From Thermus caldilimi (GTDB lineage Bacteria > Deinococcota > Deinococci > Deinococcales > Thermaceae): a stretch of 64,000 bases of DNA. Shown here piece by piece: positions 1-64,000 of this stretch; the first letter of the stretch is position 1; each line of letters starts with the position of its first letter. Location: assembly GCF_004684245.1 (NCBI RefSeq), contig NZ_CP038452.1, positions 744,001 through 808,000 on the forward strand, written 5' to 3'. The notes beneath the pieces were generated by a model. The model had not been told where the DNA came from, did not search any database, and was given only the letters and a program-made list of their open reading frames with translations. The position numbers and the translations under genes were made by a program.

Positions 1-55
1 GGGTTACCCCACCGGATCCTAAGTCCGGCGCGTCTACCGGTTCCGCCATCCTCGC
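1..55 (-). tRNA. tRNA-Leu (UAG anticodon), 5' part only
   Basis: Read on the minus strand, the sequence starts GCGAGGATGGCGGAACC and has the A/B-box residues and leucine-type D-arm. The anticodon loop reads CUUAGGA, giving anticodon UAG. The rest of the gene (variable arm, T-arm, 3' end) lies beyond the left edge of the window. It lies downstream of tRNA-His on the same strand. Confidence 0.9.
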
Positions 56-78
56 AAAAGGAGGGCGAGGCCCCCCTT

Positions 79-103
79 TAAAATACCACCCCTTACGGGG
101 TGG
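79..103 (-). terminator. intrinsic terminator after tRNA-His
   Basis: On the minus strand a 7-bp stem (CCACCCC/GGGGTGG, loop GTAA) is followed by TATTTTAAA. It lies 7 nt after the tRNA-His CCA end. This suggests that tRNA-His and tRNA-Leu are only partly co-transcribed, or that tRNA-Leu has its own promoter in the 25 bases before it. Confidence 0.7.
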
Positions 104-109
104 CGGGAT

Positions 110-187
110 TGGGGTGAGCGATGGGACTTGAACCCACGACCCCCGGATCCACAGTCCGGTGCTCTGACCAGCTGAGCTACGCTCACC
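110..187 (-). tRNA. tRNA-His (GUG anticodon)
   Basis: The minus strand folds as a full cloverleaf. The acceptor stem GTGAGCG pairs with CGCTCAC, and an extra 5' G (G-1) faces C73, the identity feature of histidine tRNA. The anticodon loop is CTGTGGA (anticodon GTG), and the CCA end is encoded. A TAGAAT box (204-209, read on the minus strand) lies just upstream and could be the -10. Confidence 0.95.
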
Positions 188-214
188 ACGCTCAGCATCC
201 GCCATTCTAAGGAG

Positions 215-499
215 CTACTTGCCCCCCGTCAAGGCCTGCAGCCCGCCCTCCAGGCTCATGGCCTCGTACCCTTCCGCCTCCAGGTAAAGGGCCGCCACCT
301 GGCTGATCAACCCCTTTTCGCACACCAAGAGCAAGGGAACCTTGGGCAGGTGGTGCTCCCCCGCCTGGATTTTCTCCAAAGGCACCCACTCCGCGGGAAA
401 GGGCAAGGGGGTATGGCGCTTGTCCGCCGGGCGAACGTCCACCACCTTCACCCCCTGGTTCAGGAGGGCCGGCAGATCCTCGAGTTTGACCCTGCGCAT
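215..499 (-). CDS. small rhodanese-domain protein
   Basis: A 94-residue single-domain rhodanese-like protein. It has the DVRP motif at residues 21-24 and a candidate active-site cysteine, C60, in the loop CEKGLIS, where rhodaneses carry persulfide on cysteine. The domain is shorter than usual, with the middle of the fold compressed. I chose the methionine before RRVKLEDL as start. An upstream in-frame ATG at 526 would add nine residues but has no homologous character. The gene is divergent from carB and ends 27 nt before tRNA-His. A sulfur-transfer role is family knowledge; the partner is unknown. Confidence 0.75.
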   Translation of the reverse strand: MRRVKLEDLPALLNQGVKVVDVRPADKRHTPLPFPAEWVPLEKIQAGEHHLPKVPLLLVCEKGLISQVAALYLEAEGYEAMSLEGGLQALTGGK

Positions 500-587
500 A
501 CCCTTGATTGTACCAGGCGAAGGCAAGGCCTTTGCGCAAGGTTATGCAGTTAAACCCGGGTACTTTGCATAAGAAGTGGCCTTCTCC

Positions 588-617
588 TTGGACAACCCGG
601 GCCAAGTATGTTATCCT
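588..617 (+). promoter_or_regulatory. candidate carB promoter
   Basis: TTGGAC (588-593) and TATCCT (612-617) are separated by 18 bp. The predicted transcript would start only about 10 nt before the ATG at 635, with no Shine-Dalgarno sequence between them, so carB is probably leaderless or nearly so. Confidence 0.45.
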
Positions 618-634
618 CGCCCATTGGGTACGCG

Positions 635-3600
635 ATGCCGCCGAGAAGAGACCTCAAGAAAATCCTCATCATCGGTTCCGGGCCCATCACCATCGGCCAG
701 GCTGCGGAGTTCGACTACTCGGGCACCCAGGCGGTGAAGGCCCTCAGGGGAGCGGGGTACGAGGCCATCCTGGTGAACTCCAACCCCGCCACCATCATGA
801 CCGACCCCGAGCTGGCCGAGCGCACCTACCTGGAGCCCCTCACCCTGGAGTACCTGGAAAGGGTGATCGCCAAGGAGCGCCCGGATGCCCTTCTCCCCAC
901 CCTGGGGGGACAGACCGCCTTGAACCTCTCCATGGCCCTTCACGAGGAAGGGATCCTTGCCCGCTACGGGGTGGAGCTCATCGGGGCCAAGGCCGAGGCC
1001 ATAAGGAAGGGGGAGGACCGGGAGGAGTTCCAAAAGGCCATGCGCAAGATCGGCCTCGAGGTGCCTCGAGGGCAGATGGTGGGGAGTGTGGAGGAGGGCC
1101 TCCACTTCGCCCGGGAGGTGGGCTACCCCGTGGTGGTCCGCCCCTCCTTTACCCTGGGGGGCACCGGGGGCGGCATCGCCAGGAACGAGGCCGAACTGAG
1201 GGAGGTCCTCGGCCGGGGGCTTCTCCTTTCCCCGGTACACACCGCCCTCGTGGAGGAGTCCGTTCTGGGCTGGAAGGAGTTTGAACTGGAGGTGATGCGG
1301 GACCACGCGGACACCGTGGTCATCATCACCAGCATCGAAAACGTGGACCCCATGGGGGTCCACACCGGGGACTCCATCACCGTGGCCCCCGCCCAGACCC
1401 TCTCCGACGCGGAGTACCAAAGGATGCGGGACGCGGCCAAGGCGGTGATCCGGGAGATCGGGGTGGACACCGGGGGCTCCAACATCCAGTTCGCCGTGGA
1501 CCCTAAAACGGGCCGCCAGGTGGTCATTGAGATGAATCCCCGGGTCTCCCGTTCCAGCGCCCTGGCCTCCAAGGCCACGGGCTTCCCCATCGCCAAGATC
1601 GCGGCCCTTCTGGCGGTGGGCTACCGCCTGGAGGAGCTTCCCAACGACATCACCCGCAAGACCCCGGCCTCCTTTGAGCCCACCATCGACTACGTGGTGG
1701 TCAAGATCCCCCGCTTCGCCTTTGAGAAGTTCAAAGACCTTCCCAACACCCTGGGGGAGCTAAAGGACGAACTCGGCACCCAGATGAAGTCCGTGGGGGA
1801 GGTGATGGCCATTGGCCGCACCTTCAAGGAGGCCCTCATGAAGGCCCTCCGGGGCCTGGAGCGGGACGTGCGGGCCCTGGCAGGGGTGCCCACGGAGGAC
1901 CTGGAGCGGAAGCTCTACCCCAACCCCGACCGGATCTACGCCGTCTTGGAACTCCTCCGGCGGGGCATGCCCATAGAGGACCTATACCAGGCCACCCGCA
2001 TCGACCCCTGGTTCCTCCACCAGATGCAGGAGATCGTGGAGGCCGAGGAATGGCTGAAAACCCACCCCCCCAAGGACCGGGAGGACTGGCGCTTTTACAA
2101 GGGCCTGGGCCTCACCGATGCCCGCATGGGGGGGCTTCTGGGCAGAAAGGGAGTGGAGCTCCGCCAGGAGCGGAAGGCCCTGGGGGTGGTGCCCGTGTAC
2201 AAGACCGTGGACACCTGCGCCGCAGAGTTTGAGGCCTACACCCCCTACCACTACTCCACCTACGAGGTGGAGGATGAGGTCTGGCCCTCCAGCAAGCCCA
2301 AGGTGGTAATCCTGGGCTCAGGGCCCATACGGATTGGCCAGGGAGTGGAGTTTGACTACGCCACGGTGCACGCGGTTTGGGCACTGAGGGAGGCAGGGTA
2401 CGAGACCATCATGGTGAACTCCAACCCTGAAACGGTGTCCACGGATTACGACACCGCCGACCGCCTTTACTTTGAGCCCTTGACCCTCGAGGACGTCCTG
2501 AACCTGGTGGAACACGAAAAGCCCATCGGGGTCATCGCTACCCTGGGGGGCCAGACCCCCTTGAAGCTGGCGGAGGGCCTCGAGGCGGCCGGGGTCAAGC
2601 TCCTCGGCACCCCCTTCGCCGCTATCCACCAGGCGGAGGACCGCCACGAGTTCAACCGGCTCTGCCGGGAGCTGGGCATCCCTCAGCCTGAGGGCCGGGT
2701 GGCGGCCACCCCCGGGGAGGCCCTGGAGCTTGCCGAGGCAGTGGGCTACCCCCTCCTGGCCCGGCCCAGCTACGTCCTGGGGGGGCGGGCCATGCGGGTC
2801 CTCCAGAGCCCTGAGGAACTAAAGCGCTACCTGGAGGAGGTCTACGAGCCCCTTCAGGACAAGCCCTCCATCCTCCTGGATCGGTACCTGGAGGGGGCTT
2901 TGGAGCTGGATGTGGACGCCCTTTCCGACGGGGAGGAGGTGATGATCGCCGGGGTGATGGAGCACGTGGAAAGGGCCGGGGTGCACTCGGGGGACTCGGC
3001 CACGGTGCTTCCCCCGGTCCACCTGTCCCCTACCGCCTTGGCCAAGGTGAAGGACTACACCCGCCGCCTGGCCTTGAGCCTGGGGGTGCGGGGGCTTCTC
3101 AACGTGCAGTACGCGGTGTTGGGGGAGGAGGTCTACATCCTCGAGGCCAACCCCCGGGCCTCCCGCACCGTGCCCTTCGTGTCCAAGGCCATCGGGGTGC
3201 CCCTGGCCAAGCTGGCGGCCCTGATCGCCGTGGGCAAAACCTTGCGGGAACTCGGGGTCCGCGACCTGGACCCCGTGCCCCCTTACTACGCGGTGAAGGA
3301 GGTGGTCATCCCCTGGCTCAAGTTCCCCGGGGTCATCCCGGTGCTGGGCCCGGAGATGCGCTCCACCGGGGAGAGCATGGGCCTCGATGAAGATCCCTAC
3401 CTGGCCTACTACAAGGCCCAGTTGGGGGCCGGGCAGAGGCTTCCCTTGCAGGGCAGGGTGCGCTTCCTGGCCGAGGGGCTACCGCCGGGGGAGGCAGAGC
3501 GCTTGGAGGAGCTGAAGCGGGCCTACCGGGAAGCGGGCTTTACCCTTTCGGAGGATGCCTACGACCTCCTTATCTCCCCTACCCCTCACCCGGAGCTCCG

Positions 3601-3742
3601 AAGGGCCGTGGAAAAGGGCCTTCCCTTCATCACCACCCTGGAGGGAGCCTGGTGGAGTTTAAAGGCCATTCTGAGGGCCCGGGAAAAAGGCCCCGAGGCC
3701 AGAAGCCTGCAGGAATGGCACGGTATCCTGCAAAAAGCCTGA
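635..3742 (+). CDS. carB: carbamoyl-phosphate synthase large subunit
   Basis: A 1035-residue protein that makes carbamoyl phosphate from glutamine-derived ammonia, bicarbonate and two ATP for arginine and pyrimidine synthesis. It shows the internal duplication of the family. The first ATP-grasp half opens with [21 protein letters not shown] near residue 10. The second half repeats [21 protein letters not shown] near residue 560, and a C-terminal allosteric (MGS-like) domain follows. The start at MPPRRDLKK matches where Thermus CarB proteins begin; the in-frame ATG at 608 falls inside the promoter. The carA subunit is not in the window. Confidence 0.97.
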
Positions 3743-3763
3743 GGACAAGGAGGCCCAGCAGTG

Positions 3764-3769
3764 TACAAT
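3764..3769 (+). promoter_or_regulatory. candidate -10 box for the c-di-AMP receptor-like gene
   Basis: TACAAT lies 8 nt before the ATG at 3778, the spacing of a leaderless Thermus promoter. The -35 region (around 3740-3746, TGAGGAC) is weak, so transcription could also come from carB. Confidence 0.3.
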
Positions 3770-3777
3770 GAAGACCA

Positions 3778-4107
3778 ATGAAGCTCATCGTGGCCATCGT
3801 GCAGGATACCGACGCCCCCGGGCTCACCAAGGCCCTTTTGGAGCGGGGCTTGCAGTCCACCAAGCTGGCTTCCACCGGCGGCTTCCTGCGGGAGGGGAAC
3901 ACCACCTTGCTGATCGGGGTGGGGGACGAAAGGGTCCAAGAAGTGCTGGAGCTGATCCGGGAAAAATGCCGTACCCGCACCCGCCTGGTCACCCGGGGCT
4001 TTCCCCTTTCCGAGGCCCCAGACCCATTCCTGGCCCAGCCGGTGGAGGTGCAGGTGGGCGGGGCGGTGGTCTTCGTCCTGCCGGTGGAAGGGTTTTTCAA
4101 GGTGTGA
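3778..4107 (+). CDS. darA: cyclic-di-AMP receptor (PII-like, DarA/PstA family)
   Basis: A 109-residue PII-like protein. The N-terminal strand MKLIVAIVQDTDAP, the segment LTKALLERGLQSTKLASTGGFLREGNTTLLIGV and the following helix match the DarA/PstA (DUF970) family, which forms trimers and binds c-di-AMP in Firmicutes. The conserved TxLxSTGGFLxxGNTT region forms the ligand site in that family. Whether c-di-AMP is the ligand in this organism is inference, since no diadenylate cyclase is in the window. It lies 35 nt after carB and is probably an independent or read-through transcript. Confidence 0.85.
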   Translation: MKLIVAIVQDTDAPGLTKALLERGLQSTKLASTGGFLREGNTTLLIGVGDERVQEVLELIREKCRTRTRLVTRGFPLSEAPDPFLAQPVEVQVGGAVVFVLPVEGFFKV

Positions 4108-4179
4108 GGGGCTAGGCCCTGCGCTTGGGACTCTGCTTCTGCGGGATCCCAGAGGGTTTCAAACCCCTGTGAGCTGGAG

Positions 4180-4202
4180 AGGGCCCTGGACTCCAGGGCC
4201 CT
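4180..4202. repeat. perfect 11-bp inverted repeat before trmI
   Basis: AGGGCCCTGGA (4180-4190), one central C, then TCCAGGGCCCT (4192-4202). It lies 73 nt after darA and 20 nt before the trmI start. With a one-base centre it resembles a protein-binding palindrome more than a hairpin terminator, and no T-run follows. Confidence 0.6.
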
Positions 4203-4222
4203 GGCCCGCTAAAGTGTTCGGG

Positions 4223-4987
4223 ATGGAAGGTGAGCTCTTTCTTCTCAAGGACGCCAAAGGCCGAGCCTTCCTGATTCGCCTTAAGGAGGGTGGAGTCTTT
4301 CACCACCACCGGGGCACCGTGCCTCACGAGGAAATCCGTAAGGCCGGCCCAGGGGGAAAGGTGTGGACCCACCTGGGAGAGGAACTTTCCGTCCACCACC
4401 CCACCCTGGAGGAGTACCTCCTTCACATGCGGCGTAGCGCCACCCCCACGTACCCCAAGGACGCCAGCGCCATGGTAACCCTTTTGGATCTGGCTCCGGG
4501 GATGCGGGTCCTCGAGGCGGGCACGGGCTCCGGGGGGCTCACCCTCTTCCTGGCCCGAGCGGTGGGGCCCACGGGACTCGTGGAAAGCTACGAGAAACGG
4601 CCCCAGCACCTGGCCCAGGCGGAGGCCAATGTGAAGGCCTTCTGGCAGGTGGAAAACGTGCGTTTCCACTTGGGTAGCCTGGAGGAAGCCTCCTTAGAGC
4701 CGGAAAGCGTTCACGGGGTAGCCCTGGACCTCATGGAACCCTGGAAGGTCCTGGCCAAGGCCACGGAAGCTCTTAAGCCCGATCGTTTCCTGGTGGCCTA
4801 CCTCCCCAACATCACCCAGGTGCTGGAGCTGGTACAAAGGGCAGAGGGCCTGCCCCTTAAATTGGAGCGGGTCCTGGAAGTAGCCTGGCGGGAGTGGGAG
4901 ATCCGGCTTCCCGTGGCCCATCCCTGGTTCCAGCAGGTGGGGCATACAGCCTTTCTGGTGGTCTTTAGAAAATGGAAGGATTGCTGA
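4223..4987 (+). CDS. trmI: tRNA (adenine-58-N1)-methyltransferase TrmI
   Basis: A 254-residue SAM-dependent enzyme making m1A58 in the tRNA T-loop, a modification that stabilises tRNA at high temperature. The N-terminal beta domain (FHHHRGTVPHEE) precedes a Rossmann methyltransferase core with the SAM motif VLEAGTGSGGLT (near residue 95). The conserved segment HMRRSATPTYPKDASAM lies just before it, and the catalytic-region segment ALDLMEPW near residue 172. Length and order match Thermus TrmI. I start at MEGELFLLKD. The longer frame from 4169 runs through the palindrome and adds non-homologous residues. It overlaps rqcH by 16 nt. Confidence 0.95.
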   Translation: MEGELFLLKDAKGRAFLIRLKEGGVFHHHRGTVPHEEIRKAGPGGKVWTHLGEELSVHHPTLEEYLLHMRRSATPTYPKDASAMVTLLDLAPGMRVLEAGTGSGGLTLFLARAVGPTGLVESYEKRPQHLAQAEANVKAFWQVENVRFHLGSLEEASLEPESVHGVALDLMEPWKVLAKATEALKPDRFLVAYLPNITQVLELVQRAEGLPLKLERVLEVAWREWEIRLPVAHPWFQQVGHTAFLVVFRKWKDC

Positions 4988-6522
4988 TCCACGCCTTCCT
5001 GCGGGAGCTACGAAAGGAACTTCCCGCTTTAAACCTGGGCCTGGCCTTTCCCGAGGAAGGTAGCCTGGCCATCCTCCTCAAGGGTCAGTCGGGCCGTACC
5101 TTCAACCTGGTGGCCCGCTACCGCCCCCCGTCCCCCAGCCTGGCCCTGGAGGAGGGAACTCTCTTGGGAGAGCCCAAGACTCCTTTCCAGCGGCAGATCC
5201 AGGCCCGGGTAAAGGGCCCCCTGCTGGAGGCGGAGCAGATCAAGCTGGACCGGGTGGTCCTCTTCCGCTTTGCCGGGGAAAAGGGGTTCGTGGATACCCC
5301 ACCCGCCACCTTGGTCCTCGAGGCCACGGGGCGGAACGCCAACCTCATCCTTTTGGATGAAGAAGGCGTGATCCTGGGGGTAGACCGCCCCATCACCCGC
5401 GAGGTGAACCGCTACCGCCAGGTGAAGCCCGGCCTGCCCTACGTGCCCCCACCCCCTTACGAGAAGCTGGATCCCAGGACCTTGACCCTGGAGGAACTCC
5501 GGGTCCTCCTGGGAAAACCCCTTAAGGAAGTGGTGCGACACGTGGATGGAATAGGGCTGGAACTCCTACGGGAGCTGGCCAAAAGGGCGGCCCTCACCCC
5601 GGAAACTCCCTTGGACGAGGCTGGCCTGGCCAGGGTTTTCCAGGCGCTAAAGGATCTTGTGGAGAATCCCTCCCTGGGCACCGCTCTTTCGCAGGAACTT
5701 CGGGAACGGTGGGCCGAGGAAGAGAAAGAGGCCTTGAGAAAACCGCTTCTCGAGGCTCTAAAGCAGGAGCAGAAAACCCTTTTGGCGAGGCTTGCCGACT
5801 ACCACCGGGCCCTCGAGCGCCTGGAGGAAGCGGAAAGCTTGCGACAGAAAGCCGATCTCCTCCTGGCCCGGCTTAAGGAGGTACCTCGAGGTATGGGAAA
5901 GGCGGTTCTGGAAGGGTTTGACGGCAAACCGGTGGAAATCCCCTTGGACCCCACCCTATCTCCCCAGGAAAACGCCAAAAAGCTCTACGACCGGGCCCGC
6001 CGCCTGGAGGAGCTGGCGGAAAGGGCCCTAGAGCTCATCCCGCAAACGGAGGAGAAGCTAAAGGCACTGGAAAGGGAGATGGAGCGGGTCAGGCAGGCGG
6101 ACCTCCAGGAGCTTTTGGACCTTTCCCGAAAACCCAAGGAGGGGAAGGGACCGAGGCTTGGCCTAAGGTACACCTCCCCCTCGGGCTATCCCGTCCTGGT
6201 GGGCCGGAACGCCAAGGAAAACGACCTCCTCACCCGAGCCGCCCACTCGGAGGACCTCTGGTTCCACGCCCAAGGGGTGCCGGGAAGCCACGTGATCCTC
6301 AAGGTGGAGGGGAAGAACCCTCCCCTAGAAGACCTCCTCTTTGCCGCCAGGCTCGCCGCTTACCACTCCAAGGCCAGGGGGGAAACCCAAGTCCCCGTGG
6401 ACTACACCCGCAAAAAGCACGTGTGGCGGCCCAGGAAAGCGGCACCCGGCCAGGTGCTCTACACCCACGCCAAGACCCTCTTCGTGGAGGGGGCGCTTCC
6501 TCAGGAAGGAGGCGAAGGGTAA
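4972..6522 (+). CDS. rqcH: NFACT family protein RqcH (ribosome quality control)
   Basis: A 516-residue protein with an NFACT-N domain at the start, a central coiled-coil region (about residues 240-390, with many Glu/Lys/Arg heptads) and an NFACT-R domain at the end ([19 protein letters not shown]). Family members bind stalled 50S subunits and recruit tRNA-Ala to add C-terminal alanine tails. The DR pair that is functionally important in RqcH is present as D93-R94 ([10 protein letters not shown]). Older annotations call this family fibronectin-binding protein. It overlaps trmI by 16 nt, a likely operon of translation-quality genes. Confidence 0.93.
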
Positions 6523-6533
6523 ACTGGACCTTT

Positions 6534-6896
6534 GTGAAAAGGGTCATGTTCCACGCCAAGATCCACCGGGCTACGGTAACCCACGCAGACCTACACTATG
6601 TGGGCTCGGTCACCGTGGACCAGGATCTTTTGGACGCCGCCGGCATCCTGCCCTACGAACAGGTGGACATCTACGACATCACCAACGGGGCCCGGCTCAC
6701 CACCTACGCCCTACCCGGGCCAAGGAGATCAAGGGTGGTGCAGATCAACGGGGCCGCCGCCCATCTGGTGCGCCCAGGGGACCGGGTGATCCTGGTGGCC
6801 TACGGCATCTTTGAGGAAGAGGAGGCGAGGAATCACAAGCCCACCGTGGTACTGGTGGACCAGGCAAACCGGATTCTTGAGGTGCGTCGGGGATGA
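6534..6896 (+). CDS. panD: aspartate 1-decarboxylase PanD
   Basis: A 120-residue pyruvoyl enzyme that turns L-aspartate into beta-alanine for pantothenate and CoA. The self-cleavage site G24-S25 (HYVGSVTV) is at the standard position, and the rest ([23 protein letters not shown]) is highly conserved. The GTG at 6534 is chosen as start because it gives [15 protein letters not shown], the usual N-terminus, and places the cleavage serine at 25. The open frame upstream (to 6423) is a shadow inside rqcH. It follows rqcH by 11 nt and overlaps the next gene by 4 nt. Confidence 0.97.
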
Positions 6897-7741
6897 GGCG
6901 GCTTCGGCTCTATCTGGAGCTCATCCGCTTCGAGCACACCCTTTTCGCTCTTCCCTTTGCCTACGGGGGGATGCTCCTGGCAGCGGGGGGCTGGCCAGGT
7001 TTCCGCACCTTTTTCCTGGTCACCCTGGCCATGGTGGGGGCCAGGACCATGGCCATGGCCCTGAACCGCCTCATTGACTGGCGCCTGGACGCCCTGAACC
7101 CCCGCACCCAAGGCCGCCACCTGCCCAAGGGTCTGGTCAAACCCTGGGAAACCCTGTTTCTAGCCCTTCTGGGCCTCCTCCCTCTGGCCTACGCGGGCCT
7201 TGCCCTGAACCCCCTCACCGCCCGGCTCCTTCCCGTGGCCGTCTTCTTCCTCACTGTCTACAGCTACACCAAGCGCTTCACCTGGCTCTGCCATTACGTG
7301 CTGGGCCTCACCATCGGGGCTGCTGCCGCAGGTGGCTGGATCGCCGTCACGGGAAGCTTCCACCCCACCGCCTACTGGCTCTGGGCAGGGGTGGGGCTTT
7401 GGATCGCAGGGTTCGACATCCTCTACGCCACGCAGGACTACGCCTTCGACCGCGCTTACGGGGTAAAGAGCATCCCGGCCCGCTTCGGCATCCCCTTGGC
7501 CCTCGGGATTGCCCGGGCCACCCACCTTACCGCCTGGCTGGCTTTCCTCCTGGCCGGCCTTAGCTACGGAGCGGGAAGCCTCTACTTTTTAGGCCTCCTC
7601 CTGGTGGGAGGGCTTCTTTTCTACGAGCACCGCCTGGTGAGCCCCGAGGATCTAAGCCGGGTGGACCTGGCCTTCTTCCAGGCCAACGTGGGGGTGAGCC
7701 TGGGCATGTTCCTTTTTATCCTCCTGGACCTCTTTCTCTGA
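6893..7741 (+). CDS. UbiA-family prenyltransferase, probably for menaquinone (MqnP-like)
   Basis: A 282-residue membrane protein with about eight hydrophobic helices. It carries the two aspartate-rich motifs of UbiA prenyltransferases: [15 protein letters not shown] (about residues 58-72) and [12 protein letters not shown] (about 175-186), which bind Mg-prenyl diphosphate. The N-R-x2-D-x3-D-x2-N-x-R-T form is typical of members that act in menaquinone synthesis by the futalosine route, which Thermus uses, so MqnP is the best guess; UbiA is the alternative. It overlaps panD by 4 nt. Confidence 0.85.
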
Positions 7742-7766
7742 GGGCGTTCAGGGGTAGGCTTGGGGC

Positions 7767-8357
7767 ATGGAGGGGATTCGCAGGTCGGCGGAGAAAGCCA
7801 TCCGGGAGTTTTTGGAGCTTTTCCCCATGGAGCGGGGAAGTCTCTTCGTCCTGGGGGGGTCCACCAGCGAGGTCTTGGGGGAGAAGGTGGGGACGAAGCC
7901 CAGCCTCGAGGTGGCCGAGGCCATCCTCGAGGGACTCCTTCCTCCCCTCCTCGAACGGGGGATATGGGTAGCCGTCCAGGGATGCGAGCACCTAAACCGG
8001 GCCCTGGTGGTGGAACGGGAGGCCGCCCGGGCCTTTGGCCTGGAGGAAGTGACGGTCTACCCCCACCTCAAGGCAGGGGGGAGCCTGGCCACGGCCGCCT
8101 TCCTGCGCTACCGGGACCCGGTGATGGTGGAGTCCTTGAAAGCCCAGGCCCAAGGAGGGATGGACATCGGGGGCGTCCTCATCGGCATGCATCTCCGCCC
8201 CGTGGCCGTGCCCCTGAGGCTTTCCCTGCGCCGGATCGGCGAGGCGGTGCTCCTCGCCGCCAAAACCCGGCCCAAGCTGGTGGGCGGGGCCAGGGCGGTT
8301 TACACCCGGGAGGAGATGCTCAGGAAGCTGGAAGAATATCGGCAAAAGCTTCCCTGA
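7767..8357 (+). CDS. DUF436 family protein (YwlG-like)
   Basis: A 196-residue protein of the DUF436/TIGR01440 family. Recognisable segments are LFVLGGSTSEVLG near residue 25, VQGCEHLNRALVVE near residue 70 and ARAVYTREEML near the end. The biochemical function of the family is not known to me. It follows the prenyltransferase by 25 nt and runs into the convergent aminotransferase gene, with 38 nt of overlap between the two 3' ends. Confidence 0.85.
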   Translation: MEGIRRSAEKAIREFLELFPMERGSLFVLGGSTSEVLGEKVGTKPSLEVAEAILEGLLPPLLERGIWVAVQGCEHLNRALVVEREAARAFGLEEVTVYPHLKAGGSLATAAFLRYRDPVMVESLKAQAQGGMDIGGVLIGMHLRPVAVPLRLSLRRIGEAVLLAAKTRPKLVGGARAVYTREEMLRKLEEYRQKLP

Positions 8358-9378
8358 AAAGGGCCGCCACCCCGAAGGCCTCGTAGCGGTTGTAATAACC
8401 CATGAGGGAAAGGCGGAACACCCTGCCCTTCAAGGGCCCCTGGCCCCCGGCGATCACCGCCTGCCTTCGGGCAAAGGCCTCCTTCACCGCCCGGTAGGAA
8501 ACCCCCTCGGGCAGGTAAAAGGCGGCCACCGCCGGGCTTGGTACCTCGGGTACAGGGTTTAATCCCAGCTCCACCCCAACCCGGTACAGAAGATCGTTCT
8601 GCCAGGCCTTTAAGGCCAGGTGTTCGGGAAGCTTGGGCAACACCTCCTCCAGCACCGCCGCCACCGCCCCCACGAGGTTGATGGCCGGGGTCCAGGCGCT
8701 TTCCCCCTCCCGCTGGGCCTTGAGCTCCCGGGCGAGGTCCAGGTAGTAGCCCCGGGGACGAAGGCGCTCCAGGGCCCTGGGGCCTAGGGCCACGAAGCCC
8801 AGCCCCGGCGGGCACATGAGACCTTTCTGGCTGCCGGAGGCAGCGGCGTCTACTCCCCAGGCCTCGAGGGCCACCTCCCGTACCAGCAAGCTGGTCACCA
8901 TGTCCGCCCCCACCAGACCCTCGGGGTTGGCCTCCCGGAAGGCTTGGGCCAGGGCGGGAAGGTCCACCATGGCCCCGGTGGAGGTCTCCGAGTGAACCAG
9001 AAGAAGCCCTTGGTAACCCGGCCTTGCCACCTGGTCTGGACTTGGTACCTGCCCGTAAGGGAGCTCCAACCGGTCCACCTCGAGGCCCGCGCTTTCCGCA
9101 ATCTCGGCGAAGCGCTCAGAGAACTTGCCGTAGACCGGTACCAAAACCCTTTCCCCAGGGGCGAAGAGGTTCAAGACCAGGGCCTCCATGGCCAGGGTGC
9201 CGCTTCCCGTGAGGATGAGCACCTCGCCCTGGGTGCGGAAGGCTTCCCGAAGAAGGCCTCGGGCCTTGAGAAAAAGCCCCCTGGCAGGCTCAGTCCGGTG
9301 GTGCAGCTGAGGGCGGGACAGAGCCTCTAGCGCCTTGGGATGAAGCCGTACAGGACCCGGTGTGAGGAGCCAGTCCAT
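8320..9378 (-). CDS. class V aminotransferase (serine/alanine-glyoxylate type)
   Basis: A 352-residue PLP enzyme. The N-terminus LLTPGPVRLHPKAL and HHRTEPARGLF, the PLP-phosphate segment LTGSGTLAMEA, the substrate loop HSETSTGAM, the aspartate in VGADMVTSL and the Schiff-base lysine in SGSQKGLMCPPG place it in the alanine/serine-glyoxylate aminotransferase group (aspC-like family V). Some relatives were named soluble hydrogenase small subunit. It starts 9 nt after the hydrogenase-like small subunit gene ends, so it may be the last gene of the ArsR-led operon. The substrate cannot be fixed from sequence. Confidence 0.88.
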   Translation of the reverse strand: MDWLLTPGPVRLHPKALEALSRPQLHHRTEPARGLFLKARGLLREAFRTQGEVLILTGSGTLAMEALVLNLFAPGERVLVPVYGKFSERFAEIAESAGLEVDRLELPYGQVPSPDQVARPGYQGLLLVHSETSTGAMVDLPALAQAFREANPEGLVGADMVTSLLVREVALEAWGVDAAASGSQKGLMCPPGLGFVALGPRALERLRPRGYYLDLARELKAQREGESAWTPAINLVGAVAAVLEEVLPKLPEHLALKAWQNDLLYRVGVELGLNPVPEVPSPAVAAFYLPEGVSYRAVKEAFARRQAVIAGGQGPLKGRVFRLSLMGYYNRYEAFGVAALFREAFADILPAS

Positions 9379-9387
9379 GGCAAGAGC

Positions 9388-10176
9388 TTAGCGCAAAACC
9401 CCCTCTACCAGCCGCTGGGTCATGCGGCCCACCAAAAGCATCAAGCCGTGGAGGATGGCTCCGGGCCTTGGCGGATCCCCAGGCACGTACACGTCCACAG
9501 GTACCACCCGGTCCACGCCGGACAGAACCTGAGGACTTCCCGCAAACACCCCTCCCGAAATGGCCTCGTTCCCCACAGCCACCACCCCTTTGGGCTCCGG
9601 CATGGCCTCGTAGGTGCGCCTTAGGGCCTCGGCCATGTTGCGGCTCACGGGGCCCGTGACCAGAAGGGCGTCCGCGTGCCGGGGCGAAGCCCCCACCTGG
9701 AACCCAAAGCGGCCCATGTCGTTAAAAGGGTTGCCAAGAAGGGCGACCTCTGAATCAGCAAGACCCGTGTCCCCGGCACTCACCTCGCGAAGGGCTAGGG
9801 TGGGTAAGCGAAGCGCTGTCCGAGGGAAAGGGGGAGGGCCTGGGTCCAGAAACCCTCCCCTTTTCAGGTCCACCCGCTGGACCAGATCCTCCTTGCGGGT
9901 CACGGCCACCTCCAGGGACCTCATCTCTCCCACGGCCTCCGGGTATACCAGGGCACACCGCCCGCATCCCACGCACCGGGCGAGGTCCAGGCTGAAAATC
10001 CCTTCCGCCTCGGCAAAAGCCTCGCCCGGGCAAAGATGGATAAGCCCTTCGCGAGCCCTCGGGGTCAAGCCCGCTGGCTTCAGCAAGGGGTAGCCAAAAG
10101 CGTGCTGGGGAACCTTCAGGATCTCCTCCAGCTTGCGGGCCAACCTGCCCACCTTAAGCGTGTGCATCAAGCTCAT
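9388..10176 (-). CDS. NuoB/HycG-like small subunit lacking proximal-cluster cysteines
   Basis: A 262-residue protein that fuses a ferredoxin-like N-terminus to a NuoB/HycG-type domain. The N-terminal part has C49 (LCPGEAF) and C68-x2-C71-x2-C74; the next position is Y78 where a second cluster would have Cys. One [4Fe-4S] cluster held by C49, C68, C71 and C74 is therefore plausible. In the NuoB-like part the framework is clear (SPRHADALLVTGPVSRNMAE, AISGGVFAGS, VDVYVPGDPPRPGAIL). However, the four cysteines that hold cluster N2 are replaced: NPFND at 149-153, N203, and D234 in PGDPPRP. It is the sixth complex subunit in the operon. Confidence 0.85.
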   Translation of the reverse strand: MSLMHTLKVGRLARKLEEILKVPQHAFGYPLLKPAGLTPRAREGLIHLCPGEAFAEAEGIFSLDLARCVGCGRCALVYPEAVGEMRSLEVAVTRKEDLVQRVDLKRGGFLDPGPPPFPRTALRLPTLALREVSAGDTGLADSEVALLGNPFNDMGRFGFQVGASPRHADALLVTGPVSRNMAEALRRTYEAMPEPKGVVAVGNEAISGGVFAGSPQVLSGVDRVVPVDVYVPGDPPRPGAILHGLMLLVGRMTQRLVEGVLR

Positions 10177-10184
10177 GGCACCCC

Positions 10185-11516
10185 CTAGAGGTCGCTTCCC
10201 GCATAGGACAGGTCAAAGGACTTGTTGCAAAGGGGAAAGTCCGGCAAGCCTTCCCCCCGGACCGCAAGCTCCAAAGCCCGCCAGTTCTTGAAGCTCGGGT
10301 CCACCCCCTCGGCCATGACCACCTTCCCAGCCTGCACCCGGACGAACCACACCACCTCACCCCTTCCCGCCTCCACCCGGACCAAGGCCTCACCCTCCCC
10401 CGGAGGGGGATCCAGGGCCAGAGGCCCGGCGGGAAGATGGCGAAGGAAGAAAAGGGCGTAATCGAGGGCCTTAAGGGTCTCCTCAGCATACACCTGGGCC
10501 CGGGACAGCACATCCCCTCCCTGGCGCACCACGGGGGTAAAGTCGGGGTAAAGGGGGTCGTCCTGCCTGAGGTCCCTCCCCACCCCGCTGGCCCGGGCCG
10601 TGGGGCCCACGAAACCCAGGGCCAAAGCTTCGGCCCGGCGCACCCCCCCCACATAGCGCATGCGGTCCAGCACCTGGGGATTTTTGAGGAGCCTGGGCAG
10701 CAGGCGGGCCAGCTCCTCCCGGTAGGCGGCGATGGCCTCGAGGTCCGGCTGGCCCTCCCGCCACACCCCCCCAACCCTTAGGAAGTTTCTCCCGTAGCGG
10801 TGGCCGGTTAATCGGTCCAGTTCCCCCTGCAGAAGAGCCCGTATCCGCCCTAACTGGGTAGCCCCATAGGCGTAGCCGATATCGGTGAAGAGCCCAGCCA
10901 GATGTCCCATATGGCCAAAGGCCCGCTCCAACTCCAGGGCTGCCCGGCGAAGGTACTGCGCCCGAGAAGGGGCCTCCCAGCCCAAGGCCCTTTCCCAGAC
11001 CTCGGCGAAAGCCATGGCGTGGGCCACGGGCTCACTCCCCGCCCGCTCCACCAGAAGGAGCGCAGCCTCAGCCCCTTTGCCCGGAATGAGGGAGAGCAAG
11101 CCCCGGTGCTGGTAACCCAGGCGGATCTCCAGGTTCACGATCCGCTCGCCCAAAACGCTAAACCGGAAGTGCCCGGGTTCGATGATCCCCGCATGCACGG
11201 GTCCCACAGGCACCTCGTGGAGGAGGGGAAACTCCCGGAAGGTATAGGGAAGGTCGTGACGCCTGAGGGGTTTCAACCCAGGGTGCCCCACCGGCTCAAA
11301 ACCCCTCTCCCAAAGGGCCCGTTCAAACCAATCCAGAGCGGGAAACTCGGCGGCCAGGCTAGGAAAGCGCCTCCTCTCACCCAAGAGGAAGGTCTCGGTG
11401 AGGCCTAAAGCACCCTTCTGGCCCCCGGGACGCTCTACCCACAGAAGCACCCGGTCTCCATAAGGGAAAAGCGCCACAGGCCTCCCCTCGCGCAGGGCCT
11501 CCCTCACTTTCTCCAC
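10185..11516 (-). CDS. HycE/NuoCD-like large subunit lacking NiFe ligands
   Basis: A 443-residue fusion of a 30-kDa (NuoC-like) N-terminal region and a 49-kDa/hydrogenase large-subunit region, as in HycE/HyfG. The framework is clear: VGPVHAGIIEPGHFRF near residue 105, YQHRGL near 135, ERAFGHMGHL near 197, FVGPTARASG near 302. The N-terminal NiFe motif (normally CGxC) reads RAGSEP at 158-163. The C-terminal DPCxxC motif reads PLCNKS, so only C430 remains. It cannot bind a NiFe site in the normal way. The protein probably works as a proton-pump module without hydrogenase activity. It overlaps the hyfF-like gene by 13 nt. Confidence 0.88.
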   Translation of the reverse strand: MEKVREALREGRPVALFPYGDRVLLWVERPGGQKGALGLTETFLLGERRRFPSLAAEFPALDWFERALWERGFEPVGHPGLKPLRRHDLPYTFREFPLLHEVPVGPVHAGIIEPGHFRFSVLGERIVNLEIRLGYQHRGLLSLIPGKGAEAALLLVERAGSEPVAHAMAFAEVWERALGWEAPSRAQYLRRAALELERAFGHMGHLAGLFTDIGYAYGATQLGRIRALLQGELDRLTGHRYGRNFLRVGGVWREGQPDLEAIAAYREELARLLPRLLKNPQVLDRMRYVGGVRRAEALALGFVGPTARASGVGRDLRQDDPLYPDFTPVVRQGGDVLSRAQVYAEETLKALDYALFFLRHLPAGPLALDPPPGEGEALVRVEAGRGEVVWFVRVQAGKVVMAEGVDPSFKNWRALELAVRGEGLPDFPLCNKSFDLSYAGSDL

Positions 11517-12853
11517 AGCACCACCTCCAACCCCTTAAACACCTCCACCCCCGGGAACACGCCGAGGATCACCAGGATGCCCAGGAGCAACCACAGGATC
11601 CAGAGATCCAAGCCCTGCCCCCTAAGGGGTTTCCCCCTACCAAAGCCCATCTGGGCCATGGGAGAAAGGAGGCCAGCAAACGCCATACCCAGGCCCAAAA
11701 GGTAGAGCCCCGCCAGCCCAGGCCAGCGCATGGCCGCCTCCACCGCCTTAAACTCGGCCAAAAATAGGGGGAAGGGAGGCAGGCTCCCCAGGGCCGCCAA
11801 GGCCAGGACGTAGGGGATCCCCAAGGCCGGCAGGTGGAAGACCAACCCGCCCACCCGCCCCACCTCCTTGGCGTGCGTGAGGGACAGGATACCGCTGGCC
11901 CCCAAAAAGGCCAAGGTCTTGGCCAGGGAGTGGGCCAGGGTATGGAAAAGGGCCAGCCAGGGCAATCCCAGGCCCAAGGCGAAGACCGCCAGGCCCATGT
12001 GCTCCATGCTGGAGTAGGCGAGAAGCCTCTTGTATTCCTTCTGTCCAAAGAGGAAGAGGGCCGCAAATAAAAGGGTAAGCAGGCCAAAGGTAAGGAGCAG
12101 GCTGGAGGCAAAGGCGAAAAGCCCTGCTGCCTGCATGATGGCGGCGTAGCGGAGAAGGGCGTAAAAGGCCACGTTGAGGAGGGTTCCCGAAAGCAAGGCC
12201 GAAGCCGGCCCCGGGGCCTCGGCGTGGGCATCGGGAAGCCAGGCCTGCAAGGGGAATAGCCCCACCTTGGTCCCAAAGCCCACCAAAAGAAGGGCAAAGG
12301 CCACCTTAAGCCCCTCGGGATCGGCCTCCCCCACCAGGGACCGAACCTCTCCCCAGTCCAAGGTGGCCCCACCCACCAGGGCGTAGACCAGGATGACCCC
12401 GATGAGCCCCATGGCGATGCCCACGCTGCCCAGCATGAGGTATTTCCAGGTGGCCTCGAGGGGACGGGCTCCACCCTTGTGGTAGACCAGAAGGGCCGAG
12501 GCCAGGGTGCTCCCCTCCACGAAAACCCAGAGCATGCCCAGGTTGTGGGCCAGGTAGGCCCCATGGGCCGAGGCCAGGAAAAGGGCACCCGCCCAGTAGA
12601 AGCGCCAGGCTTCCTCCCGGGCAAAGTAGCCCCGGGCAAAAAGCGCCACCAGGGCGTAGATCAGGTTGGTCAGAAGAAGATAAAAGAGCCCTACCCCATC
12701 CAACCGGAAAGGACCCGCTGCCGTACCCAGCAGAAACGGAGCCAGAAGAAAGCTGAGGAGGGGCACGAGAACGGAAAGCCGCACCAGCAGACTGGCCTCC
12801 TTGCGGGCCAGGAAGACCACCAAGGGTAAGAGGACCAGAAGATACAGCACCAT
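11504..12853 (-). CDS. hyfF: HyfF/NuoN-like proton-translocating membrane subunit
   Basis: A 449-residue antiporter-like subunit with about 12-14 hydrophobic helices. The conserved ion-channel features remain: the glutamate in MLWVFVEGSTLASAL (TM5-type), the lysine in GFGTKVGLFPLQAWLPDAHAEAP and the KRLLAYSSMEHMGLA helix with Lys and His. These are proton-path residues of complex I/Mrp antiporter subunits. The subunit overlaps hyfE by one base and the large subunit by 13 nt, so the cluster is translationally coupled. Confidence 0.92.
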   Translation of the reverse strand: MVLYLLVLLPLVVFLARKEASLLVRLSVLVPLLSFLLAPFLLGTAAGPFRLDGVGLFYLLLTNLIYALVALFARGYFAREEAWRFYWAGALFLASAHGAYLAHNLGMLWVFVEGSTLASALLVYHKGGARPLEATWKYLMLGSVGIAMGLIGVILVYALVGGATLDWGEVRSLVGEADPEGLKVAFALLLVGFGTKVGLFPLQAWLPDAHAEAPGPASALLSGTLLNVAFYALLRYAAIMQAAGLFAFASSLLLTFGLLTLLFAALFLFGQKEYKRLLAYSSMEHMGLAVFALGLGLPWLALFHTLAHSLAKTLAFLGASGILSLTHAKEVGRVGGLVFHLPALGIPYVLALAALGSLPPFPLFLAEFKAVEAAMRWPGLAGLYLLGLGMAFAGLLSPMAQMGFGRGKPLRGQGLDLWILWLLLGILVILGVFPGVEVFKGLEVVLWRK

Positions 12854-13485
12854 TACCCCCTTAGAGAGCGCATCCTCGCGGTATCCACATGCCCCATTTC
12901 CCCCTTAATGCGGAAGATGAGGATCCCCGCCAAAAACACGGCGGCGAAGGCATCCAAGGCCACCCCCAACTCCACGAAGAGGGGCAGGCCGTGGCTCTCG
13001 GAAAGGGCCATGAGGAAAACCCCATTCTCCAGCGCCAGGAAGCCCAGAACCTGGCTTATCGCCTTTTTTCGGCTCACCATGGAAAGGATTCCCAAAAGGA
13101 CCAAGGCGAGGGCCACGGGCACCCCTTGGGGCAAGGGAGCCTCGGGTAGCACAAAGGCCTTCCCTACCCGGAAGGCCAAGGCGGTGAGGAGCCCTGCCAA
13201 GAGGAGGGAGAGGGAAACGGAGAGGTACCCCTCCACCTCGTGGCTTACCTCGAGGCGGTCGATCAGCCAGAACAGGTACCAGGGTATGAGGACCCCCTTA
13301 ACCGCAAAGAGGGCCAGGCCGGCCAGCACGAAGTGGAACTCCCCTCCCGCGAGCCCGAAGGAAACCAGGGCCAAAAGGACATTCTGCAGGGCGTAGAGCC
13401 GGATGATGGCGTCCAGGCTGCGGCGGCTCACTATCAGGAACCCTGTGGCCAGAATGGCCAGGACTAAGGTGTTTAAAAGCGCCAT
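12853..13485 (-). CDS. hyfE: HyfE-like membrane subunit
   Basis: A 210-residue protein with about seven hydrophobic helices, related to hydrogenase-4 component E (HyfE), a subunit with NuoK-like features. The segments NTLVLAILATGFLIVSRR, RLYALQNVLLALVSF and VSRKKAISQVLGFLALENGVF are the recognisable ones; ENGVF carries a membrane glutamate. It lies between the hyfC and hyfF-like genes and overlaps both. Confidence 0.85.
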   Translation of the reverse strand: MALLNTLVLAILATGFLIVSRRSLDAIIRLYALQNVLLALVSFGLAGGEFHFVLAGLALFAVKGVLIPWYLFWLIDRLEVSHEVEGYLSVSLSLLLAGLLTALAFRVGKAFVLPEAPLPQGVPVALALVLLGILSMVSRKKAISQVLGFLALENGVFLMALSESHGLPLFVELGVALDAFAAVFLAGILIFRIKGEMGHVDTARMRSLRG

Positions 13486-14327
13486 ATCGCCCCCAAAAGC
13501 GCCAGCACCCCGAAAAGGGTGTTGTACGAAAGAAAGTCCGGAAGCCTCAGGTAGCGAAGCTTTACCCCGTAGGTCTCCAGGTAGGCCAGCGCCAAAACCC
13601 AGGCCACCCCCACCCCCAGGAAGACCAGGGGCTTGAACCCTGGCAACAACAAGGCCATCAGCCCCGCATAGAAGAGCATCTTGAGCGACCCGGCAAGCTC
13701 GTACAGGGCCAGAAGAGGACCGCTATGGTCCAGAATCTGCGCCTCGTGGATCATGGTGAGCTCCAGGTGGGTGGTGGGATCGTCCACCGGCATCCTGGCT
13801 CCCTCGGCCAAAAGGCCAAGGGCGAGAGAGGCCAGGGCCAGGAGCAGCACCAAGCTGTTCTCCACCCCAAGCTCGGGTAGACCGCTCAGGGAAAACCCTT
13901 CCCCCAAGAGGACTGCCCCGGCCAAGGCCATAAGGGTCCCGGGCTCCGCCAACACCGTGACCACACCCTCCCGGTAGCCTCCCTGGGCCCCAAAACTGCT
14001 GCCCGCATCCAAGGCCGCCAGCATTGGAAAAAAGCGCCCGAGGCCCAGGAGGTAAAGGGCGAGGAGGAAGTCCCCTTTGAAGGTTGGGCCAGGGAGGATG
14101 GGCAAGAGGGCCAAGGCCCCCAGGGTTCCCAAAAGGGCCAGGATGGGCCCGAGGAGGAAAAGGGGAGTGGTGGGATGGGGCGCTATCCAGACCTTTCGCC
14201 AGAGCTTGATCAGATTTCGGTATTCCATCAGCGGGCTAAGCCCCTCCCGGTGGGTAAGCCTAGCCTTCAGCCACTTGACGCTTCCCGAAAAAAGCGGAGC
14301 CAACACCAGGGCCAAGAACGCCGTCAT
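13473..14327 (-). CDS. hyfC: HyfC/NuoH-like membrane subunit
   Basis: A 284-residue NuoH/HycD family protein that links the peripheral arm to the membrane arm. The loop AEGARMPVDDPTTHLELTMIHEAQ with its acidic and histidine residues is the family hallmark, and about eight helices are visible. The ATG at 14327 is chosen because it overlaps the hyfB stop by 4 nt and gives MTAFLALVLAPLFSG. The open frame runs on to 15305, but that part is an out-of-frame shadow of hyfB. Confidence 0.92.
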   Translation of the reverse strand: MTAFLALVLAPLFSGSVKWLKARLTHREGLSPLMEYRNLIKLWRKVWIAPHPTTPLFLLGPILALLGTLGALALLPILPGPTFKGDFLLALYLLGLGRFFPMLAALDAGSSFGAQGGYREGVVTVLAEPGTLMALAGAVLLGEGFSLSGLPELGVENSLVLLLALASLALGLLAEGARMPVDDPTTHLELTMIHEAQILDHSGPLLALYELAGSLKMLFYAGLMALLLPGFKPLVFLGVGVAWVLALAYLETYGVKLRYLRLPDFLSYNTLFGVLALLGAIWRF

Positions 14328-15979
14328 AGCAAGACCACCCCCAGAACCACCACCAAGGTGAGGAGTTGCAGGAGAAGGTAAAGGTGCAGGCTTCCTGACT
14401 GCAGGGTCTGCACCCAAGCCGCAAGGCGGGCGTAGATCCGCCCCACCCCGGGGTACACCTCGGCCAAGGGTTCCTCCAGACGGGGATGCTCCCCCACCTG
14501 GAGGCGAAGGAAGGGGAAAAGGCGAAGGGCCGGTTCGGCGAAGCCCAGGCCGTTGGGTTGCATCCTGGGGCTGAGGGGCTGGAAACCGCAGTCCCAGGTA
14601 CCGTAGGCCCGCATGGGCATCCGGAGTAGGCCCCGGTAAAACACCCCAGCCAGAACCCCAAGAAGGATCAAGAGAAGCCCGTTGGGGTAGGTGCGAACCC
14701 CAAGGGGGTCCAGGACCAGCCCGGGCACCAAGGCCAAAAGGAGGAGGAGCCCCGCCAGCACCCCAAGACCGAGGCGCATCCCCTGGGTCCAGTGCAGGGC
14801 AGCCTCGCCTCGAGGTAGGCCCAAGAAGGCTAGCCCGTATAGGCGCACGTAGAAGTAGAGGGCCAAGGCCCCCACCAGGGCCAAGGCCCCGGCGGCCAGG
14901 GGCATCAGGAAAGGACCCTGCAAAAAGCCTTGGTAAAGCTGCCATTCCGCAAGAAAGACCGGGCCAGGAGGCAGACCCGCCCCCACCCCCATTCCCCACA
15001 AGGCGAGGGCTCCAAGTCCGGGAGCCTTGCGGAAAAGCCCACCCAAGTGGGAAATCCGCCGCTCCCCCAGGGCTCCTGCACCCAGGAAAAGGAGCCCCTT
15101 GAACAGGGCATGGGCCACCTGATGGAGGAAAAAGGCCCCCAGGAGCACGGGCATGGGCTTCAGCAAATAGGCCCCCAAGGCGGCAAGCATGAGGCCCAGG
15201 TTCTCTACGCTGGAATAGGCCAAAGCGCCCTTTAGGTCCTCTTCCCCAAGGCCCCGCACCAGGGCATACACCGCACCCAAAAGGCCCAGGAGGAGCAAAA
15301 CCCACCCCACCCAGGGCGGGGGTGGACCGAACCAGTACCGGGACTGGTACAAGCCAAGAAGGCCCAGCTTGGTCATGGCCCCGGAAAGCAGGGCCGAAAC
15401 CGGGCTTATGGCCACCGGGTGGGCCTGGGGCAACCAGGCGTGGAAGGGGAAGACGGCTGCCTTCACCCCGAAGCCCAAAAGAAGCCCGGCCCAGACCCAG
15501 TCAGCTCCCACATGTCCGTGCCCCAAAAAGGCCAGGTAAAGCCCAGCCCCAGAAAGGCGGCTCGCCAGGAAAAAGGCCCGGGCCCCAGCCAGGGCGTTTG
15601 GCCCCTCGAGGGCGATGAGAAAATAGCCCAAAAGGGCCATACCCTCCCACAAAAAGAGGAAGCCAAGCCCTGGGGAAGCCAAGGCCACCCCCGCCATGCT
15701 GGCCAGAAAAAGGGGAAGCAGAAGGCCATAAAGGTGCGCCTCACGGGGGTGATGGGCCAGGTAGGCAGGAAGGTAGGGAGCAAGGCCCAGGGTCAAGGCT
15801 CCGAGGAGAAAGAGGTAAAGGTAAGAAGCACCCAACCCCGAAGCCCAGCCCATACCCCCCAGCACCCCCCAAGCCAGGCCCGTCATGCCCAGGAAGAGGG
15901 AAAGCCCCCGGAAACGCCAGGGGGTCCCGGCGGATAGAAGTGCCAGGACCAAGGGCAAAAAGGTCCAAAGGGGGCTCAT
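14324..15979 (-). CDS. hyfB: HyfB/NuoL-like proton-translocating membrane subunit
   Basis: A 551-residue antiporter-like subunit with about 14 helices. The channel residues are kept: the glutamate in FLFLWEGMALLGYFLI, the lysine in GFGVKAAVFPFHAWLPQAHPVA, the lysine in SGAMTKLGLLG and LAYSSVENLGLM. The C-terminal region WDCGFQPLSPRMQPNGLGF is typical of hydrogenase-4 component B. The ATG overlaps the arsR stop by 4 nt, so the regulator and the complex are one transcript. Confidence 0.92.
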   Translation of the reverse strand: MSPLWTFLPLVLALLSAGTPWRFRGLSLFLGMTGLAWGVLGGMGWASGLGASYLYLFLLGALTLGLAPYLPAYLAHHPREAHLYGLLLPLFLASMAGVALASPGLGFLFLWEGMALLGYFLIALEGPNALAGARAFFLASRLSGAGLYLAFLGHGHVGADWVWAGLLLGFGVKAAVFPFHAWLPQAHPVAISPVSALLSGAMTKLGLLGLYQSRYWFGPPPPWVGWVLLLLGLLGAVYALVRGLGEEDLKGALAYSSVENLGLMLAALGAYLLKPMPVLLGAFFLHQVAHALFKGLLFLGAGALGERRISHLGGLFRKAPGLGALALWGMGVGAGLPPGPVFLAEWQLYQGFLQGPFLMPLAAGALALVGALALYFYVRLYGLAFLGLPRGEAALHWTQGMRLGLGVLAGLLLLLALVPGLVLDPLGVRTYPNGLLLILLGVLAGVFYRGLLRMPMRAYGTWDCGFQPLSPRMQPNGLGFAEPALRLFPFLRLQVGEHPRLEEPLAEVYPGVGRIYARLAAWVQTLQSGSLHLYLLLQLLTLVVVLGVVLL

Positions 15980-16305
15980 TCCTCCTCCCTCAGGGCTTCC
16001 AGGCGCTCCCTTTCCGCCTCGAGGTGCCGCTCAAAGATCCGCCGCCCCAGATCTAAGAAGGCGTAGACCTCCGGGTCCCGGGTGCGGTAGTAGACCATCT
16101 GCCCTTCCCTCCTGGCCTCCACCAGGCCCCGCTCCCGCAGGAGGGAAAGCTGCCTGGAAAGCACCGACTGTTCCACCCCAAGCTCCCGTTGCAGGGCGGA
16201 AACCGAGCGCTCTCCCCCCCGCAGGGCATCCAGGATGGCCAGGCGCAAGGGATGGCCCAGGGCCTTAAAGAACTCCGCCTTGTAGCGGTGGAGGGTGCTA
16301 GGCAT
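15976..16305 (-). CDS. ArsR-family repressor, first gene of the hyf-like operon
   Basis: A 109-residue winged-helix regulator. The recognition region VSALQRELGVEQSVLSRQLSLLRERGLVEARREGQMVYYR is ArsR/SmtB-type. It contains no cysteine at all, so it lacks the alpha-3 metal site of ArsR and CadC; its signal is unknown. The ATG at 16305 follows AAAGGAGG by 5 nt. Twelve bases upstream lies a perfect 20-bp palindrome, very likely its own operator, so it should repress itself and the downstream complex. Confidence 0.88.
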   Translation of the reverse strand: MPSTLHRYKAEFFKALGHPLRLAILDALRGGERSVSALQRELGVEQSVLSRQLSLLRERGLVEARREGQMVYYRTRDPEVYAFLDLGRRIFERHLEAERERLEALREEE

Positions 16306-16316
16306 ACTTCCTCCTT

Positions 16317-16336
16317 TGGCTATATGCATATAGCCA
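16317..16336. promoter_or_regulatory. 20-bp perfect palindrome, probable ArsR operator
   Basis: TGGCTATATGCATATAGCCA is a perfect palindrome with the size and AT-rich centre of ArsR/SmtB operators. It sits between the predicted transcription start and the ribosome-binding site of arsR, where binding would block transcription. Confidence 0.75.
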
Positions 16337-16346
16337 CATACTTTCA

Positions 16347-16375
16347 ACCTTAAGCCTCCCCCCCGGTCCTGTCAA
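16347..16375 (-). promoter_or_regulatory. promoter of the arsR-hyf operon
   Basis: On the minus strand, TTGACA (16370-16375) and TAAGGT (16347-16352) are 17 bp apart. The start point would fall near 16340, just upstream of the operator palindrome. Confidence 0.5.
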
Positions 16376-16414
16376 CAGCCCCACGTGGTATCATGTCCCG
16401 CCAGCGGCCCCTTT

Positions 16415-17275
16415 ATGCCAGACCCCATGTTTCGCCTCCGCTACCGAAGCCCAGGGCAGGAAACCCTCCTGCTTCCCCTGCCCCAAAGCCTTCCCGGGCA
16501 GAAAGTGGGGGGCCTGCTCCTCTCCCGGCGGCCCGAGGAGGTGTACGAGGCCCAGGGGAACATCCTGGCCCGCTTTTCCCTCTCCGAGGGGGAGGTCCTC
16601 GAGGTGCGCTTTCCCTTGAAGACCGAACCCCTGAAGCACCTTCCCCCCTGGGGAAAAACCCTCCTCTTTGAACCCCCGGAGGCCTGGCCCGGCATCCTGG
16701 CCCACAAAGGACACAAGGTGGAAAGGGCCTTTGGCTTTCTTCTCTCCGGCCAGCCCCACGCCTGGTACCTGGTGGACGGGCTTCCCCTGGACCCCCTCCT
16801 CTACCAAACCCTCCAGGAAAACCCCACCCACCTCCTCCCCCTGGGGGTAGCCCCCAAGCCCCCCCTCTACCTGGGGGGGCACGAGGGGAAAAGGCTTCTC
16901 CTCCTAAGAACCCCCTGGCCAGGAGGGGAGGAACCCCTGTGGCAACAGCTCCACCCCCTTGGGTTCCAACCCCTGCCCTTCCTTCGGGGCCTGGCCTTCG
17001 CCAGCCTGGGGGTTTCCGCCCTGGGCCTAGCCACCGGCCCTTGGTTCTACCTTCCCTACCTGGGGGCGCTGATCCTGCAGCAGGGGCCTGCCCTCAGAAA
17101 GCTTTTCTTGCGCACCCCGCGCCATGTTTTGGAAAGCCTTTTGTTCCATGCCTTCGCTCTTTCCGTAACGGTAAACCCCAGACCGGAGCTCGGCCTGGGG
17201 TACCTGGGCCTATTTCTCTGGAACCGCCTTAGGCCTTCCGCCGCAACTCCGAAAGAATCTCCCGAAGAAGCTTGA
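16415..17275 (+). CDS. hypothetical protein with C-terminal membrane segments
   Basis: I do not recognise this protein. It has about 286 residues, a soluble proline- and leucine-rich first two-thirds (segments such as LLLSRRPEEVYEAQGNILARFSL) and two hydrophobic stretches near residues 195-230 (FASLGVSALGLATGPWFYLPYLGALIL). The start is uncertain: ATG at 16415 or 16427 is more natural than the GTG at 16385, which precedes a TATCAT box (16389-16394). It is divergent from the arsR operon, and its 3' end overlaps mscL by 47 nt in convergent orientation. Confidence 0.7.
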   Translation: MPDPMFRLRYRSPGQETLLLPLPQSLPGQKVGGLLLSRRPEEVYEAQGNILARFSLSEGEVLEVRFPLKTEPLKHLPPWGKTLLFEPPEAWPGILAHKGHKVERAFGFLLSGQPHAWYLVDGLPLDPLLYQTLQENPTHLLPLGVAPKPPLYLGGHEGKRLLLLRTPWPGGEEPLWQQLHPLGFQPLPFLRGLAFASLGVSALGLATGPWFYLPYLGALILQQGPALRKLFLRTPRHVLESLLFHAFALSVTVNPRPELGLGYLGLFLWNRLRPSAATPKESPEEA

Positions 17276-17607
17276 CCTCCTCTGGCGGCTCAGGAGGAGG
17301 GGGTGGAGAAGCCTCGGCCTCCTTCTTCAGGCGCCGCTGCACCTCCTGCATGGGCCCCACCACCAGGAAGTAGATGGCCGCGCCCACCACCAGAAAGTTC
17401 GCCACGGTGTTGATGAACTTCCCCAAAGGGATGGGCCCCAGCTTGATGGCGGAAAAATCCGGCGCCCCTCCCAAAGCCCCGATCAAGGGGGTGAGGACAT
17501 CCGCCGCCAAGGGGTTCACCACCTGGCCGAAGGCCCCCGATAACCACGGCCACCGACAGATCCACCACGTTGCCCCGCATGATGAAATCCCTAAAACCCT
17601 TCAACAT
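17229..17607 (-). pseudogene. mscL: large-conductance mechanosensitive channel MscL, apparent frameshift
   Basis: The first frame gives MLKGFRDFIMRGNVVDLSVAVVIGG, the canonical MscL N-terminus and first helix. The second frame continues with VVNPLAADVLTPLIGALGG and a second helix (VANFLVVGAAIYFLVV), ending in a charged tail. The frames meet at a five-base C run (17534-17538, plus strand). One base fewer restores ATC-GGG-GCC-TTC (VIGAF) and a 125-residue protein. An AAGGAGGT ribosome site precedes the ATG. MscL is an osmotic safety valve in the inner membrane. Whether the shift is real or a sequencing error is open. Confidence 0.85.
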
Positions 17608-17799
17608 ACGTACCTCCTTGCACGTTCTCTAACGCCAAACCTGGTCCGAATCCCTGGACCCATAGCCACCCCACCCGCCCCCTTTGAAAACCTTGTGAAG
17701 AGAACCCCCGCCTGAAAGGCCAACCCCGCCCTTCCCCTGTATTCCAGACCTGGCCCACTTTGGGAAATACCCTCACCGAAGGGAGAAGCCCAGGCGGTA

Positions 17800-17805
17800 T
17801 ATAAT
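17800..17805 (+). promoter_or_regulatory. -10 box of the ABC ATPase gene
   Basis: A perfect TATAAT lies 80 nt before the ATG at 17886. No good -35 is visible 16-18 bp upstream, so the promoter may be extended or activator-dependent. An AGGAGGT ribosome site precedes the gene. Confidence 0.55.
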
Positions 17806-17885
17806 GCCCCCGAGCCCCCGATGGGCCAAGGTCAGCCCGAAGGGCTACCTTGCGGGCTCAAAGCGTGGGGCCTAGGAGGTAAAGC

Positions 17886-21386
<3,501 letters not shown>

Positions 21387-21402
<16 letters not shown>

Positions 21403-22391
21403 CGGGGTACTACGGGTTTAAAAACGCCGGGGACGAGGCCATCCTCGAGGCCATCGCCCGGGAGCTGAAGGCCCGGGGACACCAGATTCTGGCCCTTTCC
21501 GGCGATCCTAAACAGACCGCCAAGGAGCACGGGATCCGGGCCGCCCATCGTCTAAACCCCTTGGCCCTTCTCCGGGCGGACCTCTGGCTTCTGGGGGGCG
21601 GAGGGCTTTTGCAGGATGCCACCAGCTCCCTAAGCCTTCTTTACTACCTGTCCGTGCTCCGGGCTGCCCGCTTCTTCCGCAAGAGGGTGGTGGTATTCAA
21701 CCAGTCCCTCGGCCCCCTCACCCCCTGGGGGGAAAAGCAGGTGAAACGGGCCTTGCGAGGCGTGCCCATAATCCTTCGCGACCAAGATTCCTGGGAATAC
21801 GCCAAGAATCTGGGCCTTTCCCCCGCCTTGGGTGCCGACCCTGCTCTCCTCCTCACCCCGCCCCCTGTAAAGCGGGAAGAGGACCTGGTCCTCGTCATTC
21901 CCCGGGCTGGGGTGGACCAGGAAGCCCTCACCAACCTCTACATCACCGCCAACCACCTGGTGCACGAGGGAAGAAGGGTGCTGGTCCTCCTCCTCCAGCC
22001 GGGATACGACGACGAGGTCATCGAGATCTTCCGCCTGCACCGGGTGGAGAAGACCGCCGATCCCAGGCGGGTCCTCTACCTGGCAGCCCAGGCAGGATAC
22101 GTGATCTCCATGCGCCTGCACGGCCTCATCCTGGCCGCGGCCGCCGGCACCCCCTTCGCCGCCCTTTCCTACGACCCCAAGGTGGCCGCCTTCGCCAAGG
22201 AAACCGGGGCCTACTACCAGGAGCTCCCCGGCGACCCCATCAAGCTTTCCAAGGCCGCCATGTACGGCCGCTATCCCGACTGGGAAAAGGTGGCGGCCCT
22301 GAAGGAAAGGGCCCGGCAAAGCTTTGACCTGGCCCTGGGGGAGGCCAGCCTGGTCAAAAAGACCCACGGACGCGGTTCAAGCGGCCCCTAA
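21387..22391 (+). CDS. csaB: polysaccharide pyruvyl transferase CsaB
   Basis: A 334-residue enzyme that adds pyruvate ketals to secondary cell-wall polymer, creating the ligand for SLH domains of S-layer proteins; this role is described in Thermus. The N-terminus MVVGVAGYYGFKNAGDEAIL, the glycine-rich DLWLLGGGGLLQD and the late VISMRLHGLILAAAAGTPF are family hallmarks. The ATG at 21387 follows AAGGAGG. The open frame extends upstream inside DUF5693 but is a shadow there. Its 3' end overlaps the convergent gene by 38 nt. Confidence 0.93.
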
Positions 22392-23463
22392 GCCCCTGGG
22401 CGAAGGTCTCGAGGTCGGAAAGCGCTTCCTCCACCCCCTGCCTCAGTAGAAATTCCCCCGGGGAAAGGCGCTTGAGCACCAGGAAGGGCGGCTGGGAGAG
22501 CACCTCCACCCCCTGCCGCACCACCTCGGGGATGAGGCCTTCCTCCAGGGCCTCCGCCTCCAGGTCCGCCAGCCAAAACACCTCCCCCATGGACTTGCGG
22601 GAAAGCAAAAGGAGGAAGGCGGCAAAGGCCCCGCGCTCGGAAAGCTCGGCCACCAGCCGGTCCTCCAGGGACTCCACCGCCTCGAGGTCCACAAAACCTT
22701 CCCGAAGAAGGTCCTCCAGGTCCAAAGGCGAAAGGGGAAAGCGGGCTTTAAGGCGCACCAGGCGGCTCACCGCCTCCGGGGAAAGGTATCCCACTCCCTC
22801 CGGCACCCCTTCCTTCTGGGATTCCGGCGCCAGGATGGCCACGTACGCCCCCTGCTGGCGGTAGGACTTGAGCAAGCTGGGCTCCCCTTCCCCCAGGCGC
22901 AGCAGCACCAGAAGCACTTGGCGGCGCCCCAAGGGGGCTTTGTACACCCAAGGCGGGCCACCCTCCAGGAGGAAGCCAAGCCGCCTCAAGTCCTCGGTAA
23001 CCCCAGGGGGCTCCAAGGCCCTTTGCGGCTCGTTGGGGAAAAGCACCTCCTTGGGATAGGGTGTCACCCGCACCCGCCGCTTCTCCGGCTTGGGATCCCC
23101 TGCCTCCTTGGCTTCTTTTCCGGAAGCAGTCGGCCTCGCCTCCCGCCTCTCGGGCTGGGCAGGCTCCCTGGACTCCGTCTGCCCGATCCGGGGGAGGCCC
23201 CTAGGGGTGGCCTTGAGCTCCACCTCCTCCCCGCGGAAGTGGAGAAGGATGGTCTCGTTCACGGCAAGGCGGCGCTTTTGATAGTAGGGTAGAAGCCCCC
23301 GCACCACCCCCTGTTTCCAGTCCACCTCCACCTCGTACACCTCCCCATCCTCGTCCACGAAGCGCACCCGCTCCTTGCCGAGGAGGTGCTGGCGGAGGGA
23401 GACGGTTAGGGCCATGGTGCCCGTTTGGATACAGGTGCTGGTCAACACATAACGTGCGGTCAT
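22354..23463 (-). CDS. uncharacterised 369-residue protein
   Basis: I do not recognise the family with certainty. Residues 1-85 form a beta-rich domain (LTVSLRQHLLGKERVRFVDEDG, LAVNETILLHFRGEEVELKATPRGL). A charged proline-rich linker (about 90-145) follows. A C-terminal region from about 160 resembles a nuclease-like or sensor fold (EDLRRLGFLLEGG, RQVLLVLLRLG, AYVAILAPE) and ends with a helical segment rich in Leu and Glu. The ATG at 23463 follows AGGTGAT. The gene lies 1 nt after the exonuclease gene in a miaA-gatA-exonuclease operon, so a link to nucleic acids is possible. Confidence 0.75.
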   Translation of the reverse strand: MTARYVLTSTCIQTGTMALTVSLRQHLLGKERVRFVDEDGEVYEVEVDWKQGVVRGLLPYYQKRRLAVNETILLHFRGEEVELKATPRGLPRIGQTESREPAQPERREARPTASGKEAKEAGDPKPEKRRVRVTPYPKEVLFPNEPQRALEPPGVTEDLRRLGFLLEGGPPWVYKAPLGRRQVLLVLLRLGEGEPSLLKSYRQQGAYVAILAPESQKEGVPEGVGYLSPEAVSRLVRLKARFPLSPLDLEDLLREGFVDLEAVESLEDRLVAELSERGAFAAFLLLLSRKSMGEVFWLADLEAEALEEGLIPEVVRQGVEVLSQPPFLVLKRLSPGEFLLRQGVEEALSDLETFAQGLRGRLNRVRGSF

Positions 23464-23464
23464 A

Positions 23465-24208
23465 TCACCTCCCGAGGTCCACCAAGGGACGGGGAATCCC
23501 TGAAGTGAGCATATAATACACCTCGTAGGCCACGGCAAGGGTGCGCTCCACATCCCTAAGGGCCCGGTGGGCTTCCCTGGGAGGAAGCTCCAGGACCTGG
23601 GAAAGAGCGTCCAGGCCGTAGCGCCTGAGGCCAGGCATGGCCCTTTTGGCCAGGCGGATGGTGTCCACCACCGGGTTCTCCAGGAAATAGCCCATGCCCT
23701 CAAGGGCGGGCCGCAGAAACCCCAGGTCAAAGCTGGCGTTTTGGATGACCAAGGTGGCCCCCCGCAAGAGGGGGTAAGCCTTCTCCAGAACCTCCTCGAG
23801 GGGAGGAGCCCCCTCCAGCTCCCAAGCGCGAATCCCCGTGAGCCTCTCGATAAAGGGGCTGGGAGGGCGGCTTGGGCGCACCAGGCTCTGAAAGCTTTGG
23901 CGCTCTCCCCGCCCCAGCCGCACCAAGCCCACTTCGATCACCTCGTTGAGGCCGGGGGAAAGCCCGGTGGTTTCCAGGTCCAAGACCACCACCGCCTCCC
24001 CGGGATGGGGGAAAGGGTAGTGCCACTCCCAAAGCTCCACCTCCTCCCCCAAGCGGAAGCGCCCGTCCAGCAGGGGCCGCACCACGGGCTCCACCGGACC
24101 CCTTAGCCCCAGGGCCTCCCCCAGGGCGGGAAAAGGTAAAGGCCTGCCCTCGGCCCTAAGCCTTCGGGCCAGGCGGGTGGCCAGGCGGTGGCGAAAGAAA
24201 GCCTCCAC
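23465..24208 (-). CDS. DEDDh 3'-5' exonuclease (DnaQ/epsilon-like)
   Basis: A 247-residue exonuclease. The DEDDh residues are visible: VVLDLETTGL (Asp and Glu, near residue 75), NASFDLGFL (Asp, near 158) and HRALRDVERT (His and Asp, near 214). A helical N-terminal extension of about 65 residues precedes the nuclease domain. It could be a proofreading subunit or a stand-alone DNA or RNA trimming enzyme. Its start overlaps the gatA stop by one base. Confidence 0.9.
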   Translation of the reverse strand: MEAFFRHRLATRLARRLRAEGRPLPFPALGEALGLRGPVEPVVRPLLDGRFRLGEEVELWEWHYPFPHPGEAVVVLDLETTGLSPGLNEVIEVGLVRLGRGERQSFQSLVRPSRPPSPFIERLTGIRAWELEGAPPLEEVLEKAYPLLRGATLVIQNASFDLGFLRPALEGMGYFLENPVVDTIRLAKRAMPGLRRYGLDALSQVLELPPREAHRALRDVERTLAVAYEVYYMLTSGIPRPLVDLGR

Positions 24209-25623
24209 TACAAAGCCTCGCCCAAAGGGGTACGGAGGAAAGCCCGGTCGGTAGCCTCCTCAAAAGCCAAGGCCGCCCGCAGGAGGAGTTCATCCCTCCC
24301 CCAGGGAGCGAAAAGCTGAAGGCCCACGGGGAGGCCGTCCTCAAAGCCGGCGGGGAGGGATAGGGCGGGAAGGCCCGCCAGGTTAGCCCCCACGGTGTAG
24401 AGGTCCTCCCGGTACATGGCCAAGGGATCGGGCCTGCCTCCCAGGGGAAAGGCGGGATGGGGGGTGGTGGGGAGGAGGAAGAGGTCCACCTCCTGGAAAA
24501 GGGCCCGGGCCTCCGCCTTAAGCCGCCTGCGGAAGGCCTGGGCCCGGCCGTAATAGGCCTCGTAGTACCCGCTGGAGAGCACAAAGGTGCCCACCAGGAT
24601 GCGGCGTTTCACCTCGAGACCCAATCGGGCCCGCGTCTCCTCCACCACCCGCCATAGCTCTTCCCCTTCGGCCCGATAGCCGAAAAGGGTCCCGTCGTAA
24701 CGGGCCAGGTTGGAGCTGGCCTCCGCAGGGGCCAGGATGTAGTAGGCGTTTAGGGCCAGGGGCAAGGAAGGCCAGGACACCTCCTTCACCTGAAGGCCAA
24801 GCCCCCGGAAAACCTTCAAGGCCTGCCGCAAAGCCTCCTCCACCCCGGGGCTATTCCCGGAAAGGGCCTCCCGCACCACCCCAAGCCGCAAGGAGGGCAG
24901 GGGCTCCGCCAGGGCCTCCTGAAACCGGGGCTTCAGGTCCAGGCTGGTGGCGTCCAGGGGATCGGGACCGGAGATGGCGTCCATGACCAGGGCAAGATCT
25001 CGCACCGAGCGGGCCATGGGGCCGATTTGGTCCAGGCTCGAGGCGTAAGCGATAAGGCCATAGCGGCTTACCCGGCCATAGGTGGGCTTAAGACCATAGA
25101 TCCCACAGAAGGCCGCAGGCTGGCGCACGCTTCCCCCGGTATCCGACCCCAAGGCCACAGGCGCCAGATCCGCCGCCACCGCCACCGCGCTTCCCCCGCT
25201 AGACCCCCCGGGCACCCGGGTGGGGTCGAAGGGATTCCGGCTGGGGAAAAAGGCGGAGTGCTCGGTGGAGGAACCCATCCCAAACTCGTCCAGGTTGGTC
25301 TTGCCTATGACCAGGGCGCCAAGGGCCTTTAGCCGGGCCACCGCCGTGGCCTCGTAAGGGGGCAGGAAACCCTGCAAAAGCCGGCTTCCCGCCGTGGTAG
25401 GGATGCCCTTGGTGACGATGTTGTCCTTAACGGCCACAACAAGCCCCGCAAGGGGAAGGGAAGGGTCCAGGGAACGGGCCTCCTCCAGCACCCCCTGGTT
25501 TACCGTGAGGAAGGCTCCAAGGCCTGGGTCCAAGGAGCGGATCCGCTCCAGGTAAACCTGGGCCACCTCCAGGGGAGATATCTCCCCTTGCGCCACCTTG
25601 GCGCGGATCTCGTGGGCCAACAT
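24208..25623 (-). CDS. gatA: Asp-tRNA(Asn)/Glu-tRNA(Gln) amidotransferase subunit A
   Basis: A 471-residue amidase-signature enzyme that frees ammonia from glutamine for tRNA-dependent amidation. The catalytic triad is clear: lysine in [11 protein letters not shown], cis-serine in [10 protein letters not shown] and nucleophile serine in [13 protein letters not shown]. The ATG at 25623 (MLAHEIRAK) is preferred over the longer frame from 25653. gatB and gatC are not adjacent, as is common in Thermus. The start lies 7 nt after miaA ends. Confidence 0.95.
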
Positions 25624-25630
25624 GCCCCTA

Positions 25631-26539
25631 CTATAGCCCGAAGTGGAGATCAAGCCAGTCCCGAAAGCCCGGGTAAGCCTCCTCCCCTCCCCTCGGCAAA
25701 TAGGTGACGTCCCCGGGTTCGTGACGGAACCACGTGTACTGCCTTTTGGCGTAGGCCTTCACCGCCCGGATATCCCGGGCCAGGGCTTCCTCCAGGCTGT
25801 ACGCACCCTGGAGGTATCCCACCACCTCCTTGTAGCCGATGGCCTGAAGGGCGGTGGGCATGGCGGGGTACCGCTCCAACAGGCGCTTCACCTCCTCCAC
25901 CAGACCCTGGGCGAACTGGCGCCTGGCCCTTTCCTCCAGCTTGGAAAAAAGCCAGGTGCGCTCGGGCCAGAGAACCAGTTTCCTGTAGGCAAACCGGGGC
26001 GAGCGAAGGGGAAAGCGGGCAGGAGGCGTTCCCGTGCGCCTTACCACCTCCAAGGCCCGCACCAGCCTCCTGGGGTTCCTATCCACCCGCAGGGCATCCT
26101 CCGGGCTAACCCTGGAAAGCTCGGCCAACAGGGCCTCAAGACCCCTTTCCTCGAGCTCCCGCCAAAGGGCCTCTTGGACCTCTGGATCGGGCGGAGGCAG
26201 GGTGGGAAGCCCCTGGGAAAGAGCCCGGATGTAGTACCCCGTACCCCCAACCACCAAAGGTACCTTCCCCCGAGCCAAAATATCGGCGATGGCTGCCTCC
26301 GCCAGCTCCACCCAGCGCACCACGCTCAGGGCCTCGGAGGGCTCCAGGATGTCCACCAGGTGGTGGGGAACCCTTTGCCTTTCCTCCGGACTGGGCTTGT
26401 CCGTGCCGATGTCTAGGCCCCGATAGACCATGGTGGCGTCGGCGGAAACCGCCTCGAGGGGAAGCTCCTCCCCAAGCCTCAAGGCCAGGAGGGTCTTCCC
26501 GCTCCCCGTGGGGCCCGCCAGGACCGGGATCGCCTCCAC
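25631..26539 (-). CDS. miaA: tRNA dimethylallyltransferase MiaA
   Basis: A 302-residue enzyme that adds dimethylallyl to A37 of tRNAs reading UNN codons. It has the P-loop GPTGSGKT (residues 9-16), [20 protein letters not shown], the [12 protein letters not shown] loop, [14 protein letters not shown] and the C-terminal [11 protein letters not shown] and [10 protein letters not shown]. The start is GTG. It is the first gene of the miaA-gatA-exonuclease-unknown operon and is divergent from hsp20. Confidence 0.95.
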
Positions 26540-26545
26540 ATCCCT

Positions 26546-26552
26546 TATGCTA
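26546..26552. promoter_or_regulatory. overlapping -10 boxes between miaA and hsp20
   Basis: Only 18 bp separate the two divergent starts. TATGCT (26546-26551, plus) lies 6 nt before the hsp20 ATG, and TAGCAT (26547-26552, minus) lies 7 nt before the miaA GTG. Both transcripts would be leaderless. No strong -35 elements were found. Confidence 0.35.
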
Positions 26553-26557
26553 AGGGC

Positions 26558-26965
26558 ATGCTGGAGCGCCTAGACCGCCTGGAGACCCTACGCAAGCTGA
26601 AAGAGCTACAGGAGCGCATCGCCGAGCTGGCCTACCAGCTCACGGGGGAGGAACCCGCCGCCTGGACCCCCAAGGTGGACCTCCTCGAGGAGGAGGACCA
26701 CTACGTCCTCCTCGTGGACCTCCCTGGGGTACGCCCCGAGGATTTGGAGCTTCTGGAGGAGGGAAGCCGCATCATCCTGGCCGGGATCCGCCATCCCCTA
26801 CCTGGGGTCTACCTCCTGGAGGAACGGCCCATGGGCACCTTCCGCCGCACCCTGGACCTGCCCGGCCCCATCGAGGAGGGTAGCGCCCAGGCAAGTCTGC
26901 GCCAGGGGGTGCTGGAGGTACGGTTCAAGAAGCGCAAAGGGGCTCCCCTGCCCCTCTCTCAGTAA
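26558..26965 (+). CDS. Hsp20/alpha-crystallin small heat-shock protein
   Basis: A 135-residue chaperone. A helical N-terminal arm (about 40 residues, [16 protein letters not shown]) precedes the alpha-crystallin domain ([27 protein letters not shown] ... [16 protein letters not shown]...GVLEVRFKK). The C-terminal tail lacks a clear IxI motif, which is unusual and may limit oligomer size. It is divergent from miaA, and its end overlaps the tdk end by 7 nt. Confidence 0.9.
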
Positions 26966-27537
26966 CGAACCTGGTGGCAGGCTCGGCAACGGGGCTCGTA
27001 GTGCTCCTTGGCCCCCACCAGGATCACGGGGTCCGTGTAGCGGGCGGGCTTTCCGTTTACCAGGCGCTGCGTGCGGGTGGCAGGAGCCCCGCACTGGGCG
27101 CAGATGGCCGTAAGCTTTTCCACGAACTCCGCCCGGGCCAAAAGCTCCGGCATGAGGCCGAAGGGCTCACCCCGGAAGTCCAGATCCAGCCCTGCCAGGA
27201 TCACCCGCACTCCCTGGCGGGCCAGATCCTCTGCCAAGGGGAGAAGGCCAGCATCCAAAAACTGGACCTCGTCCACCGCCACCACCTGGGGCAAGGAGGA
27301 TAGGTACGCTTCGATTTCCCTGGCCTCGCCAACCGGGATAGCCTCCACCCGCTGGCCGTCGTGGCTCACCACCTGGCTTTCGTGGTACCGGGTGTCCAGC
27401 CGGGGCTTGAACACCAAAACCCGTTGCCGGGCGATGAGGGCCCGCTTGACCCTGCGGATGAGTTCCTCGCTCTTGCCCGAGAACATGGGCCCGGTGATAA
27501 CCTCAATCCAACCTTGACGATGCAGTACCGGGGGCAT
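26959..27537 (-). CDS. tdk: thymidine kinase
   Basis: A 192-residue type II thymidine kinase of pyrimidine salvage. It has P-loop TGPMFSGKS near residue 15, the lid region [12 protein letters not shown], the Walker B-like [11 protein letters not shown] and zinc-binding cysteines (CAQCGAPA and CRACH). The ATG at 27537 ([13 protein letters not shown]) is chosen; the open frame upstream is non-homologous and crosses into the IS. In related genomes tdk lies near rpmE. Here an IS copy separates them. Confidence 0.95.
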
Positions 27538-27566
27538 CCTGGCCCAGATTCTACCCGGGCATAGGG

Positions 27567-27662
27567 TATACTTTCTCCAAAATGGCGGCCTTGGACCGGG
27601 TTCGGAGGATGCTGGAGGAAGGCTCTGAGGGGGAGGCCCTGGCCCACGCTTATGACGGGTAG
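27567..27662 (+). CDS. possible 26-residue ORF next to IS copy 1
   Basis: TATACT (27567-27572) is followed 9 nt later by ATG (27582) and a 26-codon frame ending at TAG (27660-27662): [20 protein letters not shown] and six further residues. The box-to-start spacing fits a leaderless gene. The ORF ends 15 nt before the IS target duplication, so the IS did not cut it. Function is unknown, and it may be chance. The coding part is 27582-27662. Confidence 0.25.
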
Positions 27663-27681
27663 CTAGCGGAGGGAGCGATAT

Positions 27682-28887
27682 CTCAAAACTTGCACTTATC
27701 CACCCCCCGCATACCCATGCGCCAGGGGACCACTTGAAAAGGGCCGCCGGGTTCCCTTCGGATGAAGGGTGCCATGACCCAAACGGCCCATTCTCTACTC
27801 TGGACCCTCCTGGCCCTCCTGCCAACCCCCCACCTCCGCGAATCCCTCAAAGCGCTTCTTCTCCTCCTTCTCACCGGCCACGGCAAGGCCAGGCCCCAGC
27901 ACAGCAAGACCAAGTCCCCTTCCGCCCTCTCCCGCTTCCTCAACCGCTATCCCTGGCCCACCCGCGCCCTCATCCGCCTGGCTCGCAAGAAGGCCCAGGA
28001 AACCCTCCACCGGGCCAGGCCCAGGCGGGGGCCCAAGCCCAGGCTCCTGGTGGTCCTGGACCTGGTCACCCTGGAGAAGCGGGGCCTCTTCCCCGCCTTG
28101 CCCCTCTCCTTTTTCCACGGCAAGTGGGGGCTCCACCTGGTGGTGCTCTATCTGGTGCTGGGAGAGCTGCGCATCCCCTGGGCCTACCGGGTGTGGCGGG
28201 GGAAGGGGGAGAAGGCCCTTTCCCTCCTTGCCCTGCGTCTTCTGGCCTCCCTGCCCCCCTGGATGCGCAAGTCCTTCCACCTTCGGGTGGTGGCCGATGC
28301 TGCCTTCGGCACCGCCCGGTTTCTTGTGGGGGTGCGGGGGTTGGGTCTGGAAGCGGTGGTGGGGATGCGGCGGGACCGAAAGACGCGGGAGGGGCTTCCC
28401 CTCTTTGGGCTCAGACGGCAGGGGAGTCGGGTGCATCTGCGGGGACTTCCCTTTCCCGTGTGGGTGAGCTGGTACCGCTATCCCTTACCCGGGGGAGGGT
28501 GGGAGTGGCGGTACGTGGTGGCCACCTTTCCTGCGGGGCCACGGACTGTGCTGGTGTGGGGGCGGCGGCGGTTTACCATTGAGCACTTCTTCCGCACGGT
28601 AAAGAGCGAGTTTTCCCTGGGGCGTTTTGGGCAGCGGACGGCCTTGGGGGTGCATCGGTTTCTGGTGCTGTCCTTCCTGGCTTACCTGCTGGCCCACTGG
28701 GTGAGGCTAGCTCCAGACGGGAGAGGTCTTTCTTGGCGGGAGGCTGGGTGGGCAGCGGCGCGCCTGCTGCTGCCGGAGGTGGTCTTGCGGGTCCTCATGG
28801 CCGAGCTGGGAGCTTTGGGTCTTTGGCCCCCGCCTGCGGGGGGAAGGGGGTGTTCATGCAGGGTATTCGGGAGGTGCAAGTTTTGAG
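27682..28887 (+). mobile_element. insertion sequence, copy 1 (1206 bp)
   Basis: Ends are perfect 14-bp inverted repeats, CTCAAAACTTGCAC at the left and its complement at the right. It is flanked by the 4-bp direct repeat ATAT (27678-27681 and 28888-28891), a target duplication. It carries a single transposase gene and is nearly identical to the copy at 62076-63281. It sits in the gap between tdk and rpmE. Confidence 0.95.
27762..28886 (+). CDS. DDE transposase (IS4-superfamily, IS701-like), copy 1
   Basis: A 374-residue transposase. Candidate catalytic residues are D100 ([14 protein letters not shown]), D179 (VVADAAFG) and E283 ([15 protein letters not shown]), in the DDE order. The YREK-like helix around E283 and the 4-bp target duplication suggest an IS701-like group within the IS4 superfamily, but the family is not proven. 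The stop codon TGA lies inside the right terminal repeat. Only a few residues differ from copy 2 (for example TQTAHS versus HQTAQA near the start). Confidence 0.9.
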
Positions 28888-29004
28888 ATATTGGAAAAGT
28901 GGGGACGATAAAAGCATACCTGCCCCACCCCCCATAGAAGGGCCGGGAATAAGCCGAAGGGGACCGCCACGGGAAACCCCGTTCCTGACCCCAACCAAAG
29001 AAGC

Positions 29005-29028
29005 GGCGAGGCCCTTTAAGGCCTCGCC
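29005..29028 (-). terminator. terminator of rpmE
   Basis: GGCGAGGCC (29005-29013), loop CTTTAA, GGCCTCGCC (29020-29028): a 9-bp perfect stem. On the minus strand it is followed by CTTCTTTGGTT, a T-rich stretch. It lies 20 nt after the rpmE stop. Confidence 0.75.
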
Positions 29029-29047
29029 GTAGACCAAAAACCTGCCC

Positions 29048-29263
29048 TTACCGTCCCTTGCGGTAAGAATCCCCGTAGCGGCGCTGGAAGCGCTCCACGC
29101 GACCTTCCGTGTCCACAAAGCGCTGCTGCCCCGTGTAGAAGGGGTGGCAGTTGCTGCAAACTTCCACGTGGATCTCCGGACGGGTGGAATAGGTGTGGAT
29201 GACGTTGCCGCAACCGCAGATGATGCGGGCGGGAACCAGCTTGGGGTGGATGCCTTCCTTCAC
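29048..29263 (-). CDS. rpmE: 50S ribosomal protein L31
   Basis: A 71-residue protein of the zinc-containing L31 type. Zinc ligands are in ICGCGN (CxC) and VCSNCHPFYTG (CxxC), and the N-terminus MKEGIHPKLVPARI is typical. The start is GTG, 7 nt after AAAGGAGG. It has its own terminator. Confidence 0.97.
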   Translation of the reverse strand: MKEGIHPKLVPARIICGCGNVIHTYSTRPEIHVEVCSNCHPFYTGQQRFVDTEGRVERFQRRYGDSYRKGR

Positions 29264-29343
29264 GTTTCGCCTCCTTTCGCACGGTCTTGGCCGTGCGCAA
29301 AGCCATCTCTTACTCTACCAGGACCCCAAGGCATCCCGCAACC

Positions 29344-29526
29344 TTAAGGCGGGGGCAGGCGGCGCCACCTGGGGCCGAAGAGGCGGCGGCGTAGCCGCTC
29401 CCAGGCCATCCAGAACACCCCCACCCCCACGCCTAAGACCGCCAGGAGCCAGAGAATCCCCAAAACCCCAAGCCCCACCAGGGCGAAAAAGAGGAGGAGA
29501 AGGGGCAGGTACCAGGGAAGCCTCAC
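29344..29526 (-). CDS. small membrane protein, unknown
   Basis: A 60-residue frame with two adjacent hydrophobic helices (LPLLLLFFALVGLGVLGILWLLAVLGVGVGVFWMAW) and an arginine-rich tail. The start would be GTG at 29526. It is upstream of rpmE on the same strand and divergent from rnpB. The positive tail suggests a cytoplasmic C-terminus. No family recognised. Confidence 0.55.
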   Translation of the reverse strand: MRLPWYLPLLLLFFALVGLGVLGILWLLAVLGVGVGVFWMAWERLRRRLFGPRWRRLPPP

Positions 29527-29529
29527 GCC

Positions 29530-29558
29530 TTCACTTTACTCCCTAGCTGGACTAGAAT
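29530..29558 (+). promoter_or_regulatory. rnpB promoter
   Basis: TTCACT (29530-29535), 17-bp spacer, TAGAAT (29553-29558). It lies 7 nt before the start of the mature RNase P RNA helix, the expected position. Confidence 0.6.
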
Positions 29559-29565
29559 GAAGGAT

Positions 29566-29938
29566 GCCCCAGGACAGGGGGGCGGTCGCGCCCGGGAGCC
29601 GAACCTCCCGGGTGAGGAAAGTCCGGGCACCATAGGGCAGGGTGCCAGCTAACGGCTGGGCGGGGTAACCCGACGGAAAGTGCCACAGAGAAAAGACCGC
29701 CAGCGGCCAGGCCAAGGCCTGGTGCGGGCAAGGGTGAAACGGTGGGGTAAGAGCCCACCGCGCCTCCTGGCAACAGGGGCGGCACGGCAAACCCCACCCG
29801 GTGCAAGGCCCAGTAGAGGGGAAGGGCTTGCCCGGCCCGCCACAACCCCTGGGATGGACCGCTTGAGGCCGGCGGCGACGCCGGTCCCAGAGAGATGACC
29901 GCCGAAAACAGAACCCGGCTTACGCCCTGTCCTGGGGC
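29566..29938 (+). ncRNA. rnpB: RNase P RNA
   Basis: The ends pair as helix P1: GCCCCAGGACAGGG at the 5' end with CCCTGTCCTGGGGC at the 3' end. Conserved regions of bacterial type A RNase P RNA are visible, including GAGGAAAGTCCGGGC near the 5' side, GGGTGAAACGGTGGGGTAAGAGCCCACCG in the middle and AGAGAGATGACCGCC...ACAGAACCCGGCTTA near the 3' side. It is the catalytic RNA for tRNA 5' maturation. Exact ends could shift by a few bases. A strong terminator follows immediately. Confidence 0.97.
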
Positions 29939-29939
29939 T

Positions 29940-29965
29940 CCCCAAGCTTCGGCTTGGGGTTTTTC
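29940..29965 (+). terminator. intrinsic terminator of rnpB
   Basis: CCCCAAGC, loop TTCG, GCTTGGGG, then TTTTTC. This is a textbook Rho-independent terminator with a stable tetraloop, and it separates rnpB from the dcw cluster. Confidence 0.95.
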
Positions 29966-29977
29966 TTTGCATCCGGG

Positions 29978-30040
29978 GTGGGAAATGTGTGGGATGTAGG
30001 TGGGAGGTAGTGGAAAACTGTGGGGAATCCGTGCTATACT
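29978..30040 (+). promoter_or_regulatory. MraZ-box array and dcw promoter
   Basis: Five GTGGGA-type hexamers in the same direction begin at 29978, 29989, 30000, 30010 (GTGGAA) and 30020 (GTGGGG), a 10-11 bp period. MraZ is known to bind such direct repeats upstream of its own gene. They overlap the -35 zone of a promoter whose -10 is TATACT (30035-30040), so MraZ binding should repress the cluster. Confidence 0.8.
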
Positions 30041-30107
30041 CCTGGGCAAGAACTCCTCTGCGGGTAAGGCTCCAAACCGGACGCCCAAGCCCAGCCAGCC
30101 CCAGAGG

Positions 30108-30123
30108 GTGGGACCAGGTGGGA
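30108..30123 (+). promoter_or_regulatory. second pair of MraZ-box-like repeats at the mraZ ribosome site
   Basis: GTGGGA occurs at 30108-30113 and 30118-30123, again exactly 10 bp apart, ending one base before the mraZ ATG. They could be an extra MraZ operator downstream of the promoter. The G-rich sequence also lies where a ribosome-binding site is expected. Confidence 0.5.
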
Positions 30124-30124
30124 A

Positions 30125-30559
30125 ATGCCCTTCGGCGAGTACCAGTACAGCCTGGACGACAAGGGGCGGGTGGTGATCCCCGGCCCCTTCCGGGATTTCC
30201 TCGAGGACGGCCTGGTACTCACCCGGGGAATGGAGGGCTGCCTCTACGTCTTTCCCTCGGACCGCTGGCGCAAGATTGAAGAGCAGCTGGTCAACCTTCC
30301 CCTCACCGACGCTCAGGCCCGGGCCTTCGTGCGCTTCTTCTACTCCGGGGCCCACAAAACCCGCATGGACAACGCCTCCCGGGTCCTGATTCCCCCACCC
30401 CTCCGTCAATTCGCAGGTCTTCAGGAGGGTGGGGAGGTGGTGATCGCCGGTGCCCCGGGACGGCTGGAGATCTGGAGCCAGGAACGCTGGTGGAAGACCA
30501 TTGAGGAGATCATGCAAAACCCCCCGGCCCCCGAGGCCCTCAAGGGGCTTATCGGATAG
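30125..30559 (+). CDS. mraZ: transcriptional regulator MraZ
   Basis: A 144-residue protein made of two AbrB-like half-domains, each with the DxKGR-type motif: LDDKGRVVIPGPFRDFL near residue 10 and MDNASRVLIPPPLRQFAGL near residue 81. MraZ forms rings and binds GTGGG repeats before its own gene; such repeats are present here. It is the first gene of the dcw cluster, 6 nt before rsmH. Confidence 0.95.
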   Translation: MPFGEYQYSLDDKGRVVIPGPFRDFLEDGLVLTRGMEGCLYVFPSDRWRKIEEQLVNLPLTDAQARAFVRFFYSGAHKTRMDNASRVLIPPPLRQFAGLQEGGEVVIAGAPGRLEIWSQERWWKTIEEIMQNPPAPEALKGLIG

Positions 30560-31425
<866 letters not shown>

Positions 31426-31426
<1 letters not shown>

Positions 31427-31689
31427 TGCACCGCCAGGGAAGCCTGGGCACAACCCTTCGCTTCGGCCTCCTCTACCTCTTAGCCCTTCTCTTGGTCTTC
31501 GCCGTGGGCCACCGCAACCAAATGGAGAAGGCGCACCTGGCCAAGATGGAAGAGGAGCTCGCCAGGTTAAAAGCCCGGGAGGAAACCTTGCTCAAGGAAA
31601 GGTGGCAGGCCACCGAGCCCCATCGGGTGCTCTCCTGGGCCAAGGAGAAGGGCTTCGTGCCCATGAGCCAGGGGAGGTGGGCGGAGTGA
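31426..31689 (+). CDS. ftsL: FtsL-like division protein
   Basis: An 87-residue protein with one membrane helix (LRFGLLYLLALLLVFAVG) and a coiled-coil heptad region (EKAHLAKMEEELARLKAREETLLKE), the FtsL plan. FtsL works with FtsB and FtsQ to activate FtsWI at the septum. Identification rests on topology and position between rsmH and ftsI, since FtsL sequences are poorly conserved. It overlaps ftsI by 4 nt. Confidence 0.85.
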
Positions 31690-33004
31690 CCGTAGGGGTA
31701 AGCCGGGTCTCCTGGGTTTTTCTGGGGTTCGCCCTCTGGCTGGCCCTCTTCGGCTTAGGCCTTTACAGCCTGATCGCCCACCCTCCAAGGCTCTCCGCCC
31801 CCCTGCCTCCCGCTACCCCCCTCGAGGCACCCTGTATGCCCAGGATGGCACCCCCTTGGCCCTTGACCTCAAGGAAGGACGCTACTACCCCTTGGGAAAA
31901 AGCGCCAGCCAGCTCCTGGGCTTCGGGGAACGGGGCACGGGGAAGGGGCTTGAGGGGCTGGAACGGGATTTGAACGGGGCCCTGGAGGCGGGCCGCTCCT
32001 TCACCCTCACCTTGGACCCCTGGATCCAGGCCCTGGCGGAGAAGGCCCTCTGGGAGGGCCTGGCGCGAAGCCGGGGAGCCTTTGGCACCCTGCTGGTCAT
32101 GGACCGGGAAGGCAACCTCAGGGCGGTGGCCAACGGGCCAGCCTTTGATCCCCTAGCCCCCAGGGGGGATCCCAACCGGGACATCTCCTGGCGGAACCAC
32201 GCCTTTTTGGTACCCCTGGAGCCTGGTTCCACCATGAAGGCCCTCACCGCCGCCATGCTCCTGGAGGAAGGAGCGGCCAGCCTCACCACCCGCGTGGAAG
32301 CCCCCATGCAACGGGTGGTGGACGAATGGACCATCCGGGACGTGATTCCCCACCCTTCCATCCTCACCCTGGCCGAGGTGCTTCGCTACTCCTCCAACGT
32401 GGGCATCAGCCTGCTGGCCGAGGCCCTGCCCAAGCAGGTGTTTTACCATTATATGGAACGTCTACACCTCACCGATCCCACCCCCCTGCCCGGGGTCAGG
32501 GTGGCTAGCCCAATCGTTACCTCTCCCCGTACCTGGAGCCCCGCCGCCTATGCCAACCACACCTTCGGCCAGGGTTTCCTTATCACTCCCCTTCACCTCA
32601 CCGCTGCCTTCAACACCCTGGCGGACGGCCTCTACCACCCACCCAAGCTCTTCGTCCAGCAGGAAGGTCAGGCGGAGCGGGTCTTCTCCCCAGCCACCGC
32701 CAGGGCCATCCGTCAGGCCCTGCAGGAAGGCATCGCTCCCCGGGCCCACCTGGCGGGGTACCCCTTGGCGGGCAAAACGGGAACCGCCCAGGTGGTGGTG
32801 AACGGAAGGTATTCCCAGGAGGTCTTCACCGCTTGGTTTGCCGGCTTCGTGCCTGGGGATGAACCCCTCTACACCGTGGTGGTGGCCGTCCACCATCCCA
32901 AAGGGGAGATCCACGGTAGCCTGGTGGCCGCCCCCATTTTCCGGGAGGTGGCCGCCGGGCTCTTGGCGTACCGGGGCGTACCCCCCTATGCTGAAGGGCG
33001 GTGA
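31686..33004 (+). pseudogene. ftsI: septal penicillin-binding protein FtsI, apparent frameshift near N-terminus
   Basis: A class B PBP of about 439 residues. GTG at 31686 starts VTVGVSRVSWVFLGFALWLALFGLGLYSLI, the membrane anchor. After about 40 codons the frame must change to reach PPRGTLYAQDGTPLALDL and the rest. The catalytic motifs are intact in the second frame: SxxK in EPGSTMKAL, SxN in YSSNVGIS and KTG in AGKTGTAQ. The shift lies in one of two six-base C runs (31798-31803 or 31816-31821); one added C restores the frame. ftsI is essential in most bacteria, so a sequencing error, slippage or initiation at 31856 without the anchor must be considered. Confidence 0.88.
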
Positions 33005-34298
33005 GTGGCTTGTGTATCTTCATCATGTTAGGGAAGTAACGCCGGATTGGGTGGCCAGGGCCACCGGGGGAAAGCTTCACCCTGGGGGGAAACCCGTGCG
33101 CGACCTCCACTGGGATAGCCGCAAGACCACCCCCGGCAGTCTCTTCGTGGCCCTGCCCGGGAAGCGGGTCCATGGACGGGAGTATGTGGACGAAGCCCGG
33201 GCCAAAGGAGCCCACCTGGTCCTCTCCGACCGTCCGGGACCCGCCACGGTGGAGGTGGCGGACACTCACCAAGCCCTTCTCCACCTGGGAAGAGCCTTGC
33301 GGGAGCTTTTCCCCAGCCAGGTGGTGGCGGTGGGAGGCAGCTCGGGCAAAACCACCACCAAGGAAGCCCTGGCCCAAGGCCTGGGGCTTCCCGCCCCTCC
33401 CGGAAACCAAAACACGGCCCCGCCCCTCGCCCGTTTCTTCCTGAGGCTGGATCCCGAGGCCCCGGGCTGCGTGGTGGAGCTCGGGGTGGACCGGGTGGGG
33501 GAGATGGCCGAGCTCATGGGCCTGGCCAAGCCGCACCTGGCGGTGCTCACCGCCTTGGGAGAGGAACACCTGGAAGCCTTCGGCAGCCTCCAGGGAGTGG
33601 TGGAGGAGGAAGTGGGCCTGCTGTCCGCCCCCCAGGCCCTGGTGAGCCTCCAGGCGGCCGAGGTCCTGGAGCGCTTCGGCCTGGGCCGGGGCCTCCCCAC
33701 TTACGGCTTTGGCGAGGCCACCTTTCGGGGAGAAGACTTGAGGCTTCTCCTTCACGAAAGCCGCTTCCGCTACGGGGCCCTCGAGGTCCGCATCCCCTAC
33801 CCCGGCATGGGCCCGGCCGTGGCCGCCTTGGCCGCCTTGGGGGTGGCGGAGATGCTGGGCCTAGATCCCAAGGAAGTGGCGGAGAGGCTAGCCCACCTGA
33901 TGCTTCCCCCGGGACGGATGGAGCGGCGGGAAAGGGATGGGGTGGTGTTCTTGAACGACGCCTACAACGCCAACCCCCTCTCGGTGAAAGCGGGGCTAGC
34001 CTGGCTGGCCCAGCAACCCGGCAGGAAGTGGGCGGTCCTGGGAGAGATGCGGGAATTGGGGGAGGAAGCCCTAAGGCTCCACCTGGAGGTGGCGGAAGAG
34101 GCAGCTCGGCTTGGCCTTAAACCCCTGTACCTGGGCCCCTACGCCAAGGCCCAGGCCTCCTTAGGCGGGGAAGGGGTGGAAGACCTCGAGGAGGCCGTGG
34201 CCTGGCTCAAGGAACGGGTTCAACCCGGGGACCTGGTCTACCTGAAGGCCTCCAGGAGCGTGGGCCTGGAAAGGATTCTGGAGCTATGGGACGCCTGA
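32988..34298 (+). CDS. murF: UDP-MurNAc-tripeptide-D-Ala-D-Ala ligase MurF
   Basis: About 436 residues. The N-terminal substrate domain contains LHWDSRKTTPGSLFVALPGKRVHGREYV. The ATP site is VAVGGSSGKTTTKEALAQGL near residue 110, followed by NQNTAPPLARFFL. The C-terminal domain has FLNDAYNANPLSVKAGL. MurF adds D-Ala-D-Ala to the stem peptide. The start may be ATG 32988 or GTG 33012 (VYLHHVREVTPDW); the latter lies just after the ftsI stop. murE does not precede it, unlike many dcw clusters. Confidence 0.93.
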   Translation: MLKGGEWLVYLHHVREVTPDWVARATGGKLHPGGKPVRDLHWDSRKTTPGSLFVALPGKRVHGREYVDEARAKGAHLVLSDRPGPATVEVADTHQALLHLGRALRELFPSQVVAVGGSSGKTTTKEALAQGLGLPAPPGNQNTAPPLARFFLRLDPEAPGCVVELGVDRVGEMAELMGLAKPHLAVLTALGEEHLEAFGSLQGVVEEEVGLLSAPQALVSLQAAEVLERFGLGRGLPTYGFGEATFRGEDLRLLLHESRFRYGALEVRIPYPGMGPAVAALAALGVAEMLGLDPKEVAERLAHLMLPPGRMERRERDGVVFLNDAYNANPLSVKAGLAWLAQQPGRKWAVLGEMRELGEEALRLHLEVAEEAARLGLKPLYLGPYAKAQASLGGEGVEDLEEAVAWLKERVQPGDLVYLKASRSVGLERILELWDA

Positions 34299-34993
34299 AC
34301 GCCCTGCCCCTTCTCGCCCTCCTCAGCGCCTGTGCTCCCCTCCAGGCCACTGCCCCTGTGCTTCCTTACCCGGGCGGCTTCGCCGAGGGAGGGTGGGTGA
34401 CGGGCCGCTTCTCCGTGGCCCTGCCAGGACCTCCCCTCTTGCTGGATGCTGACCAGCAAAGCCTCTACGCCGCCTACCCGTACCAGCTTCTCATCTACCG
34501 GGACGGTCATTGGCAAAGCCTTCCCCTGCCAGGCATCCCCCAATTTCTTAGGGCCTATTCAGGGAAAGTGGTGGTGGGGCTAGGAGAAAGCGTCTACATG
34601 GAAGAAGGGTTTCTCCCCTACCCTGCCCGGGACGCCGTCTGGGGCCAAGAAGGGCTCTTCTGGGTGGGGGAAAGGGGGCTTTACCGGGACACCACCCTTT
34701 TGCGCCCAGGAACGTTCTCTCAGGTGGTGGCTTGGGGCACCGGGGTGGTGGCCCTGGGCCAGGAAGCCTACTTCTACCCGGAAGGCCTCCTCCTCCCCCT
34801 GCCCCAGCTTGTCCGCAAAGCCCAGGCCGGGGCCTGCGGGGTGGTGGCCCTCATGGAGGGCTGGGTCTACCTGGTGCGGCCCGAGGGAGCGAAACCCGTG
34901 ACGGCGGCTAAGGACTTTGCCGCCTGGAAAGAGGCCATCTACCTTACCCCAGGCCAACGGGTGGTTTCCTGCAAGGAGGTGGTATGGCCCTAG
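34286..34993 (+). CDS. putative lipoprotein within the dcw cluster
   Basis: A 235-residue protein with a short signal sequence and lipobox LLSAC (cysteine near residue 16), so probably a membrane-anchored lipoprotein outside the cytoplasm. The rest has repeating beta-strand pairs with aromatic residues (SLYAAYPYQLLIYRDGHWQSLPL, GLFWVGERGLYRDTTLL, EAYFYPEGLLLPL), suggestive of beta-propeller blades. No family recognised. It overlaps murF by 13 nt and mraY by 10 nt, so it is fully embedded in the peptidoglycan operon; a role in envelope or division is inference. Confidence 0.8.
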   Translation: MGRLNALPLLALLSACAPLQATAPVLPYPGGFAEGGWVTGRFSVALPGPPLLLDADQQSLYAAYPYQLLIYRDGHWQSLPLPGIPQFLRAYSGKVVVGLGESVYMEEGFLPYPARDAVWGQEGLFWVGERGLYRDTTLLRPGTFSQVVAWGTGVVALGQEAYFYPEGLLLPLPQLVRKAQAGACGVVALMEGWVYLVRPEGAKPVTAAKDFAAWKEAIYLTPGQRVVSCKEVVWP

Positions 34994-35841
34994 CCCTTCT
35001 CCTCTCCTGGTTCCTCACCGCAGTCTGGATCGTGTTCATGAGAAGCCTGGGCCTGGGCAAGAAGGTGCGGACCGATGGGCCCCAAAGCCACCTGGCCAAG
35101 CAGGGTACCCCTAGCATGGGGGGTGTGGCCTTCCTCCTAGCGGGTTTTCTGGCCTACAGCCTGATAGGGCGGGACGGGTTCGCCGGCCTTTGGCTCCTGG
35201 GCCTGGGCTTCGCCCTCCTGGGGCTTGTGGACGACCTGGGGGGAAACCTCGCCCGGCCCCTAAGGGCCCGCGAGAAGCTGGCCCTGCAGACCCTCATGGC
35301 CTTGATCTTTGCCCTTTGGGCGGTGCGGCAGGTGGCCTACACTCCCTGGCCCCTTGCGGATGTGCTGCTCATCCTCATGGCGGTGGTGGGCGCGGCCAAC
35401 GCCTTCAACTTCACGGATGGCCTGGACGGTCTTTTGGCCAGCGTGGCCGCCGTCCTCCTCCTTCCCTTTTACCCCTACCCCTTTGCCCAAACCCTCCTGG
35501 GCACCCTCCTGGGCTTCCTCTGGCACAACGCCCCCAGGGCCAGGGTTTTCATGGGGGATACGGGAAGCCAGGCCCTGGGAGCCATGCTGGCCGGGCTTTT
35601 CGTCCTCACGGGGAAGCTTTGGCTTCTGCCCTTGGCGGGCATCGTACCCGTACTGGAGGTGCTCTCCGTGGTGGTCCAGGTCCTCTACTTCCGAAGGACA
35701 GGGAGGCGCCTTCTGCGCATGAGCCCCCTGCACCACCACCTGGAACTTTCCGGATGGGAGGAAAGCAAGATCGTCTTCCGCTTCACCGTGCTCACCGCCT
35801 TGGCCACGGCCTTGGCCTTCAGCCTGGGAGGAGGAGCATGA
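34984..35841 (+). CDS. mraY: phospho-MurNAc-pentapeptide transferase MraY
   Basis: A 285-residue membrane enzyme with nine to ten helices that makes lipid I. It is shorter than the usual 320-360 residues. Conserved parts are GPQSHLAKQGTPSMGGVAFL, GLVDDLGG, the catalytic aspartate region ANAFNFTDGLDGLLA, FMGDTGSQALG and SPLHHHLELSGWEESKIV. It overlaps murD by 4 nt. Confidence 0.95.
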   Translation: MALALLLSWFLTAVWIVFMRSLGLGKKVRTDGPQSHLAKQGTPSMGGVAFLLAGFLAYSLIGRDGFAGLWLLGLGFALLGLVDDLGGNLARPLRAREKLALQTLMALIFALWAVRQVAYTPWPLADVLLILMAVVGAANAFNFTDGLDGLLASVAAVLLLPFYPYPFAQTLLGTLLGFLWHNAPRARVFMGDTGSQALGAMLAGLFVLTGKLWLLPLAGIVPVLEVLSVVVQVLYFRRTGRRLLRMSPLHHHLELSGWEESKIVFRFTVLTALATALAFSLGGGA

Positions 35842-37091
35842 TCCTGGTCTATGGGCTAGGACGAAGCGGGCTTGGGGTACTGCGCTTCTTGAAGAAGCGG
35901 GGACTTCCCGCCCGTTTCTACGACGACCGCCCTCGGGAAGAGGAGGTGCGGGAAGCCCTGGACTTGGGCTTCACCCCGGACTGGAACCTGGAGGGGGACT
36001 ACCCAGAGGTGGTGGCCGCCCCCGGGGTACCCCTTTCCCACCCCCACCTCGAGGCTCTGAAGGCCCGCGGGGCCCTGATCCTTGGGGAAGCGGAGCTGGC
36101 CTACCGTTTCTCCCCCACCCCAATCATCGGCATCACCGGCACCGCCGGCAAAACTTCCACCACCCTCTTCACCGCCCATCTCCTTAAGGGGCAGGGGCTT
36201 AAGGCCCTCGAGGGGGGCAATGTGGATCCCCCCTTGGTCAGCGTGGTGGACGAGGCTGAGGTGGCAGTGGCCGAACTTTCCAGTTTCCAGCTGGAAAGAA
36301 TCCATGCCTTCCGCCCCCGGGTGGCGGTTCTCCTCAACCTTGGGGTGGACCACCTGGACCGGCACGGCAGCGTGGAGGCCTACCACCAGGCCAAGCTGAA
36401 CCTCCTCAAGAACCTCATCCCTGAGGACGCTCTGGTCTACAACGAAGGGGACCCCAAGGTGCGGCGGGCGGCCCTGGCCTCCCCCGCCCGGCTCTATCCC
36501 TTCCGGCCCGCGGAAAGCCCCAGGGAGACCAACCTCCGAGCGGCCCTCGAGGCCACCCGGGCTTACCTGGACCTCCTGGGCCGCCCTTTGAACCCAGCCC
36601 TTCTCCAAGAAAGCCTGCGGACCCTGCCCTCCCCACCCCACCGCTTTCAGGTCTTTGCCAAGAAGGGGGAAGTGGTTTTCATCGACGACTCCATCGCCAC
36701 CCGCACCCCCTCGGTGGCCGCTGCCTTGAAGGCCGCCCCGGCCCCCATCGCCTGGATCCTGGGCGGGGAGGACAAGGGAGCCGACCTCGAGCCCCTACGC
36801 CCTCTCCTTTCTCGGGTACGGGTGGTTTTGGCCATCGGTCGGGATGGCCTCAAAATGGCCGAGGCCCTGGGGGGTGAAGTGGAGGTGGTGGCCCTCCCCC
36901 AGGCCGATGGGCGGGCCGCCTTGCGGCAAGCGGTGGCCGAGGCTTTGAAGCGCCTGGAACGGGGAAGCGTCCTCCTGGCTCCCCTGGCCGCCAGCTTCGA
37001 TCAGTTCCGGGACTACCAGGACCGCGCCCAGGCCTTCCGGGAAGCGGTCTACGCCCTAGGAGGTGAGCCTTGGACCCCATCCTCCTCCTAA
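35838..37091 (+). CDS. murD: UDP-MurNAc-L-alanine:D-glutamate ligase MurD
   Basis: A 417-residue Mur ligase. It has the N-terminal nucleotide-like fold (MILVYGLGRSGLGVLRFL), the ATP motif IIGITGTAGKTSTTLFTAHLL near residue 97, ELSSFQLE and NLGVDHLDRHGSVEAYHQAK, then the C-terminal IDDSIATRTPSVAAALKA and ILGGEDKGADL. The ATG at 35838 overlaps the mraY stop. The longer open frame from 35190 is a shadow of mraY. Confidence 0.96.
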   Translation: MILVYGLGRSGLGVLRFLKKRGLPARFYDDRPREEEVREALDLGFTPDWNLEGDYPEVVAAPGVPLSHPHLEALKARGALILGEAELAYRFSPTPIIGITGTAGKTSTTLFTAHLLKGQGLKALEGGNVDPPLVSVVDEAEVAVAELSSFQLERIHAFRPRVAVLLNLGVDHLDRHGSVEAYHQAKLNLLKNLIPEDALVYNEGDPKVRRAALASPARLYPFRPAESPRETNLRAALEATRAYLDLLGRPLNPALLQESLRTLPSPPHRFQVFAKKGEVVFIDDSIATRTPSVAAALKAAPAPIAWILGGEDKGADLEPLRPLLSRVRVVLAIGRDGLKMAEALGGEVEVVALPQADGRAALRQAVAEALKRLERGSVLLAPLAASFDQFRDYQDRAQAFREAVYALGGEPWTPSSS

Positions 37092-38128
37092 GCGCCCTTC
37101 TCCTCATGGCCTTCGGCCTCCTGGGCGTGGGGGTGGCGGAGCCCAATCTCCTCCCTAGCCACCTCCTCCGCATTGGAGCCGCGCTTGGGGCCATGATCCT
37201 GGGCCTTCTCCTGCCTCCCGCAAGGCTCCTTCGCCACGCCCGCTTCCTGCTTGCCGCCACCTTCGCTCTCCTCGCGTTGGTCCTCCTCGTGGGAAGCGGC
37301 CCGGGAGGGGTGCGGCGGTGGTTTTACTTGGGGCCCTTTGCCTTCCAACCCTCGGAACTCGCCAAGGTGGTGCTGGCCTACTACCTGGCTTCCTTCGTGG
37401 GACGGAAGGGAAACGACTACCCCATCGTGGGGGCCGCAGCCTTGGTGGGCCTCACCGCAGGGTTGGTGCTGGTGGAGCCCGACTTCGCCACCGCCCTCTT
37501 CCTGGTAACCCTAGCCGGCCTCCTCTTCATTCTGGCGGGGGTACCCTGGCGAAGGCTCATCATGGTGAGCCTGGCAGGGACCTTGGTCCTAGCCCCCTTT
37601 TCCGGGATCTACTTCGCCCGCTTCCGCTACGTGTCCGAGCGCTTTACGGGCTTTGTGGATTACCTTCAGGGTGAGGCCAGCCCCTCCCAGACCGCCTACC
37701 AGGTTCTCCAGGCCCAGAAGGCCCTGATCCTGGCCGGTCCCCTTGGCCAGGGTCCTTCGGGAAACCTTCCGCACCTGCCCGAGGCCCACAACGACATGGT
37801 CTTTGCCAGCGTGGTCTTCGCCACCGGCTGGCTAGGAGGGTTCATGGTGCTCTTGCTCTACTTTCTGATCTTCGTCCGGGGGCTCTCCCTGGCCCTCAGG
37901 CTTCCTGGACCCTTGGGGTTGGTGGCCCTGGGCCTTACCCTTTACCTCACCCTACAGGCTGCTTTGAACATCGGAGTGACCGTGGGATTCCTGCCGGTCA
38001 CGGGGGTACCGCTCCCCCTGGTTTCCTATGGGGGAAGCTCCCTTTTGGTTTCCGGCTTCGCCGTGGGCGCCCTGATGCGCCTGGCCCGGGAAACCCCAAG
38101 GAAGGAGGTGCAACCGTGGTCCTCCTGA
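37070..38128 (+). CDS. ftsW: peptidoglycan polymerase FtsW
   Basis: A 352-residue SEDS protein with nine to ten helices, the glycan-chain polymerase of the divisome that partners FtsI. The hallmarks are RRWFYLGPFAFQPSELAKVVL, VEPDFATALFL (containing the catalytic-type aspartate), HLPEAHNDMVFASV and FLPVTGVPLPLVSYGGSSLL. The start is TTG at 37070 after AGGAGGTGAG, overlapping murD by 22 nt. Confidence 0.94.
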   Translation: MDPILLLSALLLMAFGLLGVGVAEPNLLPSHLLRIGAALGAMILGLLLPPARLLRHARFLLAATFALLALVLLVGSGPGGVRRWFYLGPFAFQPSELAKVVLAYYLASFVGRKGNDYPIVGAAALVGLTAGLVLVEPDFATALFLVTLAGLLFILAGVPWRRLIMVSLAGTLVLAPFSGIYFARFRYVSERFTGFVDYLQGEASPSQTAYQVLQAQKALILAGPLGQGPSGNLPHLPEAHNDMVFASVVFATGWLGGFMVLLLYFLIFVRGLSLALRLPGPLGLVALGLTLYLTLQAALNIGVTVGFLPVTGVPLPLVSYGGSSLLVSGFAVGALMRLARETPRKEVQPWSS

Positions 38129-39135
38129 CGGGGGGTGGAACCGGGGGGCACCTTTTCCCCGCCTTGGCGGTGGCGGAGGAGCTGAGGCGGCGGGGCCTCG
38201 AGGTCTTCTACCTGGGAAGCCAAGGGGGCCTCGAGGCCCGCCTCCTCCCCGAAACCTCCATTCCCCACGCCCTGATCCCCGCAGGAAAGCTGGACCGAAG
38301 TGCCTTCAGGCCAAAGGAAGCCCAGAAACTCCTCCTGGGCCTTAGGGCCGCCTGGCGCCTTCTTGTTGGGACAAGGCCCAGGGCCATCCTCTCCACCGGA
38401 GGGTATGCCGGGTTTCCCGGGGCCATGGTGGGAGAACTTAAGGGCATTCCCGTCCTCCTCCACGAACAAAACGCCAAGCTGGGTCTGGCCGTAAGGCTCC
38501 TCGCCCCCATGGCCCGGGGTCTTGCCCTCTCCGTGCCGGTACCCCTTTCCCCCGGACTCGCCCGCAAGGCCCGGGTCACCGGTTACCCCGTGCGGGAGGT
38601 GCGCTACCCCAAGGCCGAGGCCAAGGCCAGGCTGGGTTTCCCCCTGGACAAGCCCTTGCTCCTCATTCTCGGGGGAAGCCAGGGTAGCCTGGAACTCAAC
38701 GAGCGGCTCCCTCCCCTGCTCAAACCCCTAGGCCTCCCTGTCCTTCACCAGGTGGGGGAGCGCTGGCTGGAACGTTACCGGCATCTGGAGGAAGAGGGCT
38801 ACCGGATTGCGGGGTTCGTGGACACCCCCCTGGCCATGAGCGCCGCGGATCTCCTCCTCGCCCGGGCCGGGGCGGGTACCCTGGCAGAGGCCGCCTACCA
38901 CCGCCTGCCCGCCTTGCTCTTTCCCCTTTCCCCCAGCCTGGACGGGGGTGCCCAGGCGGCCAACGCCCGAGCCTATCGGCAGGCAGGTGGGGCGGAGCTT
39001 GGGGATCTGGCGGGGCTTGCAAAGCAGGTGGAAGGGATCCTGGCCCACCCCGAACCCTACCGGGAGGGCATGGCCCGCCTTTCCCCCGAGGGCGCCGCGG
39101 GCAGGCTGGCGGATTGGCTGGAGGAATTCCTATGA
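38116..39135 (+). CDS. murG: MurG, lipid II synthase
   Basis: A 339-residue GT-B glycosyltransferase that adds GlcNAc to lipid I. The N-terminal GGGTGGHLFPALAVAEEL, LSTGGYAGFPGAM, LLHEQNAKLGLA, the central LLILGGSQGSLELN and the donor site LARAGAGTLAEAAYHRLPALLFPL are all typical. The start is GTG at 38116. It overlaps ftsW by 13 nt and murC by 4 nt. Confidence 0.95.
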   Translation: MVLLTGGGTGGHLFPALAVAEELRRRGLEVFYLGSQGGLEARLLPETSIPHALIPAGKLDRSAFRPKEAQKLLLGLRAAWRLLVGTRPRAILSTGGYAGFPGAMVGELKGIPVLLHEQNAKLGLAVRLLAPMARGLALSVPVPLSPGLARKARVTGYPVREVRYPKAEAKARLGFPLDKPLLLILGGSQGSLELNERLPPLLKPLGLPVLHQVGERWLERYRHLEEEGYRIAGFVDTPLAMSAADLLLARAGAGTLAEAAYHRLPALLFPLSPSLDGGAQAANARAYRQAGGAELGDLAGLAKQVEGILAHPEPYREGMARLSPEGAAGRLADWLEEFL

Positions 39136-40472
39136 CACGGGTACACATCATGGGCCTCGAGGGAGTGGGCATGAGCGCCTTGGCCCACCTCTTGCTGGGG
39201 GAAGGAATGGAGGTGACCGGGTGCGACCTAGCCCCTGGCCGGCGGGCGGAAAGCCTAGGGGTCCCGGTCCATAGGGGTCACGATCCTGCCCATCTCCAGG
39301 AGGAGGACACCCTGGTGGTTCCCACCCCCATTCCCTTGGACCACCCCGAGGTGGAAGAAGCCAGGCGCAAGGGGATGCGGGTGCTGAGGAGGATGGAGCT
39401 TCTTGCCCATCTGCTAAGGCAACGATCCTCCTTGGGGGTTACCGGTACCCACGGCAAGACCACCACCACGGGGATGCTGGCCAGCATCCTTCTGGCCGCG
39501 GACCTGGACCCCTGGGTGCTGCTCGGGGGCGAGCTTTCCCTCCTACCTGGAAACGCCCGCTTTGGCCTCGGCCCCCGCCTGGCGGAGGTGGACGAGTCCG
39601 ATCCCCTCTTCCAGGAGGTGGAGGTGGAGGTGGCGGTGGCCACCAACCTCGAGGCGGACCACATCGCCCCCGCCGGGCAAAGGGCCCCCAACTACCACGC
39701 GAGTCTGGAGGAATTGGAAAAAGCCATGCGGGGCTTTTTGAGCAGGGCCAAGACGGTGGTGGTGCCCACCTTCGACCCCAGGCTTCTAAGGCTTTCCCAA
39801 GGACTCCCCAGGAAGCTTTTCGGGGAGGGAGGGGACCTTTGGGCCGAGGAAGCTGAGCTTGGCCCCACGGGAAGCCGTTTCCAACTGGTGTACCAAGGCC
39901 GGACCCTGGGGGAGGCTAGGCTCCAAGTCCCGGGCGTTCACAACGTGCAAAACGCCCTGGCTGCCGCCTTAGCTGCCCTAAGCTTCGGGGTGGAACCCGG
40001 GGCGGTCCTCGAGGGCCTGGCCCGTTTCCCGGGGGTAGGGCGCCGGTTCCAGAAAATCGGGGAGGTGCGGGGCGCATGGGTGGTGGACGATTACGCCCAC
40101 CACCCCACGGAGGTGAAGGCCACCCTGGCCACCGCCAGGCTCCTGGGCCGCCGGGTTCGGGTGCTCTTCCAGCCCCACCGCCTCCTCCGCACCCAGGAAC
40201 TTTGGGAAGGCTTTGCCGAGGCGCTATCCTCCGCATACGAGGTGGTGGTTCTCCCCGTGTACACCGCGGGGGAGAAGGCAAGTATCTCCCCCGAAGCCCT
40301 TTCCCAAAGGATCGCCGAACGGCTTCTGGCCCTGGGGAAATCCGCCCGTTTTCTGGACAAGGAGGAGGCCCTGGCGTACGCCAGGGCCACCGCTACCCCG
40401 GAGGACCTCTGGCTCACCCTGGGGGCCGGGGACGTGACGGAACTCGCCTGGAGGCTCGTCCATGAGGGTTGA
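39132..40472 (+). CDS. murC: UDP-MurNAc:L-alanine ligase MurC
   Basis: A 446-residue Mur ligase, the first amino-acid ligase of the stem peptide. It has IMGLEGVGMSALAHLL at the start, the ATP motif GVTGTHGKTTTTGMLASILL near residue 105, VATNLEADH, VPGVHNVQNALAAALAAL and the C-terminal VVDDYAHHPTEVKATL and LFQPHRLLRTQEL. ATG 39132 overlaps the murG stop. Confidence 0.95.
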   Translation: MTRVHIMGLEGVGMSALAHLLLGEGMEVTGCDLAPGRRAESLGVPVHRGHDPAHLQEEDTLVVPTPIPLDHPEVEEARRKGMRVLRRMELLAHLLRQRSSLGVTGTHGKTTTTGMLASILLAADLDPWVLLGGELSLLPGNARFGLGPRLAEVDESDPLFQEVEVEVAVATNLEADHIAPAGQRAPNYHASLEELEKAMRGFLSRAKTVVVPTFDPRLLRLSQGLPRKLFGEGGDLWAEEAELGPTGSRFQLVYQGRTLGEARLQVPGVHNVQNALAAALAALSFGVEPGAVLEGLARFPGVGRRFQKIGEVRGAWVVDDYAHHPTEVKATLATARLLGRRVRVLFQPHRLLRTQELWEGFAEALSSAYEVVVLPVYTAGEKASISPEALSQRIAERLLALGKSARFLDKEEALAYARATATPEDLWLTLGAGDVTELAWRLVHEG

Positions 40473-41259
40473 GCGGGTGCTTCTCAAGGACTACACCACC
40501 TTAGGGGTGGGAGGCCCGGCGGAGCTTTGGACCGTGGAAACCCAGGAGGAACTCCTAAAGGCCACGGAGGCCCCATACCGGGTCCTGGGGAACGGCTCCA
40601 ACCTTCTGGTAATGGACGAGGGGGTGCCCGAAAGGGTGATCCGCCTTGCAGGAGAGTTCACCACCTATGACCTAAGGGGCTGGGTGGGAGCAGGGGTCCT
40701 TCTTCCCCTTTTGGCCCAGGAAGCCGCCCGCCAAGGGCTTTCCGGCCTCGAGGGCCTCCTCGGCATCCCCGCTCAGGTGGGGGGGGCGGTCAAGATGAAT
40801 GCGGGCACCCGGTTTGGGGAGATGGCGGATGCCCTCGAGGCGGTGGAGATCTTCCACGAGGGCCGTTTTCACATCTATCTCCCCCAGGAACTGGGCTTCG
40901 GCTATCGCCAAAGCCACCTTCCCCCCGGGGGCATCGTGACCCGGGTCCGCCTGAGGCTGAAAGAACGCCCCCTGGAGGAGATAAGGCGGCGCATGGCCGA
41001 GGTGGATGCCGCCAGGAAGGGCCAGCCCAAGCGGAAAAGCGCCGGCTGCGCCTTTAAAAATCCCCCAGGCCACTCCGCGGGAAAACTTATAGACGAACGG
41101 GGCCTCAAGGGCCTTAGGGTGGGCGACGCCATGGTATCCCTAGAACATGGCAACTTCATCGTTAATCTGGGGCAGGCCACAGCCAAGGACGTGCTGGAAC
41201 TCCTAAAGCGGATCCAGGAAGAACTGCCCCTGGAGCTGGAGTGGGAGGTGTGGCCTTGA
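40462..41259 (+). CDS. murB: UDP-N-acetylenolpyruvoylglucosamine reductase MurB
   Basis: A 265-residue FAD enzyme making UDP-MurNAc. It has the FAD-binding segments TTLGVGGPAELWTVET and VLGNGSNLLV, then GLEGLLGIPAQVGGAVKMNAG and the active-site serine region KRKSAGCAFKNPPGHSAGKLIDERGLKG. It is the short (type II-like) form. The glycine run GVGGPA uses an eight-G tract in frame at 40779-40786, which shows that long G runs are not always miscalled here. Confidence 0.94.
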   Translation: MRVERVLLKDYTTLGVGGPAELWTVETQEELLKATEAPYRVLGNGSNLLVMDEGVPERVIRLAGEFTTYDLRGWVGAGVLLPLLAQEAARQGLSGLEGLLGIPAQVGGAVKMNAGTRFGEMADALEAVEIFHEGRFHIYLPQELGFGYRQSHLPPGGIVTRVRLRLKERPLEEIRRRMAEVDAARKGQPKRKSAGCAFKNPPGHSAGKLIDERGLKGLRVGDAMVSLEHGNFIVNLGQATAKDVLELLKRIQEELPLELEWEVWP

Positions 41260-41292
41260 GGTTTAGTCGGTTTTTCACAGGCGGGGATTAAG

Positions 41293-41877
41293 ATGTGGGG
41301 GATGAGGCTTCTGCTGGCCTTGCTTCTCGCCGCCACCTTATATGTGGCCAGCCTGGTGCTCTTCCCCGTGGAACACATCGTGGTGATGGGCAACAAGTAT
41401 TTAAAAACGGAGGACATCCTCGCCCGCACGCAGCTCCATGTTGGCGAGCCCTGGCTTTGGATTCGCTCGGACCGCCTCCAAAGCCTTCGGCGGGATCCCT
41501 GGGTGGCAGAAGTCCGGCTGGAGAAGCCTCGGATAGGAGAGGTTCACCTGATCCTGAGGGAACGGGAACCCCTCCTTCCCCTGGCGGACGACAACGCCTT
41601 GGCCACCGACGGGACCGTGCTTCCTGGAGGGGCCCGCATGGCCAAGGGCCCCCAGGTGGAGGGCCAAGGTCCCCTGCCGGTCCAAGACCTCCTGGCCGTG
41701 GCCCGCGCCTACCCCGAGGCCACCCGGCTTCGCTACACGCCCGCCGGGTTCTGGGTGGAAACACCCCAGGGCGTGGTCTTTGCCCCGGAAGCCCAGCTTT
41801 TAGTAAAGTATGCCCAGGCGGGCGTACCAAAGGGCAGGGTTTACCTGTATTCTTGGGGGGTGAGTGTAAGCCCATGA
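41293..41877 (+). CDS. ftsQ: FtsQ/DivIB-like division protein
   Basis: A 194-residue bitopic protein. One membrane helix (LLLALLLAATLYVASLVLF) precedes a POTRA domain (VEHIVVMGNKYLKTEDILARTQLHVGEPWLWI) and an FtsQ beta domain (DPWVAEVRLEKPRIGEVHLILREREPLL). It recruits FtsLB to the septum. It starts 33 nt after murB and overlaps ftsA by 4 nt. Confidence 0.9.
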   Translation: MWGMRLLLALLLAATLYVASLVLFPVEHIVVMGNKYLKTEDILARTQLHVGEPWLWIRSDRLQSLRRDPWVAEVRLEKPRIGEVHLILREREPLLPLADDNALATDGTVLPGGARMAKGPQVEGQGPLPVQDLLAVARAYPEATRLRYTPAGFWVETPQGVVFAPEAQLLVKYAQAGVPKGRVYLYSWGVSVSP

Positions 41878-43118
41878 TTATCGCTGGATTGGACGTCGGC
41901 ACCAGCAAGGTCACCACCGTGATCGGGGAACTGGCCCCCGATGGCGTGCTGGATATCATCGGCGAGGGCAGCGTGCCCTCCCAGGGCTTGAAGCGGGGCG
42001 TAGTGGTCAACCTGGAGCGCACCACGGAGGCCATCCGCCAAAGCGTCCACCAGGCGGAGAGGGTGGCCGGGGTGAAGGTGGAGCGGGTCATCCTGGGGGT
42101 GGGAGGACCCCATCTCAAAAGCGTGACCAGCCATGGCCTGGCCGCCATCCGCCGGGGCCAAAGCATCAGCGCCGCCGACGTGGAGCGGGCCATAGAGCAG
42201 GCCAAGGCCTACCCCTTTGATGCCGATCTGGAGCTCCTGCACGCCCTACCCCTGGAGTTCAAGGTGGACGGCCAGGAGGGCATCCGCGATCCTGTGGGCA
42301 TGGCGGGAGTGCGCCTCGAGGTGGATGTGCACTTGGTGGCCGCCGGCCGGGGACCCTTGGCCAACCTGCGCCGGGCGGTGGGGGAAGCGGGCCTAGAGAT
42401 CGAGGCCCTGGTGGCCCAACCCCTGGCCAGCGGTCTCGGTGTGCTGTCCCCCGAGGAGGAACATATGACCGTGCTCCTCCTGGACGTGGGTGGAGGCACC
42501 ACCGAGGTGGCGGTCTTCCGGGAAGGCCGTCTGGCCCACTCCTCCGTTCTCCCCTTGGGTGGGGATCACGTGACCCAGGACATCGCCCAGCTCCTCAAAA
42601 TCCCCTTTGAGGAGGCGGAAAGGGTGAAGCGCAAGTACGGGGCAGCCTTGCCGGAGCTGGCGGATCCCGAGCTGGTTCTGGAGATCAATCAGGAAGGAGG
42701 GTCCTTGGGCGAGGTGCCTGCCCCCGAGCTCGCCCGCATCATCCGCCCCCGCTTGCGGGAGATCCTGCACCTGGCCCGCCAGTCGGTGGACGAGGCCCTG
42801 GGACCCTTGGAGATCAAGGTCAATCGGGTCATCCTCACCGGGGGAAGCGCCCTTCTTAAGGGCTTTGACCTCCTGGCAAGACAGCAGTACGGCCTTCCCG
42901 TGCGGGTGGGTAAGCCCCACGGGGTTTCCGGCCTCACCGACGTGGTGGCCACCCCCGCCCATGCCACCGCCGTGGGCTTGGTCCGGTACGCCACCACCTT
43001 GCCCCTCACCGCACCCGAGCCCCGGAGGGCCAGGGAAAGAAGGGAACGGCGTGAGGAAAAGACTAAGGGTGAGGGTCTTTGGGCGCGGATCAAGGAGATT
43101 CTGAATAACCTGTTCTAG
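41874..43118 (+). CDS. ftsA: cell-division protein FtsA
   Basis: A 414-residue actin-like ATPase that tethers FtsZ to the membrane. It has phosphate 1 [19 protein letters not shown], the SHS2/1C domain (residues about 85-165, including [12 protein letters not shown]), phosphate 2 [15 protein letters not shown], the adenosine motif [12 protein letters not shown] and a C-terminal basic amphipathic helix ([15 protein letters not shown]) for membrane binding. ATG 41874 overlaps the ftsQ stop. Confidence 0.95.
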
Positions 43119-43149
43119 TTCTGGATCTATTTGGGGAGAGGAGGCAGAG

Positions 43150-44235
43150 ATGGAGGGAGCGGTTATCAAGGTCATCGGTCTCGGGGGAGCGGGGAACAAC
43201 GCGGTGAACCGCATGATTGAGGCGGGCCTCGTGGGGGTGGAGTTCATCGCCGCCAACACCGACGCCCAGGTGCTGGCCAAGAGCCTGGCCGACCAGCGCA
43301 TCCAGCTTGGGGAGAAGCTCACCCGGGGCCTTGGGGCCGGGGCCAACCCCGAGATCGGGGAGAAGGCAGCCCTCGAGGCCGAAGACCTCATCGCCGAAAC
43401 CTTGGACGGGGCCGACCTGGTCTTTATCACCGCCGGCATGGGGGGCGGCACCGGAACGGGAAGCGCCCCGGTGGTGGCGGATATCGCCAAGCGGCTTGGA
43501 GCCCTCACGGTGGCCGTGGTGACCCGCCCCTTCGGCTTCGAAGGCCCGAAACGCCTCAAGGCGGCGGAAGAGGGTATCAAGCGCCTAAAGGAACGGGTGG
43601 ATGCCATGGTGGTGGTGCAGAACGACCGCCTCCTCTCCGCGGTGGACAAGAAGGTGAGCCTCAAGGATGCCTTCCTTATCGCCGACCGGGTCCTCTACCA
43701 CGGGGTCAAGGGCATCACCGATGTCATCAATCTCCCGGGCCTCATCAACGTGGACTTCGCCGACGTGAAAACCCTTTTGGAGGGAGCAGGCCAGGTGCTC
43801 ATGGGCATCGGGGCGGGACGGGGCGAAAACCGGGTGGAGGAAGCCGCCAAGACCGCCACCCACAGCCCCCTCCTGGAACGCTCCATTGAGGGAGCCAAGC
43901 GGCTTCTCCTCAACGTGGTGGGATCCGAGGACCTTTCCCTTATGGAGGCGGCGGATGTGGTGGAGCGGGTGCGGGAGGCCACGGGCAACGAGGATGTGGA
44001 CATCCTCTACGGGGTCACCTATGACGACCGGGCCCAGGACGAGCTCAGGGTGATCCTCATCGCCGCAGGCTTTGGGGAAAGCACCGTGGTGCCCAAGCCG
44101 CTTAGGCCCGTGGACTTCCCGACCCACGCCGACCCCTATAACTTCGACATCCCCGCCTTTATCCGCTACGGGGATGCGGACTACCCCCTAGAAAGGGCAA
44201 CTAAGAACCTCGAGGCATGGTGGTTTTGGGCATAG
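43150..44235 (+). CDS. ftsZ: cell-division tubulin FtsZ
   Basis: A 361-residue GTPase. It has [19 protein letters not shown] at the start, the tubulin signature [14 protein letters not shown] near residue 100, the T7 loop region [14 protein letters not shown] and the C-terminal partner-binding peptide [15 protein letters not shown]. After this peptide come about 15 further residues ([15 protein letters not shown]), partly encoded in the ruvC overlap (19 nt), an uncommon extra tail. The linker between core and tail is very short. Confidence 0.96.
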
Positions 44236-44717
44236 ACCCTGGCATCACCCATCTGGGCCTGGGGGTGGTGGAGGTGGAGCCCAAGGGCACCCTAAAAGCC
44301 CGCCTCCTCCACGGAGAGGTGGTGAGGACCTCCCACAAGGAACCCGCCCAGGAACGGGTGGGGCGTATCCACGCCCGGGTAAAGGGAACCCTTGCCCGCT
44401 TCTGCCCCGAGGCCCTGGCGGTGGAGGAGCAGTACTTCTACCGGCAGAACGAGCTGGCCTACAAGGTGGGCTGGGCCCTGGGAGCGGTGCTGGTGGCGGC
44501 CTTTGAAGCCGGGGTTCCCGTCTTTGCCTACGGCCCCATGCAGGTGAAGCAGGCCCTGGCCGGGCACGGGCACGCCGGTAAGGAAGAGGTGGCCTTGATG
44601 GTCCGGGGCATCCTGGGCCTGAAGGAGGCTCCCAAGCCCAGCCACTTGGCTGATGCCCTGGCCATCGCCTTGACCCACGCCTTCTACGCCCGCTTAGGAG
44701 CGGGGAAGCCCTTGTAG
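44217..44717 (+). CDS. ruvC: Holliday-junction resolvase RuvC
   Basis: A 166-residue resolvase. The acidic residues are in [17 protein letters not shown] (Asp), [15 protein letters not shown] (Glu) and [13 protein letters not shown] (Asp), as in Thermus RuvC, whose length it matches. It overlaps ftsZ by 19 nt; translation may be coupled. Confidence 0.96.
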
Positions 44718-44980
44718 ACCTCTCCCAAAAACAATGGCCCACGCCATCCGGTTAGAGGGCCGGGCTGGGTGAAGCATCCCCCACGCACCTCAGGGGCCGT
44801 CACCGGATGCCAAGCCCTTGCCAGCGTGGCCAGCATCTTCCTTCTCACAGCAGGGAGGGTAACGGTCTCCCCTTACACGGCGGCAATCAACCCCACCCGG
44901 TGAATTGGCGGATATTGCCCACGGGACATCCCTCCCTTGATACCCGTGATACAGTTGGCATAGTGGGTAGGAGGTGAACG
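44718..44980. other. intergenic region with a possible folded element
   Basis: No gene was found in these 263 bases. CATCCGGT (44745-44752) pairs with ACCGGATG (44802-44809), with GGCC (44758-44761) and GGCC (44795-44798) nested inside, enclosing a G-rich loop. This may be a structured leader, a small RNA or a relic. The downstream part holds the promoter of the next gene. Confidence 0.4.
44937..44964 (+). promoter_or_regulatory. promoter of the four-helix/DOMON gene group
   Basis: TTGATA (44937-44942), 16-bp spacer, CATAGT (44959-44964). It is followed by the ribosome site GGAGGTGAAC before GTG 44981. Confidence 0.5.
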
Positions 44981-45418
44981 GTGATATCCGCCTTCAGAAG
45001 CGCCCAAACCCAAACCCAGTGGGCCTTGGAGTTCATCCGCCTGGTCATGCTTCTTCTGTGCTTGGTGGGATGGGTGATGTATCCGGTGGAGCTCCTCCTC
45101 CTGGACCACTGGACGGAAAGCTGGCAGAGTAAGATCCCCTTCTTTGTAGCCATCCCGGGGTTCATTTTCACCCTATGGGTGCTCTTTGACCGGAAAACCC
45201 CCTGGGTGAGGTGGGCCTTCATCCTCACCATGTGGGCTTCGGTGTTCACCGGTCTAATTGGGGCCTACTTCCACTTGCTCTGGAACTTTGAGGGGGAGAT
45301 GGTTTGGAAGTTTGAGGCTGCTATGAAGGCCATGGCCGGAAGCCGCCCGGTGCTGGCCGCCATGGCCTTCACCCACATGGGCGTGACCGGGCTCTTGTCC
45401 ATCTATAGGGCGAACTAG
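44981..45418 (+). CDS. four-helix membrane protein, paralog 1
   Basis: A 145-residue protein with four hydrophobic helices, starting at GTG. It contains LLDHWTESWQSKIPFFV (H43), LIGAYFHLLWN (H98) and RPVLAAMAFTHMG (H132). The next gene has all three motifs at matching positions, so the pair arose by tandem duplication. The histidines lie at helix ends and could bind heme or metal. No named family was recognised. The gene is followed by its paralog after 9 nt and then by a DOMON protein. Confidence 0.85.
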   Translation: MISAFRSAQTQTQWALEFIRLVMLLLCLVGWVMYPVELLLLDHWTESWQSKIPFFVAIPGFIFTLWVLFDRKTPWVRWAFILTMWASVFTGLIGAYFHLLWNFEGEMVWKFEAAMKAMAGSRPVLAAMAFTHMGVTGLLSIYRAN

Positions 45419-45427
45419 GAGGCAAGC

Positions 45428-45871
45428 ATGGTAGAAGCCTTGATCAAGGCCAAAACCGAGGAGGAAAGGCTCCTGGAGTTTCTCCGCGCCGTCTTCCTTC
45501 TCATCGCCATGGTGGGCTTTGCCTTCTATGGCATGGAGCACTGGATCTTAGACCACTGGACGGAAAGCTGGCAAAGCAAAATCCCCTTCTTCGTATCCCT
45601 GGTGGGCTTTCCCCTAACCCTTCTCATGTTCTTCCACCGGGGCAAGTGGGTACGCTACCCCTTCCTTTTCTGGATGCTGGTCAGCGTGCTCACGGGAATC
45701 ATGGGCGCCTATTACCACCTGCTCTGGAACGCCCAGGATGCCGAGGTAAATCTGTGGAGCCTTTCCGGCTTCCTCGAGGCCTTCAAGGGAAGCCGGCCGG
45801 TTTTGGCGGCCTTGGCCCATACCCACGTGGGCGCCGTGGCCTTTGTGGTGGGGATAACCATGCGGGACTAA
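45428..45871 (+). CDS. four-helix membrane protein, paralog 2
   Basis: A 147-residue tandem paralog of the preceding protein. The identical block LDHWTESWQSKIPFFV includes H43, followed by IMGAYYHLLWN (H97) and RPVLAALAHTHVG (H133, plus H131). Two further histidines (H38 and H70) are unique to this copy. The first helix starts near residue 20 after a charged N-terminus. Function is unknown; a heme- or quinone-linked role with the secreted DOMON protein is inference. Confidence 0.85.
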   Translation: MVEALIKAKTEEERLLEFLRAVFLLIAMVGFAFYGMEHWILDHWTESWQSKIPFFVSLVGFPLTLLMFFHRGKWVRYPFLFWMLVSVLTGIMGAYYHLLWNAQDAEVNLWSLSGFLEAFKGSRPVLAALAHTHVGAVAFVVGITMRD

Positions 45872-45884
45872 GAGGAGGTAGGGG

Positions 45885-46439
45885 ATGAGAAGAACTCTGG
45901 TCTGGCTTCTGGTTCTGGTCCTAGGCGCGGCGCTAGCCCAGGCTCCCAAGGTAGACGGCAAGATCGCAGGCGGGGAGTACGCCAAAACCTACAAGCACGA
46001 AAAAAGCGGGATCACCCTGTATTGGAGCATCGTAGGGGATACGCTGTATCTGGCCCTCGAGGGCAAGAGCAAGGGCTGGATCGGCATTGGCTTCCTGCCG
46101 GAGAAGACCGACAAGAAGAAGGGGGCAGACCAGTACCTCTTCTACATGGAAGGGGGCAAGCTGGTGGCCTTGGACATGTACCAGGTGAAGCGCACGGGAA
46201 CCCCTGTAGCCGACGAAAAGGAAGGGGGAAAGAACTCCATCCTTTCCGCCGCAGCCAGCTATGCGGATGAAACCTGGGTGGTGGAGTTCAGCCGCAAGCT
46301 GAAAACTGGAGAAGCCACGGACGTGGAGATCACCCCAGGTAAAAAGCTCATCGTCCTCCTGGCCCACGCGGGAAAGATGGACCCCAAGGAGGAGCATAAG
46401 AAGACCGAGCGCTGGTACCTCGAGGACTTCGTTTTCTAA
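45885..46439 (+). CDS. secreted DOMON-domain protein
   Basis: A 184-residue protein with a signal peptide (RRTLVWLLVLVLGAALAQA, cleavage near residue 19) and a DOMON-like beta-sandwich: VDGKIAGGEYAKTYK, ITLYWSIVGDTLYLALEGKSKGWIGIGF, GADQYLFYMEGGKLVALDMY. DOMON domains often bind heme b through Met and His; candidates are M88 or M98 with H161 (VLLAHAGKMDP). Its position after two histidine-containing membrane proteins recalls DOMON-cytochrome b561 partnerships. A tandem 20-bp repeat overlaps its stop codon. Confidence 0.82.
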   Translation: MRRTLVWLLVLVLGAALAQAPKVDGKIAGGEYAKTYKHEKSGITLYWSIVGDTLYLALEGKSKGWIGIGFLPEKTDKKKGADQYLFYMEGGKLVALDMYQVKRTGTPVADEKEGGKNSILSAAASYADETWVVEFSRKLKTGEATDVEITPGKKLIVLLAHAGKMDPKEEHKKTERWYLEDFVF

Positions 46440-46473
46440 GGGCTTCTATCCCCTTCTAAGGGCTTCTATCCCC
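46434..46473 (+). repeat. two tandem 20-bp repeats at the DOMON gene stop
   Basis: TTCTAAGGGCTTCTATCCCC occurs at 46434-46453 and again at 46454-46473 without change. The first copy contains the stop codon TAA of the DOMON gene, so the duplication added a second copy of the stop region. Confidence 0.9.
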
Positions 46474-46474
46474 A

Positions 46475-46499
46475 GGGCCTGGAATCCCCTTCCAGGCCC
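46475..46499 (+). terminator. hairpin terminator after the DOMON gene
   Basis: GGGCCTGGAA, loop TCCCC, TTCCAGGCCC: a perfect 10-bp stem followed by ACTGTCTTGTC. It has no T-run, so termination strength is uncertain. Confidence 0.65.
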
Positions 46500-46525
46500 A
46501 CTGTCTTGTCAGGGGATAGATACCC

Positions 46526-46553
46526 TTGACTTTTACAGGCTCATAGGTACCAT
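46526..46553 (+). promoter_or_regulatory. tsuA promoter
   Basis: TTGACT (46526-46531), 16-bp spacer, TACCAT (46548-46553). The ATG follows 7 nt later, so the transcript is probably leaderless. Confidence 0.5.
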
Positions 46554-46560
46554 AAAAGGC

Positions 46561-47766
46561 ATGAATCGACCGCAGCCCATCCAGCCCCTTTATCTCGGTC
46601 TTTTTCTCCTGGCAACCCTGGGTCTTTCCTACGCCGTTTGGCTGGCTTCCGGTGTCAGGCTGGTCCTGGCCTTCTGGGTAGCCATCCTCCTAGGACTAGC
46701 CCTTTTCCACGCCAAGTTTGGCTTCGCCTCGGGGTTCCGGCGTTTCCTCCTCTCGGGGGAAAGCCGCTTGTTGAGGGCCCACTTTCTCCTCTTTGCCCTC
46801 GCCAGCCTGCTTTTCTTCCCCTTCCTGGTCCAAGGGGAGGCTTTTGGCCAGGCGGTGCAGGGGTTTGTGGTACCCGTCGGGATCGCCCTCGCCGTGGGGG
46901 CTTTCCTTTTCGGTATCGGTATGCAGCTGGGGGACGGGTGCGCCTCCGGTACCCTCTACCACACGGGAAGCGGGGACAGCCGGGGGATTTTGGTCCTCCT
47001 GGGCTTCATGGTGGGCTCTTTGCTGGGGGTCTACCACCTTCCTTACTGGCAAGCCCTTCCCGCCTGGAGCCCAGGTAGTGCCCTCACCTGGTTTCCCTCC
47101 CCCTACATGGGCCTGCTCCTCTGGATAGGCCTTTTGGCCTTCCTCTACCTTCTGGTTTCCCGGGTGGAAAAAAGGCGCACGGGCCAGGTGGTACCCCTCT
47201 GGCAACGGGAAGCCACCCACCCCCTCTTTGGCCCTTGGAGCCTGGTGGGAGGTGCCGCAGTCCTAGCCTTAGGAAGCCTCCTTATCCTCCTGCTATTGGG
47301 CCGCCCCTGGGGGGTAACGGCGGCCTTCGCCCTTTGGGGAGGCAAGCTGGCCCAACTTTTGGGGATCCCGGTGATGGATTGGGCCCTTTTCAACAACCCG
47401 GCCTTTGCCGAAAAACTAGAGCAGAGCATCCTTAAAGACTCCACCAGTGTGACCAACTTCGGGGTCTTCCTGGGAGCTTTCCTGGGAGCCACCCTGGGTG
47501 GGGCCTTTAGGCTTCAGGACCTGCGCCGCATCCCCTGGACCACCCACCTAGGGGTCTTTCTGGGCGGGGTGCTCATGGGCTACGGAGCCCGCCTGGCGGC
47601 AGGTTGCAACATCGGGGCCTACCTGGGAGGCACGGCCTCCTTCAGCCTGCACGGACCCATCTGGGGGGTTTTCGCCCTCTTGGGCACAGCCGTGGGGGTG
47701 CGGCTTAGGCCGGCCTGCCGCCTGGAAAACGAAAGCAGGACGGGGAGGAGCCTGCCTAGCACTTGA
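46561..47766 (+). CDS. tsuA: YeeE/YedE-family thiosulfate transporter (TsuA-like)
   Basis: A 401-residue inner-membrane protein with about ten helices and an internal repeat. Conserved cysteine motifs are GIGMQLGDGCASGTLYHTGSG (near residue 125) and GARLAAGCNIGAYLGGTASFSLHG (near residue 350). In TsuA such cysteines line the thiosulfate path. It could move thiosulfate or a related sulfur compound. It has its own promoter but follows the DOMON gene group. The 3' end overlaps the convergent NDUFA9-like gene by 11 nt. Confidence 0.88.
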   Translation: MNRPQPIQPLYLGLFLLATLGLSYAVWLASGVRLVLAFWVAILLGLALFHAKFGFASGFRRFLLSGESRLLRAHFLLFALASLLFFPFLVQGEAFGQAVQGFVVPVGIALAVGAFLFGIGMQLGDGCASGTLYHTGSGDSRGILVLLGFMVGSLLGVYHLPYWQALPAWSPGSALTWFPSPYMGLLLWIGLLAFLYLLVSRVEKRRTGQVVPLWQREATHPLFGPWSLVGGAAVLALGSLLILLLLGRPWGVTAAFALWGGKLAQLLGIPVMDWALFNNPAFAEKLEQSILKDSTSVTNFGVFLGAFLGATLGGAFRLQDLRRIPWTTHLGVFLGGVLMGYGARLAAGCNIGAYLGGTASFSLHGPIWGVFALLGTAVGVRLRPACRLENESRTGRSLPST

Positions 47767-48619
47767 GGTAGGTGGGAAGGACCTCCTCCAAGGCCCTGGG
47801 GGCCGGGAGGAGGTCCTTTAGGGTTTCGGGAAGGGGAGCGGTGTTCCCCTCCTTCAGCATGAGGTACTGGTCCTGGGTGATGGGGGCGAAGGGAAGGCGG
47901 GACACCCAGGGAACCAGGAGGTCCATGAGGGGGAGGGGGATGGGCAAAAAGGGCTTGCGGCGGCCCAGGGCCCCCATGGTGAGCTCCAAGAGCTCCCGGA
48001 AGGTGTACTCCTTGGGGCCCACCAGATCGTAGGTACCCTCGAGGCCCCCCTCCAACGCCCGGACAAAGGCCTCCGCTACATCCCCCACATACACGGGGCG
48101 GAAGGGAAAATGGCCATCCCCAATCAGGGGCACAAAGGGTAAGGGTCCGCAGATGAGACCCCTGAGCACCCGGCCGAAGAACTCGTCCCCGGGACCGAAG
48201 ATCAGACTGGGGCGGAAGATGGCGTAGCTCAAGCCACTATCCCGCACCAGCTCCTCCGCTTCCGCCTTGGTTTCGTAGTAGCGGCTTCCCGTTCCCCGGC
48301 GCGCCCCCAGGGCCGACATGTGCAGGAGCCTTCCCACCCCGGCCCGCCGCATGCCCTCCAGGAGGTTCCTCACCCCCTCCACATGAACCTGCCGGAAGGT
48401 CTGGCCCCTTTCCCGGATGATCCCCGCCAGGTAGATGGCAGCCTCCACCCCCTCCAGGGCCGGCACCTCCCGAGTAATGTCCCCAGGGATATGGACCGCT
48501 CCCTGGGGAAGGTCCCTAGGGGTGCGGGAAAGAACCAAGGGGGTGTGATCCCCCTCCAAAAGGCGGGAGACCAGATGCCGACCCACAAACCCTGTTCCTC
48601 CCACCACCAGAACCCGCAT
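47756..48619 (-). CDS. NAD(P)-binding protein, NDUFA9-like SDR
   Basis: A 287-residue extended short-chain dehydrogenase-like protein. It has the N-terminal Rossmann motif VLVVGGTGFVGRHLVSRLL, AAIYLAGIIRERG, LLHMSALGARRGTGSRYYETKAEAEELV (YxxxK-like) and YAIFRPSLIFGPGDEF. This is the complex I NDUFA9 subfamily, found in bacteria outside complex I too. It ends the ldrP-litR transcript, directly after ldrP with no gap, though a separate function is likely. Confidence 0.85.
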   Translation of the reverse strand: MRVLVVGGTGFVGRHLVSRLLEGDHTPLVLSRTPRDLPQGAVHIPGDITREVPALEGVEAAIYLAGIIRERGQTFRQVHVEGVRNLLEGMRRAGVGRLLHMSALGARRGTGSRYYETKAEAEELVRDSGLSYAIFRPSLIFGPGDEFFGRVLRGLICGPLPFVPLIGDGHFPFRPVYVGDVAEAFVRALEGGLEGTYDLVGPKEYTFRELLELTMGALGRRKPFLPIPLPLMDLLVPWVSRLPFAPITQDQYLMLKEGNTAPLPETLKDLLPAPRALEEVLPTYLKC

Positions 48620-49207
48620 CTAGGCCGCCTCGAGGACCCCTTGGGCTTCCTGCTCCAGGGCTTTCACGTTTAAGAGATAAACCTTGCGATAAGCGGTAAC
48701 GATCAGGCCCTCGTAGCGCAGGTCGGAAAGGATCTTGGACACCGACTCCCGGGTGGAGGCGGTGGCGTCGGCGATCTCCTCGTGGGAAGCGGTCACGTAC
48801 AGGCCCCGCTCGTCCCGGTAGGAAGCCGGGGTGTCGGCCAAAAAGAGGAGGTAGCGGGCAATCCGGGCACGAAGCTCACCCGATTGCAAGTGGGCCTCAT
48901 AGGCCTGCATCCTCCGCATTTGCCGGGCCAGGTTTCGCGCCACCTGTTGCAGCTCCTCGTGCCCCATCCCCCGCGGATCGTACCCCCGCACCACCGCCTC
49001 CGTCATGGCCTCAGCCGCATAGCGATACCGCTTGCCCTCCAAGGCTTCCTCGCCGAAGAAATCGCCAGGGAGGACGTGGCGCAGGGTGAGGGTACGGCCA
49101 TCCGGCAGAAGCTCCACGATGCGCACCAGACCCGACTCCAAGCGGTACAGGGTGTCGGCTCGGTCGCCGGCCAGATAGACCACTTCCTTACGGGCAATCC
49201 TTTTCAT
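48620..49207 (-). CDS. ldrP: CRP/FNR-family regulator LdrP
   Basis: A 195-residue regulator. The effector-like domain ([38 protein letters not shown]) has the CRP jelly-roll core without a full cAMP pocket, then a long dimer helix and the HTH segment [32 protein letters not shown]. In Thermus thermophilus a protein of this length and sequence beside litR (LdrP) activates carotenoid and photolyase genes in light without cAMP. It overlaps litR by 4 nt. Confidence 0.9.
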
Positions 49208-50039
49208 CCTTCCTCCTCCAAGACTTTGGGCAGGGCTTCCAAACCCTCCACGTACCGGGCACCTAGCCTCTGGGCCGCCTCGAGGCTGGCCCCTGTGCCC
49301 CCCACCACCACCTTGGGGGCAAGGGAAGCCAAGGCCCCATCGGGCAAAGCCTCCAGGGATTCGGCCACTAGAACGGAAAGCACCACAGCCCGCGCCCCCA
49401 GGGCTTCCGCCAAGCCCTTGAGGTCGGGAAGGGGCGTGTCGGGACCCAGGTAGATGGCGGGAAAACCGCGGCGGCGCAGATGGTAGGCGGCCAGCATGGC
49501 CCCAAGCTCGTGCCGCTCCCCGGGGGGGTGGTGACCAGGATGGGTGCCCCCCGGGGGTAACCCGCCAGGTCCAAAAGCTCCTGAAGCCGCGCCCGCAGGA
49601 ACTGGGTGGCCAGGTGCTCCTGGGCCACGCTCACCTCGCCCCGGTGCCAACCCTCCCCGAGCTCCCGCAACACGGGAACGAGGAGGCTCTGCACCGCTCC
49701 CTCGGGCCCCAGAAGGCGAACCCCCCGCCGGAAGGCGGCCTCCGCCCGGGGCAGGTCAGCCTCCAGAAGGGCTTGCTTGACCTCAAGGCCCAGAGCCTCG
49801 GGGTGGGTTTCCTGGGCCAGGTACCTGCGTATGGCCGCCTGCGGGGTGGCCCCCTCCTCCAGCCAGCGGCGGATCTGCCTCAGGGCCTCCACCTCCTCTT
49901 CCCGGTAAAGGCGGTGGCCCCCAGGGGTGCGCTCGGGACGGGGGAAGCCGTAGCGGCGCTCCCACTGGCGGAGGACCTCCGCCGAGAGGCCGGTCATGGA
50001 CTCCACCTCGGCGATGGTGTACACCCCGGGCCTGGTCAT
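49204..50039 (-). pseudogene. litR: B12-dependent light repressor LitR/CarH, apparent frameshift
   Basis: The first frame encodes a MerR-type DNA-binding domain ([40 protein letters not shown]) and a helical bundle including [22 protein letters not shown], the W-x9-EH light-sensing motif. After PILVTTPP the frame shifts. The second frame continues with [30 protein letters not shown], the cobalamin-binding domain. One more C in the seven-base run (49522-49528, G on the plus strand) restores a 278-residue protein. CarH/LitR binds adenosylcobalamin in the dark and represses carotenoid genes; light releases it. The W-x9-EH and B12 domains are otherwise intact. Confidence 0.9.
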
Positions 50040-50045
50040 GCCCTT

Positions 50046-50074
50046 AGCGTAGCCGGTTGAAAACTTTTTGTCAA
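50046..50074 (-). promoter_or_regulatory. litR promoter
   Basis: On the minus strand TTGACA (50069-50074), 17-bp spacer, TACGCT (50046-50051). The litR ATG follows 6 nt after the -10, so the transcript would be leaderless. Confidence 0.65.
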
Positions 50075-50086
50075 GGTATTGTACAA
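50054..50086 (-). promoter_or_regulatory. three 11-bp direct repeats, probable LitR/CarH operator
   Basis: Read on the minus strand, TTGTACAATAC (50076-50086), CTTGACAAAAA (50065-50075) and GTTTTCAACCG (50054-50064) follow one another with ACA, ACA and TCA at an exact 11-bp period. CarH of Thermus binds three 11-bp direct repeats over the -35 region. These repeats include the litR -35, so the repressor would block its own promoter and, across the short divergent gap, crtB. Confidence 0.65.
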
Positions 50087-50104
50087 CTCTCAGGAGTGTG
50101 GGCA

Positions 50105-50133
50105 GGACAAAAGTCCCATCCCCGTGTTAGGCT
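50105..50133 (+). promoter_or_regulatory. candidate crtB promoter
   Basis: GGACAA (50105-50110), 17-bp spacer, TAGGCT (50128-50133). Both boxes are weak, as expected for a promoter that needs an activator such as LdrP. Confidence 0.35.
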
Positions 50134-50148
50134 GAGAGTAGAGAACGT

Positions 50149-50997
50149 ATGGAGCCAGACTGGAAAGCCCTGGTGGGCCTCCTCCGCCGGTATTCCACCA
50201 CCTTCTACGTGGGAAGCCTCCTCTTTCCCCCTGAGGCCCGCAAGGGGGCATGGGCAGTGTACGCCGCCTGCCGCCTGGGGGACGAGGCGGTGGACGGCCC
50301 GGAGGGCGGGGCGGCGGGGCTGGAGGCGTGGTGGCGGGGGGTGGAAAGGGCCTATGGGGGAAGGCCCAAGGAGGAGTGGGAGAAGGGCCTAGCCTGGGCC
50401 CTGGAGCGCTGGCCCATCCCCTTTGCAGCCTTCCAGGACATGCGGGAAGGCTTCCTCACCGACCTAGGTCCCGTGCGCCTCAACACGGAAGACGACCTCA
50501 TGGGCTATTGCTACCAGGTGGCGGGGACCGTGGGCCGGATGATCGCCCCCATCGCGGGCGGCGGCCCCGAGGTGGAGGCCAAGGCCGTGCGCTTGGGGCA
50601 GGCCATGCAGCTCACCAACATCCTGCGGGACGTGGGGGAGGACCTGGAGCGGGGCCGGGTCTACCTGCCCGCGGAACTCCTGGAGCGCTTTGGCGTGGCC
50701 CTTTCCGACCTGCCCGAGGGGCGCATTACCCCCCAGTACCGGGCCCTCATGGCCCACCTGGAGGCCAAGGCCCGAGCCCTCTACCGCGAGGGGCTTTCCG
50801 GCCTCTCTGGGCTCAGGCTGGGCCGCGCGGCCATCGCCATGGCCGCCCTCCAGTACCAGGGCATCCTGGACAAGCTCCGCCTCTTTGGCTACGATAACCT
50901 GCACCGCCGGGCCCATCTGGGAACCTGGGAACGGCTCCGGCTTCTCCCCAAAGCCCTCCTCCTCTCCCGAAACGGGGTTCCGGCTACGGAAGCCTAA
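50149..50997 (+). CDS. crtB: phytoene synthase CrtB
   Basis: A 282-residue squalene/phytoene synthase that joins two geranylgeranyl diphosphates to phytoene. The first aspartate motif is DEAVD (residues 45-49) and the second is NILRDVGEDLERGRVYLP (near residue 160). The N-terminal FYVGSLLFPPEARKGAWAVYAACR is typical. It is the first gene of the light-induced carotenoid operon, divergent from litR, and is followed after 25 nt by the photolyase gene. Confidence 0.95.
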   Translation: MEPDWKALVGLLRRYSTTFYVGSLLFPPEARKGAWAVYAACRLGDEAVDGPEGGAAGLEAWWRGVERAYGGRPKEEWEKGLAWALERWPIPFAAFQDMREGFLTDLGPVRLNTEDDLMGYCYQVAGTVGRMIAPIAGGGPEVEAKAVRLGQAMQLTNILRDVGEDLERGRVYLPAELLERFGVALSDLPEGRITPQYRALMAHLEAKARALYREGLSGLSGLRLGRAAIAMAALQYQGILDKLRLFGYDNLHRRAHLGTWERLRLLPKALLLSRNGVPATEA

Positions 50998-51022
50998 GGC
51001 CAGACCCCGGTACCTTAACCCC

Positions 51023-52282
51023 ATGTACCTGGTCTGGCACCGGGCCGACCTGCGGCTTGCCGACCACCCGGCCCTCCTCGAGGCCCTGCGCTCGGGACCC
51101 CTGGTGGGGCTGGTGGTCCTGGACCCCAACAACCTGGCCGCCGCCTCCCCCAGGCGCCGGGCCTGGTTCCTGGAGAACGTGCGGGCCCTCCGGGAGGCCT
51201 ACCGGGAGCGGGGCGGGGCCCTCTGGGTGCGCCAGGGTTTCCCCTGGGAGGAAGTCCCCCAGGCGGCGAGGGCGCTTGGAGCCAAGGCCGTCTACGCCCT
51301 GAAGAGCTACACCCCTTACGGCCGCTACCGGGACCAGAGGGTGCGGGAAGCCCTGCCCATTCCCCTCCACCTCCTCCCCGCCCCCCACCTCGTCCCCCCG
51401 GACCTCCCCCGGGCCTACCGGGTCTACACCCCCTTCAGCCGGAACTTTCAGGGTGTAGACCCCCCTCTCCCCGCCCCGGAGGCCCTGCCCCCAGGGCCGG
51501 AGGAGGGGGAAATCCCCAAAGAAGACCCCGGCATCCCCCTGCCCGAGCCGGGAGAAGGGGCGGCTTGGGCAAAGCTCCTGGGATTCCTCAAGGCCAAACT
51601 CCCCCGCTACCCCCTGGAGCGGGACCGGCTGGACGGGGAAGGGGGCTCGCGGCTTTCCCCCTACTTCACCCTAGGGGTCCTCTCCCCCCGGCAGGCGGCC
51701 TGGGAAGCCCTTAGGCGGGAAGGCGAGGGGGCCAGGAAATGGGTTAGCGAACTCCTCTGGCGCGACTTTTCCTACCACCTCCTCTACCACTTCCCCTGGA
51801 TGCGGGAACAGGCGCTGGACCAGCGTTTCGAGGCCCTCCCCTGGCAGGAGGACGAGGAACTCTTCCTGGCCTGGTACCTGGGCAAGACCGGGGTGCCCCT
51901 GGTGGACGCGGCCATGCGGGAGCTGCACGCCACGGGCTTCCTCTCCAACCGGGCGCGAATGGCGGTGGCCCAGTTTGCGGTGAAGTACCTCCTCCTCCCC
52001 TGGCAAAAGGCGGAAGCCTGCTTCAAAGACCTTCTCCTGGACGGGGACACCCCGCAAAACCTCCAGGGCTGGCAGTGGGCGGGGGGCCTGGGGGTGGACG
52101 CCGCCCCCTACTTCCGGGTGTTCAACCTGGTGGAGCAGGGGCGGCGGCACGACCCCGAGGGAAGCTGGCTCCGGCGCTGGGCCCCCGAGTACCCCTCGTA
52201 CGAACCCCAAGATCCCGTGGTGGACCTCCCTCAAGCCCGCAAGCGCTACCTGGAGCTGGCCCAGAGGCTAACCCGAGGGTAG
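51023..52282 (+). CDS. phr: CPD photolyase
   Basis: A 419-residue photolyase that repairs cyclobutane pyrimidine dimers with blue light. The N-terminal antenna domain is MYLVWHRADLRLADHPALLEAL. The FAD domain contains YFTLGVLSPRQAAWEAL, SELLWRDFSYHLLYHFPWM, LDLVDAAMREL-type GVPLVDAAMRELHATGFLSNRARM and LQGWQWAGGLGVDAAPYFRVFN. Length and order match Thermus Phr. Co-transcription with crtB explains light induction. The longer open frame from 50690 is a shadow of crtB. Confidence 0.95.
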   Translation: MYLVWHRADLRLADHPALLEALRSGPLVGLVVLDPNNLAAASPRRRAWFLENVRALREAYRERGGALWVRQGFPWEEVPQAARALGAKAVYALKSYTPYGRYRDQRVREALPIPLHLLPAPHLVPPDLPRAYRVYTPFSRNFQGVDPPLPAPEALPPGPEEGEIPKEDPGIPLPEPGEGAAWAKLLGFLKAKLPRYPLERDRLDGEGGSRLSPYFTLGVLSPRQAAWEALRREGEGARKWVSELLWRDFSYHLLYHFPWMREQALDQRFEALPWQEDEELFLAWYLGKTGVPLVDAAMRELHATGFLSNRARMAVAQFAVKYLLLPWQKAEACFKDLLLDGDTPQNLQGWQWAGGLGVDAAPYFRVFNLVEQGRRHDPEGSWLRRWAPEYPSYEPQDPVVDLPQARKRYLELAQRLTRG

Positions 52283-52327
52283 GCGGGGCCACACCTTTTG
52301 GAAATCCGGGTAGAGTAGGCTCAGGCC

Positions 52328-52507
52328 ATGTTCCAGGTGCGCGATCCCCAGAAGGCCCTTCGTGCCATCGCCTTTGTGCGCTACGGTATGGCCGCCCTCT
52401 TCCTCCTCCTGGCCCTTCTCCAGCCGGAAAAGCTCCTTTTCCTGGGCCTCGCCTTCCTGGCCCTGGCGATGGCCCGCACGGGCTACTGCCCCCTCCTCCG
52501 CCGCTAA
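52328..52507 (+). CDS. 59-residue DUF2892-like membrane protein
   Basis: A short frame from ATG 52328 to TAA 52507. It has two hydrophobic helices (FVRYGMAALFLLLALLQ and LLFLGLAFLALAMARTGYCPLLRR), ending with the GYCPLL motif typical of DUF2892 proteins, where the cysteine follows the second helix. It lies 45 nt after phr and 9 nt before CYP175A1, within the carotenoid operon. Function is unknown; the conserved cysteine suggests redox or sulfur chemistry in the wider family. Confidence 0.75.
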   Translation: MFQVRDPQKALRAIAFVRYGMAALFLLLALLQPEKLLFLGLAFLALAMARTGYCPLLRR

Positions 52508-52516
52508 GATGGCCCC

Positions 52517-53680
52517 ATGACCGCCACCTTGGACCTCAAAAAGGCCCTGCCCGACCTGAGGCGGCTCCGGGAAGACCCCCTCTCCGCCCTCCTGGACTGG
52601 GGCCGGACGCACCCCCGGCTGCGCCTGCCCCTGCCGGGCATGCCCCTCCACCTGGTCTTCGACCCCCAAGGGGTGGAAAAGGTACTCCACGCCACCGACC
52701 ACAAGGCCACCTTCCAGTACCGGGAACTTTCCCGCCTTACCGGGCGGGGCCTCCTCACCGACTGGGGGGAAGCCTACCAAAGGGCCCGCAAGGCCCTCAA
52801 AGACCCCTTCTTCCCTCGGAGCGTGGCGGGCTACCGGGGGGCGCTGGAGGAGGAGGCGGAGGCCTTCTTTGCCTCGTGGCGCCCCGGGGAGCGGCGGGAG
52901 CTGGACCACGCCATGCTGGCCCTTTCCCTGCGCTTCCTGGGCCGGGCCCTTTGGGGGAAACCCCTCCCCGAGCGGATCGCCGAGTTGGCCCTCGCCGCCC
53001 TGGAGCGGGTCGTGGAGCGGATGCAAAACCCCTTCTCCCGGCTGGACCTCCTGGCGGAGTGGCGCTTCCATCAGCAGAGAAGGGCCCTGGAGGAGGCGGC
53101 CCTTCCCCTCCTTTCCGAGCCCCCCCTCTCCGCCCTTCCCCGGGAAAGGGCCTTAGCCGAGGCCAAGACCCTCCTGGTGGCGGGGCACGAGACCACGGCC
53201 AGCGCCCTCACCTGGAGCCTCTACCTCCTCTCCCACAGGCCGGACTGGCAGGAGAAGGTAGCGGAAAGCGAGGCCCAGGCCCTGGCCGCCTTCCAGGAGG
53301 CCCTGAGGCTTTACCCCCCCGCCTGGATCCTCACCCGCAAGGCGGAGGCCCCCCTAGACCTGGGGAACGAGGAGGTCCCCCCAGGGACCACGGTGGTCCT
53401 CTCCCCCTACGTGACCCACCGCCTGGCCTTCCCCGAGGGGGAGGCCTTCCGACCCGAGCGCTTCCTGGAAAAACGGGGCACCCCTTCCGGGCGCTACTTC
53501 CCCTTCGGCCTGGGGAGGCGGCTCTGCCTAGGGCGGGACTTCGCCCTCTTAGAAGGCCCCGTGGCCCTCATGGCCTTCTTCCGCCGCTTCCGGCTCTCCC
53601 CCTTGCCCACGCCTAAGGTTCACGCCGGAGTGACCTTACGGCCCGAGGGAGGGCTTTGGGCCACCCTGGAGGCCGCATGA
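52517..53680 (+). CDS. cyp175A1: cytochrome P450 CYP175A1, beta-carotene hydroxylase
   Basis: A 387-residue soluble P450 that hydroxylates beta-carotene to zeaxanthin. The heme-binding loop is FPFGLGRRLCLGRDFA with cysteine C337. The I-helix oxygen motif is LVAGHETTASALTW, the K-helix ExxR is EALRLYPPAWILTR. It matches Thermus CYP175A1 in length and context. A long out-of-frame ORF covers the same region on the plus strand and is not real. It overlaps the cyclase gene by 4 nt. Confidence 0.95.
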   Translation: MTATLDLKKALPDLRRLREDPLSALLDWGRTHPRLRLPLPGMPLHLVFDPQGVEKVLHATDHKATFQYRELSRLTGRGLLTDWGEAYQRARKALKDPFFPRSVAGYRGALEEEAEAFFASWRPGERRELDHAMLALSLRFLGRALWGKPLPERIAELALAALERVVERMQNPFSRLDLLAEWRFHQQRRALEEAALPLLSEPPLSALPRERALAEAKTLLVAGHETTASALTWSLYLLSHRPDWQEKVAESEAQALAAFQEALRLYPPAWILTRKAEAPLDLGNEEVPPGTTVVLSPYVTHRLAFPEGEAFRPERFLEKRGTPSGRYFPFGLGRRLCLGRDFALLEGPVALMAFFRRFRLSPLPTPKVHAGVTLRPEGGLWATLEAA

Positions 53681-54377
53681 CCTACCTGGAGTTCCACCTC
53701 GTCTTTCTCCTTCCCCCCTTGGCCCTGCTCCTCCTCTGGGCCCGGCCCAGGCCCTCGAGGCTATGGGCCTACCTCCTCATGCCCCTCATCGCCCTCCTCT
53801 ACACCACCCCTTGGGACAACTACCTGGTCTGGCAGGGGATTTGGGGCTACCCCGAGGGGCGGGTGCTCTTCCGCATCGGCTACGTGCCCTTTGAGGAGTA
53901 CCTCTTCTTCCTCCTCCAGCCCCTCCTCACCGGCGCCCTCCTCTTCCGCCTGGCGGGTGAGCCCCCACGCCCAGGCCCGGGCCTGGCCCGGGTGGTGGGG
54001 GGTGGGCTCTGGCTCCTCCTCACCGCCTTGGGGGTGATGCTCTTGGCGCTGGGGGGACCCTACCTCTACCTGGGCCTCATCCTGGCCTACTTCGCCCCTG
54101 TCTTCGTGTTGCAGTGGGCCTTTGGGGGGACCTCCTCTTCGCCTGGCGCAAGCCCCTTCTCCTCGGGGTCCTCCTGCCCACCCTCTACCTGTGGCTCGCG
54201 GACTTCTGGGCCATTACCCGGGAGGGGATCTGGTGGATCTCCAAGGCCCACACCCTGGGGGTGAAGGCCTGGGGGCTTCCCCTGGAGGAGATGACCTTCT
54301 TCCTCTTCACCAACCTGGCCGTGGTGCAGGGCCTCCTCCTGGCCTGGCACCCCGAGGCCCTGAAGCGGCTGCGATGA
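53677..54377 (+). pseudogene. crtYcd: lycopene cyclase (CrtYcd type), apparent frameshift
   Basis: The first frame starts MTYLEFHLVFLLPPLALLLLW and has the PWDNYLVWQGIWGYPEGRVLFRIGYVPFEEYLFFLLQ core of CrtYc-type cyclases. At FGG the frame ends in TSSSPG. The second frame continues with GDLLFAWRKPLLLGVLLPTLYLWLADFWAITREGIWWISKAHTLGVKAWGLPLEEMTFFL, the CrtYd half with its matching PLEE motif. One more G in the six-base run (54124-54129) restores a 233-residue fused cyclase with about six helices. It would turn lycopene into beta-carotene, the CYP175A1 substrate. Confidence 0.9.
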
Positions 54378-55042
54378 CCCTGGACCCCAGGCGCCCCTTC
54401 GCCCGCTTCCTCCGGTTTTTGGTGGAGGCCATGCTCCTCGGAAGCCTCAAAGGGGGCCTGCGGGGGGTGTACCTCAGGGGGGAGGTGCCGGAAGGCCCCC
54501 TGGTCTTGGCCATGAACCACCACAGCTTCTACGATGGGCACCTGGTCTGGTTTCTGGCCCGGCGGGCCCGGAGACCCGCAAGCCTCTTGGTGGCGGAGGA
54601 AAACCTCAAGGCCTTCCCCGTTCTGGCCCTGGCGGGGGCCCTCGAGGCGGGGCGGGTGCGGGAGGCCTTAAGGCACCTGCAGCGGGGGGAGTGGGTGGCC
54701 GTCTTCCCCGAGGGGGAGATGCGCTACCCCGGCCCCCTGGGCCCCTTGCGCCCCGGGGCGGCCTGGCTCTCCGCCAGGGCCAAGGTGCCCCTCCTCCCCG
54801 TGGCCTGCCGGGTGGTCCTGCGGGGCTTCGAGCACCCCGAGGCCTTCCTCTGGGTGGGGGAACCCCTTCCCCCGGGGGGCGACCCCGCCGAGGCCCTAGG
54901 GGGACTCCTGGCCAGCCTGGACGCCCTCCTGGCCAGGACCCACCCCCGGGAGGTACCCGAGGGCTTCCGGGAGGCCTTGCGAGGGCGGCGGAGCCTGGAG
55001 GAGCGGGTGAGGCTCCTCGTGGAGGCCATGCGGCGGCTATGA
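54374..55042 (+). CDS. PlsC-like acyltransferase, probably carotenoid acylation
   Basis: A 222-residue acyltransferase of the LPLAT family. The catalytic motif is MNHHSFYDGH (HxxxxD) near residue 52, with VAVFPEGEMRYPG near residue 112. Thermus makes thermozeaxanthins, zeaxanthin glucosides with a fatty acid on the sugar. This gene lies between the cyclase and a glycosyltransferase, so it is the best candidate for the acylation step. A role in phospholipid synthesis is the alternative. Confidence 0.85.
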   Translation: MTLDPRRPFARFLRFLVEAMLLGSLKGGLRGVYLRGEVPEGPLVLAMNHHSFYDGHLVWFLARRARRPASLLVAEENLKAFPVLALAGALEAGRVREALRHLQRGEWVAVFPEGEMRYPGPLGPLRPGAAWLSARAKVPLLPVACRVVLRGFEHPEAFLWVGEPLPPGGDPAEALGGLLASLDALLARTHPREVPEGFREALRGRRSLEERVRLLVEAMRRL

Positions 55043-56076
55043 CTCCGTTTCCCGAGTTTGACTTTTTCTTTGGGGTCTTTCTCTTCCTCCTCCTCCGCCT
55101 CCTCGCCCTCCTCTACAACCTCCTGCGCCTTCCCCGCCTGGCCCCTAAGCCCACGCCCGCAAGACCCACCGCCTCCCTCCTGGTCCCCGCCCGGAACGAG
55201 GCGGGAAACCTGAGGCGCACCCTCCCCACCCTCCTTGGGCAGGGGGCCATGGAGGTCCTGGTCCTGGACGACGGCTCGGAGGACGGCACAGGGGAGGTGG
55301 CCCGGGCCCTGGGGGCGGGGCACCCCGGCTTCCGCCTCCTGAAGGGCAAGCCCCTGCCCCCGGGCTGGACGGGCAAGAACTGGGCCTGCTGGCAGCTGGC
55401 CCAGGAGGCCCGGGGAGAGGTCTTGGTCTTCACCGACGCCGACGCGCGCTGGGAGGAAGGGGCCCTGGGGGGGCTCTTGGAGGGGCTAAAGGGTGCGGAC
55501 CTCCTCTCCGCCCTGCCCCGCCAGGAGGCCAGGGGGACCTTTGCAGGGGCCCTGGTCCCCTTCGTGATGGGGGGGCTTTTCTCCTTCCTGCCCCACCCCC
55601 TATTGGAAGCCCTCCGGGTGGCCAACGGCCAGGTGCTGGCCTTCCGCCGGGAGGCCTACTTCGCCCAAGGGGGGCACCGGGCGGTGCGGGGGGAGGTGCT
55701 CGAGGACGTGGCCCTGGCCAGGCGGGCGCCCCGGTTCCGCCTGGCCCTGGGAGTGGCCCTCTTTTCCGTGGAGATGTACCGGGGCTACCGGGAGGCGGTA
55801 GAGGGCTTCGGCAAAAACTTCCTGGAGATCCACCTCAAAAACCCCGCGGTCCTCCTGGGAAGCGCCTTCTACCACCTCGCCCTCTACACCCTTCCCTGGG
55901 CCTTGGGCCGCTGGGAGCTGGGGCTTTTGGGCCTTCTGGAGAGGCTTGCCCTCCAGGCCGCCCTGGGAGGCCCCCTCTGGCCCGCCTTCCTCTCCCCCAT
56001 CGCCCCCCTCCTGCTCCTCCCCGTCTACCTCCGGGCCCTCCTCCCGGGCAAGCGGTGGAAAGGGCGGGCGCTCTGA
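55039..56076 (+). CDS. family 2 glycosyltransferase, probably carotenoid glucosylation
   Basis: A 345-residue membrane-associated GT2 enzyme. It has an N-terminal helix (FFFGVFLFLLLRLLALLYNLL), the catalytic core VPARNEAGNLRRTLPTLL, VLDDGSEDGTGEVA, TGKNWACWQLAQEARGEVLVFTDADARW and the EDVALARRA motif, then two or three C-terminal helices. This arrangement is common in carotenoid glucosyltransferases. It would add glucose to zeaxanthin before acylation. It overlaps the acyltransferase gene by 4 nt and is followed by a hairpin. Confidence 0.85.
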   Translation: MTPFPEFDFFFGVFLFLLLRLLALLYNLLRLPRLAPKPTPARPTASLLVPARNEAGNLRRTLPTLLGQGAMEVLVLDDGSEDGTGEVARALGAGHPGFRLLKGKPLPPGWTGKNWACWQLAQEARGEVLVFTDADARWEEGALGGLLEGLKGADLLSALPRQEARGTFAGALVPFVMGGLFSFLPHPLLEALRVANGQVLAFRREAYFAQGGHRAVRGEVLEDVALARRAPRFRLALGVALFSVEMYRGYREAVEGFGKNFLEIHLKNPAVLLGSAFYHLALYTLPWALGRWELGLLGLLERLALQAALGGPLWPAFLSPIAPLLLLPVYLRALLPGKRWKGRAL

Positions 56077-56077
56077 A

Positions 56078-56104
56078 CCCCACGCGGGCTCCGCTCGTGT
56101 GGGG
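56078..56104 (+). terminator. hairpin between glycosyltransferase and crtI
   Basis: CCCCACGCG pairs with CGTGTGGGG (one G:T pair) with a nine-base loop. No T-run follows, so it may attenuate rather than stop transcription into crtI. Confidence 0.5.
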
Positions 56105-56172
56105 GCCCCGGTGAGGAGCACTGTGGGCGGGGCCTAACTTCTCCGGAAAGGGCCCCTGGTAAACTGCCCTCC

Positions 56173-59672
<3,500 letters not shown>

Positions 59673-59838
59673 GGGCTCATTTTCCCATGGCTTCCCTAGA
59701 CAAAGCGTAGCCCTCGCCATGGAGAAATCTTCGACCCCTGACCCCCAGGAACCACCCCGTGCCCCCCTTTCACGCCCTACCGTACCCTACCTGACCTTCT
59801 TACAGAAAAAGGCTGAGGAAGGAGGCCTAAAAGGAGGC

Positions 59839-59861
59839 CCCCGCCCCCAGAGGGGGCGGGG
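59839..59861 (-). terminator. terminator of the arsenite oxidase operon
   Basis: CCCCGCCCCC, loop AGA, GGGGGCGGGG: a perfect 10-bp stem, followed on the minus strand by CCTCCTTTTAGG. It lies 18 nt after the aioA stop. Confidence 0.7.
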
Positions 59862-62075
59862 ATAGGCGAGCGTCAGGACTTAGTCAAACTTGTTCTGTTG
59901 CAGGAGGCTAGCCGCCTGCTGCACGAAGGGGAGGGCCCCTGCCACCTTGCGGAGGTTAGCCCGGGTGCCCTTGTACCACGGAATGGTGGTCTTGGGATCG
60001 GTGTAGCCGGAGACCAAGGAGTTGGAAGTACCCCGCCAGTGGTACATGACCAGGAAGATCATGCCGGGCTTCACCGCATCCGTCACGTACACCATGAAGG
60101 TGCCGTTTCCCTCTTCGTTGTAGACCTCCACCAGGTCCCCCGACTGGAGGCCAAGCCGCTTGGCATCCTGCGGGTTGACCTCCACATAGGGCAAGGGGAG
60201 GGCCATTGCCTTTTCCGGCAGGTGACGGTCGTGGTAGGCGGTCTGCCAGATGGTCTGGGCCCGCCCCGTGGTGACCCAGAAGGGATACTGCCGGGCCCTT
60301 TCCCCTTCCAGGTACTTGGCCACCTCTGGAGGGTAGCCCTCCCAGTCGTCGGTACCGTACCACTTGAACTTGCCGTCGGTGGTGCCGAACTTGTGGGTAT
60401 AGCGGCGCACGGTACCCACCAGCTTCCCGGTCTTGGGATCCCGGCGCACAGGTGTTTGTATGCCTTGCTGACCCACCTCTTTGAGGAACTTGTAGGTGAC
60501 CCCCTTGTAGTTCTCGGGCTCCAGCTTGGCCTCGTCCTCCCCGCTCACCCGGTTGTCGCTAAACTCCTCCGCCCCGGCCAGGAAGACCTCCTCATCGGTG
60601 TTCCAGTTCTTGCCGAACTCAAACTTGGCGGCCTCCTGGTGCTTGCCCTCGGCCCGATAGAGTTCAGCGATCCGCAGGCCCACCCACTTGAAGATCTCCC
60701 AATCGGGCTTGGCCTCACCGGGGGGATCCATGAACTTCTCGTACAGGCGGAGCAGACGGCTATTGCAATTGATGGAGGTGTCGTTGGCCTCACCCCAGGC
60801 GGCCGCGGGCAGGATCAGGTGGGCGTCGCGGGCGGTCTCCGTCATGTAAATGTCCTGGACCACCATGAAAAGGGCATCCGGGTCGGAGTAGAGCACGTCC
60901 AGGATTTTCTTCACCCGTTCCTGGATGGTCCCGGGCTCCCCACCAGCACCCAGGGCCTTGGTGAGCTTCTCCGTACGCTCGTGGATGCGCTTGCGGAAGA
61001 CCTGGGCGTTTGGCGTGGACAAGTAAGGATCAGTGGCGATCACCCAGTAGAACTTGCCCTTGCCGTCCACCAGGAACTTGTCCACGTTGACGGGAGGCCC
61101 GCCCCGGTAGATGGAGCCCGGGGTGGGGGCAGGAGGCCGCACGTACCCCTCCTGGTGCCCGCCCTGACGGCCACAGCCCGTGCCGGGGCGGCCGATGTTG
61201 TGGGTGAGGACCGCCAGCTGCACGATGGCCGCCACCTGATCGTAGTTCTTCATGTTCCAGATGATGCCCTTCTCGTAGATGGTGAGGGTGCGGCGCTTGA
61301 ACTTGCCCGCCTTGGGCTTGGCAATCCAGTCCGCAGCCTTCTCGATCTGGGCCCGGGGCACCCCGGTGATCCTTTCCACCTGGGCCATGAACTCGGCATA
61401 GGGCACCTGAAGCTTGAGGCTCTTCTGCTTGTACTCCTCGAAAAGCTTCACGTCGGTGCGGGCCTCGAGGTAGGCCATGTCGTAGTAGCCCCGCTCCCAG
61501 ACCACCCGGGCGATGGCATTGGCCAGGATGTAGTCCGTGCCCAAGTTGGGCTGAAGGAGAAGGACCCGGTCCTTAGCCGCGGTTTCGGCGACGGTATAGG
61601 AGGAGGTCTTCCGCGGGTCAATCACGATCAGGTACCCGGGTTCCGCAGGCTCCCCTCGGTCAAAGACCCTCTGCTTTTCCGCCACCGTGTTCCCCTGGAT
61701 GTTGGGGAGCATGTGCTCGGCGTAGAACACCGTGGCGGTTTCGTACGGGTTAGCCCCCCAGAGAACGATGGTGTCGGCCAGCCGGGCGTCCTCATAGGTG
61801 TAGTTGAGCTCGTGCACCCCCCGCTCGCGGCTGCCCCAGACCTCGGAGTTATAGGCGGGCCGGTTGTGAATGGCGATGTGCTTCACGGAAAGCGCGGTAA
61901 AGAAGAGCTTGCCCGCCCCGTAGTTGTCCTCAAAGCCCTGGCCTGATCCCCCGTGGTCGTAGCACTTCACGGCGAGGTTGTCGTCGTTGCCATCCCGGTC
62001 CCGGATACCCTTGATGACCCCGGCCATGAGGGTGAGGGCGTCCTGCCAGGTGATGGCCTGGAACTGGTCTCCCAA

Positions 62076-63281
62076 CTCAAAACTTGCACCTCCCGAATAC
62101 CCTGCATGAACACCCCCTTCCCCCCGCAGGCGGAGGCCAAAGACCCAAAGCTCCCAGCTCGGCCATGAGGACCCGCAAGACCACCTCCGGCAGAAGCAGG
62201 CGCGCCGCCTCCCGCCCAGCCTCCCGCCAAGAAAGACCTCTCCCGTCTGGAGCTAGCCTCACCCAGTGGGCCAGCAGGTAAGCCAGGAAGGACAACACCA
62301 GAAACCGATGCACCCCCAAGGCCGTCCGCTGCCCAAAACGCCCCAGGGAAAACTCGCTCTTTACCGTGCGGAAGAAGTGCTCAATGGTAAACCGCCGCCG
62401 CCCCCACACCAGCACAGTCCGTGGCCCCGCGGGAAAGGTGGCCACCACGTACCGCCACTCCCACCCTCCCCCGGGTAAGGGATAGCGGTACCAGCTCACC
62501 CACACGGGAAAGGGAAGTCCCCGCAGGTGCACCCGGCTCCCCTGCCGTCTGAGCCCAAAGAGGGGAAGCCCCTCCCGCGTCTTTCGGTCCCGCCGCATCC
62601 CCACCACCGCTTCCAGACCCAACCCCCGCACCCCCACAAGAAACCGGGCGGTGCCGAAGGCAGCATCGGCCACCACCCGAAGGTGGAAGGACTTGCGCAT
62701 CCAGGGGGGCAGGGAGGCCAGAAGACGCAGGGCAAGGAGGGAAAGGGCCTTCTCCCCCTTCCCCCGCCACACCCGGTAGGCCCAGGGGATGCGCAGCTCT
62801 CCCAGCACCAGATAGAGCACCACCAGGTGGAGCCCCCACTTGCCGTGGAAAAAGGAGAGGGGCAAGGCGGGGAAGAGGCCCCGCTTCTCCAGGGTGACCA
62901 GGTCCAGGACCACCAGGAGCCTGGGCTTGGGCCCCCGCCTGGGCCTGGCCCGGTGGAGGGTTTCCTGGGCCTTCTTGCGAGCCAGGCGGATGAGGGCGCG
63001 GGTGGGCCAGGGATAGCGGTTGAGGAAGCGGGAGAGGGCGGAAGGGGACTTGGTCTTGCTGTGCTGGGGCCTGGCCTTGCCGTGGCCGGTGAGAAGGAGG
63101 AGAAGAAGCGCTTTGAGGGACTCCCGGAGGTGGGGGGTTGGCAGGAGGGCCAGGAGGGTCCAGAGTAGAGCTTGGGCCGTCTGGTGCATGGCACCCTTCA
63201 TCCGAAGGGAACCGGGCGGCCCTTTTCAAGTGGTCCCCTGGCGCATGGGTATGCGGGGGGTGGATAAGTGCAAGTTTTGAG
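62076..63281 (-). mobile_element. insertion sequence, copy 2 (1206 bp), inside aioA
   Basis: Same length, same 14-bp inverted ends (CTCAAAACTTGCAC) and nearly identical sequence as copy 1, in opposite orientation. It is flanked by CCAA (62072-62075 and 63282-63285; TTGG on the coding strand), a 4-bp target duplication. It splits aioA after codon Leu of YPLLRL. Confidence 0.95.
62077..63201 (-). CDS. DDE transposase, copy 2
   Basis: A 374-residue transposase that differs from copy 1 by only a few residues (for example MHQTAQA near the start and EAGREAARLL near the end). The candidate catalytic D100, D179 and E283 are kept, so the element may still be active. The stop codon lies in the terminal repeat as in copy 1. 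Confidence 0.9.
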   Translation of the reverse strand: MKGAMHQTAQALLWTLLALLPTPHLRESLKALLLLLLTGHGKARPQHSKTKSPSALSRFLNRYPWPTRALIRLARKKAQETLHRARPRRGPKPRLLVVLDLVTLEKRGLFPALPLSFFHGKWGLHLVVLYLVLGELRIPWAYRVWRGKGEKALSLLALRLLASLPPWMRKSFHLRVVADAAFGTARFLVGVRGLGLEAVVGMRRDRKTREGLPLFGLRRQGSRVHLRGLPFPVWVSWYRYPLPGGGWEWRYVVATFPAGPRTVLVWGRRRFTIEHFFRTVKSEFSLGRFGQRTALGVHRFLVLSFLAYLLAHWVRLAPDGRGLSWREAGREAARLLLPEVVLRVLMAELGALGLWPPPAGGRGCSCRVFGRCKF

Positions 63282-63687
63282 CCAAGCGAAGAAGGGGATA
63301 CTCAAGACGGTCCTGGGTGCCCCGGTCCAGGCTCCAGACCGTGAGGGCGTTGGTGCCGCCCCGGATGGAGTAGTTGCCCCGGTTGATGGGGCTATCCTTG
63401 GCGGGAACGATGACCACATTGTACTGGCGGCCGTCCTTGCCCACGGTGACCGCGTGCATGGTCTCCGTGTAGCTCTGACCGGCTAAGGGAGGCTGGGCCC
63501 GGGAAAGATCCAGGCCGAAAGCGTTCTGATCAGGCTTCAGACCGCCCTGCTCGCCCACCGGCCAAACGTACACCTTGTAGCCACAACCCACGTTGCAGTA
63601 CTGGCACACCGTGTTGTGCACCCGAGCGTTCTTGGGAGGAATGGGAAGCTGGTCCCTTCTAGGAATAAGCGCCATACCCTACACCTC

Positions 63688-64000
63688 CTACACGTTCTTA
63701 ACCCGGCCCCAGATGAGACCGGCCACGGCCACCGCGTAAATATCACCCTTGCCGTCTATGCGCAAAGGAATCTGGGGAAGCCAGGAGCTGGCCAAGCCCT
63801 GGTAGGTCTGCCCGGCCTTGGCGGGGTCGAACATGGAGTAGTGGCACCGGCAGATGAACCTCTCCCCCTCGTATTGGATAGGGCAGCCCATATGGGTGCA
63901 AAGGCCCGAGAAGGCCACGATGTCCCGCCCAGGCCCCACGCCTCCAATGGCCGGCTTGCCCAGCTTAACCAGGATGGCCGGGGCGGAGGCATCGGGGTAG
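63688..64000 (-). CDS. aioB: arsenite oxidase Rieske subunit AioB, 3' part
   Basis: The visible 103 or so C-terminal residues form a Rieske domain: box 1 CTHMGC and box 2 CRCHYSMFD, supplying both Cys and both His ligands plus the pair of disulfide cysteines. DPAKAGQTYQGLASSWLPQIPL follows the AioB pattern. The 5' end, with the expected Tat signal, lies beyond the right edge. It precedes aioA by 12 nt on the same strand, so aioBA is one operon. Confidence 0.9.
   Translation of the reverse strand, partial: YPDASAPAILVKLGKPAIGGVGPGRDIVAFSGLCTHMGCPIQYEGERFICRCHYSMFDPAKAGQTYQGLASSWLPQIPLRIDGKGDIYAVAVAGLIWGRVKNV

Follow-up and report, generated by a model that had tools for sequence, protein, structure and literature searches.

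A hydrogenase-4-type operon of Thermus lacking the ligands of both the NiFe site and the proximal [4Fe-4S] cluster

Energy-converting hydrogenase-related (Ehr) complexes, the closest described relatives of the locus analyzed here, have no determined function (PMC6349859, PMC6728331, PMC10284858). The group was described in 2013 (cited in PMC6349859), and the genes Rv0081-Rv0087 of Mycobacterium tuberculosis are an example (PMC6728331). Within Thermus, a cluster of arsR and hyf genes was already mentioned, without further analysis, in the genome paper of T. scotoductus SA-01 (PMC3235269). In the literature searched, with the founding Ehr paper (Marreiros 2013) lying outside that search, we found no earlier mention of an Ehr complex without ligands for cluster N2.

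We analyzed a stretch of 64,000 nucleotides, hereafter the window, from the chromosome of Thermus caldilimi (a single contig of 2.45 Mb). The operon under study comprises seven genes on the minus strand (16305-9388), and neighboring genes abut or overlap along its whole length. A previous sequence-only reading had described it as a proton pump in which the ligands of both the NiFe site and the proximal cluster are gone, and the alignments reported below bear out this main claim. The features of the operon and of its upstream region are as follows.

16347-16375, minus strand: putative sigma-70-like promoter (TTGACA at 16375-16370, spacer of 17 bp, TAAGGT at 16352-16347; consensus match only)
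16317-16336, no strand: perfect 20-bp palindrome TGGCTATATGCATATAGCCA, candidate ArsR operator, between the promoter and the arsR start
15976-16305, minus strand: ArsR/SmtB-family regulator, 109 aa, without cysteine (NCBIfam NF033788, 87.6 bits, cut-off 55; Pfam HTH_20/HTH_5)
14324-15979, minus strand: HyfB/HycC-like antiporter-type membrane subunit, 551 aa (Proton_antipo_M, 101 bits; top NCBIfam match hydrogenase 4 subunit B)
13473-14327, minus strand: HycD/HyfC/NuoH-like membrane anchor subunit, 284 aa (NADHdh, 75 bits)
12853-13485, minus strand: HyfE-like membrane subunit, 210 aa (NCBIfam hydrogenase 4 membrane subunit E, 3e-24)
11504-12853, minus strand: HyfF-like antiporter-type membrane subunit, 449 aa (Proton_antipo_M, 158 bits; hydrogenase 4 subunit F)
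10185-11516, minus strand: NuoCD/HycE-like large subunit, 443 aa, GTG start (Complex1_49kDa, 90 bits; aligned to HycE, MbhL, Nqo4 and Ehr)
9388-10176, minus strand: small subunit, 262 aa, a ferredoxin domain fused to a NuoB/HycG domain (Oxidored_q6, 82 bits; alignments; structure model)

Profile searches of the seven genes revealed no new cofactor-binding motif and no extra subunit. The flanks were also inspected for the gene of a partner enzyme, such as a formate dehydrogenase or a carbonic anhydrase, and this candidate was rejected, none being present. Within Thermus, the conservation of the flanking genes is simply synteny, and in Meiothermus-type genomes the operon occurs without them; the neighbors of other cluster-less loci share no gene that would hint at a function. 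Elsewhere in the window, an ordinary bacterial class A RNase P RNA lies at 29570-29938 (275 bits).

The arsR gene is the first gene in every complete copy of the operon in the Thermaceae. The palindrome is identical in two further copies (L034 and L114) and in a remnant of the operon in T. scotoductus (L120), and is degenerate or different in other Thermus. A scan of the whole genome with its 18-bp core found no second site even when three mismatches were allowed. The palindrome in front of arsR is thus probably the ArsR operator, and control of the operon by ArsR is suggested by two things, this palindrome and the gene order.

Within the genus, 15 of 27 genomes carry the operon (one of them as the remnant), as do 5 of 23 other genomes of the family and one genome of another family. 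Comparison between Thermus species gave dN/dS values of 0.04-0.28 across all seven genes, the HyfE-like subunit being the most conserved (0.04-0.07), and the reading frames are intact in many species. These results confirm that the operon is real, intact and under purifying selection, and the dN/dS values rule out its being a pseudogene. In T. scotoductus DSM 8553 (L120), about 6.2 kb equivalent to window positions 10003-16240 have been deleted naturally, joining the 5' end of arsR, palindrome included, to the 3' portion of the gene for the small subunit; strain SA-01 of the same species retains the whole cluster (PMC3235269). In Allomeiothermus silvanus, the operon is borne on plasmid pMESIL01 (L133, L125, L126), with two copies on the one plasmid, and in at least one of them a TnpB-like transposase insert separates arsR from hyfB.

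Alignments of the large subunit to HycE, MbhL, Nqo4 and Ehr proteins place A159 (or a one-residue gap), E162, S437 and G440 at the positions of the NiFe ligands, as expected from the earlier claim that these ligands had been lost. The RAGSEP stretch has one residue fewer than the CGxC region, and the two cysteine positions of that region correspond to A159 (or the gap) and E162. All four cysteines are missing in all Thermaceae copies examined. The proposal that C430 survives from the second NiFe pair did not hold, the positions of that pair being S437 and G440; C430, the only cysteine of the large subunit, lies outside the ligand columns in a PLCNKSF motif found in many Ehr large subunits. HypA and HypD were not found in the source genome, the control searches giving matches, and the marks of a group 4 [NiFe] hydrogenase, namely the two CxxC pairs in the large subunit and HypA/HypD in the genome, are thus lacking. 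The tyrosine of the complex I quinone site is likewise not conserved in the large subunit; with this residue and the N2 ligands both absent, the complex does not qualify as respiratory complex I, of which the same genome holds a separate, complete-looking set.

In the small subunit, the positions of the four ligands of the proximal (N2) cluster are occupied by T137, A140, E204 and D234, both in the HMMER alignment to MbhJ and NuoB and in multiple alignments with Ehr proteins that have all four cysteines. The four proximal cysteines are missing in every Thermaceae copy examined. Among the residues that the sequence-only reading had assigned to these places, D234 was correct, whereas N149/D153 lie about ten residues downstream and N203 is off by one residue. 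The possibility, raised with that reading, that complete cysteine sets are present in shifted positions was also addressed; the alignments contain no shifted set, and this candidate was rejected, the NuoB domain being devoid of cysteine and the large subunit having C430 only. The ferredoxin-type [4Fe-4S] site (C49, C68, C71, C74) is, as had been predicted, complete, and it is present in all Thermaceae copies examined. We take these residues to be Cys 4 to 7, the cluster II ligands of a two-cluster ferredoxin, and presumably the equivalent of N6b, which in complex I is the cluster adjoining N2. The cluster I ligands of the ferredoxin domain are lost, Cys 8 being Y78. An AlphaFold model of the small subunit, predicted as a single chain like the other models (pLDDT 83.6), has MbhJ (6cfw_J) as its best match, with an rmsd of 1.2 Å over 132 columns, which suggests that the fold is kept despite the missing ligands.

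The membrane subunits, by comparison with known relatives, keep their channel glutamates and lysines, in agreement with the initial description, and conserved Glu, Lys and His residues are evident in the alignments: E112, K173, H290, K294 and E345 in the HyfB-like subunit; E120, E128, E175, D182, E189, E195 and E251 in the HycD-like subunit; and E113, K196, K275, K312 and E367 in the HyfF-like subunit, the last set being in part common to the Nqo subunits of the same genome. In the antiporter-like and HycD-like subunits, the channel residues are near-invariant across the Thermaceae and also occur in four-cysteine Ehr complexes, and those of the antiporter-like subunits are largely common to the complex I subunits of the same genome. 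From these retained residues, the operon is predicted to encode an ion-translocating membrane arm. The DabA (DUF2309) partner gene that marks a DAB/MpsAB inorganic carbon transporter is absent among the seven operon genes.

To place the complex among its relatives, we built maximum-likelihood trees of large subunits with 87 and 123 rows, complex I rows being included in the 87-row tree only. The Thermaceae complex groups with Ehr, has hydrogenase-4/complex I-type subunits including antiporter-like ones, and is devoid of the NiFe cysteines, all of which are features of Ehr; the proximal [4Fe-4S] ligands usual in Ehr, which to our knowledge are not part of the definition of the group, are lacking. 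Alignments, trees and the absence of HypA/HypD therefore support the earlier view of an Ehr complex that has additionally lost its proximal cluster. In both trees, the sister group of the Thermaceae clade, with starred support, consists of Ehr from Omnitrophota, Desulfamplus, Magnetominusculus and Anaeromyxobacter, to which the 123-row tree adds Variovorax. This sister clade, which was not part of the sequence-only reading, has no NiFe ligands and retains the proximal cysteines; in the Thermaceae lineage, the NiFe ligands were therefore lost first and the proximal cluster later. Plasmid-borne Ehr relatives of Rhodococcus, Rhizobium, Azospirillum and Variovorax keep all four proximal cysteines.

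The loss of the proximal cysteines is not confined to the Thermaceae. It requires nine changes on the 123-row tree, at least eight of them forced by starred branches, although some long rows, notably L129, are uncertain in place, and the frequency of loss is not an unbiased one because the relatives were gathered partly with queries that held cluster-less members, including a peptide containing D234. The losses are found in the Thermaceae, in the G004 lineage of the same order, in an actinobacterial/Chloroflexota clade, in Castellaniella/SZAS-46, in Melainabacteria, in Paenibacillaceae and in three Chloroflexota groups. Taking one representative per loss, the residues at the four positions are TAED, DEDS, DDES, DLEC, CEGD, PCDD, DCED, DADD and DADN, so that Asp or Glu accounts for 22 of 32 substitutions of proximal cysteines. 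As a control, we used the other non-acidic columns conserved in the four-cysteine relatives (an earlier version of the test used ten rows). In the same proteins, acidic residues made up 1 of 20 substitutions in columns conserved to at least 85% (Fisher p = 7e-6) and 2 of 72 in columns conserved at 70% (p = 7e-13). The composition of the queries does not by itself explain the acids at positions other than that of D234, and no fewer than two base changes are needed to turn Cys into Asp or Glu. All nine sets have two or three acids each, a count equal to the 2-/3- charge of a [4Fe-4S] cluster with four cysteine ligands; in the Thermaceae the acids are E204 and D234, and at least seven other independent losses are likewise acidic. 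Exceptions to this rule are DVAT and SLDC, with one acid, and CCPS, with none, in rows inside or adjoining the counted losses. Recurrent loss with convergent acidic replacement was absent from the sequence-only reading. The ferredoxin-type ligands are kept in the separate losses of Actinobacteria, Chloroflexota and G004, and in other losses (L059, L110, L191-L197) the small subunit is without such ferredoxin-domain cysteines.

Several of these relatives show further peculiarities. Proteins of Chloroflexota (L040/L170, L171, L172, L173, L175, L177), Melainabacteria (L059) and Paenibacillaceae (L080) keep the four NiFe-type cysteines in the large subunit and have lost two to four of the proximal ones in the small subunit, the small-subunit sets found beside retained NiFe-type cysteines being DCED, DTED, DCES, DADD, CEGD and PCDD. 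A search for HypD in six Chloroflexota genomes found it in G601 and not in the other five; some of the genomes are incomplete MAGs. In Actinobacteria (L142-L145, L076), the first two proximal cysteines are kept, while Pro takes the third position and Ser the fourth (CCPS), a different, acid-free half-loss. In Castellaniella caeni, a gene for an inorganic pyrophosphatase (L110:12616-13269), possibly by chance, lies directly downstream of the cluster-less Ehr locus; the small subunit encoded there is without a ferredoxin domain.

With a single cluster left and the next site at a distance that we take, from known structures, to be about 20 Å, electron transfer to the old active site would be too slow to be useful, and we infer on sound grounds that the usual electron path is closed in the Thermaceae complex. 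The reading that we tentatively prefer is that of an Ehr subclass without the proximal cluster, in which a pump is coupled to a head without the ancestral electron chain, with acids as a stand-in and the remaining cluster as a redox input or sensor. A shade more guardedly, we propose that the independent losses define a recurrent, convergent class of the complex I superfamily without an electron path to the ancestral active site, in which acids make up for the lost cluster charge and redox chemistry at that site gives way to something else as the drive or gate of the pump. Such a complex would fold and assemble like membrane-bound hydrogenase or complex I, and ion movement in its membrane arm would be coupled to changes of conformation or electrostatics in the head, no electrons passing along the ancestral chain from the proximal cluster to the active site. 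The acids would substitute for the cluster charge or might bind a divalent cation in the pocket, and would thereby preserve the electrostatic setting of the loops that link head and membrane arm. The ferredoxin-type cluster would act on gating rather than form part of a wire, and ArsR would repress the operon from the upstream palindrome until some signal arrives.

That this cluster is strictly retained, in the Thermaceae and in separate losses alike, speaks against a machine with no redox role whatever and leaves room for a quinone or another cofactor bridging the gap. The complex might thus still be an oxidoreductase, in which the ferredoxin-type cluster directly feeds a quinone, flavin or other acceptor deeper in the head, lodged in the room vacated by the proximal cluster and the NiFe site, and drives pumping as in complex I. 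Retention of the whole coupling apparatus fits this possibility, as does the respiratory sulfane sulfur reductase of Pyrococcus (MBS), in which the head has switched its acceptor chemistry (PMC7684303). However, the operon offers neither a new cofactor motif nor an additional subunit, the quinone-site tyrosine is not conserved, and some independent losses have no ferredoxin-domain cysteines in the small subunit; we consider it possible, though on the unlikely side. Less probable still is that the acids form a new catalytic metal site (for example for Mn, Zn, Mg or Ca) and that the proton gradient is used or made by a non-redox or metal-centered reaction. Two or three Asp/Glu together with Ser, Thr or Asn stand at the former ligand positions in all nine lineages, which speaks for such a site, but E204 and D234 of Thermus are a weak ligand set, and the positions vary by lineage (TAED, TDES, DADN), which suits a role in charge better than a fixed coordination geometry.

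We find it very improbable that an unusual Fe-S cluster is still bound through Asp, Glu, Ser or Thr at the four replaced positions. Clusters with an Asp or a Ser ligand do occur in other proteins, but the Thermus NuoB domain holds no cysteine at all, and we know of no precedent for ligation purely by carboxylates and hydroxyls. The three-Cys proximal cluster of MBS (PMC7684303) is a further point in its favor. The patchy distribution within the genus and the deletion in T. scotoductus DSM 8553 could be taken as signs of a decaying relic without function; purifying selection on all seven genes contradicts this, as do reading frames that are intact, and channel residues that are conserved, in many species, and a relic is the least credible of these explanations.

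It is still a matter of debate how distant proton channels come to be driven by a redox event in the complex I head. Natural complexes that have the full coupling apparatus and lack the last cluster allow one to ask whether pumping is driven by the arrival of electrons, by the charge of the cluster or by a change of conformation. That two or three acids have repeatedly taken the place of the cluster points to its charge as perhaps the indispensable part. They also provide a comparison set for Ehr complexes lacking an assigned function, that of M. tuberculosis included.

Compared with known systems, the Thermaceae complex shares with Ehr the six hydrogenase-4-type subunits, the loss of the NiFe ligands and the absence of Hyp genes, and with the M. 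tuberculosis complex, whose function is also undetermined, an ArsR-type regulator as the first gene (Rv0081). The Ehr relatives examined have four proximal cysteines and the Thermaceae complex has none. One of these relatives is the copy on Rhodococcus plasmid pRZP3, whose gene order we take to be that of Rv0082-Rv0087; as a stand-in for the M. tuberculosis protein, it keeps all the cysteines, and the idea that proximal loss is common to complexes of the mycobacterial type was rejected. The sister-clade Ehr (L062 and L073, Omnitrophota; L041, Desulfamplus; L083, Magnetominusculus; L057, Anaeromyxobacter; L138, Variovorax plasmid) resemble the Thermaceae complex in their C-terminal NKSF motif, in being NiFe-less and, for most, in the fusion of the ferredoxin domain to the small subunit, but differ in their proximal cysteines, the Variovorax copy having both ferredoxin clusters. 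MBS, the nearest precedent for a changed proximal cluster, is likewise a member of the complex I superfamily that has lost the NiFe site; however, its proximal cluster has three cysteines and serves catalysis (PMC7684303), whereas the Thermaceae complex has no proximal ligand. Membrane-bound hydrogenase (6cfw) and formate hydrogenlyase (7z0s), the best sequence and fold matches of the Thermaceae head subunits, differ in possessing the NiFe site and the proximal cluster. Mrp antiporters and DAB (DabA/DabB), like the proposed Thermaceae pump, combine complex I-type membrane subunits with the absence of an electron wire, but they are without the NuoB/NuoCD/NuoH-like head, which the Thermaceae complex has fully kept.

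Follow-up and report, generated by a model that had tools for sequence, protein, structure and literature searches.

Three adjacent genes on the forward strand of the 64,000-nucleotide stretch of Thermus caldilimi DNA analysed here (the window) form a real, conserved and unnamed module, which is probably redox in function. Roughly half of the Thermus species with this trio have it at a place where a TtrBA-type, tetrathionate-reductase-like enzyme lacks its usual NrfD membrane subunit. We tentatively propose that the trio is a membrane-bound electron-transfer module and that in these species it may serve the NrfD-less TtrBA-type molybdoenzyme of the tetrathionate reductase clade, a reading that we hold to be quite possible if somewhat short of probable. 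Gene A (44981..45418, GTG start) and gene B (45428..45871) encode paralogous four-helix membrane proteins of 145 and 147 residues, and gene D (45885..46439) encodes an exported DOMON protein of 184 residues, which is predicted to be a probable periplasmic haem-b carrier. The three had been described as a module in an earlier note on this DNA, and all of them are indeed real open reading frames at these positions. A literature search found no description of the A-B-D module.

The trio is preceded on the forward strand by ruvC, and its genes are separated by 9 bp (A-B) and 13 bp (B-D). Upstream of A lies the promoter element ATACCCGTGATACAGT (44940..44955, +) with an extended -10 of the form TGnTACAGT, which has a single match in the whole genome; most Thermus orthologues of A are preceded by a similar element, whether or not they are linked to ttrA. 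The earlier suggestion that one promoter and short gaps tie the three genes together agrees with these observations. Just 3' of D, two copies of the direct repeat GGGCTTCTATCCCC (46440-46475) are followed by a strong hairpin (46475-46499). The gene directly downstream of the trio encodes a YeeE/YedE-type sulphur transporter (46561-47766, +; PF04143, E 1.9e-59); it has its own promoter-like site at 46526 and is found behind the trio in most Thermus, G007 and G022 being exceptions. A CRP-family regulator encoded at 48620-49207 on the reverse strand matches LdrP (NCBIfam, 370.7 bits) and is a possible regulator of genes nearby.

The A/B pair was found in 21 of 81 genomes, namely that of the window, 17 more from its genus, two from elsewhere in its family and one from a different family in the order, and the order A-B-D is intact in all 21; a single distant A/B homologue occurs in G049. 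A profile search through 111 genomes of the phylum added further Trueperaceae, in which D is present wherever the contigs with A/B extend far enough. Outside the phylum, a scan of genome contigs detected the full trio in an Armatimonadetes MAG (L141:3341-5868), where it is preceded by a haem-type EB_dh protein (PF09459, E 5.5e-26; no PDB match) and two unnamed small membrane-like proteins. Since the family occurs in only one of the 43 genomes of that group and the other 42 are without it, this copy is probably a transfer. The gene-neighbourhood survey among the 81 relatives, proposed in the earlier note as a check, thus found the trio unbroken, and the module is met again in further families and a second phylum. 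Viral contigs contained no relative, plasmids gave no match for B or D, and a plasmid search with a distant relative returned Rhodococcus hypothetical proteins only. Neighbours in the wider family are mixed and comprise two-component systems, helix-hairpin-helix (HHH) proteins, Rieske proteins, cytochrome c and b561-like proteins. At three loci (L084, L086, L087), distant four-helix relatives lie immediately beside secreted HHH_3 proteins, and a similar pair lies beside a two-component system on Rhodococcus plasmids (L153, L154). The two-component and HHH neighbours of these distant relatives suggest that the wider four-helix family is not always redox.

In ten Thermus genomes a ttrB-ttrA pair, here called type 2, immediately precedes A in the same orientation, at a distance of 73-86 bp from ttrA to A (eight loci measured). 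This link lies outside the window and is therefore not visible from the window sequence. The type-2 proteins score best in NCBIfam as TtrA (E 4.5e-122) and TtrB (E 7e-53), both below the equivalog cut-offs, and three genes of their loci are transcribed divergently from them, encoding a histidine kinase, a regulator and a phosphonate-binding-like protein. No NrfD gene is found between or beside type-2 ttrB and ttrA. The sister type-1 loci have the order ttrB-nrfD-ttrA (NrfD E 3.8e-39), and the genome of the window possesses a complete operon of this kind elsewhere (L117, G000:C1:1384845-1390265); the type-1 ttr operon shows no association with the trio (Fisher p = 1). Type-2 TtrA forms one clade (support 100/100), and all 12 genomes that encode it carry A-B-D (Fisher p 4e-9 across 81 genomes and 0.003 within the genus, values that ignore relatedness and physical linkage). 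In one of them, G028, type-2 ttrA and A-B-D are on separate contigs. The eight genomes with only the type-2 locus have a single NrfD gene each, which in the two contexts that were read stands in a gene cluster recognised by its order as Alternative Complex III, so that we take it to be ActC. The redox context that had been suspected from the window is thus seen in ttrBA beside the trio in Thermus and in the EB_dh protein of the Armatimonadetes MAG. The type-2 locus was also considered as a TtrABC complex, which it resembles in having ttrB and ttrA by NCBIfam and a divergent sensor set. This was rejected, as no ttrC (NrfD) accompanies ttrB and ttrA, A-B-D stands beside them in some genomes only, and no ttrBA adjoins the trio in the window.

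The partnership of the trio with ttrBA is not obligatory, since the trio also occurs without it. Type-2 TtrA is absent from seven trio-bearing Thermus species, that of the window included, and from G048 and G065, and in the window neither ttrBA nor a remnant of ttrBA or of the sensor genes is detectable beside the trio. Nor do the trio and ttrBA form one obligate operon, because a separate promoter stands before the trio and ttrA is set apart from A by an inverted repeat (read by eye). Upstream of A-B-D in G022 (L125:7688-8349, +), a histidine kinase and a response regulator are decayed and 77-79% identical to the intact genes, from which we conclude that ttrBA was lost in this genome. The D gene of G022 carries a 1-bp deletion outside any homopolymer that shifts the frame; as the genome is a draft, the deletion may reflect either gene decay or an error in the draft sequence. 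Observations of this kind also bear on the leading alternative, in which A-B-D works by itself in the periplasm, as a redox or stress module with a substrate of its own, and ttrBA became its neighbour in Thermus by happenstance and is served in trans by another quinol donor. The conserved promoter of the trio, its retention where ttrBA is absent and its solitary occurrence in Trueperaceae, G048 and the seven Thermus species all speak for this explanation. Against it stand the type-2 TtrBA of the eight genomes without any NrfD other than the ActC-like one, the co-occurrence in 12 of 12 genomes with one of them unlinked, and the frameshift in D of G022 after the loss of ttrBA. We therefore regard an independent module as rather unlikely, while it is the alternative that fares best.

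A and B are 47% identical and, as had been reported for the two paralogues, share an identical block, the 16 residues LDHWTESWQSKIPFFV. Three histidines match between the window proteins, at positions 43, 98/97 and 132/133 (A/B), and had been read as a pattern that fits heme or metal binding. H43 and H97/98 are invariant across the A/B orthologues. The third histidine is replaced by N or Y in the majority of A proteins from Trueperaceae and has no counterpart in distant relatives, and should for this reason be dropped, so that the pattern of three histidines as such is not supported. Invariant residues in A numbering are E37, H43, P53, G91, G94, H98 and N102. In a set of 35 sequences of A, B and distant relatives, invariance is limited to E37, H43, P53, G93, H97, N101, P124 and G135 (B numbering), and the Rhodococcus plasmid homologue, read by eye, has retained the Glu, the Asn and the two His. 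B possesses H38 and H131 as additional conserved histidines. The loop charge pattern, as read by eye, suggests a periplasmic orientation for H43 and H97.

Profile searches of both paralogues against Pfam and NCBIfam, which had been set beforehand as a test, returned no known family, DoxX and YqjE included, and comparison with Pfam, NCBIfam, PHROGs and PDB sequences yielded sub-threshold noise only. This accords with the earlier statement that no four-helix family of this kind is known. The AF2 model of B (pLDDT 94.8) is a four-helix bundle with helices at 11-40, 48-69, 73-105 and 125-144. Fold searches with it retrieved generic four-helix bundles (best Foldseek E 0.24) and no convincing PDB relative; NrfD and cytochrome b folds were absent among the matches listed for B, which is not evidence of absence. 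In the tree, the B sequences, with the Armatimonadetes copy among them, group in a single clade (100/100), from which it follows that A and B had duplicated before the module spread. We propose that A and B are ancient tandem duplicates which together would provide eight helices in two four-helix bundles.

In line with the earlier note, the conserved histidines raise the question whether A and B are small b-type cytochromes in their own right, in which H43 and H97, with H38 and H131 in B, would bind haem and pass electrons to D. The invariance of the first two across the family, the further conserved pair in B and the known pairing of DOMON with b561 (CYBDOM, PMC10784544) favour this idea, and in the trio, as in CYBDOM, a DOMON redox domain on the exoplasmic side goes with a membrane protein. 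However, A and B match no cytochrome b family model of Pfam or NCBIfam, b561 included, and they are separate polypeptides of four helices each. Moreover, helix 1 of the B model ends just before H43, and the same His pair occurs in relatives that have no haem partner nearby. As this pair is kept in distant relatives beside two-component systems and HHH proteins, it need not mean haem, and we consider a cytochrome nature of A and B improbable.

D is a true DOMON protein, as judged from its sequence and predicted fold, and is related to the haem-b gamma subunits of molybdoenzymes. It matches PF03351 (DOMON) with E 1.8e-18 and 67.4 bits, over the curated Pfam cut-off of 32.7, and EB_dh with E 2.3e-8 and 34.8 bits, barely above the cut-off of 33.3. 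Together with a signal-peptide-like N-terminus, the DOMON match bears out the view that the third gene encodes an exported DOMON protein. In fold searches with the AF2 model (pLDDT 87), the top match was the DOMON domain of dopamine beta-hydroxylase (DBH; Z 14.8), followed by EBDH gamma (13.9), NXR-C (12.3) and the CDH cytochrome (12.2); CBM9 modules also scored. The beta-sandwich of D is common to the CDH cytochrome and the DBH DOMON domain (about 145 residues, rmsd 2.9). The Met/His ligands that had been put forward for D proved half right, in that H171 is invariant in 20/20 sequences and M165 is present in 19/20. By the usual DOMON motif, the canonical Met position of D appears to be occupied by an invariant Lys78. 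A profile search with D matched NXR-C at E 2.4e-6, and its invariant His171 aligns with Lys305, which together with Met155 ligates haem b in NXR-C (PMC8387239), at only moderate per-residue alignment confidence. The Met partner as second haem ligand of D was not located in this alignment, and an hhalign comparison between D and the EB_dh protein next to the trio in L141 matched over 21 columns only, in which the Met ligand was not placeable. D thus resembles the gamma subunits of type II DMSO-reductase-family enzymes (EBDH gamma, NXR-C) in its exported DOMON-like fold (Z 12-14), in the sequence match and in a conserved residue at the column of the Lys305 ligand. It differs from them in that His replaces Lys and the canonical Met is not found, and the trio-linked enzyme belongs to the TtrA clade and not to type II. 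We infer that D probably carries haem b as a periplasmic electron carrier. A non-redox role, with D as a ligand-binding DOMON protein (compare the DBH top match and the CBM9-like folds) and A/B as membrane scaffold or sensor partner, could draw on the two-component systems and HHH proteins beside distant relatives, but has as little probability as the cytochrome reading in view of the NXR-C match, the His on the haem-ligand column and the redox neighbours in Thermus and the Armatimonadetes MAG.

For the electron-transfer module that we favour, we suggest that A and B form a two-part quinol-oxidising anchor, whose periplasm-facing site around E37/H43/H97/N101 would most likely oxidise menaquinol. 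The electrons would then be passed to the putative haem b of D and/or directly to the iron-sulphur subunit, which would be TtrB where this is present. In genomes without type-2 ttrBA, including that of the window, the module would have to serve another acceptor. What is shown is the conservation and linkage of the trio, the lack of NrfD beside type-2 ttrBA and the fold and ancestry of D; the quinol site, the haem in D, a physical complex and the direction of electron flow are all parts of the inferred scheme. The model for the anchor is NrfD, a protein built from two four-helix bundles in which His/Asn/Tyr serve the quinone site on the P side (PMC8076601). NrfD-like subunits (PF03916; TtrC, PsrC, ActC) are the membrane partners of TtrBA-type enzymes and have eight or more helices, two four-helix repeats and a polar P-side His/Asn site. 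A two-bundle architecture of this type would agree with the four-helix bundle modelled for B and with A as its paralogue. In contrast to NrfD, A and B are split into two four-helix polypeptides and paired with a DOMON protein; they have no Pfam match, and hhalign against four TtrC proteins gave a probability of 1%. As sequence kinship was looked for and not found, we think that A and B may mirror the role of NrfD by convergence and not as members of its family.

The quinol-linked anchors of periplasmic molybdoenzymes are known from very few families only (NrfD, NarI-like). It is conceivable, if more doubtful than the service to TtrBA itself, that A and B are the first members of a novel family of membrane subunits for quinol oxidation that has no kinship with NrfD. 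Together with the DOMON haem protein they would provide a modular electron input for different periplasmic reductases. If this is true, an unrelated, split two-bundle anchor with a DOMON carrier would mean that quinol coupling has been reinvented, and a membrane family without Pfam or NCBIfam entry that spans Deinococcota to Actinomycetota would receive its first function. As Thermus is genetically tractable, the idea is directly testable in these organisms.
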